Positions 1-36,019 of a DNA stretch of 36,019 bases are shown piece after piece. The first letter of the stretch is position 1. Each line of letters begins with the position of its first letter. The stretch lies in NCBI GenBank assembly GCA_903920455.1, contig CAIXLY010000051.1, forward strand, positions 1 to 36,019, in the 5' to 3' direction. This DNA comes from an uncultured bacterium (GTDB lineage: Bacteria; Bacteroidota; Bacteroidia; Chitinophagales; Chitinophagaceae). The notes beneath the pieces are model-generated. The model was not told the DNA's origin, made no database searches, and was given only the letters and a program-made list of their open reading frames with translations. A program made the translations under genes and the position numbers.

Positions 1-222
1 CTACCTAACGGGAAAAGGCTAATGCGCAACGGCGTAGGCATCAAAAAAGACGGCACGGTATACTTTGCAATCTTGGAATTAAGCTACAGGGAATTTGCCC
101 AACATTTTAAAGAACAGGGCTGCATCAATGCAGTTTCCCTGAGTGAGGGCGAGGCGGAAGTATGGCAGGTACAATCAAATAAAATATACCACTCCTTTGG
201 GCCAATGATATCTGCAGAATAA
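1..222 (+). CDS. C-terminal part of a phosphodiester glycosidase-like (DUF2233/NAGPA) protein, 5' cut by window
   Basis: The reading frame is open from base 1, so the gene starts upstream of the window and only its last 73 residues are present. The segment RNGVGIKKDGTVYFAI, followed by an aromatic/acidic helix with FAQHFKEQGCINAV, matches the end of the phosphodiester glycosidase family (DUF2233, related to the NAGPA uncovering enzyme), where the usual order is an NGVG turn, a beta strand, a helix ending in GC.NALYLDG, and a final strand. Here the usual YLDG reads SLSEG, so the family call is likely but this copy diverges at that loop. The ATG at 22 is probably internal, not the start. The next gene lies on the other strand, ending 21 bases away (convergent). 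Confidence 0.6.
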   Translation, partial: LPNGKRLMRNGVGIKKDGTVYFAILELSYREFAQHFKEQGCINAVSLSEGEAEVWQVQSNKIYHSFGPMISAE

Positions 223-243
223 TTAATGCGAAAATTAGTCGAC

Positions 244-1371
244 TCAAACTTTCAAAAACAACTTCTGCTTGTAAAGAAAATAGAGAAATCCGACTTTTAA
301 ACAGACTAGACCGATAGACAGTATAAAAGCATCAAATTGAGGGCCAGCAAGAGCACCCAACCAACCAAATATGGACTGTGTGGTGTTGTCCCAATCAATG
401 AATTTAACTGACATATAGATAAGGATGGAATTCATGCCAATAACCTTGAACAAGATTGCCCACCGCTGATAACCAAGTACGTCAATGATATAATAGAATA
501 AAGACAGCAGCAGCAAACTCAATCCACCAGCTTGCATGACAAAGGAGCTACTCCATAGATTTTTGTTAATCGGAAAATCAATATTCCAAAGCTGTGCTAC
601 TCCTAAAAACACACCCCCCATGGTAGCCATGTAAAGCGCTTTTAGGCTTTTTGATTGATGTCCATTTTTTAGCATGTCGCCAACAATAATTCCTAATAAC
701 CCTGTGCTTATGGCTGGAATAGTTGAAAAGAAGCCCTCCGGATCATGCGTTGTTCGATAAAGCTTTCCCGGAACAATAAAGCGATCTATATAAGAAGCAA
801 AGTTTCCTTCCATCGTCAAATCACCATGAGGAAATCCAGGAGCAGCATTAAACTTCAACACCAACCAATAGCCAACGATCAGTGATACAAACCAAATTAA
901 CTGGCTAAGTTTATTAGCGTACAGATAGATGATATTCGCAAAAAGATACGCTAATCCAATTCTGCCCAACACAGAGGCAAACCGAATTTCACTAAATGGC
1001 TTTATTACTTCAAGTCCATTATTATATACCACGCCCAAGAAAACTAATGCCAACGAACGCTTAACTACCATGAACAAGACGCTGCCTTTTGTCTTGCCTG
1101 CCTGCAGTTTTCGTTCTTGTGAATACGGTGTTGCAACACCCGCAAGAAATAAAAACAATGGGAAGATTAGATCATAAGCGGCAAATCCGTTCCAGTCAGG
1201 ATGAGAAAGCTGAGTGGATAATGTACCCAAAAAGGAAGATCCAGTTGCAGTATATAGTGAATGAATAATTTCAGCGCCACCCATTATCCAAAGCATATCA
1301 AACCCCCTCAATGCATCCAAAGAATAAAGACGATTATAATTATTTACTTGATTCATATTGAAATTTCGCAT
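244..1371 (-). CDS. DUF5009 / HGSNAT-like multi-pass membrane acyltransferase
   Basis: A 375-residue polytopic membrane protein beginning with a cytosolic stretch and then SLDALRGFDMLWIMGG, the signature of the DUF5009/YeiB/heparan-alpha-glucosaminide N-acetyltransferase-like group. About ten hydrophobic segments follow, with RFASVLGRIGLAYLFANI near residue 130 equivalent to the RI..VLQRIGL block of the family. Relatives move an acetyl group across the membrane onto amino sugars; this is known for the human enzyme and only inferred here. It is the third gene of a minus-strand unit (Dabb protein, GH95 fucosidase, this gene), 89 bases after the fucosidase stop, which suggests a glycan-related role. 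The substrate is unknown. The start is the ATG giving MRNFNMNQ; an internal ATG five codons later is also possible. Confidence 0.85.
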   Translation of the reverse strand: MRNFNMNQVNNYNRLYSLDALRGFDMLWIMGGAEIIHSLYTATGSSFLGTLSTQLSHPDWNGFAAYDLIFPLFLFLAGVATPYSQERKLQAGKTKGSVLFMVVKRSLALVFLGVVYNNGLEVIKPFSEIRFASVLGRIGLAYLFANIIYLYANKLSQLIWFVSLIVGYWLVLKFNAAPGFPHGDLTMEGNFASYIDRFIVPGKLYRTTHDPEGFFSTIPAISTGLLGIIVGDMLKNGHQSKSLKALYMATMGGVFLGVAQLWNIDFPINKNLWSSSFVMQAGGLSLLLLSLFYYIIDVLGYQRWAILFKVIGMNSILIYMSVKFIDWDNTTQSIFGWLGALAGPQFDAFILSIGLVCLKVGFLYFLYKQKLFLKV

Positions 1372-1386
1372 GAGTAATTTTATGCT

Positions 1387-1401
1387 GATTACTCAGTAAT
1401 C
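1387..1401. repeat. 15-bp perfect palindrome between GH95 and DUF5009 genes
   Basis: GATTACT-C-AGTAATC has 7-bp perfect arms around one central base, in the 89-base gap between two co-oriented genes. It could be a small hairpin for mRNA processing or an operator for the downstream DUF5009 gene. There is no T-run, so it is not an intrinsic terminator. Confidence 0.4.
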
Positions 1402-1460
1402 ACGAATGTATTAAAATGCCTGCACTTTTCAGTATACATGGGAATTACAATCACTGATGA

Positions 1461-3899
1461 TCAATTTACCTGAAATGTATCACCACTCAAACGATATGTC
1501 TTTCCAGCTTTTGTCTCCCTCACAATTAATTTATCGCCATAACTAACATACAAGTCAGCCCCGGCTAATGATTTTATCTCGCATGATTCAAGCTTCCCGC
1601 CTTTCCATGAAATGCTTACCTCAAAACCCCCACGTGCTTTTAATCCACTTACGTGACCATTGGCCCATACAGAGGGAAGCGCAGGAAGCAGTTGAATAAC
1701 ATGGCTATCTCTTTCTTTAACATGACTTTGTAAAAGCATTTCAGCAATACCTGCTGTACCTCCAAAATTTCCATCGATCTGAAATGGAGGATGCCCGCAA
1801 AAAAGATTCTCATAGGTTCCGCCAGCATCAGACATATTAATACCGGTATTATAAATTGGGCGCAGCAAGTTGTTAAACAGCTTGTATGCACGATTACCGT
1901 CTTTAATTCTAGCCCAGAAATTTATTTTCCAAGCAAGAGACCAGCCAGTTCCAATATCCGTTCTCCCATCAAGACTTTTTCTTGCAGCCGCTGCAAGTGC
2001 AGGAGTTCTCTGAGGGTCAATACCATTCCCCGGATGAAGTGTATAGAGATGAGATACATGCCTGTGTGTGGGTTCGGTCTCCTTGAACTCTTCTCTCCAC
2101 TCCATCAACCGACCATCCGAACCAACCTGAGGTGGGGCAATATTTTGTAAGGCAACATCAATTTTAGATAGCAACGGATCTTTATTTGCCAATACTCCAG
2201 ATGCGGCCAATACATTTGTAAATAATTCACGGATAACTTGTTGATCGTGTGATGGGCCCATACTAATTTGGGCTATCGAACTATCAGGTGCAACAAAAGC
2301 GTTCTCAGGAGAAGCTGCTGGACCAGAAACAAGTTTGCCAGTAGCAGGATCTTTTACCAACCAATCAAGATAAAAACGAGATGATTCAAGCATGATAGGA
2401 TAAACGCGCTCCAAATATTTTTTGTCAAGTGTATAGCTATAATGATCCCAGAGATGCTGACACAACCATGCTCCTGCCCCTAGATGCATTCCCCAACTAG
2501 GATGTTCTCCTGGAGCAGTGAATCCCCAGACATTTGTAATGGGATGAATACACCATCCCTTCGCCTTATACTGCACCTCTGCCGTTTTCTGTCCTGGCTT
2601 CACCAAAGACTCAACCAAATCGGTCAATGGGCCATGACATTCCTCCAGATTGGTTAAGTCGGCAGGCCAATAGTTCATTTGAATGTTGATGTCAGTATGA
2701 TAATCACAGTTCCAAGGTGTTTGTATCGTATTCGCCCACATGCCCTGAAGGTTGGCAGGCAGTGATCCCTGGCGTGATGAAGAAATCAACAGATATCTTC
2801 CAAATTGAAAATAAGTCTGCTGCAAGCGAAAATCATTAGGATTAATCACTTGATTTCTCAATCTAACATCGGTGGGTATCGTATCGAGATCATTGGGAGA
2901 TAAATTCAATTTAACTTGACTAATCAGCGAAGCATAATCTTCAGTATGCGCTTTCAACAGCTCCTTATATGGTGTAGATGCAGCCTGGGCAAGTTGATTC
3001 ATGGAAGTGATCTTTGGATCAGCACCTACAAATGTTGGATATTCTTGTTTGTAATCTGTTGAAGCGGTCAAAAGTAACAACACCTCGTCGGCATCTTCTA
3101 CTTTCATCAACCCATTTGAAAATGTTACTGATCCACCTTTTGAAATTGCCTTAAGCCTAGCTGCATATTTCATCCCATCGCCGCCTTTACCATTGCTTAG
3201 CGTACCTGTCATGAGCAAATGATCAGTCTCAGTTGTTATTTGAAATCTTTCAGGCCTATCAAGACGACTAGTAAAACTTAAAACCCCTTTCTTGTCTGCA
3301 GTTAATCTCATTACCAATACACGCCCTGGATTACTTGAAAAAATCTCTCGCTTAAATTGAACGCCATCTTGCTGATAGCTTACTGTAACTACCGCCCTAT
3401 CTAGATCCAACTCACGGTGATAATTGGTGTATTCCGATTTTTTACCAAAATCAATCCACAGATCTCCAAGGGTTTGAAAGCAACCAAACGGAACGTTCGC
3501 GCCGTTACCATGGCCAGATCCAGCACCTTTACAAACCTGTGTCTTTAAGGTTAAATCCGTTGCCTCTTTATACTTGCCTTGAAATAACAATTCCCTTATT
3601 TTATCCAATGAACCAACTGCTTCAGGGTTATTATCGTCATCCGGACTGCCTGACCATAAACTCTTTTCATTAAGTTGAATTCTCTCATAGTTGACATCGC
3701 CAAAAACCATAGCCCCAAGAAATCCATTCCCAACAGGCAAGGCCCTTAGCCACTCTTTGTTATTTTCCCATCCATTGACATTATCTTTCACACTGGCATT
3801 AGCTGGTTGCTTATACCAAATCCTTACTGGCTCTGTTTTCTGCGCAAAACCAAGTATAGGAACTAGAATGATAATAAGAAGCGTAAATAGATTTTTCAT
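1461..3899 (-). CDS. Glycoside hydrolase family 95 protein (alpha-L-fucosidase type), secreted
   Basis: An 812-residue protein with a Sec signal peptide (MKNLFTLLIIILVPILGFAQ). GH95 landmarks appear in order: the N-terminal beta domain with ALPVGNGFLGAMVFG (53-67) and QLNEKSLWSG (75-84); the (alpha/alpha)6 catalytic barrel with YHTDINIQMNYWPA (400-413), SPENAF (530-535), RHVSHLYTLHPG (613-624), and IDGNFGG (708-714). By comparison with the Bifidobacterium enzyme AfcA, E532 fits the general acid and D709 the base-side aspartate, with N405 as an activating asparagine. The first activating asparagine seems to be D403 here. Length is normal for the family. It lies 42 bases after the Dabb gene and before the DUF5009 gene. 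Family members act on fucosylated or L-galactosylated glycans in the periplasm or outside the cell; which linkage is cut cannot be told. Confidence 0.93.
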   Translation of the reverse strand: MKNLFTLLIIILVPILGFAQKTEPVRIWYKQPANASVKDNVNGWENNKEWLRALPVGNGFLGAMVFGDVNYERIQLNEKSLWSGSPDDDNNPEAVGSLDKIRELLFQGKYKEATDLTLKTQVCKGAGSGHGNGANVPFGCFQTLGDLWIDFGKKSEYTNYHRELDLDRAVVTVSYQQDGVQFKREIFSSNPGRVLVMRLTADKKGVLSFTSRLDRPERFQITTETDHLLMTGTLSNGKGGDGMKYAARLKAISKGGSVTFSNGLMKVEDADEVLLLLTASTDYKQEYPTFVGADPKITSMNQLAQAASTPYKELLKAHTEDYASLISQVKLNLSPNDLDTIPTDVRLRNQVINPNDFRLQQTYFQFGRYLLISSSRQGSLPANLQGMWANTIQTPWNCDYHTDINIQMNYWPADLTNLEECHGPLTDLVESLVKPGQKTAEVQYKAKGWCIHPITNVWGFTAPGEHPSWGMHLGAGAWLCQHLWDHYSYTLDKKYLERVYPIMLESSRFYLDWLVKDPATGKLVSGPAASPENAFVAPDSSIAQISMGPSHDQQVIRELFTNVLAASGVLANKDPLLSKIDVALQNIAPPQVGSDGRLMEWREEFKETEPTHRHVSHLYTLHPGNGIDPQRTPALAAAARKSLDGRTDIGTGWSLAWKINFWARIKDGNRAYKLFNNLLRPIYNTGINMSDAGGTYENLFCGHPPFQIDGNFGGTAGIAEMLLQSHVKERDSHVIQLLPALPSVWANGHVSGLKARGGFEVSISWKGGKLESCEIKSLAGADLYVSYGDKLIVRETKAGKTYRLSGDTFQVN

Positions 3900-3941
3900 A
3901 ATAAGCTTTTAAAATAAAGAGTTGTACACCTAACAATAAAA

Positions 3942-4328
3942 TTACTTTCCCGACCAATAATCAATCACAAGAACCTTTTCAAGGTGAGGCTTAAGCACAT
4001 CCACAAATGCCATGTGGGCCGGATGAGGGAGATAAACCTCCCTGTCTTTTTCAGATTTAAAACTGACAAGAAAACAATGGGTAAAGCCCTGGTCTAATCC
4101 CTCTGGACTATTGTTTTTCCCCCACTCAAAGCCTTTGACTTCCTTAATCTTAGAGGGTAAGGCACGAAACGCATCCTCAATTTTTTTTACATCATCGGCA
4201 CTGCTCGTTGATTTAAAAGAAAATAAAACAACATGTCTTAATTGCTGCTTTGTGTTTGTCTCTGTTTGTGCACTAACGACTGTAGTCATGAAGCATAAAA
4301 TGAAAAGTAAAGAAATGTATTTTTTCAT
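3942..4328 (-). CDS. Secreted Dabb (stress-responsive alpha/beta-barrel) domain protein
   Basis: A 128-residue protein starting at the ATG that gives MKKYISLLFILCFM, a good Sec signal peptide ending near VVSAQ. An upstream in-frame ATG at 4361 would place 11 extra residues before the signal peptide and is less likely. The mature part starts with LRHVVLFSFK and continues with a helix, EVKGFEWGKNNSPEG, FTHCFLVSFKSEKDREVYLPHPAH and a final strand, which is the Dabb ferredoxin-like barrel. Dabb proteins dimerise; some are cyclases or olefin-forming enzymes, while many exported Bacteroidota members have no known role. As first gene of the unit with the GH95 fucosidase, it may be part of a sugar-catabolic set, but that is inferred from position alone. 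Confidence 0.85.
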   Translation of the reverse strand: MKKYISLLFILCFMTTVVSAQTETNTKQQLRHVVLFSFKSTSSADDVKKIEDAFRALPSKIKEVKGFEWGKNNSPEGLDQGFTHCFLVSFKSEKDREVYLPHPAHMAFVDVLKPHLEKVLVIDYWSGK

Positions 4329-4405
4329 AGGTAGCAATTTAATCAAACTTGCTCTAATCAATTAGAATTTTACACGCTTTGATGACTTTCAGAATGAGTT
4401 GACCA

Positions 4406-4423
4406 GTTAATTGTGCAATTAAC
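4406..4423. promoter_or_regulatory. 18-bp perfect palindrome upstream of the Dabb-GH95-DUF5009 unit; candidate operator
   Basis: GTTAATTG-TG-CAATTAAC has two perfect 8-bp arms. It lies 78 bases upstream of the Dabb start codon on the minus strand and 160 bases beyond the ftsH stop, so its natural target is the Dabb-fucosidase-DUF5009 unit. The size and symmetry fit a dimeric regulator. No regulator gene is adjacent. Confidence 0.45.
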
Positions 4424-4582
4424 CATGACGTTAAGATAAATGGAAGGATGTGAGGCGTTCAATGGACAGGATATGGATGGTGAATAAAGCCGCTTCTTAC
4501 CAAAGCAAAGATGGCTTAATCTTTAACGTTGATTGAAAATGGGAAATCTATAAAAATAAATATATAACCAAGTAAGTGAATT

Positions 4583-6520
4583 TCATTCAAGCACCTCCCT
4601 CTTCCCCAATACTTTTTCAATATCCTCTCTATATACAATTTCATTTTTCAATAACAATTCGGCAACTTGAATTAACGCTGCTTTATGGGATAAAAGCAAC
4701 TGCTTCGTTTTTTCATAACTTTCCGATATAAGTAATCTTACTTCCTCATCAATCATCTTTCCTGTTTCTTCACTATAAGGTTTCATAAACCCATTTTGTG
4801 CCAGTCCAGTCGAATCATAAAAACTCACATGGCCTATTTTCTTGCTAAAGCCATAATAAACAACCATGGTATATGCCTCTTTGGTCACTTTTTCTAAATC
4901 GTCTAAAGCTCCTGAAGACACCTCGCCAAAAATCAATTCTTCTGCGGCCCGACCCGCAAGCGTAGCACAAAGATGCTCTGTGAATGCAGATTGAGATCGG
5001 ATACTTTTTTCTTCAGGAAGATACCATGCGGCCCCAAGAGATTTCCCCCGAGGAATAATAGAGATTTTTAATAATGGATCTACATGTTTTAACAACCAAC
5101 TCGCCACAGCATGACCAGCTTCATGATGCGCAATAATTAATTTTTCTTGTGGAGAGATGATCTTGCTTTTCTTTTCGAGTCCTGCTACAATTCGATCAAT
5201 CGCTTCAAAAAATTCCGTCTTCCCAATTTTATCTTTTCCTCCTCGTGCCGTAATCAACGCCGCCTCATTGCATATATTGGCAATATCTGCGCCAGAAAAA
5301 CCTGGAGTCTGAGAAGCAAGGATTTTAATATCTACATCACTATCAAGTAATAAATTTCGCATGTGCACTTTAAAAATCTCCTCACGCTCCCTGATGTTGG
5401 GAAGCTCAAGATAAATATGCCTATCAAATCTGCCAGGCCTTAGCAATGCAGGATCCAGCAAATCAGCACGGTTTGTTGCTGCCAAAACAATTACCCCACT
5501 GTTGGTATCAAAGCCATCCATTTCAGTAAGCAATTGATTAAGGGTGCTTTCCCTTTCATCATTTGATCCACTGAGATAGGCTCCCTTGCCTCTTGACCTG
5601 CCTATGGCATCAATCTCATCAATAAAAACAATACAGGGTGTTCGCTCTTTTGCCGTTTTAAAAAGATCCCGGACCCTCGAGGCTCCGACGCCCACAAACA
5701 TTTCTACAAAAGCAGATCCTGAAATAGAAAAAAATGGAACCTGCGCTTCCCCAGCAACTGCTTTAGCAAGTAAAGTCTTTCCAGTACCTGGTGGACCAAC
5801 CAAAATAATTCCCTTGGGAATTTTTGCACCAACTTTAGTGAATTTTTCAGGCGATTTTAAAAACTCAACAATTTCCTTCACCTCCATTTCGGCCTCCTCC
5901 AAACCTGCAACATCTTCAAACGTAACAACGGTTTCCTCTTTCTCTATGAGCCTTGCATTAGACTTGCCAAAATTAAAAATTGAAGGACCTCCACCACCAA
6001 TATTAGACATGCGCCCGGAAAGCATTCTCCAAAGAATGAAAAGTAAAATGAACGGAATAAGCAAGGAAATAATACTTGGAAAAGTATTACTGTATCGTTC
6101 ATAAGCAATTTCAACACGTTGACTTTCTGGCAGACTTTTTTGAGCTGCTTCCATTTTGTCTTCAAAGGATTCAATGGAGCCTATACTAAACCAATAATGT
6201 GGACCTTCCTTGAAAGATTTGTCAAAGTTTTTTTTTAGATCCTTGTTGAATAGTGGATCATTTATTTTTTCCTTTTTGATGAAAACGGTTACTCGTTCAT
6301 TATTCACAACAATCAGTTTCTCAACCGCACCTCGATCAAGCATATTGGTCTTGAACTGTTGCCAGCTGATTTCTTTGCCGGTAGGTGTGGTATTAAATAA
6401 CGAGGGCAGAAAAAATAATCCTGCAATCATGAAAATAGCTAGCCAAAAAAATGGAGACTTCCTTGTAGGTGATGGTGAATCAGTTTTTTTTCCCTGATCA
6501 CGAGAACTTATTTTACCCAT
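4583..6520 (-). CDS. ftsH: ATP-dependent zinc metalloprotease FtsH
   Basis: A 645-residue membrane-anchored AAA+ protease. The order is standard: N-terminal transmembrane helix (about 23-42), periplasmic domain (about 45-145), second transmembrane helix (about 146-167), a glycine-rich linker, Walker A GPPGTGKT (242-249), pore motif FVG (275-277), Walker B FIDEID (299-304), second region of homology with [19 protein letters not shown] (349-367), zinc motif HEAGH (466-470), and the third zinc ligand in ALDDLEKVT (D541). All catalytic residues are present. It degrades misassembled membrane proteins and selected cytosolic regulators. It stands alone, flanked by 254 bases with the downstream Dabb promoter region and by tRNA-Phe upstream. 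Whether it is the only FtsH of the genome or a paralogue cannot be judged here. Confidence 0.97.
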
Positions 6521-6603
6521 GAAATAAATATGGGGATAAAGGTTCTTCGTTTTATTCTGCTAAAACATGATCCGGATTAGAAACAGGCCTGATTTACTTC
6601 TGA

Positions 6604-6783
6604 GATGGAGTATATAAATCAATTGCGTTATATAAAACTATACTTTACAGCATAGATGAAATTCAAGATGGCTTCCCTAACTATACAATCTTGGAACTAA
6701 AAGAAACAGAAGTGATCTTCAACGAAGGGGAATTCCATAGGGGAAAAGGCCCTGCGATAAGATTCTTTGTCAGAAAGAATTAG
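6604..6783 (+). pseudogene. Start-less open frame, possible gene remnant, in the ftsH/tRNA-Phe gap
   Basis: The 305 bases between ftsH and the tRNA-Phe terminator hold no complete gene. One frame stays open for 59 codons (SIDEIQDGFPNYTILELKE ... AIRFFVRKN, then TAG) with an amino-acid composition like a real protein, but it has no ATG, GTG or TTG at its beginning. It may be the decayed 3' end of a gene, or chance. I do not recognise the family. Confidence 0.2.
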
Positions 6784-6825
6784 CGTTCTATGTTGGTCAA
6801 TTGCTCAAACTTGCAGCGCCTGTAA

Positions 6826-6856
6826 ATAAAAAACCCCAGCAATTGCTGAGGTTTTG
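6826..6856 (-). terminator. Intrinsic terminator of tRNA-Phe
   Basis: On the minus strand a stem with arms AAAACC.CAGC / GCTG.GGTTTT around the loop AATT is followed by a T-rich tract (TTTTTTATTT). It directly abuts the 3' end of the tRNA. One A-C mismatch interrupts the stem. Confidence 0.85.
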
Positions 6857-6929
6857 TGGAGATGGACGGACTTGAACCGCCGACACACGGATTTTCAGTC
6901 CGATGCTCTACCAACTGAGCTACATCTCC
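6857..6929 (-). tRNA. tRNA-Phe (GAA)
   Basis: A 73-nt cloverleaf on the minus strand: acceptor GGAGATG pairs with CATCTCC, D arm AGCTCAGTTGGTAGAGC, anticodon stem CGGA/TCCG around loop CTGAAAA (anticodon GAA), T arm GGCGGTTCAAGTCCGTC, discriminator A. CCA is not encoded, as is usual in this phylum. Confidence 0.97.
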
Positions 6930-6952
6930 CCATTGTCTGTAAAGACGGGCTG

Positions 6953-6983
6953 CAAATATAAAATAAGAGTACCAATCTGCAAA
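6953..6983 (-). promoter_or_regulatory. Bacteroidota housekeeping promoter of tRNA-Phe
   Basis: Minus strand: TTTG (6983-6980), a 19-base spacer, then TATATTTG (6960-6953), a perfect match to the TTTG-N19-TAnnTTTG consensus of the Bacteroidota primary sigma factor. Transcription would begin about 17 bases before the mature tRNA. Confidence 0.8.
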
Positions 6984-7095
6984 ATCTTGATAGTTTTAGG
7001 ACCTTCCCGGAAATTAGAGCTGAAATCTTCGATCACCCTAGTTTTATAGCGGAATACAGTGCTGCCAGTTACCAGATAAAGCTGAATCGCTTTTG

Positions 7096-7111
7096 CGTGA
7101 CATCCGTCACA
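7096..7111 (+). promoter_or_regulatory. Crp/Fnr-type palindrome upstream of the sulfur gene block, with -7-like element
   Basis: CGTGA-CATCCG-TCACA differs at one base from the TGTGA-N6-TCACA consensus of Crp/Fnr-family regulators. A -7-like element CATATTTG (7133-7140, seven of eight consensus bases) begins 29.5 bases from the dyad centre, which would put the site near -41.5, the class II activator position. The predicted RNA start (about 7145) leaves a very short leader before the ATG at 7149, so either the true start is the ATG at 7158 or the exact transcript start differs. Confidence 0.6.
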
Positions 7112-7148
7112 CTGTTTGTTGTTAAGCAAGTGCATATTTGCATCATAA

Positions 7149-7955
7149 ATGAATGAAATGGAAATTGCTGGCTACATCGCATCATTAATCATTGGACTAT
7201 CACTCGGACTTATCGGAGGTGGCGGATCAATACTCACCGTACCGGTCTTGGTATACCTCTTTGGAATCAATCCGGTATTGGCAACTGCATACTCGCTATT
7301 TATTGTTGGGGCAACGAGCCTAATTGGCGCCTTCCCGAAATATAAAAATGGTGAGATTAATATAAAAACAGCAATCATTTTTGGCATCCCCTCAATAATA
7401 GCAGTATATCTTACTCGGGCTTTTTTAGTTCCTGCAATCCCCACACACCTCTTCAATCTAGGATCCATCGAAGTAACAAAATCACTGATGATGATGGTCC
7501 TTTTTGCACTACTCATGCTTTTCGCATCTGTATCCATGATTAGAAAAAATAAAAATGAAGCCGCAACGATAGAAAAACAAGTGTTCAATTACCCCATGAT
7601 TATTTTGGAAGGTGCAGTGGTTGGAACGCTTACAGGATTAGTTGGTGCAGGTGGTGGTTTTCTTATCATCCCAGCATTGGTGCTCTTTAGCAAGCTACCA
7701 ATGAAACAAGCCATTGGAACCTCTCTTTTAATTATTGCCGCAAAATCACTCATCGGATTTACCGGCGACCTTGGAAAACAAACAATGGACTGGACTCTAC
7801 TGTTATCAATAACCGCACTTGCAATCATTGGAATTTTTATTGGAAATAGTTTCAGTAAAAAAATATCTGCAGACAGCCTGAAACGGGGCTTTGGATGGTT
7901 CGTGCTGATCATGGGCATCTATATTCTTATTAAAGAGCTTTTTTTGAATAACTAA
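7149..7955 (+). CDS. TauE/SafE-family (TSUP) sulfite/sulfonate exporter
   Basis: A 268-residue integral membrane protein with about eight transmembrane segments arranged as two repeats. Each repeat starts with the glycine-rich TSUP motif: GLIGGGGSILTVPVL near residues 21-35 and GLVGAGGGFLIIPAL near 162-176. Family members move sulfite, sulfonates or related anions across the inner membrane. It is the first gene of the sulfur block and stops 17 bases before the persulfide dioxygenase gene, so export of the sulfite made by that enzyme is the most natural role. A second in-frame ATG at 7158 could be the real start. The Crp/Fnr-type site ends 37 bases upstream. Confidence 0.9.
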   Translation: MNEMEIAGYIASLIIGLSLGLIGGGGSILTVPVLVYLFGINPVLATAYSLFIVGATSLIGAFPKYKNGEINIKTAIIFGIPSIIAVYLTRAFLVPAIPTHLFNLGSIEVTKSLMMMVLFALLMLFASVSMIRKNKNEAATIEKQVFNYPMIILEGAVVGTLTGLVGAGGGFLIIPALVLFSKLPMKQAIGTSLLIIAAKSLIGFTGDLGKQTMDWTLLLSITALAIIGIFIGNSFSKKISADSLKRGFGWFVLIMGIYILIKELFLNN

Positions 7956-7972
7956 TTTTAAAATTTTACAGT

Positions 7973-9373
7973 ATGTTTTTCCAACACGTGTATGACAAAT
8001 CCTTAGCCCAAGCAAGTTATTTCATTGGGTGTCAAAAAGCCGGCGTGGCAGCAGTAATCGATGCGAAGCGTGATGTAGATACCTACATCGAAATTGCAAA
8101 GCAAAACAACATGAAGATTACGCATGTCATGGAAACACATATTCATGCAGACTTTCTTGCAGGATCTCGTGAGCTTGCAGCACTCACCGGAGCTAAACTC
8201 TATCTTTCAGATGAAGGTGGTCAGGGATGGGAATATGAATTTGACCATGTGGGATTAAAAGATGGCGATAGCTTCATGATGGGTAATCTTAAGTTTGATG
8301 TAATGCACACCCCTGGTCATACCCCGGAAAGCATAAGCTTTTTGCTTACTGATACCCCTGCAAGTCCAGAGCCAGTCATGTTCTTCACTGGAGATTTTGT
8401 ATTTGTGGGTGACGTTGGGCGGCCAGACCTTCTTGAAAAAGCGGCTGGCATGACAGGCACCATGAATGCAGGTGCCCATGATATGTTTAACTCAATCACA
8501 AAATTCGACACGCTGCCTGACTATATTCAAGTTTGGCCTGGTCATGGCGCAGGATCAGCTTGTGGGAAAGCACTTGGTGCTGTGCCAAGCTCAACAGTAG
8601 GATATGAAAAAATTCGAAACTGGGCATTTCGATTTACCAATGACGAAAATGGGTTTGTAAAATACCTTTTGGAAGATCAGCCTGAACCTCCAAAGTATTT
8701 TGCAATGATGAAAAAACTTAACAAAGTAAACCGCAAACTGCTCACCGAAGTCCCAAAGTTGAAACACTTGAGCAATGACGAGATGATGGAGGCAATGGCA
8801 AAGGGGATAAAACTCATTGATGCAAGAAACAAAACTGAATTCGCAGAAGGATATATCCCGGGAAGTATAAATATCCAAGGGAATAACTCATTTGCCACCT
8901 GGGCAGGGTGGTACATTACCTATGAAGAACCCTTTATGTTACTGGCTGAGGAAAGTCAACTTGATGATCTAACACGCAAACTCATGCGTATTGGATTGGA
9001 TAATATCCTGGGGCATGTAGCATCCCCGGCATCCTATATTAAAGCAGGTGGAAAACTCGACAAAGTGCAGGTTGTCAATATTGATGAGTTTAAATCAATA
9101 CTACTTGAACCAAATATCCAGGTCGTTGATCTAAGGGCTGCAACTGAATATAAGAGTGGCCATGTTAAGGGCGCCGATCATGTTTTTGTAGGCACACTTT
9201 TGGAGAACCTCGACAAAGTGAGTAAAAGTAAAAAAGTGGTTATTCATTGCCAGGGAGGAGATCGTGCAACCATTGGATATTCTTTACTTGCAAAAGAAGG
9301 ATATACCAATGTGCTAAACTACGCTGCTAGCATGAACGAATGGATAAATTTAGGGAACCCAGTAGTTTCCTAA
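7973..9373 (+). CDS. Persulfide dioxygenase with two C-terminal rhodanese domains (CstB-like layout)
   Basis: A 466-residue cytosolic protein. Residues 1-235 are a metallo-beta-lactamase fold of the ETHE1/persulfide dioxygenase group: THIHAD (55-60), TPGHTPES (113-120) and FTGDFVFVGDVGRPDL (138-153). H56, H116 and D141 fit the mono-iron ligands. A first rhodanese-like domain (about 265-355, IDARNKTEFAEGYIPGSINI) lacks a catalytic loop cysteine. The second (about 365-466) has DLRAATEYKSGH and the active loop HCQGGDRA with C426. This MBL + inactive rhodanese + active rhodanese order is that of staphylococcal CstB. The enzyme oxidises low-molecular-weight persulfide to sulfite, and the active rhodanese can combine sulfite with sulfane sulfur to thiosulfate. 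It sits between the exporter gene and a single-domain rhodanese gene. Confidence 0.9.
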   Translation: MFFQHVYDKSLAQASYFIGCQKAGVAAVIDAKRDVDTYIEIAKQNNMKITHVMETHIHADFLAGSRELAALTGAKLYLSDEGGQGWEYEFDHVGLKDGDSFMMGNLKFDVMHTPGHTPESISFLLTDTPASPEPVMFFTGDFVFVGDVGRPDLLEKAAGMTGTMNAGAHDMFNSITKFDTLPDYIQVWPGHGAGSACGKALGAVPSSTVGYEKIRNWAFRFTNDENGFVKYLLEDQPEPPKYFAMMKKLNKVNRKLLTEVPKLKHLSNDEMMEAMAKGIKLIDARNKTEFAEGYIPGSINIQGNNSFATWAGWYITYEEPFMLLAEESQLDDLTRKLMRIGLDNILGHVASPASYIKAGGKLDKVQVVNIDEFKSILLEPNIQVVDLRAATEYKSGHVKGADHVFVGTLLENLDKVSKSKKVVIHCQGGDRATIGYSLLAKEGYTNVLNYAASMNEWINLGNPVVS

Positions 9374-9461
9374 ACATTGTATTCAACAAATTATACTGGA
9401 ATATACATCGCACTATTGGCCGACTACACCATATTTCACTAACCAACACCAAATCATCAAT

Positions 9462-9773
9462 ATGCTAAATGTCTTCAAAAACCTTTTCTCATCAGCACCA
9501 GAAGTAGATTACGCAAAGTTGGTGAACAGCGGTGCAATGATAGTTGATGTTCGTTCCCCTGGTGAATTTAACAGTGGGCACATTAATGGATCAATCAATA
9601 TCCCACTCGAAGAAATAAAAAACAAATCAGGAGAACTGAAAAAGAAAAACAAAGTCATTATCACCTGCTGCAGAAGTGGTAACAGAAGTGGCATAGCAAA
9701 ATCAATACTGGATAATCAGGGGATTGAATGTTATAATGGAGGTGCTTGGAATGTGCTAGATCATAAAATTTGA
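9462..9773 (+). CDS. Single-domain rhodanese (sulfurtransferase)
   Basis: A 103-residue protein made of one rhodanese domain: MIVDVRSPGEFNSGHINGSI (26-45) is the CH2A/CH2B region and TCCRSGNRS (68-76) the active loop, with C70 as the likely persulfide-carrying cysteine and C69 next to it. No signal peptide is seen, so it should act in the cytosol, moving sulfane sulfur among thiosulfate, low-molecular-weight thiols and proteins. It follows the persulfide dioxygenase by 88 bases, and its stop codon overlaps the TTG start of the next gene (TTGA), so the two are probably translationally coupled. Confidence 0.92.
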   Translation: MLNVFKNLFSSAPEVDYAKLVNSGAMIVDVRSPGEFNSGHINGSINIPLEEIKNKSGELKKKNKVIITCCRSGNRSGIAKSILDNQGIECYNGGAWNVLDHKI

Positions 9774-11194
9774 TATTGAGAAAGATAATCCTACTCTGGA
9801 TATCAATGCTATTGGTAGCAACATCCAATGCACAACACCAGGAGCTGGGAGAAAAACCTTCGATCTGGAAAGAAAAAGGGAAGGAAACAGTTGACTCCAA
9901 CTCACTGCTCTATGCCTTTAAGAAAGGGACCATGAATGGCCACCTTCGATATTTCTTCATGGCTACAAACAATGAAGCAGCCTTGTCAGACTACTACGCA
10001 AATGCTGGTGGCGGTGGAATTAAATTCGAAACTTCAAAGTTTAAAGGCCTGCAGCTTGGCATTAGCGGATTTTTTACATTTAATCTTGGCTCATCCAATC
10101 TATCAAGGCCTGACCCCATCACAAACCTATCGAACCGATACGAAATTGGACTCTTTGATATTGAAAATCCAAATAAAAAAAGTGACATCAATAGACTAGA
10201 GGAGTTTTATTTAAAATATACCGTTGGGGGCAACTTAATCCTTGCCGGCAAACAAATGATTAATACTCCTTTCATCAACCTCCAAGATGGTAGAATGAGG
10301 CCTACAGAAGTAAGTGGTATTTGGACCGAAATCAATAGCATCAAAAAGATAAAAATTGAAGGTGGATTGCTAAACCAGATCTCTCCAAGGAGTACAACCA
10401 GATGGTTCAGTGTTGGGAAATCTATTGGGGTATATTCAGCCGGATTAAATAAAGATGGCAGCAAATCTGATTACACAGGAAACACCACAACAAAAGGTAT
10501 TGCTATGTTTGGGATAACCCATAAGCCAAGCAGCAATGTATCACTGAAAGCTTGGAACCTCTTTGTAGAAAATATATTTAATACATCGATGTTACAAATA
10601 GACCTTAAAAAAACAATTTCTTCTAGAGGAGATTTTTTAACTGGATTTCAAATTATTCAACAACATAAAATTGGAGATGGCGGAAATAAAACCCTATCCA
10701 AAAGATATGTTCAAGATAATATGTCAATCACCTTTGGCGGTAACATTGGTTGGGAAAACAAATCATGGAAAACTTCTTTCAATTATAATAGAATAACAGC
10801 AACTGGGCGATACCTCATGCCAAGAGAATGGGGAAGAGACCCATTCTACACTTTTATGTCGCGCGAAAGAAATGAAGGACTTGCTGATGTCAACGCATTT
10901 GTATTAAAAGTTGGCTATACTATTCCAAAGACAAATATCAAAACATCAACAGCACTGGGATACTTCGATCTTCCCAACATCAATGATGCGGCAAAAAATA
11001 AATATAGTATGCCCTCATATACCCAGCTAAACATCGATATGAGGTATGCGTTTAATGGCTTCTTAAACGGGCTTGGAGTACAGCTTCTGTATGTTTATAA
11101 AAACAAACTTGGCAATACCCCTATCGCCACGAAATACATCATCAACAAAGTGAATATGAGTCTTTGGAATTTTGTGTTGAATTATGACTTTTAA
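9770..11194 (+). CDS. OprD-like outer-membrane porin family protein
   Basis: A 474-residue protein with a signal peptide (MILRKIILLWISMLLVATSNA, cut before QHQ) and a long run of alternating polar/hydrophobic segments ending in an aromatic residue (NYDF), as in outer-membrane beta-barrels. HLRYFFMATNN near residue 58, an AGGGGIKFETSKFKGLQLGISGFF block near 77-100, and LAGKQMINTPFINLQDGRMRPTEVSG near 156-181 resemble OprD-family porins (G.G..G..TA.FKGL.L.... then K...P....D.R..P..FEG). The TTG start overlaps the preceding stop (TTGA); no better ATG keeps a full signal peptide. Its place in the sulfur block suggests passage of thiosulfate, tetrathionate or another small anion through the outer membrane, which is inference. 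Confidence 0.75.
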   Translation: MILRKIILLWISMLLVATSNAQHQELGEKPSIWKEKGKETVDSNSLLYAFKKGTMNGHLRYFFMATNNEAALSDYYANAGGGGIKFETSKFKGLQLGISGFFTFNLGSSNLSRPDPITNLSNRYEIGLFDIENPNKKSDINRLEEFYLKYTVGGNLILAGKQMINTPFINLQDGRMRPTEVSGIWTEINSIKKIKIEGGLLNQISPRSTTRWFSVGKSIGVYSAGLNKDGSKSDYTGNTTTKGIAMFGITHKPSSNVSLKAWNLFVENIFNTSMLQIDLKKTISSRGDFLTGFQIIQQHKIGDGGNKTLSKRYVQDNMSITFGGNIGWENKSWKTSFNYNRITATGRYLMPREWGRDPFYTFMSRERNEGLADVNAFVLKVGYTIPKTNIKTSTALGYFDLPNINDAAKNKYSMPSYTQLNIDMRYAFNGFLNGLGVQLLYVYKNKLGNTPIATKYIINKVNMSLWNFVLNYDF

Positions 11195-11212
11195 TCTCCA
11201 GCACCCAAGCTA

Positions 11213-11228
11213 TGTGACCAATATCACA
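11213..11228 (+). promoter_or_regulatory. Crp/Fnr-type palindrome upstream of tsdA, with -7-like element
   Basis: TGTGA-CCAATA-TCACA is an exact match to the TGTGA-N6-TCACA consensus. It begins 18 bases after the porin stop codon and ends 49 bases before the cytochrome ATG. TACATTTA at 11251-11258 matches seven of eight bases of TAnnTTTG and starts 30.5 bases from the dyad centre, almost the same spacing as at 7096. This supports an extra promoter inside the block. Confidence 0.65.
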
Positions 11229-11277
11229 ATATGATTTATTCGGTTTAGATTACATTTATAAACATATACCTGTTTGC

Positions 11278-12261
11278 ATGATAAACCTGAAAGGAAACTG
11301 GATCATTTACTTAATTACCATAGGTGTATTCGTTGTACTCATTAGCGAGGTCGCTGAGACCTCAACTACCCCGAAGAAAGAACTACCTCGAAGTGCTAAT
11401 AGTGATGAGTGGTCCGCCCCAAGCTTGTTCAGGGATCACCTGCTTGAGGGAGATGAAAGAAAAAAAGTTATTTATGGAGAAGAGCTTATTGCCAACACCG
11501 CAAAATATCTCGGCCCTAAAGGAACTATTGCACAAATAACAAACGGCATGAATTGCCAGAATTGCCACTTGGATGCGGGAAAGAAACGATGGGGCAACAA
11601 CTATGGGGGAGTAAGTGCCAATTACCCGAAATTCCGCGATAGAAGTGGCTCCATAGAAACCGTTTATAAGCGCGTAAGCGATTGTATGGAGAGAAGCCTT
11701 AATGGTAAAACATTGGATAGCAGCACCTATGAAATGCAGTCAATGATGGCGTACATCAAATGGGTTGGTCGGGATGTTGAAAAAAATACAACACCCAAGG
11801 GCGTTGGCATTATGCCTCCCGAATATCTTGATCGCGCAGCAAGTCCCACCAACGGCAATACGATCTATACAGCAAAATGCCAAAGCTGTCATGGCTCAAA
11901 TGGAGAAGGCCTAATGGCAGCAGATGGCATGAGCTTTACATACCCACCACTTTGGGGGGCGAATAGTTATAATATTGGAGCTGGGCTATTTCGCCTTTCC
12001 CGCCTGGCAGGCTATGTTCGTGATAACATGCCCTTGAACCAAGCATCCCATAAATCACCAGCGCTATCTGACGAAGAATCATGGGATGTAGCAGCATTTA
12101 TCAACTCACAACCACGTCCTAAAAAAGACCTGTCCCACGACTGGCCAAATATTTCCAAGAAGCCGATTGATCACCCATTCGGCCCCTACACAGATGGATT
12201 CTCTGAAGAACAACACAAGTATGGACCATTTAAGCCCATTATTGCCGCTAGGAAAAAATAA
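11278..12261 (+). CDS. tsdA: TsdA-type dihaem cytochrome c (thiosulfate dehydrogenase/tetrathionate reductase)
   Basis: A 327-residue protein with an N-terminal membrane or signal segment (about 7-25) and two c-type haem sites: CQNCH (93-97) and CQSCH (201-205). Between them SDCMERSLNG (134-143) carries C136, matching the cysteine that serves as axial haem ligand in TsdA of Allochromatium. NMPL (250-253) supplies a likely methionine ligand for the second haem. The order haem 1, Cys ligand, haem 2, Met ligand is the TsdA pattern. The enzyme interconverts two thiosulfate and tetrathionate in the periplasm, and some homologues run mainly in the reductive direction, so the direction here is open. 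It has its own Crp/Fnr-type site, and the SoxB-like gene follows after 58 bases. Confidence 0.88.
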   Translation: MINLKGNWIIYLITIGVFVVLISEVAETSTTPKKELPRSANSDEWSAPSLFRDHLLEGDERKKVIYGEELIANTAKYLGPKGTIAQITNGMNCQNCHLDAGKKRWGNNYGGVSANYPKFRDRSGSIETVYKRVSDCMERSLNGKTLDSSTYEMQSMMAYIKWVGRDVEKNTTPKGVGIMPPEYLDRAASPTNGNTIYTAKCQSCHGSNGEGLMAADGMSFTYPPLWGANSYNIGAGLFRLSRLAGYVRDNMPLNQASHKSPALSDEESWDVAAFINSQPRPKKDLSHDWPNISKKPIDHPFGPYTDGFSEEQHKYGPFKPIIAARKK

Positions 12262-12319
12262 AATTTCGCTCAAGTAAATGAAGAGTGGGATTAACATGGG
12301 TTAACTTAAAAATAATATC

Positions 12320-14128
12320 ATGAAACACATAACAACCTGCACCTGCTCTTCATGTGAAACCGAATCAATTAGCAAGGCAGAAAGAGAAATTCACGTTTCT
12401 TTTTCTGAAAACAGCAGAAGAGATTTTCTGCGAAAGTCAGGAAGATTAGGCCTGGGATTGGGTATTGGGGGTGGATTGATAGGTACTCCTTTAGCGGCAT
12501 CTGCGCTAAATCAAGAAGATGCAGCCTACAAAAGCCGTTCTATGAATCAAAACAAAGCAGTACAGCATGGCAAAGCCAAGCTGCTGACTTTGCTGCATAC
12601 AGCAGACATTCATTCACAGCTTAATATTCATGATGAATTCTTTATTGAAAACGAGATCCCTGTATATCGTAAACGTGGTGGCTTTGCTACCCTAAAAAAT
12701 ATGATCAATACACTGCGCAGAGAAAATGCCAGTAACACACTAGTGATTGATGGTGGAGATTGCTTTCAAGGAAGTGGCGTAGCAGCACTAAGCGAAGGGA
12801 AAGCCATTGTTCCACTCATGAATAATATTGGATATGATATCATGCTCCCCGGAAATTGGGAAGTAGTCTATGGGAAAGAAATGATGATGAAAGACATGTT
12901 CGCATACAATGGAGTAAAAGTATGTGCTAATATGTTTCATGACACCAATGATGAAATGAAGGGAGACCTCATTTTTCCGCCTTATTTCATTAAACAAATT
13001 GCAGGAATAAAAATCGGTTTCATCGGGTACAATGACCCACTCACACCAAAAAGACAATCACCGGCCTACAGCGATGGCATCAAGTTCACAGCACCCGAAT
13101 TGAATGTTTCCAAATACATAAAGATTTTAAAAGAGTATGAACAATGTGATATGGTGTTTTTGCTAACGCACATGGGACTTGCACAACAGGTTGGGCTAGC
13201 CAACATGCCACAAGTAACAGGAGTTGATTACATATTGGGTGCAGACACACATGAAAGGGTGAGAACACCGATAGAAGGCAAATACACAAAAGTCACAGAG
13301 CCCGGAGCCTTTGGCTCTTTTATTGCAAAACTTGATATCGTAGTTGAAGATGGCGTTGTGAAGGATCATAGCTACCAACTGATGGATGTAGATCCCGAAA
13401 TATATAAGGAGGATGAGGAAATGAAGCGATTGGTCAATAAAGCACGTGAACCTTACAAAAAAGAATTAAATCGGGTTATAGGAAAAACAAAAACCCCACT
13501 GGTTAGGTATTATGTAATTGAAACTCCGATGGACAACTTCATCACCGATGCCATCATGTGGAAGTTCAAGCCGGATATAGCACTCAGCAATGGATTCAGA
13601 TTTTGCCCGCCGCTTGTACCTGACCCAAAAACATGTGAGGCAGAAATTACGGTAGATTACCTCTGGAATATGTTGCCGGTAGACAGTGAGGCCAAGACAG
13701 GAATCATCACAGGGAAACAGCTGTGGGGCTGGATGGAGAAAGAACTTCAAAATGCATTTGCAAAAGATCCGGCGAAACGCTTTGGCGGATGGGTAGTAAG
13801 ATTCAACGGCATGGAGGTTAATTTCACGATAGGAAATGAACTGGGCAAAAGGGTTAACTGGATAAAAGTAGCAGGCAGCCAGATTGACCTTGAAAAAGAA
13901 TACAATTTTGTTGCCTGTGAAAGAGAAGGCGACCCCGATACCACAATTTGTAGGGTTGAAGGAGTAAAATCACCAAAAAAATTAGGGGCTACATTACACA
14001 CGGTTATAGAAGAATACCTAAAAGTGCATTCTCCCATCTCCCCAAAGCTAGAGGGCCGTTGCACTGCAACAGATGCGCCTAATTCTTTACTGACACAACT
14101 GATGGGCGTGGGCTACAAATTTAGATAG
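12320..14128 (+). CDS. SoxB-like metallophosphoesterase/5'-nucleotidase family protein, Tat-exported
   Basis: A 602-residue protein with an unusual cysteine-rich head (CTCSSC, 7-12), a twin-arginine motif SRRDFLRKS (32-40) and a glycine/leucine hydrophobic stretch (41-63). The metallophosphatase domain has LLHTADIHSQ (91-100; D96, H98), DGGDCFQGSG (144-153; D147), PGNWEVVYG (177-185; N179), and LTHMG (282-286; H284). The GNWE..YG form is like SoxB (HWEFTYG) rather than ordinary 5'-nucleotidases (GNHEFD). A 5'-nucleotidase C-terminal domain follows (about 385-570), including ETPMDNFITDA. The usual GHxH motif reads GADTHER here, with D309 where the first histidine is expected. SoxB releases sulfate from SoxY-bound sulfane in the periplasm, but no soxYZ or soxAX is in the window. 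Location in the sulfur block supports a sulfur role over nucleotide hydrolysis. Confidence 0.75.
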   Translation: MKHITTCTCSSCETESISKAEREIHVSFSENSRRDFLRKSGRLGLGLGIGGGLIGTPLAASALNQEDAAYKSRSMNQNKAVQHGKAKLLTLLHTADIHSQLNIHDEFFIENEIPVYRKRGGFATLKNMINTLRRENASNTLVIDGGDCFQGSGVAALSEGKAIVPLMNNIGYDIMLPGNWEVVYGKEMMMKDMFAYNGVKVCANMFHDTNDEMKGDLIFPPYFIKQIAGIKIGFIGYNDPLTPKRQSPAYSDGIKFTAPELNVSKYIKILKEYEQCDMVFLLTHMGLAQQVGLANMPQVTGVDYILGADTHERVRTPIEGKYTKVTEPGAFGSFIAKLDIVVEDGVVKDHSYQLMDVDPEIYKEDEEMKRLVNKAREPYKKELNRVIGKTKTPLVRYYVIETPMDNFITDAIMWKFKPDIALSNGFRFCPPLVPDPKTCEAEITVDYLWNMLPVDSEAKTGIITGKQLWGWMEKELQNAFAKDPAKRFGGWVVRFNGMEVNFTIGNELGKRVNWIKVAGSQIDLEKEYNFVACEREGDPDTTICRVEGVKSPKKLGATLHTVIEEYLKVHSPISPKLEGRCTATDAPNSLLTQLMGVGYKFR

Positions 14129-14242
14129 CACCAATCAAGTAAAATTTATCCAATAGAATTTCATAGAAAGCCGTTAATCCATAAAAGATCTGCTTAACTT
14201 GAAAAGACATAAAGAACGAGGCGTTAGAAATAATTATTCAAG

Positions 14243-15466
14243 ATGTCTTACAAGCTGTCTTTTTTATCCTGTCTGGGAATCGTCATTGGCACAATTATAG
14301 GAAGCGGAATTTTCATCGTGCCTTCTATTATGATTAAAGTGTTGCCATCTCCACAACTAATCATGTTGGTTTGGGTATTGGCCGGTGTCGTTTCAATAAT
14401 TGGTGGACTGGTAATTGCAGGCATGGGCAATGTATTTCCTGAAGCAAAGAATTTGCTTGACTACTACCGACTATTGTTCCCTCCTTGGATTTCATACGCC
14501 TTTAATTTAGCTTCGAATTGGATCATAAATCCTTGTGGCACTGTTGCTATTGCATTCGTTTTTGCTGAATATGCAGGATATTTCATCTCCCTTGACCACT
14601 TTCAAATAAAGCTCACTGCAATCGCTCTTTTGTTTGGAATGACATTGATTGATTCCATCAATATGAAAATTGCAGATCGATTTCAAATGATATTTACAGG
14701 AGTAAAAATTGCTGCAATTATTTTGCTGATAACCTTATTGATTTTGCCGGGAGAAGGAAATTTAAATAACTTCAGTAGTGCCCCAATTATGGCGAATTGG
14801 GACATGATAAAAATAACTGGTGCTTTCATTGCCGCATGTACAGGTGCTTTAAATGCATTTGATGGTTGGTATATGGTTAGCCATCTAACCGCAGAAGTGA
14901 AAGGAGGAAATAAAACAGTTAGCCGTTCAATAATTTTTGGGCTAATCATATGCATGATACTTTACCTATTGACAACATTGGCTTATCATTTTGTGCTTAC
15001 CCCAACTGAGGTAGGCTCATCAAAATTAGTAGCCGTTACTGCCCTAGGGAAAGTATCATTTGGATGGGCTCCAGGACTAATCGCAACAATGATTTTAATT
15101 TCTACTGCCAGCGCCGTCAATGCTAATATGATTGCCTCCTCAAGATTAATTGCCAGCTCAGCCCAGAACAATATGTTGCCTAAATATTTTTCAAAAATAA
15201 ACAAAAGGGGTGTCCCTGTAAGAGCCTTTGGATTGATATTTATTTTTGAAACCATCTTGGTTTTAACGGGGTCCTATGAGCTATTTCTTGATGTTTCGCT
15301 TTTCGCAGTTTGGCTCTTTGTTACTATACTAACTGCCGGATTCCTTCGGGCATTTATTAAACGAAAAAATAAAGTCCCTGGCTTTAAAAAAATAGCAATG
15401 ATTGCCGCTTGTATTCTACTCATTGTATTTGGCGTAATCTACATCGGAAACTTTTTCCTTAAATAA
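14243..15466 (+). CDS. APC-family amino-acid permease
   Basis: A 407-residue polytopic protein with about 12 hydrophobic segments. VIGTIIGSGIFIVPS (14-28) is the TM1 glycine-rich signature of the APC (amino acid-polyamine-organocation) superfamily, where the broken helix binds the amino-acid carboxylate. The later ACTGALNAFDGWYMVSHLTAEVKGG (about 198-222) matches the TM6 region (F.G......E...) of LAT-type permeases. The substrate cannot be told. It begins 114 bases after the SoxB-like gene and is followed, after gaps of 124 and 46 bases, by the DUF1295 protein and the ATP-grasp pair, all on the same strand, so it may bring in or export the amino acid or peptide used by them. That link is inferred from position. 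Confidence 0.88.
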   Translation: MSYKLSFLSCLGIVIGTIIGSGIFIVPSIMIKVLPSPQLIMLVWVLAGVVSIIGGLVIAGMGNVFPEAKNLLDYYRLLFPPWISYAFNLASNWIINPCGTVAIAFVFAEYAGYFISLDHFQIKLTAIALLFGMTLIDSINMKIADRFQMIFTGVKIAAIILLITLLILPGEGNLNNFSSAPIMANWDMIKITGAFIAACTGALNAFDGWYMVSHLTAEVKGGNKTVSRSIIFGLIICMILYLLTTLAYHFVLTPTEVGSSKLVAVTALGKVSFGWAPGLIATMILISTASAVNANMIASSRLIASSAQNNMLPKYFSKINKRGVPVRAFGLIFIFETILVLTGSYELFLDVSLFAVWLFVTILTAGFLRAFIKRKNKVPGFKKIAMIAACILLIVFGVIYIGNFFLK

Positions 15467-15590
15467 TGACCAGCTGTCCCTGTTATACTACAAGAAAAAT
15501 AATTATTTTATACCATGTCGTTAGATTTTTAATAATATTATCTTAGATATGAAAAACTGCATTTAACGGTACCCGCACATAAATCAGAAA

Positions 15591-16505
15591 ATGAAGAAAA
15601 CGGTAAATTTTTTAATGGCAACCATCATCTTGCTACCTATAGGAGCCTATTTTCTTGGCACACCTCCAACTGACCTTCAACTTAAGATACTTAAACACAG
15701 TTCATGGATTCTGGCTGCAGTCATTGCCTTTACCTTTATTGTTGGCCAACTGACCGGAAACAATTCTCAGGTAGATAAGCTATGGAGTATCATCCCTATT
15801 GTATATGTATGGTACATGACTTTTCTGGGTGGATGGAATGAACGAATGATCCTGATGTCCGTGCTGGTCTCACTATGGGGAGCAAGGCTTACTTATAATT
15901 TTGCAAGAAGAGGGGCATATACCTGGAGATTTTGGGAGGGTGAAGAAGATTACCGCTGGGAGATCCTCAGGAAAAAACCTGGTTTCAAAAACCCAATCGT
16001 TTGGATGATATTTAACCTTCTTTTCATTTGCTTCTATCAAAACGTATTGATATTTCTTTTTACTCTTCCCATACTCAGTGCATTGGCAGCTCATTCCCAG
16101 GGAATTGGATTAGTAGATGTGTTGCTTTCGGGCTTGTTTGTTGGTCTGGTTATTCTAGAATATCAGGCAGACCAACAACAATATGACTTTCAAACTGAAA
16201 AATACCGTCGGATCAAAGCTGGGGAAGCTCTTGGGAAATATGCAGATGGTTTTATCTCAACTGGCCTTTGGAGCAAAGTAAGACACCCAAACTATGCAGC
16301 AGAACAGGGAATATGGATCAGTTTTTATGCAATGAGTATTGCTGCAACGGGTGAGTGGTTGAACTGGACGATGCCTGGGTGTATATTATTGGTAATATTA
16401 TTTAAGGGCAGTTCCAACTTTTCAGAAGAAATCTCATCTGGTAAATACCCCGCATACAAAGAATACCAAAAAAAAGCAGGTAGATTCATTCCCAAGTTTT
16501 GGTAA
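15591..16505 (+). CDS. DUF1295 membrane protein (steroid-reductase / isoprenylcysteine methyltransferase-like fold)
   Basis: A 304-residue protein with several transmembrane segments in the first two thirds (TM near 7-25, 38-55, 65-80, 83-100, 132-165, 175-192). The C-terminal part carries the family signature GLWSKVRHPNYAAEQG and ends with EYQKKAGRFIPKFW. In the related ICMT and steroid 5-alpha-reductase proteins this RHPNY region binds the cofactor (S-adenosylmethionine or NADPH). No biochemical role is established for most DUF1295 proteins. It ends 46 bases before the first ATP-grasp gene. Because that operon also holds a SET methyltransferase domain, a second methyl-transfer step at the membrane is a possible reading, but reduction is equally possible. 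Confidence 0.85.
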   Translation: MKKTVNFLMATIILLPIGAYFLGTPPTDLQLKILKHSSWILAAVIAFTFIVGQLTGNNSQVDKLWSIIPIVYVWYMTFLGGWNERMILMSVLVSLWGARLTYNFARRGAYTWRFWEGEEDYRWEILRKKPGFKNPIVWMIFNLLFICFYQNVLIFLFTLPILSALAAHSQGIGLVDVLLSGLFVGLVILEYQADQQQYDFQTEKYRRIKAGEALGKYADGFISTGLWSKVRHPNYAAEQGIWISFYAMSIAATGEWLNWTMPGCILLVILFKGSSNFSEEISSGKYPAYKEYQKKAGRFIPKFW

Positions 16506-16551
16506 TGAAAAGGGAACTTCACTATTTGCATTAATAACGATAAATTTATAA

Positions 16552-17712
16552 ATGCAATCAGACCAGGATAAAGATAACAATATCAACACATCATCAAAGA
16601 ATATCATGTCTGGTTCTGCCGGCCAATCAATACCCCTTGATAATTTAAAAATATGGGTCTTAGCGCCTTATCTGGAATCTTCAGATAACAACATAAATTA
16701 TTATTACGACTTTACTCAAAGCATTGCAGAGTACACTAAAATATTCAATGAACTTGACGTCGAATGGGAATGGCAGCCCGTGACCATGAATGATTTTTCA
16801 ACCACAATCGATAAGATAGCGAATGAAGGTTCAGAAAAGATTTCAATGATACTTAACCTCTGCGATGGCGATGAAGTGAATGGAACACCTGGAATATCGG
16901 TTGTAAAAAAAATAGAGTCCAAAAATATTACCTACACAGGGTCAGATGAATACTTCTATCGCATCACCACCTCCAAGATCCCTATGAAAAAAGCCTTTGA
17001 TGAAGCAAAGGTGCGTACAGCAAATTGGAAAGGGATTTCTTCTGAAACAGAAGATCTAAGTAATTTATTTAAACTACTCGGAACGCCAATCATTCTAAAA
17101 CCATCAGTATCGGGAGGGAGCATGGGTGTAGGAATAAGAAATGTGGTTGATAGCCACGACTCACTTAAGGAACAGTTAACGAATATGTTCAATGGATACC
17201 GTGGCTGGAATCTTGCAATCGATGGCATCATTGCAGAAGAATTTATAACCGGCCGCGAATTCACAACCATGATTACAGGATCAAGTCACTTAGATGAAAG
17301 TTGTAGAGTGTATAAGCCCGTTGAGCGCGTCTTTCATTCCTCATTACCAGAAAAAGAAAAATTTCTTTCCTTCGACAGGCTCTGGGAAATCTATGAAGAT
17401 GAAAGCCCAATGCCTGGAAATGAAAATTTTTATGCGTACAAGGAAGTGGATGAAGTATTGGCTGATGCTGTAATTAAAATAAGCATGGAGGCATATCGTT
17501 CGGTGCGCGGAACGGGATATGGAAGAGTGGACATAAGACAAGATGAAAAAACAGGAGAACTATATGTTCTAGAGGTGAATGCTCAATGTGGATTAAGCGA
17601 AGATGAAGACTTTACCTCCATCGGAGCTATTCTTAGGGTCAATAAAACATCTTTTAAAGATATGATTGTGGAGATTATTCAAGATGCTTTAATCAGAAAA
17701 GAAAAAAAATGA
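16552..17712 (+). CDS. ATP-grasp ligase, D-Ala-D-Ala ligase-like
   Basis: A 386-residue cytosolic protein. After about 30 polar residues comes a Rossmann-like N-domain (IWVLAPY, 34-40; NLCDGDE, 102-108). The ATP-grasp fold has K183 in ILKPSVSGGSMGVG (181-194, the flexible glycine-rich loop), IIAEEFITGREFT (226-238) with the hinge glutamates, and the magnesium-binding residues D327 (GRVDIRQ), E341 and N343 (LEVNAQCGLSED). The Ddl-specific VNT.PG signature is replaced by VNAQCG, and bacterial cell-wall ddl is normally not beside a SET gene, so this is probably not the cell-wall ligase. It should join a carboxylate to an amine through an acyl-phosphate. Its stop overlaps the next start by four bases (ATGA), so the two products are probably made together and may be partners. 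Confidence 0.85.
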   Translation: MQSDQDKDNNINTSSKNIMSGSAGQSIPLDNLKIWVLAPYLESSDNNINYYYDFTQSIAEYTKIFNELDVEWEWQPVTMNDFSTTIDKIANEGSEKISMILNLCDGDEVNGTPGISVVKKIESKNITYTGSDEYFYRITTSKIPMKKAFDEAKVRTANWKGISSETEDLSNLFKLLGTPIILKPSVSGGSMGVGIRNVVDSHDSLKEQLTNMFNGYRGWNLAIDGIIAEEFITGREFTTMITGSSHLDESCRVYKPVERVFHSSLPEKEKFLSFDRLWEIYEDESPMPGNENFYAYKEVDEVLADAVIKISMEAYRSVRGTGYGRVDIRQDEKTGELYVLEVNAQCGLSEDEDFTSIGAILRVNKTSFKDMIVEIIQDALIRKEKK

Positions 17713-19124
17713 GTCTAAAGATTTGTGTTCTTCAGCCCGATTATTCGACATCTTCAGTTGACTATCAAGACTATGATCCGCCTCGTGATCTTTCTTCTTT
17801 GCTTCCTAATGCAAAAATTGATCATATTCAACTCAACAAGCTGACTGTATACAAACAACTGCAAGAGTTAAAAAAGAAAAAATATGATGTCTATGTTAAT
17901 CTTTGTGAGGGATACCTTGATTGGGAAATTCCTTCTATTGATGTCATACATACGCTTGATTTATTAGAACTGCCCTACACTGGACCTACCGCAACATTGT
18001 ATGATCCCCCTAAAACACTAATGAAATATGTTGCCTATTGTGAGGGGGTCAAAACGCCATTATTTGAGAGGATAGATATTAATAGCGATCTCAGAGAAAT
18101 AGCGGAAAATGGAAACTACCCCCTATTCATAAAACCAGCAAAAGCAGGTGATAGCTTGGGAATCGATCATGCATCCTTAGTAATGAATGAATCCGAATTC
18201 ATGAATAAGGCAAGGTCTTTATTGCATGAGTATCCTGAATTACTTTCGGAAGAATATATTGATGGCAGAGAATTTACCGTGCTGGTAGCAGCAAACCCCG
18301 ATGGCAAAACCTGTAGATCCTTTAAACCAGTTGAATATGTATTCCCCGATGGCTTCACGTTTAAAACATATTCACTAAAGACCTCAGAACTTCATCCTGG
18401 TGCTAATATTCCTTGTCATGACAAAGGAATTGAAAATGAATTAAGAACATCAGCAGAAAAAATATTTAGGGGTTTCGGAGGCAAAGGGTATGCTCGTCTT
18501 GATTTTAGAATGAATAATAAAAAAGAAATCTTCTTCCTCGAAATTAATTTTACATGCTCAGTGTTTTATAAGGATGGACTGGAAGGATCTGCCGATTTCA
18601 TTCTTGAATATGATGGTTTTGGAAAATCAGCATTTTTAAAACACATCATCGAAGAAGGGATAAGTAGACATAAAAAGAAACAAAAGCCATATCAACTTCG
18701 CGGTAACTCAATTTCAGGCTACGGAATATATGCTACTGCAAATATTAATAGAGGTGAAATTATTTATCATGGCGAAGATCGTCCACAAAGACTTGTTTCA
18801 AAGTCACACGTTGATCAACATTGGGATGAAGAAGCAAAATTAAATTTTAGAAGATATGCATATCCCATCGGCAAAGAGGTATATGCGATCTGGGATGAAG
18901 AGCCTGCTGAATGGTCGCCACAAAATCACAGTTGTGATCCCAATACAGCATTCTCCGGACTAAATACAATTGCGACTAAAGACATCAGAACTGGAGATGA
19001 GCTTACCCTTGACTATGCCACATTCCTTGATCATACAATGGAGCCATTTGAATGCAGTTGTGGAAGCAGCGCATGCAGAAAAATAATCAGGGGTTCTTTG
19101 CAGGAGAGGAGTATAACTACATAG
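17709..19124 (+). CDS. ATP-grasp ligase fused to a SET-domain methyltransferase
   Basis: A 471-residue two-part protein. Residues 1-320 repeat the layout of the preceding ligase: NLCEGY (64-69), TGPTATLYDPPKTLMK (91-106), K142 in FIKPAKAGDSLGI, EEYIDGREFT (181-190), Y261-ARLDF with D265, and LEIN (277-280) with E278 and N280. Residues 327-461 form a SET domain: GYGIYATANINRGE (337-350), NHSCDPN (406-412), GDELTLDYA (429-437, Y436), then post-SET CSCGSSAC (449-456). C409 with C449, C451 and C456 can form the post-SET zinc site, and the N/H and Y residues for AdoMet binding and catalysis are all present. SET domains methylate lysine. The fusion suggests that ligation and N-methylation act on the same molecule or on a carrier protein. 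The substrate is unknown. Confidence 0.88.
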   Translation: MSLKICVLQPDYSTSSVDYQDYDPPRDLSSLLPNAKIDHIQLNKLTVYKQLQELKKKKYDVYVNLCEGYLDWEIPSIDVIHTLDLLELPYTGPTATLYDPPKTLMKYVAYCEGVKTPLFERIDINSDLREIAENGNYPLFIKPAKAGDSLGIDHASLVMNESEFMNKARSLLHEYPELLSEEYIDGREFTVLVAANPDGKTCRSFKPVEYVFPDGFTFKTYSLKTSELHPGANIPCHDKGIENELRTSAEKIFRGFGGKGYARLDFRMNNKKEIFFLEINFTCSVFYKDGLEGSADFILEYDGFGKSAFLKHIIEEGISRHKKKQKPYQLRGNSISGYGIYATANINRGEIIYHGEDRPQRLVSKSHVDQHWDEEAKLNFRRYAYPIGKEVYAIWDEEPAEWSPQNHSCDPNTAFSGLNTIATKDIRTGDELTLDYATFLDHTMEPFECSCGSSACRKIIRGSLQERSITT

Positions 19125-19277
19125 TACAGTTTTGTAATTTTGGATGATGGTAAGCCATAGAAATAAAATTTAGATCTGCCTATTTTTATGGGATTTATCA
19201 TTGAAAGCATCTTATTGCATAAATAAAACAATCGACCTTAAAGAGATTGCCTTAATATCAAACATTAAAACACTAAT

Positions 19278-19979
19278 ATGAAACTTTTAATTGGCTTATT
19301 GACGCTCAGTATTCTGCCTTTAGCATCTTTTTCTCAAACAAAATCTTTTTTGGATGTGCCTTACATAGAAGTTAACGGAAGTGCAGACACATTGGTTACT
19401 CCGAACGAGATCAACATCAAATTCATCATATCTGAGGGCGATGTTAAAAACCGCAAGTCAATAGAAGATCAGGAAAAAAAGATGGTCATGGGGTTTAAAG
19501 GTCTTGGGATCAATACAGAAAAAAATCTCACTACTTCCAACATTGAGAGTGATTTTAAATTTTATGTGCTCAAGCAAAAAGACATCCTCAAGACCAAGGA
19601 ATATAAATTGAAAGTGGGCGATGCGATGCTGGCGACGAGAGTATTCATGAAATTAGAGGAGCTTGGAATTGCAAATGCCAACATTGAGAGCGTTAGTCAT
19701 TCCGATCTGGAAAGTATAAGAAATGCTTGTCGCTCTAACGCGATAATCAACGCACATAAAAAAGCCATTGCATTAACAAGTCCGATCAAAGCAAGCATTG
19801 GCGCTCCACTACATATCATGGATTATAGCAGTGATTTAAATGAGCCAACATTGATGTTACCAAGGGCAAAGATGCAAAACATGGTAATGGCAGATTCAAA
19901 TGCTGAAGAATTGCCGGAGATCAATTTTGAGAAGATCAAGATCAGCATAAATGTGAATGTAAAATTCCTTTTGAAGTAG
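19278..19979 (+). CDS. Secreted SIMPL (DUF541) domain protein
   Basis: A 233-residue protein with a Sec signal peptide (MKLLIGLLTLSILPLASFSQ). The mature part has IEVNGSADTLVTPNEINIKFIIS (start of the SIMPL domain: V.G.g.....P....), a middle SRVFMKLEELGI-like segment (TRVFMKLEELGIANANIESVSHSDLE), and a conserved ACRSNAIINAHKKAIALT helix followed by IGAPLHIMD. SIMPL/DUF541 proteins form oligomeric periplasmic or surface rings; their function is not settled. It starts 153 bases after the SET gene. It might be read from the same transcript, but a link to the ligase/SET pair is not shown. Confidence 0.88.
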   Translation: MKLLIGLLTLSILPLASFSQTKSFLDVPYIEVNGSADTLVTPNEINIKFIISEGDVKNRKSIEDQEKKMVMGFKGLGINTEKNLTTSNIESDFKFYVLKQKDILKTKEYKLKVGDAMLATRVFMKLEELGIANANIESVSHSDLESIRNACRSNAIINAHKKAIALTSPIKASIGAPLHIMDYSSDLNEPTLMLPRAKMQNMVMADSNAEELPEINFEKIKISINVNVKFLLK

Positions 19980-19999
19980 GCCTCTATTCTCCCTTGATG

Positions 20000-20007
20000 T
20001 ATATTTG
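20000..20007 (+). promoter_or_regulatory. -7 element of the tRNA-Leu promoter
   Basis: TATATTTG matches TAnnTTTG exactly and lies 9 bases before the tRNA. No TTTG is found at the usual 19-base spacing; the nearest upstream copy (19970-19973) is about 26 bases away, inside the end of the SIMPL gene. Confidence 0.6.
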
Positions 20008-20016
20008 CAGTCCACC

Positions 20017-20098
20017 GCCCAGGTGGCGAAATTGGTAGACGCACTGCCTTCAGGTGGCAGCGCCGCGAGGTGTGCTGGTTCGAATCCGGTCCTGGGCA
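20017..20098 (+). tRNA. tRNA-Leu (CAG)
   Basis: An 82-nt class II tRNA: acceptor GCCCAGG pairs with CCTGGGC, D arm with GGTGGCGAAATTGGTAGAC, anticodon stem CTGCC/GGCAG around loop TTCAGGT (anticodon CAG), a long variable arm, T arm CTGGTTCGAATCCGG, discriminator A. CCA is not encoded. Confidence 0.97.
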
Positions 20099-20102
20099 CA
20101 AA

Positions 20103-20136
20103 CAAAAAAGTCCTGCACGAAGTGCGGGATTTTTTA
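20103..20136 (+). terminator. Intrinsic terminator of tRNA-Leu
   Basis: Stem TCCTGCAC (20111-20118) with GTGCGGGA (20122-20129) around loop GAA, flanked by an A-tract and followed by six T. It starts within a few bases of the tRNA end. Confidence 0.88.
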
Positions 20137-20292
20137 TGACCGTGACCGAAGCTTGCTTCGGGGAGTGGGCAGAAAAAATCACAGAGTGAGCGAAGCGAAC
20201 CAAGACTTTTCTAGTTTGCAGCCCCCTCGTAGGACAAAAGGATCACCGCAGGTAATCCAACTTGCCTGCCGAAGGCAGGTCCTGGGGACAAA
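20137..20292 (+). repeat. Gene-free tRNA-Leu downstream region with a partial copy of the tRNA 3' end
   Basis: No coding frame is credible here. GGTCCTGGGCACAAAC, the tRNA-Leu 3' end plus flank (20088-20103), recurs as GGTCCTGGGGACAAAC at 20278-20293 with one mismatch in 16. It is preceded by a small hairpin CCTGCC-GAA-GGCAGG (20265-20279 region). Several short inverted pieces built on GAAGC/GCTTC also occur (around 20148-20200). This could be a decayed tRNA duplication. Confidence 0.4.
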
Positions 20293-20325
20293 CGCCTTTC
20301 CAACGAAGTTGGAGGGGCGTTTTTA
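20293..20325 (+). terminator. Second strong intrinsic terminator downstream of tRNA-Leu
   Basis: CGCCTTTCCAAC (20293-20304) and GTTGGAGGGGCG (20308-20319) form a 12-bp stem (two G-U pairs) around loop GAA, followed by TTTTT. No gene lies between it and the first terminator, so it is either a back-up terminator or the end of a lost gene or small RNA. The remaining bases to 20513 hold nothing I can name. Confidence 0.75.
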
Positions 20326-20513
20326 TTCATGAGCTGAACGAGCCCAATTATCAAAGTTCAAAAAGATAAATACAAGGTAAATAAAGACTAAAAATAGTTT
20401 TGACCACGAATCATTCTTTCTCTTGATTAAAGTCATATCGTGATTTCTCCTCTCGCATTAACATTGCGAATTAAGAACAACTAAGCATTAAGACAAGGAA
20501 CTGAAATTTTCGA

Positions 20514-21788
20514 ATGAAACAAATCTTGCTATTAGCACTTTCCATATTTTTTCTTTTGCTAGGGTATACCCAATCAAATCGGGTATTCTCCGGAGGAGAG
20601 GCACTTAATTTCGGCACAGTCGACATTTCAGTATACAAAGGAACATCATGGAGTTCGGAACGGAATGTCAATCCTGGTTATTTCAGTTCCGTAGGAAATG
20701 CAAATTATATTGGATATTCTGATGAAGCACATATCGATGGTTACATAAAGAAATACGGAAATTCTGCATTTACATTTCCCGTTGGGAATGGCAAGGACCT
20801 GAGAATATTAGAAATATCAAGCCTAAATGCAGCAACAGATGCTTATGCAACAGCATGGATTGAAGGTGACCCAAGTAATAATCTTGATCCTACCGAACCT
20901 TTTGCAGGGAATCATTCAGTTACGAAAGTAGCAGAAACAATCTCGTCGGTTAGCCCAGCAGGTCAGTGGGATTGGCAGAGTGGAGAATCAGGAAATCTGG
21001 GCGCTGGCACAACTGGCAATGGAGACGGGCTTACTATTACAGTCAGCATTCCAGACATGACTGGCTTTGCTACAGAATCCGAATTGAGATTAGTTGGATG
21101 GAATGGAACAAGCTGGATAGACCTGAGTGGCAAACCAACTGCAACAGGAAATAAGGAAAATAGCAGGATAAGCGGAACCATGATCGCAGGCATCTCAGCC
21201 ATTGCAATTGGGAAAACAATTTCAGCACCAATTGTAAAAGTGGTTTCCTTTTACGCGAGTGGTTCTGATTGTAACACAATGTTGAAATGGGAAACATCAG
21301 CTGAAAATAATTCAAGCATATTCATCATAGAACAAAGTGTAGATGGCATCAACTTCAACACCATATCATCCCTGTCAATGTCAGGCTCATCTTCGGGCCA
21401 ACGCTATGCAAAAGAAGTTGAGCAATCATCTGGCATTGCATATTACAGAATAAAAATTCAACATGCCAACGGTACACATGAATATTATCCTGCCATTTCA
21501 TTTAATAACAAATGCATTAAAACAGAAAATGTTCGAGTCTATCCGAACCCTGTGGTAAATAATGAAAATATAAATCTACGCTTCAAGACAACCTATGAGG
21601 GCAAAGCAGATCTGGTCATAGTTAGTAATGCCGGGCAGCGAATTCTCAGGAAATTAGTTGAGATCAAGTCGAGTAACAATATACTGACAATAGAAATTAA
21701 GAGCCTCATTCATGGATCCTACTTTATTATACTCCTAGGGCCCAATGGAGAACAAATTGGAAATGCAACACAATTCATAAAACAATAA
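20514..21788 (+). CDS. Secreted protein with T9SS type A C-terminal sorting domain
   Basis: A 424-residue protein with a Sec signal peptide (MKQILLLALSIFFLLLGYTQ). The body is a beta-rich surface domain with low-complexity Gly/Ser/Thr stretches; a segment of the form VSFYASGSDCNTMLKWETSAENNSSIFIIEQSVDGINF (about 243-280) is the fibronectin-like module often found just before the sorting domain. From about residue 342, VRVYPNPVVNNENINLRF starts the type IX secretion C-terminal domain, ending in GEQIGNATQFIKQ. It should be exported by T9SS and anchored or released at the cell surface. The next gene begins three bases after its stop, so they form an operon. No enzymatic motif is visible; the IDGYIKKYGNSAFTFPVGNG part is a common surface-protein motif of the phylum. 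Confidence 0.85.
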   Translation: MKQILLLALSIFFLLLGYTQSNRVFSGGEALNFGTVDISVYKGTSWSSERNVNPGYFSSVGNANYIGYSDEAHIDGYIKKYGNSAFTFPVGNGKDLRILEISSLNAATDAYATAWIEGDPSNNLDPTEPFAGNHSVTKVAETISSVSPAGQWDWQSGESGNLGAGTTGNGDGLTITVSIPDMTGFATESELRLVGWNGTSWIDLSGKPTATGNKENSRISGTMIAGISAIAIGKTISAPIVKVVSFYASGSDCNTMLKWETSAENNSSIFIIEQSVDGINFNTISSLSMSGSSSGQRYAKEVEQSSGIAYYRIKIQHANGTHEYYPAISFNNKCIKTENVRVYPNPVVNNENINLRFKTTYEGKADLVIVSNAGQRILRKLVEIKSSNNILTIEIKSLIHGSYFIILLGPNGEQIGNATQFIKQ

Positions 21789-21791
21789 GCA

Positions 21792-22628
21792 TTGACACAA
21801 GTGAACACGAAAAAATATTACAGCCTAACACATATAATTATTTTGATCCTGGCATTATCATCTAATTCCCTTCTTTTTTCACAGGTTAAAATTGGCGACA
21901 ACCCCAGATTCATAAACCCAGATGCAATGCTTGAAATTGAATCCGGTAGCAAAGGAGTTCTTCTACCAAGAATTGCGCTCAGATCAACTACTGCTTCCGC
22001 TCCATTGAAAAAATTTACACAAGGAATGGTAGTATATAATACAGCATCGGTTAATGATCTTACCCCAGGATTATATTATGCTGATGGGGTAAAATGGGTA
22101 AGGGCAACAACTTCACTAAAAGAAGGAGAAGGCAATACAAATCAACTCTGGAGTTTGAATGGGAATAATGGCGTTATGGCAAACAGTTTTCTCGGCCCAA
22201 CCAATAATGCAGCACTTATTATGAAGACCAATAATTTGGAGCGGCTTCGCATTACAGAAAAAGGATGGGTCGGCATTGGAACCCCAACACCAAAATCTGC
22301 TTTGCAAATTAAAGGTCAGCTAACTATAGACACCCTAAGCGTAGGTAATCCTCAGACAGATAAAATATTGGTGGCAAATCCAGCTGATGGCAGGGTAAGA
22401 TCAATCCATATTTCAGCCCTAACAAATGCTGTTCAAAACTACACCGAGATGGTTTCATATAACGGGAAAAATATATTTAATACCCCTGCAATCATTACTG
22501 ATGCAAATAAAATAATGCTATACAGAAACGGGGTACTGATATCATTCACGGTGAACAATAGCAACTCGATTGTATCGGAATTACCCTGCAAACAAGGCGA
22601 CCAAATTAGAATTATTCAATTATTATAA
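21792..22628 (+). CDS. Secreted tail-fibre-like protein
   Basis: A 278-residue protein. TTG at 21792 (or GTG at 21801) is the only usable start near the preceding stop, since no ATG precedes the hydrophobic export segment (about 11-30, ending LLFSQ). The mature protein begins VKIGDNPRFINPDAMLEIE and SGSKGVLLPRI (51-61), continues with MVVYNTASVNDLTPGLYYADGVKWV (79-103), and has RITEKGWVGIGTPTPKSALQIKG (153-175). These are the modules of Bacteroidota tail-fibre-like surface proteins (the V.IGT..P...L.v.G motif precedes trimeric domains in phage and bacterial fibres). The end (about 240-278, IMLYRNGVL ... GDQIRIIQL) matches the end of the next gene product. Function unknown; adhesion or surface-layer role is only a guess. 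Confidence 0.75.
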   Translation: MTQVNTKKYYSLTHIIILILALSSNSLLFSQVKIGDNPRFINPDAMLEIESGSKGVLLPRIALRSTTASAPLKKFTQGMVVYNTASVNDLTPGLYYADGVKWVRATTSLKEGEGNTNQLWSLNGNNGVMANSFLGPTNNAALIMKTNNLERLRITEKGWVGIGTPTPKSALQIKGQLTIDTLSVGNPQTDKILVANPADGRVRSIHISALTNAVQNYTEMVSYNGKNIFNTPAIITDANKIMLYRNGVLISFTVNNSNSIVSELPCKQGDQIRIIQLL

Positions 22629-22644
22629 AACAAAAAAACAAAAA

Positions 22645-23469
22645 ATGAAAAAACTTCTACTTTTTTCGATTGCAGCAGGAATTAGTTTCACAGCATCAGC
22701 ACAAAAAGACAGTACCAAAGTGATCGACAACAAGGGTACCATCAAATGGGTCATCTCCAGCACCGCAGCAGTCATCACCAAATCAGACAGCACGCTTCTT
22801 TATGTAACACCAAAACAATTAAGCGACAGCAGCTTTGCAAAATTTGCAAACAATGGCTTAACAAAAAATGGACAAACACTTGAGCTTGGTGGCACGCTGA
22901 ATCGTGTTACGACCATTGAAACAAGTGCATCAAATTTTTTACAGATTACCGGATTACAATCAGGTTCAAACACAGCTGATAGCGTAATGGTAATAAACCC
23001 ATCAACCGGCCAACTGAAGTATATTTCAGCATCGTCACTGTTTAATGCCCTAAGCTTCGGGAATGGTTTAACAAAAACAGGGAATCTGGTAGAGCTGGGT
23101 GGTACACTAACCAAAGCAACAACGATTGCTACTGACGCTACCAACAATCTTAAAATTACAGGACTGCAAAGTGGAACCCTTGCTACCGACAGTCTTGTTG
23201 TATCGGCAACAGATGGCACTTTAAAAAGAGTTGCAGCTGAGTCACTATTGCAAAGTGGTGAAGTAAATTTTAGTGCTACAGCTGGACAAACAGCTTATAC
23301 GGTACCCAACTTACCAGTTGCAGCTTCAAAGATTTGGGTTTATAGAAATGGCGCAAAACTTATGCCGGTAAATGACTTTACAACAACCACAGGACAAGTC
23401 AGTCTCACTTCAGCAGTTGGATCTCTTGTAGCAGCTGGAGATTTAATTGAAGTGCAATGGGTGAAATAA
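22645..23469 (+). CDS. Secreted repeat protein, tail-fibre-like
   Basis: A 274-residue protein starting at the ATG that gives MKKLLLFSIAAGISFTASAQ, a clear signal peptide; the longer frame upstream overlaps the preceding gene and is not used. Two copies of a roughly 62-residue repeat lie at 70-131 and 140-201: NGLTK.G...ELGGTL...TTI.T.A.N.L.ITGLQSG then a DS..V....G.LK....SL end. The C-terminal part (about 205-274) has FSATAGQTAYTVPNLP, IWVYRNGAKL and AGDLIEVQWVK, a phage tail-fibre/tail-tip module shared with the preceding gene's product. It is 16 bases after that gene, so the two belong to one transcript. No catalytic motif is present. Confidence 0.8.
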   Translation: MKKLLLFSIAAGISFTASAQKDSTKVIDNKGTIKWVISSTAAVITKSDSTLLYVTPKQLSDSSFAKFANNGLTKNGQTLELGGTLNRVTTIETSASNFLQITGLQSGSNTADSVMVINPSTGQLKYISASSLFNALSFGNGLTKTGNLVELGGTLTKATTIATDATNNLKITGLQSGTLATDSLVVSATDGTLKRVAAESLLQSGEVNFSATAGQTAYTVPNLPVAASKIWVYRNGAKLMPVNDFTTTTGQVSLTSAVGSLVAAGDLIEVQWVK

Positions 23470-23518
23470 CACAATTCAATTAATCTCATAAATTTTAATC
23501 CACTTTCAAAATAATGCC

Positions 23519-23555
23519 TGATCAGTAACTTATCACAAGGATAAGTTACTGATCA
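23519..23555. repeat. 16-bp perfect hairpin 15 bases before the next start codon
   Basis: TGATCAGTAACTTATC and its exact reverse complement GATAAGTTACTGATCA flank a five-base loop (ACAAG). There is no T-run after it, and only 15 bases separate it from the ATG at 23571, so it is not a normal intrinsic terminator. It could lie over or near the ribosome loading site of the downstream gene. Confidence 0.75.
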
Positions 23556-23570
23556 CATTAGTATACCACA

Positions 23571-24977
23571 ATGAAAAGCACCGCGTTACTCTTTCTTTTT
23601 TTTATAGTTGCAATAAATGGGTTTGGACAAATTGTTATCGGTCCAAAAGGCACAAAACTTACACTCGACAGCAGCAAATGGAAGATATCGGGCAATAACA
23701 TTTACAATAAAAATGTGGGAAATTTAGGCATTGGGACAAGCGCGCCTACCGCACAATTGCATACAACGGGAGACCTAAGACTTGAAGGCATCGGGACAAA
23801 TACCTCAAACTCGAAAATATTGACCACTGATGGCCTAGGCAATGTAACAACCAGATTGTTGTCAAATATCCTATCTGGGAATACAATTACTTCTATAAAC
23901 GGACTTACAAACTCCCTGCAAACATTTTTAATTGGAACAGCTGGATCTGATTTCAATATTTCATCTTCAGGCTCAGGCCATACATTTAATTTGCCCAATG
24001 CGACTGCATCAAATCGAGGTGCCTTGTCATCAACAGATTGGTCAATATTTAATGGGAAAGAAAATACACTAACCTTCTCAAATGGATTAACAAGAAATGC
24101 AAACTCCGTAAGTGTAAATACATCTCAAAATATCAGCACATTATCAAATCTTACGTCAAACGGATTAATAAAAACATCCGGCGGCACTGGTGCTTTATCA
24201 ATTGCCACTGCAAGCGACTTCCCAATTTTAAATCAAAATACAACTGGTTCTGCTGCAACTGTAATTACTAACGCAAATCTTACAGGACCCATAACTTCAG
24301 TTGGGAACACAACATCTGTTGAATCAAATGTTATTACAAATTCGATGCTTTCGCAAATTTCAACACAAGTATTTAAAGGTCGCAATTCAACAGGAACAGG
24401 TAACGTGGAAGACCTTACTTCCACACAAGCAACAGCAATGTTAAATACCTTTAATTCGACTTCAAAAGGTCTGGTGCCGGCAAGCGGAGGTGGAACAACT
24501 GCTTTTTTAAGAGCTGATGGAACTTTTGCTGAACCTGCTGGGAATTATCGCCGAAATATGATCACCATAACAGAAGACGTGATCAATGACAATAGAACTG
24601 CAAATACTCTCGAAGATTTAACAGGCTTATCCTTTAATGTTATCTCTGGAATAATTTACCGCTTCTATGCCCTGATCCCATACAGTAGTGATGCAACAAA
24701 TAACGGAAGTCGCTGGACGATCAATGCGCCAGCCACCACATTATTGAGTTATTCAAGCCGAAATACACTTTCAGCTACTGCTCAAACCGTGAATTTTGCC
24801 GGTGCAATCAATATCCCTGCAGCATGTAATAATAATTCTTTTCTCAATGGCAATCTTGCAATCATTGAGGGCATCATTAAGCCCTCAGCCAACGGGACCG
24901 TACAAATAAGGTTTGCAAGTGAAGCGGCGAATGTTGCCATCACCGCAAAAGCAGGTGCTACTTTGGAGTATTGGTAA
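23571..24977 (+). CDS. Secreted tail-fibre-like protein
   Basis: A 468-residue protein with a signal peptide (MKSTALLFLFFIVAINGFGQ). The mature region has NVGNLGIGTSAPTAQLHTTGDLRLEG (about 49-74), the IGT..P...L...G module of fibre proteins, then a long Ser/Thr/Asn-rich region including TGSAATVITNANLTGPITSVGNTTSV and STGTGNVEDLTSTQATAML, typical of phage tail-fibre-like repeats, and FLRADGTFAEPAG just before a C-terminal globular domain (about 330-468) without a recognisable family. It is the last of four co-oriented secreted-protein genes and converges with the minus-strand oxidoreductase, 23 bases away. Role unknown, likely structural or adhesive. Confidence 0.75.
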   Translation: MKSTALLFLFFIVAINGFGQIVIGPKGTKLTLDSSKWKISGNNIYNKNVGNLGIGTSAPTAQLHTTGDLRLEGIGTNTSNSKILTTDGLGNVTTRLLSNILSGNTITSINGLTNSLQTFLIGTAGSDFNISSSGSGHTFNLPNATASNRGALSSTDWSIFNGKENTLTFSNGLTRNANSVSVNTSQNISTLSNLTSNGLIKTSGGTGALSIATASDFPILNQNTTGSAATVITNANLTGPITSVGNTTSVESNVITNSMLSQISTQVFKGRNSTGTGNVEDLTSTQATAMLNTFNSTSKGLVPASGGGTTAFLRADGTFAEPAGNYRRNMITITEDVINDNRTANTLEDLTGLSFNVISGIIYRFYALIPYSSDATNNGSRWTINAPATTLLSYSSRNTLSATAQTVNFAGAINIPAACNNNSFLNGNLAIIEGIIKPSANGTVQIRFASEAANVAITAKAGATLEYW

Positions 24978-25000
24978 TACAGCTATTGACTAGGGAATAA

Positions 25001-26374
25001 CTAGATTCCTTTAACCTCCCACCCCTTTCGATAATTTCTCTTCAATAATTTATTTGCAGCTGGGTAGTTAGGGAATTTCAAATTTTTTGCATCCCATTCC
25101 AATAGTTGATCCGGATAACGTATAGCTACTGTGCCTAATAGAACAGTCTCGGTCATCGGACCAGATTGCGCAAAATGAGATTCTGTTTTTTCGCCTCCCA
25201 AACATGCGTCAACAAAATGATGGTAATGATTTCTTTCTTTCAATTTTGGAATCTCGGGCTGTTTATTGTCATTAGTGCGAATAACTACCGGCATTCCACC
25301 ATGTGGAATTAAAAGAGCGCCTTCTGTTCCAATCAGGATAGAGCATTCTTCAGGATAACCAACACCATCGTTGTATAACTTTCTTACTTCTTCCGGAGGA
25401 AAAAATTCTCCATCAAACCATTCGACCTGTAAGTTTTCAGTTGCAGTCATTGCATTTCCAGGGAACTGCCATATGATATGATTGCTCTGGGGCCAAGTAT
25501 CTGCTCGTCTCTCCGGAGAATTTTTCCAAGATTCCTGAACTCTTGCAATTACAGAGGTTGGTGTTTTCAATCCAAGCCCTTTCCATACCGGATCGAAAAT
25601 ATGACAACCAATATCGCCTGACCATCCTGTACCAAAATCTTGCCATGTTCTCCATTTCGCTGGATGATAGATCTCTTCCGCATAAGATCTCATCGGAGCA
25701 GTACCAATAAAGTTTTCCCAATGAAGATGGGATGGTGGGTCCATTTTTTCCGCGGGCCTTGGACCAGCCAAACGATAAGTGCCAATCATACCAGAACGAT
25801 TAGAACACAAATACGCATGCTTGATCTTGCCAACCACCTCTTGCTTGATCCACTGCACTGCAGTACGATCTCCAAATGTTGCAGCTATCTGAGTTCCCAA
25901 CTGGGTTACCACTCCTTTTTTTACAGCTTCTTCAGTCAGATACCTTACTTCCACTACATCATGACACATCGGCTTCTGACAATACACATGTTTATTATCT
26001 CTTATTGCTGTGATGGCAATAGCAAAATGGTTATGATCGGGCACGGTGACGTTTACTGAATCAATATGTAAACTTTCTTTCTTGAGCAACTCTCTCCAAT
26101 CGGTATAGGTTCTTGCATTAGGGACGAACTCAGCAGCAGCCTTCAGGTTCTTTTCATCCACGTCACAAATGGCAACAATCTCCACATTGGCGTGCTCCCT
26201 GAATTGCTGGAAATCATGTGCCCCCATTCCTCCAACACCAATACATGCATGTCTTAGTTTTTTGTTTTTGGGAAATGCATGTACTGCATTACCAAGTATC
26301 AAAGGAGCTGCAGCAGCAATGGCAGCTTTTTGTATAAAATCACGTCTGGATTGTGTGTTGGATAAATTTTTCAT
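25001..26374 (-). CDS. Gfo/Idh/MocA-family oxidoreductase, Tat-exported
   Basis: A 457-residue protein with a twin-arginine signal (SRRDFIQKAAIAAAAPLILG). The NAD(P)-binding fold follows: RHACIGVGGMGAHDF (about 41-55) has the GxGxxG loop, and IVAICDVDEKNL the acidic end of the second strand. YCQKPMCHDV contains the lysine of the E/QKP motif used in catalysis. The rest is the alpha/beta domain with WHE-type segments (SHLHWENFIGTAP, YHPAKWRTWQDFGTGWSGDIGCHIFD), as in the exported Bacteroidota group. These enzymes oxidise or epimerise sugars or cyclitols in the periplasm using tightly bound NAD. The substrate is unknown. Nearest neighbour upstream is katG, 189 bases away with a terminator between, so it is a separate unit. 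Confidence 0.93.
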   Translation of the reverse strand: MKNLSNTQSRRDFIQKAAIAAAAPLILGNAVHAFPKNKKLRHACIGVGGMGAHDFQQFREHANVEIVAICDVDEKNLKAAAEFVPNARTYTDWRELLKKESLHIDSVNVTVPDHNHFAIAITAIRDNKHVYCQKPMCHDVVEVRYLTEEAVKKGVVTQLGTQIAATFGDRTAVQWIKQEVVGKIKHAYLCSNRSGMIGTYRLAGPRPAEKMDPPSHLHWENFIGTAPMRSYAEEIYHPAKWRTWQDFGTGWSGDIGCHIFDPVWKGLGLKTPTSVIARVQESWKNSPERRADTWPQSNHIIWQFPGNAMTATENLQVEWFDGEFFPPEEVRKLYNDGVGYPEECSILIGTEGALLIPHGGMPVVIRTNDNKQPEIPKLKERNHYHHFVDACLGGEKTESHFAQSGPMTETVLLGTVAIRYPDQLLEWDAKNLKFPNYPAANKLLKRNYRKGWEVKGI

Positions 26375-26504
26375 GAGAATATTATTTTGTTCGGTTTGTT
26401 ATTGCTTATTTAATAGTTGATTTTAAAACAGTTCATCAAATTAATTAAAATATCACAACTATGGCTTTGCCTTGCAATCAATACTCAACCAAATATCCCC
26501 GAAT

Positions 26505-26534
26505 TTAAAAAGGTGGCCCATAATGAGCCACCTT
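26505..26534 (-). terminator. Intrinsic terminator of katG
   Basis: Minus-strand stem AAGGTGGC/GCCACCTT around a nine-base loop, followed by TTTTAAATT. It lies 30 bases past the katG stop. Confidence 0.85.
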
Positions 26535-26563
26535 CCAGATAATATCTAACTGATCTTAATAAA

Positions 26564-28801
<2,238 letters not shown>

Positions 28802-29075
28802 TTATAGATTTATTATTGGTTAAGAAGTTTATTTAGAAAGAATAGATGAATGATATGTATTAAAACTAATGGTTGGTAAAATTAAACTATTATCACATAC
28901 TATGAAAGGCATTTAAGCATGATTTGATAAGGAACATTACAAACAATCTAGACAGGTGGATTGTTTATTTATTGACGAAAATGACAACCCAGCCCCCATT
29001 TTCGATGATTTTGAAAATGAGAAAAAATCATACTCAGAACAAGTCTATATCTTCGCACTTAAACAACTATTAATA

Positions 29076-29504
29076 ATGAAAGAACAAAATTTCAAAAACC
29101 ATTCAAGAATGGTTCCTGGCTATCATTACGTAACCGGACTTGCAATATTTGCATTAATTGGAGGATCCATCAATTATCTATTAAAGTCAACCCCAGAAAA
29201 TAAATACCTCGCTGCGCTTTTGGTATTAACGAGTTTGATCCTTTTTATGCTTTATGCATACACCAGAATTTTCCCGCTTAAGGCACAAGACCGGGCAATA
29301 AGGGCAGAAGAAAATTTACGGTACTATGCGCTTGCTGGAAAACTATTCCCAAACACGCTATCCATCAGTCAAATTATTGCGCTGCGCTTTGCTCCTGATG
29401 AAGAACTACTTGCTTTGGTAGACCGCGCTGCAACTGAAAGCCTTTCAGCAAAAGAAATCAAGCAGGCCATCAAAAATTGGAAAGCAGATTATTACAGAGT
29501 TTAA
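29076..29504 (+). CDS. DUF6526 family membrane protein
   Basis: A 142-residue protein beginning MKEQNFKNHSRMVPGYHYV, the conserved start of the DUF6526 family, so the ATG at 29076 was chosen; the frame continues upstream to a GTG at 28956, but that extension has no family match. Two hydrophobic helices (about 18-36 and 45-64) are joined by a short polar turn. A cytosolic part follows with QDRAIRAEENLRYYALAGK, LSISQIIALRFAPDEELLALV and a C-terminal AIKNWKADYYRV. The family is common in Bacteroidota and has no known function. It is divergent from katG and convergent with the small gene at 29520. Confidence 0.85.
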   Translation: MKEQNFKNHSRMVPGYHYVTGLAIFALIGGSINYLLKSTPENKYLAALLVLTSLILFMLYAYTRIFPLKAQDRAIRAEENLRYYALAGKLFPNTLSISQIIALRFAPDEELLALVDRAATESLSAKEIKQAIKNWKADYYRV

Positions 29505-29519
29505 TGATTACAATTACAC

Positions 29520-29738
29520 TCAATGTATATGAGTCGCTGAATCAACCTCTGCAGTCTTTTCTAGGTTAATCAGCGACTCATAAAATTCTTTCAATACCCT
29601 TATACTGATATGAGGGTCTCTCTCGTCAGGAATAGTGATCGGCATCTCATCTATATATTTTACAAGCTCAGGGTGGCTTTTGCGTAGTTTTTCAACAACT
29701 TCCATAATTCTATCATTCCAATAGTGTTCTGTCTCCAT
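29520..29738 (-). CDS. Small unknown protein downstream of flavin reductase
   Basis: A 72-residue acidic, mostly helical protein (WNDRIMEVVEKLRKSHPELVKYIDEMP, then a short strand PHISIRVLKEFYESL). I do not recognise a family. Its ATG is 13 bases after the flavin reductase stop, on the same strand, and codon use is like its neighbours, so it is likely real and co-transcribed with it. A 12-bp inverted repeat (29529-29581) covers its last codons. It could be a small regulatory or chaperone-like partner of the reductase, but nothing in the sequence proves that. Confidence 0.6.
   Translation of the reverse strand: METEHYWNDRIMEVVEKLRKSHPELVKYIDEMPITIPDERDPHISIRVLKEFYESLINLEKTAEVDSATHIH
29529..29581. 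repeat. 12-bp inverted repeat over the 3' end of the small gene
   Basis: ATGAGTCGCTGA (29529-29540) pairs perfectly with TCAGCGACTCAT (29570-29581); adding AGGTT/AACCT and a bulge extends the stem to about 17 pairs with a short loop. It lies between convergent genes and could terminate or stabilise either transcript, although neither side has a good T-run. Confidence 0.55.
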
Positions 29739-29751
29739 AGCATTGGACCTA

Positions 29752-30480
29752 TCAATCCATTTTTTCTCTTGTGATGAACTCGTCTTTAACTCCCAAATCG
29801 TGCAATAGGTTTAATAATGCAGTCAACATGACGGGAGGACCACAGAGATAAAAACGTGAATTAAACTCCTTGATGTGCGCCAACAGAAAATCCTTTGTGA
29901 TTAACCCATGGTGATACCCGGCGATTTTCTCCTCCGACAATATATTGATGACATTGGGGCCTAATAATTTTGAAAAGTCCTCTTCAAGAATAATATCGGC
30001 CTTAGTCTTATTGGCAAAAATCAGTCGGTTTTGCCCAAGGCTTTGTTTTCGCTCTAAGTCCTTTAGTATAGAAATAAATGGAGTTATGCCAGCTCCCCCC
30101 GCTATAAAAATACCCTCTCCAGAATATTTTATTGCCCCAAATGGTCGACCCAATATCAACTTATCGCCAATCTTTAAATCAAGGAGTTGATTTGTCATTC
30201 CCTTATGCGAGGGATAGGTTTTAATAATAAACTCCAAATGTGAATCGTGGGATAAATTTGTAAAAGTGAAAGGGCGTAGCTCATTCGCCCAGCCAGGTTT
30301 TTTTATAGCAACCTCAGTTGCCTGACCTGGCAGAAAGGTATAGTCTTCAGGTTTCTCAGTATCAATTCGCAATACATCATGCGTAAGACGATCTATTGAG
30401 TTCACCTTTACAACATAATGTTTTTTCTTTTGGACGCTATTTTGTTCAGCGGGCCTGGGTGTCATAATTGTACTTCCCAT
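29752..30480 (-). CDS. Flavodoxin/ferredoxin-NADP reductase-like FAD oxidoreductase
   Basis: A 242-residue cytosolic protein. FAD-binding domain: YTFLPGQATEVAI (47-59) and RPFTFTN (69-75), the RxYSxx-type motif. NAD(P)-binding domain: FIAGGAGITPFISILKDL (125-142) and FYLCGPPVM (210-218). No iron-sulfur domain is attached, so it likely passes electrons from NAD(P)H to a separate partner such as a ferredoxin or flavodoxin, or acts as a flavin reductase. The start MGSTIMTPRP was chosen; an upstream in-frame ATG at 30537 adds 19 hydrophobic residues not seen in the family. The small unknown gene follows 13 bases downstream. Confidence 0.88.
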   Translation of the reverse strand: MGSTIMTPRPAEQNSVQKKKHYVVKVNSIDRLTHDVLRIDTEKPEDYTFLPGQATEVAIKKPGWANELRPFTFTNLSHDSHLEFIIKTYPSHKGMTNQLLDLKIGDKLILGRPFGAIKYSGEGIFIAGGAGITPFISILKDLERKQSLGQNRLIFANKTKADIILEEDFSKLLGPNVINILSEEKIAGYHHGLITKDFLLAHIKEFNSRFYLCGPPVMLTALLNLLHDLGVKDEFITREKMD

Positions 30481-30683
30481 GATATAGATTTTAAATGCGT
30501 GGAGAATCTCAATTGATAGCAATAAAGGTATCAACACCTCAACTCAATATAAATGATTCATTGAATTGGCCGAATTGATATTGGTCACCTTACTCCATTT
30601 GTTAAACCCATGTTAGTTAGGATTTCTTTATATGATGGCAGATGAATTATGTATGACTTTAGTACCCAACAAAAACTAATCGA

Positions 30684-31181
30684 TTGTATAATATAGTCGC
30701 CCTACTGCTCATTTCTTTTCCAATATTTGCCCAGGTGACTCCATCGGATTCATCCAAGATATTAGACCTGCATAATAAGGCGAGAAAGGAGGTGGGTGTG
30801 GGACCTCTTGTATGGAGTACAGCACTGTCCAACTATGCTCAGCAATGGGCAAATTACCTATCCAGCAAGCCAAAGATCTTTCATAGCAAATGTGTAGACC
30901 TCAATGGAAGAGCAGTTGGCGAAAACATCTATTGGTCTAGCTCCTATGAAATCCATAATATAACCGATGCATTTCGGGCATGGTACGATGAAAGAAATCA
31001 GTATACCTATGGTAAAATAAAAGCCAGAAACGGCAGAAACATGATTGGACACTACACACAAATAGTTTGGAGAGATACGAAAGAAGTTGGTGCAGGGATT
31101 GCTCGAACTCCTTCAGGTGGATTTGTCGTTGTCACTAGCTATTATCCAGCTGGGAATATAATTGATGAGCTGCCTTATTGA
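30684..31181 (+). CDS. Secreted CAP-domain (SCP/PR-1) protein
   Basis: A 165-residue protein starting at TTG, giving MYNIVALLLISFPIFAQ, a short signal peptide; no ATG stands in a usable position. The CAP domain has LDLHNKARKEVGVGPLVWS (28-45), H67 (IFHS), E80 (VGENIYW, 78-84), E103 (YDER), H123 in IGHYTQIVWRDTKEVGAGIA (121-140) and VVTSYYPAGN. The four CAP-cavity residues (two His, two Glu) appear intact. Members are exported, bind metal or lipids, and in bacteria are mostly uncharacterised. It stands alone in a region divergent from the flavin reductase. Confidence 0.9.
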   Translation: MYNIVALLLISFPIFAQVTPSDSSKILDLHNKARKEVGVGPLVWSTALSNYAQQWANYLSSKPKIFHSKCVDLNGRAVGENIYWSSSYEIHNITDAFRAWYDERNQYTYGKIKARNGRNMIGHYTQIVWRDTKEVGAGIARTPSGGFVVVTSYYPAGNIIDELPY

Positions 31182-31378
31182 CAAATGGCATGTAATATGA
31201 AGAAAGTAGGCATGAGTAGCGGTGATTATTTATTCCAGAAGTTCATACTACTTAATGAGGAGCGATAATTGATGGCTATCCCAATTAATATTAGAACACC
31301 TTATGTTCCCCTATTTTAATCTGTCCATATTAAAAAGCCATACTTTTGACTTTTTAAGACTCTTCTCACAATACAGCC

Positions 31379-32173
31379 ATGGACTATACCGCACATAAAA
31401 TAGACGCCTCAATTGCAATAGACGGAAATATAGAAAAAGAGATTTGGAAAAAGGCGAATTGGAGCAACCGCTTTGTAGACATGGTTACGGGAGAACCCGG
31501 TATGTACAATACACAAACTGCGATTTTGTGGAATGATCTCCACCTATACATCGCTTTTAAGGTTGAAGAGCCATTCGTAGAAGCAAAACTTACTGAAAGA
31601 GATAGCATCATCTTTTTGGAAAATGATCTGGAACTATTTATAGACGGAGGAGACTGTTACTATGAGCTTGAAGTAAATGCAGGAAACTGCGTGTATGAAG
31701 TTTTCTTTATTTGGAAAGACGCATACAAAAAAGGAGGGCGTTTTGATATCCCTGAATTTGATGTACATGGCGATAGGGCATACACATTTGGGGGAGATTA
31801 TGATCGCAATGGAGCAACATTTTGGAAAGGAACACACCCAAGAGGAATTCGTTGGGCATTTACAGGATATGACTTACCCGGACTTAAAACAGCAGTGCAG
31901 GTTCAAGGCACACTGAATAACAATAAAGACATCGATCAAGGATGGACACTAGAAGTTGCAATTCCTTGGACCAGTCTTGTTCATCTTGCAAATGGTCGTT
32001 CAATCCCGCCCACCTCAGGAGATGTATGGAATCTTTTTCTTGGACGATTCCAAAAACTCATGGCAGGAGGAAAAGAACTACACCCACATCCCGCGATGGC
32101 GCTGAATAGTCATGGTTTCTATGACACCCATCTTCCTGAAAAATGGAGCAGCGTCTGCTTCAAATCAAATTAG
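31379..32173 (+). CDS. Carbohydrate-binding module family 9-like protein
   Basis: A 264-residue protein with no signal peptide visible from the ATG used. IDASIAIDGNIEKEIWKKANW (about 8-28), ILWNDLHLYIAFKVEEPF, IIFLENDLELFIDGGDCYYELEVNAGNCVYE and a C-terminal GWTLEVAIPWTSL block are the CBM9-like/DOMON beta-sandwich order. Exported relatives bind sugar polymers; here the role is unknown, and the missing signal peptide may mean an intracellular role or an unseen upstream start. No coding frame is supported in the 31182-31378 gap except a tiny 23-residue ORF (31197-31268) that I do not call. The Lon-like gene follows 207 bases downstream. Confidence 0.82.
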   Translation: MDYTAHKIDASIAIDGNIEKEIWKKANWSNRFVDMVTGEPGMYNTQTAILWNDLHLYIAFKVEEPFVEAKLTERDSIIFLENDLELFIDGGDCYYELEVNAGNCVYEVFFIWKDAYKKGGRFDIPEFDVHGDRAYTFGGDYDRNGATFWKGTHPRGIRWAFTGYDLPGLKTAVQVQGTLNNNKDIDQGWTLEVAIPWTSLVHLANGRSIPPTSGDVWNLFLGRFQKLMAGGKELHPHPAMALNSHGFYDTHLPEKWSSVCFKSN

Positions 32174-32380
32174 CATTCTTCGGAGATAGAGAAATTATCT
32201 TGATGGTCACATTCAAGAAATGATCATTAATAATATTAATGAAAAAAGCTTATGCAGCTATTACAGTCTGCCGCCATCCATTCATCCATAATGGCTATAC
32301 CAACATATCATAAAATCGACTGACTATCGTCATGATTGTCTGCACCTAGTGGTTGTATCTTTTTCTCAAATCTTCAATGA

Positions 32381-34813
32381 ATGATACAAATTCTAAGACC
32401 TGAATTTCTGCGAAAGTCTTGCATAGACGAAATCTCAACAATAGTTAAAGCAAAAAACATTGAACTGCCCGATGAATTAATCGACCAACAAAGAGCTCAG
32501 GATGCGTTGAAAATGGGTTTAAAAATAAAGGCCGAGGGCTTCAACGTTTTTGCCTCTGGGGAAGAGGGAACAGGAAAACTAACAGCAGCAAAACTTTTTC
32601 TGGAAAAAATGGTCCGTGATGAACCAACACCAAGTGATTGGTGCTATGTAAATAACTTCAAGGATCCCTATCAACCCAATAAGCTTGAACTACCGTCTGG
32701 ATATGCTACAGAATTAAAAAAAGACATGAAAGAACTTGTTAATGAGTCGATGCAATCACTCATTAAGGTTTTTGAAAGCGAAGAATATTCAAAAAGACGC
32801 AAGGAAATTAGTGAAAAGAATGATAAGAAGCAATCTGAGATGACACTAAGCATCAATGAAAAAGCAGCGAAAGAATCACTACTGATAAAACAGACACCAT
32901 GGGAAATATATACCGTTCCTATTATCAACGGAGAGCCAATAACTGATGAAGAGTTTGACAAGCTGCCCATACCAGAGAAACAACTGCTTCAAGACAAACA
33001 GCTTCGCTTTTCAGATGAAATGAACAGTGCAATGAAACAACAACGTTTACTGGAGAAAGAATCATTGAAAGAATATAATAAACTTGAAAGTGAGGTTGCT
33101 GCATTTGCAATCACTGAATTGGTGAACGAGATCAAGTTAAAATACAAAGAAATGCTAGCAGTTACTAAATATCTAGAAAATGTGAATGATGATATTCTGG
33201 GTAATCTGCCAGACTTTATGCTTTCGCATAAAGAAAAAATGAATGGAGCAATCAATAAGGGGAATGAATACCTTAAGCGGTATGAAGTGAATGTGCTAAT
33301 TGATAACTCTAAACAGAAAGGATCCCCTATTGTAATTGAAAATAATCCAACATACAATAACCTGATTGGAAGTGTTGAAAAGGAGTCAGTTATGGGCTCG
33401 CTTGTAACCGATTTCACCATGATTAGAAAGGGCTCTTTGCATGATGCAAATGGTGGATACCTGATTATCCGAGCTTCCGAACTGCTTAAAAACTACTTCT
33501 CATGGGAAGCACTCAAGCGATCAATGAGAAATAAGGAAATCGCGATTGAAGAAGCTACGGAACAGCTAGGATATTTAACTACAAGAACCCTTAAGCCAGA
33601 ACCAATCCCTTTAAACTTTAAGGTCATTTTGGTAGGAAGTGCACTCTACTATCATATATTATTTAATTATGACAGCGATTTTAAAGCCCTGTTCAAAGTC
33701 AAGGCCGACTTCAATTCTGTAATGGACAGAACACCTGAAAATATTGCTGCCTATGTGTCGTTTTTCGATAAACTATGCGAAAAAGAAAAACTGGCGCCCC
33801 CCAATGAGCAAGCGCTAAAAAAAATCGTTGAGTTTGGATCAAGATTTGCAGAAGACCAAAACAAGCTGAGCACACAGTTTGGAAAAATAGCAGACATCAT
33901 CAGAGAGGCAAGTCACTATGCTCGGGAAGAAAATTCAAGCTCTATAAATGAAATTCATGTAAAAAAAGCAATTGAGCAAAAATCATACAGGAGTAATCTT
34001 ATTCAGGAAAAGATTAACGACATGATAAAAAATAAGCAGCTCCTTATTGATCTAACCGGCAATAGGGTTGGCCAAGTAAATGCATTGTCGATCATAGACA
34101 TGGGGGATATCATGATAGGCAAACCAAGCAGAATAACATGCACCGTTAATTTGGGAAAAACAGGTGTCATTGCAATTGAAAGAGAGGCTGAATTAAGTGG
34201 CCCCATACACACAAAGGGCGTGATGATATTAACGGGATATCTTTCAGAAAGATTTTTCCAGGATAAGCCCGTAAGCCTATCGGCAAGATTGGTATTTGAA
34301 CAAAGCTATGCCGAGATTGAGGGAGACAGTGCCTCAAGCACAGAATTGTACGCATTGCTATCAAGCCTTGCCAATCTTCCAATAAAACAAGGAATTGCCG
34401 TTACAGGATCCGTGAACCAGAAAGGAGAAGTACAATCAATTGGGGGCATTAACGAAAAAATAGAAGGCTATTTTGAGGTTTGTAAAATACTTGGATTCAA
34501 TGGTGAACAGGGAATCATGATCCCTTCTTCTAACGTTCAAAATCTAATGCTAAAAGAAGAAGTGGTTGAGGCAGTTATACAAAATAAATTTTCTCTTTGG
34601 GCTGTAGATACCATCAATGATGGCATTGAAGTACTAACAGGAATAAAGGCTGGAAGCATCTCCGAACGAGGAACAGTGAATTATCTGGTAAATAAAGTGT
34701 TGGCTGATTTTTCAAATAAAATAAGAGAATACAATTATGGAGAAACAGAAGAGGAAATAGAAGATGTCAGTGAGCGGCACTGGATTTCGGATATTGCGGT
34801 GAAACAAGATTAG
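32381..34813 (+). CDS. Lon-like AAA+ serine protease (COG1067 group)
   Basis: An 810-residue cytosolic protein. Residues 51-67 (AEGFNVFASGEEGTGKL) form the Walker A region with K66; L67 replaces the usual Ser/Thr. A long helical insert (about 110-320) follows, with coiled-coil character (EEYSKRRKEISEKNDKK). GSLHDANGGYLIIRASELL marks the region of Walker B in this group but has RAS where the acidic pair is expected. The C-terminal Lon protease domain has GDSASS (648-653, S650) and GGINEKIEGY (688-697, K693), 43 residues apart as in Lon. So the peptidase dyad looks intact while ATP use may be weak. The group is separate from classical Lon; targets are unknown. It is a single-gene unit. Confidence 0.88.
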   Translation: MIQILRPEFLRKSCIDEISTIVKAKNIELPDELIDQQRAQDALKMGLKIKAEGFNVFASGEEGTGKLTAAKLFLEKMVRDEPTPSDWCYVNNFKDPYQPNKLELPSGYATELKKDMKELVNESMQSLIKVFESEEYSKRRKEISEKNDKKQSEMTLSINEKAAKESLLIKQTPWEIYTVPIINGEPITDEEFDKLPIPEKQLLQDKQLRFSDEMNSAMKQQRLLEKESLKEYNKLESEVAAFAITELVNEIKLKYKEMLAVTKYLENVNDDILGNLPDFMLSHKEKMNGAINKGNEYLKRYEVNVLIDNSKQKGSPIVIENNPTYNNLIGSVEKESVMGSLVTDFTMIRKGSLHDANGGYLIIRASELLKNYFSWEALKRSMRNKEIAIEEATEQLGYLTTRTLKPEPIPLNFKVILVGSALYYHILFNYDSDFKALFKVKADFNSVMDRTPENIAAYVSFFDKLCEKEKLAPPNEQALKKIVEFGSRFAEDQNKLSTQFGKIADIIREASHYAREENSSSINEIHVKKAIEQKSYRSNLIQEKINDMIKNKQLLIDLTGNRVGQVNALSIIDMGDIMIGKPSRITCTVNLGKTGVIAIEREAELSGPIHTKGVMILTGYLSERFFQDKPVSLSARLVFEQSYAEIEGDSASSTELYALLSSLANLPIKQGIAVTGSVNQKGEVQSIGGINEKIEGYFEVCKILGFNGEQGIMIPSSNVQNLMLKEEVVEAVIQNKFSLWAVDTINDGIEVLTGIKAGSISERGTVNYLVNKVLADFSNKIREYNYGETEEEIEDVSERHWISDIAVKQD

Positions 34814-34891
34814 CAATCAACAATTGCAATGAGAACCAGATGAAGATCAATTTTTCTGGCCACTGATTTCTAGAATAGGTTTATGAGCTCA

Positions 34892-36019
34892 TCACTGCCC
34901 AACTATCTTTTCCAGCAACTCCATTGGCAATTCATGTGTTGGATTAAATTGTTTGCTTTCGATGTACATCAGCAAACTTGATTTCAGCTGTCTTGCCGCT
35001 GGTCGGTTTTCAATGTCAGTGCTAAGATCCAAAGCACAGATTAATAATTTGCCTTCCCCTACACGCGTCTCAAATACCAATCCCAATTTGTAGTTGCGTT
35101 CATAATTATCAATCATCTGAACAATAGGCTTGTAATCCTGAGGAGCCTCGTTCAATACAATTGACTTTGATCTGTTAAACTTATCATTCCATTCATGAGA
35201 GGCTTGATCCCCAGCAATAAAATAGGATGTCTGGGCGGTATACCTTCCAAGCAGATCCGCCCATTGCCAATCACTCTGTTCTTCAGTGGGAAAGGAAGCA
35301 AGTGCAGGATGCCGGGGATCACACAAAATACTCAAGGTGCCAATTTGATTAAATAGCCTCATGTTCCAAAATGCTGGCATGTAAGAGCCTGGAATAGCGC
35401 TCTTGCCTTTCTCCACAGGGGGAAATTGCCGCAGTTCATCAGGGCCCATGAATGAATTTTTTATTTCATATAAACCCTCTTCCGGAGAAGTGAACAACAA
35501 AACATTTTCACCCTTATCCAGGGCGGCCTTAGTGTCATCATCAAATGCATGAGCAATGCGTACTTGAGTAGAAATATTATTTTGCCTAGACGGATACACC
35601 CAAATATTCCAACTGTTTGAAGTGCCTGCACAACTTATAGTAACAACGAGTCTCTTTGCTTCTTTAATTTCTTTTAATGAAGCACTGATTTGCCCTAATT
35701 GATTAACCCTACCTGTTACTATTTCTCTAGACTTAAAAACTCCTGATGCAATAATGCCATTCCCTTCGTCTTCGATTTTCCATTTTGCATCAGACCACAA
35801 ATTTTTAGGTGCATAATGCGATATCTCTGCCTGGGCAAGAAAAGTTTCATCAGTTGTATATATTCTTTTCGGCATCCGCAACAAACAAACAGTTGGACCA
35901 CAAAATCGTCTGAACTCTTCAGGTGCAATAAATCCCTTTGAATCCCAAAAGGCATCAAGCCATCCGATAATTGCAGCGCCTTCCCCGGTAAAATCTCTTG
36001 CATCCACTATGCTGAAACC
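34892..36019 (-). CDS. C-terminal part of a GH2-like glycosidase, 5' cut by window
   Basis: The reading frame is open to the right edge, so the start lies beyond the window; the GTG at 36007 is internal (GFSIVDARDFTGEG). About 375 residues are present. The part around FWDSKGFIAPEEFRRFCGPTVCLLRMPKR is the end of the GH2 catalytic barrel in large Bacteroidota beta-galactosidase/sugar-binding proteins. What follows is beta-rich (TDETFLAQAEISHYA; KWKIEDEGNGIIASGVF) and ends in a globular domain (EGKLLICALDLSTDIENRPAARQLKSSLLMYI) seen at the C-terminus of such enzymes. The active-site residues would be upstream, so activity cannot be judged. Confidence 0.75.
   Translation of the reverse strand, partial: GFSIVDARDFTGEGAAIIGWLDAFWDSKGFIAPEEFRRFCGPTVCLLRMPKRIYTTDETFLAQAEISHYAPKNLWSDAKWKIEDEGNGIIASGVFKSREIVTGRVNQLGQISASLKEIKEAKRLVVTISCAGTSNSWNIWVYPSRQNNISTQVRIAHAFDDDTKAALDKGENVLLFTSPEEGLYEIKNSFMGPDELRQFPPVEKGKSAIPGSYMPAFWNMRLFNQIGTLSILCDPRHPALASFPTEEQSDWQWADLLGRYTAQTSYFIAGDQASHEWNDKFNRSKSIVLNEAPQDYKPIVQMIDNYERNYKLGLVFETRVGEGKLLICALDLSTDIENRPAARQLKSSLLMYIESKQFNPTHELPMELLEKIVGQ

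Follow-up and report, generated by a model that had tools for sequence, protein, structure and literature searches.

A conserved gene set of Ddl-like ATP-grasp ligases and SET-domain proteins in Chitinophagaceae and green sulfur bacteria

We describe a gene set that joins two ATP-grasp ligases related to D-Ala-D-Ala ligases (Ddl), one of them fused to a SET domain, with a small stand-alone SET protein, and that proves to be both genuine and conserved; within the literature searched, it has not been described. It came to light in a 36,019-nt stretch of DNA from an uncultured member of the Chitinophagaceae (hereafter, the window), in which the two ligase genes, A and B, are adjacent. The members of the set co-occur across genomes, their catalytic residues are intact, and curated models place both ligases outside Ddl. 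With a probability of roughly 60%, we think that the set specifies a ribosome- and NRPS-independent pathway in which amino acids are ligated and SET-methylated and the product is exported. A ligation/methylation pathway had already been proposed from the sequence of the window alone; the adjacency of A and B and their distinction from Ddl held up, while the partner genes named in that proposal did not, and the SET domain need not act on protein lysine. A non-ribosomal pathway of ligation and methylation is the best reading because A and B stay adjacent, are not Ddl, and are accompanied by no recurring precursor ORF in the few places inspected. Searches of the open-access literature returned no such system, which is a weak negative, as most subscription papers lie outside such searches. 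The only two papers in them that mention both ATP-grasp and SET domains, one on TTLL12 and one on drug side effects, do not deal with a bacterial fusion, to judge by their titles, and a term search in a review devoted to SET proteins of bacteria finds neither "ligase" nor "ATP-grasp" in its main text.

The A-B ligase pair

Gene A (16552-17712, forward strand) encodes a Ddl-like ATP-grasp ligase of 386 aa (Pfam Dala_Dala_lig_C, 56.6 bits, cut-off 24). Gene B (17709-19124, forward strand) encodes 471 aa, in which Pfam recognizes both a Dala_Dala_lig_C domain at residues 128-280 (67.7 bits) and a SET domain, PF00856, at residues 337-436 (18717-19016; 42.7 bits against a cut-off of 22.4). The ATP-grasp part of B as a whole, with Ddl-type Foldseek matches, extends over residues 1-325 (17709-18683), and the SET domain is followed by a post-SET cluster of cysteines, C449, C451 and C456 (19053-19076). 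Post-SET cysteines have a zinc role. The C-terminus of B thus has the Pfam score, the NH and Tyr motifs and the post-SET cysteines of a SET protein, and the ORFs and Pfam matches confirm what had been read from the sequence, namely, two adjacent ATP-grasp genes, the second of which runs into a complete SET and post-SET region. The ATGA overlap between the stop codon of A and the start codon of B, also noted in that reading, is present in the window but is not a general trait, since in 42 loci the A-to-B gap lies anywhere between -10 and +98 bases. Assembly artefact is ruled out as the source of the fusion, as relatives of B are encoded on 44 contigs, on 41 of them with a length of at least 455 aa.

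The ATP- and magnesium-binding residues of both ligases, described as intact in the sequence-only reading, are indeed conserved in alignments of their relatives, from which loci L027, L032 and L044 were left out. In the A alignment (n=42, the window plus the 41 of 44 loci that were long enough), K142, K183, E229, R325, D327, E341 and N343 are present in 42/42 sequences. In the B alignment (n=58, consisting of the window, 41 loci and 16 further B genes), the ATP-grasp residues K106, K142, R263, D265, E278 and N280 and the SET and post-SET residues N406, H407, Y436, C409, C449, C451 and C456 are found in all 58 sequences, E181 is glutamate in 55, and the SAM-loop position G337 is occupied by G in 49, by A in 8 and by N in one. 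An AlphaFold2 model of B, built from a 27-row alignment (mean pLDDT 84.7, pTM 0.78), yielded exclusively D-Ala-D-Ala or D-Ala-D-Lac ligases among its best 50 Foldseek matches, the top E value being 1.4e-19.

A and B resemble Ddl and Ddl-like amino-acid ligases in family and in ATP/Mg residues, and B also in fold, but they differ from Ddl in curated scores, in the substrate motif and in the SET fusion carried by B. On NF002378 (cut-off 243) A scores 86.5 bits and B 73.6 bits, and neither reaches the threshold of any NCBIfam Ddl model among the best 25 of 35 matches for A and the best 25 of 41 for B. The genome of the window has a Ddl of its own, a 330-aa protein on another contig (C7) that scores 352.8 bits on the NF002527 equivalog model against a cut-off of 310. 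HGxxGEDG is the N-terminal substrate motif of D-Ala-D-Ala ligases; the corresponding stretch reads HGTPGEDG in the genome's own Ddl, and is replaced by NLCDGDE in A and by NLCEGY in B. The earlier suggestion that the pair are not plain D-Ala-D-Ala ligases is therefore upheld, and we reject a Ddl role for A and B on account of the curated cut-offs, the motif and the separate true Ddl.

Gene neighbourhood and co-occurrence

A scan of genome contigs for relatives of B gave 44 loci at 57-72% identity, the named ones all from Bacteroidota; the scan reaches close relatives only, so that these loci carry no information on distant ones. Persistence of the A-B pair, the check proposed along with the original reading, was observed in 42 of the 44, where A immediately precedes B in the same orientation (we include here L032, in which A is split over two ORFs); as for the two exceptions, L044 ends at a contig edge and L027 lacks A at this place. 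S, a stand-alone SET gene of about 165 codons, is located directly upstream of A in 26/44 loci. Directly downstream of B, on the same strand, 12/44 loci have a gene for a protein of about 300 aa, as judged by BLAST similarity to one reference, and 4/44 have no downstream gene in the sequence at hand. All three Pfam-scanned examples of this protein, two from the 12 (L015 and L030) and one from a further locus (L064, genome G033), consist of ABC_membrane_3 without an ATPase domain. An ABC-exporter-type transmembrane domain (TMD) without ATPase is also seen in SbmA-like peptide transporters (PMC13316013, from its accessible part), to which the ~300-aa protein is likened by analogy only.

The remaining frequent neighbours, inspected by eye in 30 clusters, look like housekeeping genes that track local synteny. 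Of the genes which the sequence-only reading had taken for pathway partners, an APC amino-acid permease (14243-15466, forward strand; PF13520, 167.7 bits) is near the pair in 3/44 loci and a DUF1295 membrane protein (15591-16505, forward strand; PF06966, 140.6 bits) adjoins A in 5/44, in each case among close relatives only, and we regard both as clade-specific neighbours and not as core parts. The recurrent partners were missed in that reading because in the genome of the window they are either located elsewhere, as is S, or absent, as is a transporter of the PF13748 kind. Two peptidase genes are likewise not core: an M28 gene that follows B in close relatives (identified by Pfam in L008 and L009, with L006 and L010 in the same similarity cluster), and an M1 gene in the vicinity of B in L033-L038 (identified by Pfam in L033). 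The S-A and A-B gaps, viewed for precursor-peptide ORFs, are short, and in the six of 44 loci inspected no small ORF of at least 15 aa recurs within the 330 bases that precede S. A plasmid search with B returned no full fusion, as none of the 437 matching records covers 80% of B.

Of 395 genomes from the phylum, 17 carry full-length B (at least 438 bits), 15 carry S, every one of them together with B, and six carry orthologous A (at least 519 bits), all with B and S. The threshold for S was at least 181 bits, and a fragment of 103.8 bits at a contig end in G342 was counted as well. Fisher's test on the co-occurrence of S with B gives p = 2.6e-25; it ignores relatedness, and for this reason we added counts by genus (S in 7/9 genera with B vs 0/162 others) and within groups: in the family of the window B occurs in 5/14 genomes and S in the same five, and in genus g60 B occurs in 9/65 genomes and S in the same nine. 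One genome, G259, with a SET protein that scores 99 bits on the S profile and no full-length B, was left out of the S count since inspection by eye showed neither the FFYPxxEW signature in its protein nor the set's usual neighbours around the gene; if it is included, 15/16 S genes fall inside B genomes and p becomes 4.2e-24. Two genomes, G211 and G340, have B with neither S nor an A orthologue which, together with B-containing g60 genomes, indicates that A is not always needed, and neither is S. Adjacency is not the sole basis of the B-S link, as three genomes keep S apart from B: that of the window, with S on contig C59, G292, and G212, in which S-A, B and the PF13748 protein are all present on three separate contigs. 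Contig C59 also carries, at its end, a third SET gene of the window genome (12833-13210, 125 aa).

The nine g60 genomes with B are green sulfur bacteria, as the FMO protein is found in 9/9, once as a short fragment. Their gene order is S-B-ABC exporter-small SET, with S directly upstream of B in 9/9 (one S being cut by the contig end), the ABC exporter downstream of B in 8/8 loci with sequence there (the ninth is cut), and the small SET after the exporter in 8/8; no A orthologue was found in these nine genomes. As this full-length exporter differs from the TMD-only protein, two lineages tie the gene set to a transporter. We searched a selection of 36 genomes (17 carrying B, 19 lacking it) for the profile PF13748 and considered matches with E <1e-30 to be strong. 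Strong matches occur in G033, G115 and G212, all of them B genomes, which amounts to 3/17 genomes with B vs 0/19 without (Fisher p = 0.095, not significant), and to 3/6 genomes with A vs 0/30 others (p = 0.0028). A fourth match over the cut-off, a 614-aa frame in G010 (E 7e-5), comes from a genome without B, and at E 0.001 the profile matches in 9/36 genomes. The profile search gave no match in the genome of the window, in which the transporter gene is absent or replaced.

Relatives of the SET proteins

The closest relative of S with a solved structure is BurB/MSMT, of the SET-domain methionine S-methyltransferases (PDB 9l4t). A profile of S searched against PDB sequences gives BurB first, at E 1.2e-16 and 64 bits, followed by a next match at 6e-8 and 35.7 bits, and an AlphaFold2 model of S from L012 (pLDDT 89.2) also finds BurB first in Foldseek (E 5e-9, TM 0.65; next E 1e-6). 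Both are stand-alone SET proteins of similar size, with 26% identity in the fold alignment, which is too low for transfer of substrate. According to the accessible part of its description, BurB methylates the sulfur of free methionine, which it binds through main-chain contacts (PMC12542666), and for this reason sequence cannot tell whether S shares the substrate. Tyr124 and His93 of BurB align with Y111 and H80 of S, invariant in 18/18 S rows, which is a weak criterion; the Y124F variant of BurB keeps >60% activity (PMC12542666, same part). S differs from BurB in its setting, as it is found with ATP-grasp ligases, frequently along with a transporter, instead of DMSP enzymes, and in having no G-x-G SAM motif by eye. 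No BurI, BurD, BurE or other bur-pathway genes were seen beside S-A-B when the 30 most frequent clusters of neighbouring genes in the 44 loci were inspected by eye. BurB, the solved protein closest to S, acts on a free amino acid, and SET domains therefore need not act on protein lysine, lysine being the target named in the sequence-only reading.

In a rough tree, S is grouped with other small SET proteins, apart from the SET domain of B (99/92 and 99/95), although nine rows are ungrouped, several branches are long and the bootstrap has not settled. The group comprises 35 rows with several small SETs, including one from a polyketide cluster. Annotation as protein-lysine methyltransferase is common for bacterial SET proteins, and nine out of 12 plasmid SET matches bear it; six of the 12 were examined for gene setting, and only three of these are situated among biosynthetic-looking genes: one in a polyketide cluster with a PKS, a dioxygenase, an aminotransferase and an aldehyde dehydrogenase, one on a Tabrizicola plasmid (L087, 1124-6128) with a GHMP kinase, a PLP enzyme, a DMT transporter and an alanine-racemase-fold protein, and one in Streptomyces, in a mixed setting. 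The settings of the three others are uninformative.

Proposed pathway and its alternatives

We infer the chemical steps of the A/B/S pathway, their substrates and order, and the export of the product as follows. Judging by fold and intact residues, A and B would each activate a carboxylate as an acyl phosphate and join it to an amine. From its similarity to BurB, S would methylate an amino acid in free form, perhaps methionine at its sulfur, and the SET domain tethered to B may place a methyl group onto the ligated product or one of its building blocks. An ABC-fold transporter would then carry the product out of the cell, as a TMD-only protein in part of the Chitinophagaceae and as a complete exporter in green sulfur bacteria. 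The latter have B without A, which points to B as the maker of the core product and to A as the enzyme that extends it. A more specific version, which we put forward tentatively and hold to be rather doubtful in its details, would have S producing S-methylmethionine, or else an amino acid with an N-methyl group, which A and B would incorporate into a di- or tripeptide, and the SET domain of B methylating the peptide while it is held by the enzyme, to give an exported product bearing a sulfonium or betaine group. If this version is correct, it would represent a new class of exported natural products made without ribosome or NRPS, with SET domains as small-molecule methyltransferases, in Chitinophagaceae and green sulfur bacteria. 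The gene set offers a directly testable case for SET domains in small-molecule biosynthesis beyond S-methylation of methionine, and points to an unseen metabolite in both groups.

The alternative that survives best, although we consider it unlikely, is protein modification: B, together with A, would attach an amino acid to a protein of the host in the manner of RimK or TTL enzymes, and lysines in host proteins would be the targets of the SET domains. Protein lysine is the classical substrate of SET domains, and the SET domain of B matches the histone methyltransferase KMT2D (E 2.5e-11) as well as it does BurB (E 2.7e-11); moreover, SET-like and ATP-grasp-like domains are combined on a single eukaryotic chain in TTLL12 (PMC3520985). 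In the accessible part of that source, however, TTLL12 is a TTL-type protein with the reverse domain order, has lost critical residues and is inactive in vitro. Further evidence against this alternative is that A and B best match Ddl models by family and sequence, and B also by fold, that S is nearest to a free-amino-acid enzyme, and that transporter genes go along with the gene set.

Somewhat less probable still is a methylated dipeptide or betaine-like osmolyte retained in the cell, with the transporters as chance or unrelated neighbours. It would agree with the limited adjacency of the TMD gene to B (12/44 loci) and its absence from the genome of the window, and also with the company kept by related ligases: in 5/5 loci of the same phylum (L092-L096), a tandem pair of Ddl-like ligases, with 24-28% identity to A or B, is accompanied by KamA-family and acetyltransferase genes (KamA confirmed in 3/5, GNAT in 1/5, and the rest assigned by eye). 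KamA-family and acetyltransferase genes are the combination of beta-lysine osmolyte synthesis. These pairs share with A-B the two adjacent Ddl-like ligases but differ in their companion genes and in having no SET match in the five loci, which suggests that such pairs serve other small pathways. Retention in the cell is opposed by green sulfur bacteria, which keep a different, full-length ABC exporter after B in every locus with sequence there. Finally, that A and B are duplicated cell-wall D-Ala-D-Ala ligases with an incidental SET domain can practically be dismissed, for although their Ddl family match in Pfam and the fold of B agree with it, the NF002378 scores, the replaced motif next to a separate true Ddl and the patchy distribution of the gene set (17/395 phylum genomes) do not.

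Several other gene arrangements were also noticed. According to its annotations, a Thioflavicoccus plasmid (L081, 4467-9948) combines a Ddl-like ATP-grasp gene with SbnA, diaminobutyrate transaminase, ornithine cyclodeaminase and KamA genes. At L082 (G203, contig C65, 3989-7318), SET, AdoMet decarboxylase and spermidine synthase are united in one 617-aa protein, next to a 483-aa SET protein in which Pfam finds SET alone and the remainder looks ATP-grasp-like by eye. Within the window, genes for a rhodanese, an OprD-family porin, a SoxA/TsdA-type cytochrome c and a SoxB-like protein lie in a row at 9462-14128, the last with 268.8 bits, below the SoxB cut-off of 550, and hence a SoxB relative of unsure function. 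On the other side of the A-B pair, at 20514-24977, inspection of ORF translations by eye reveals four secreted-looking repetitive proteins in tandem.
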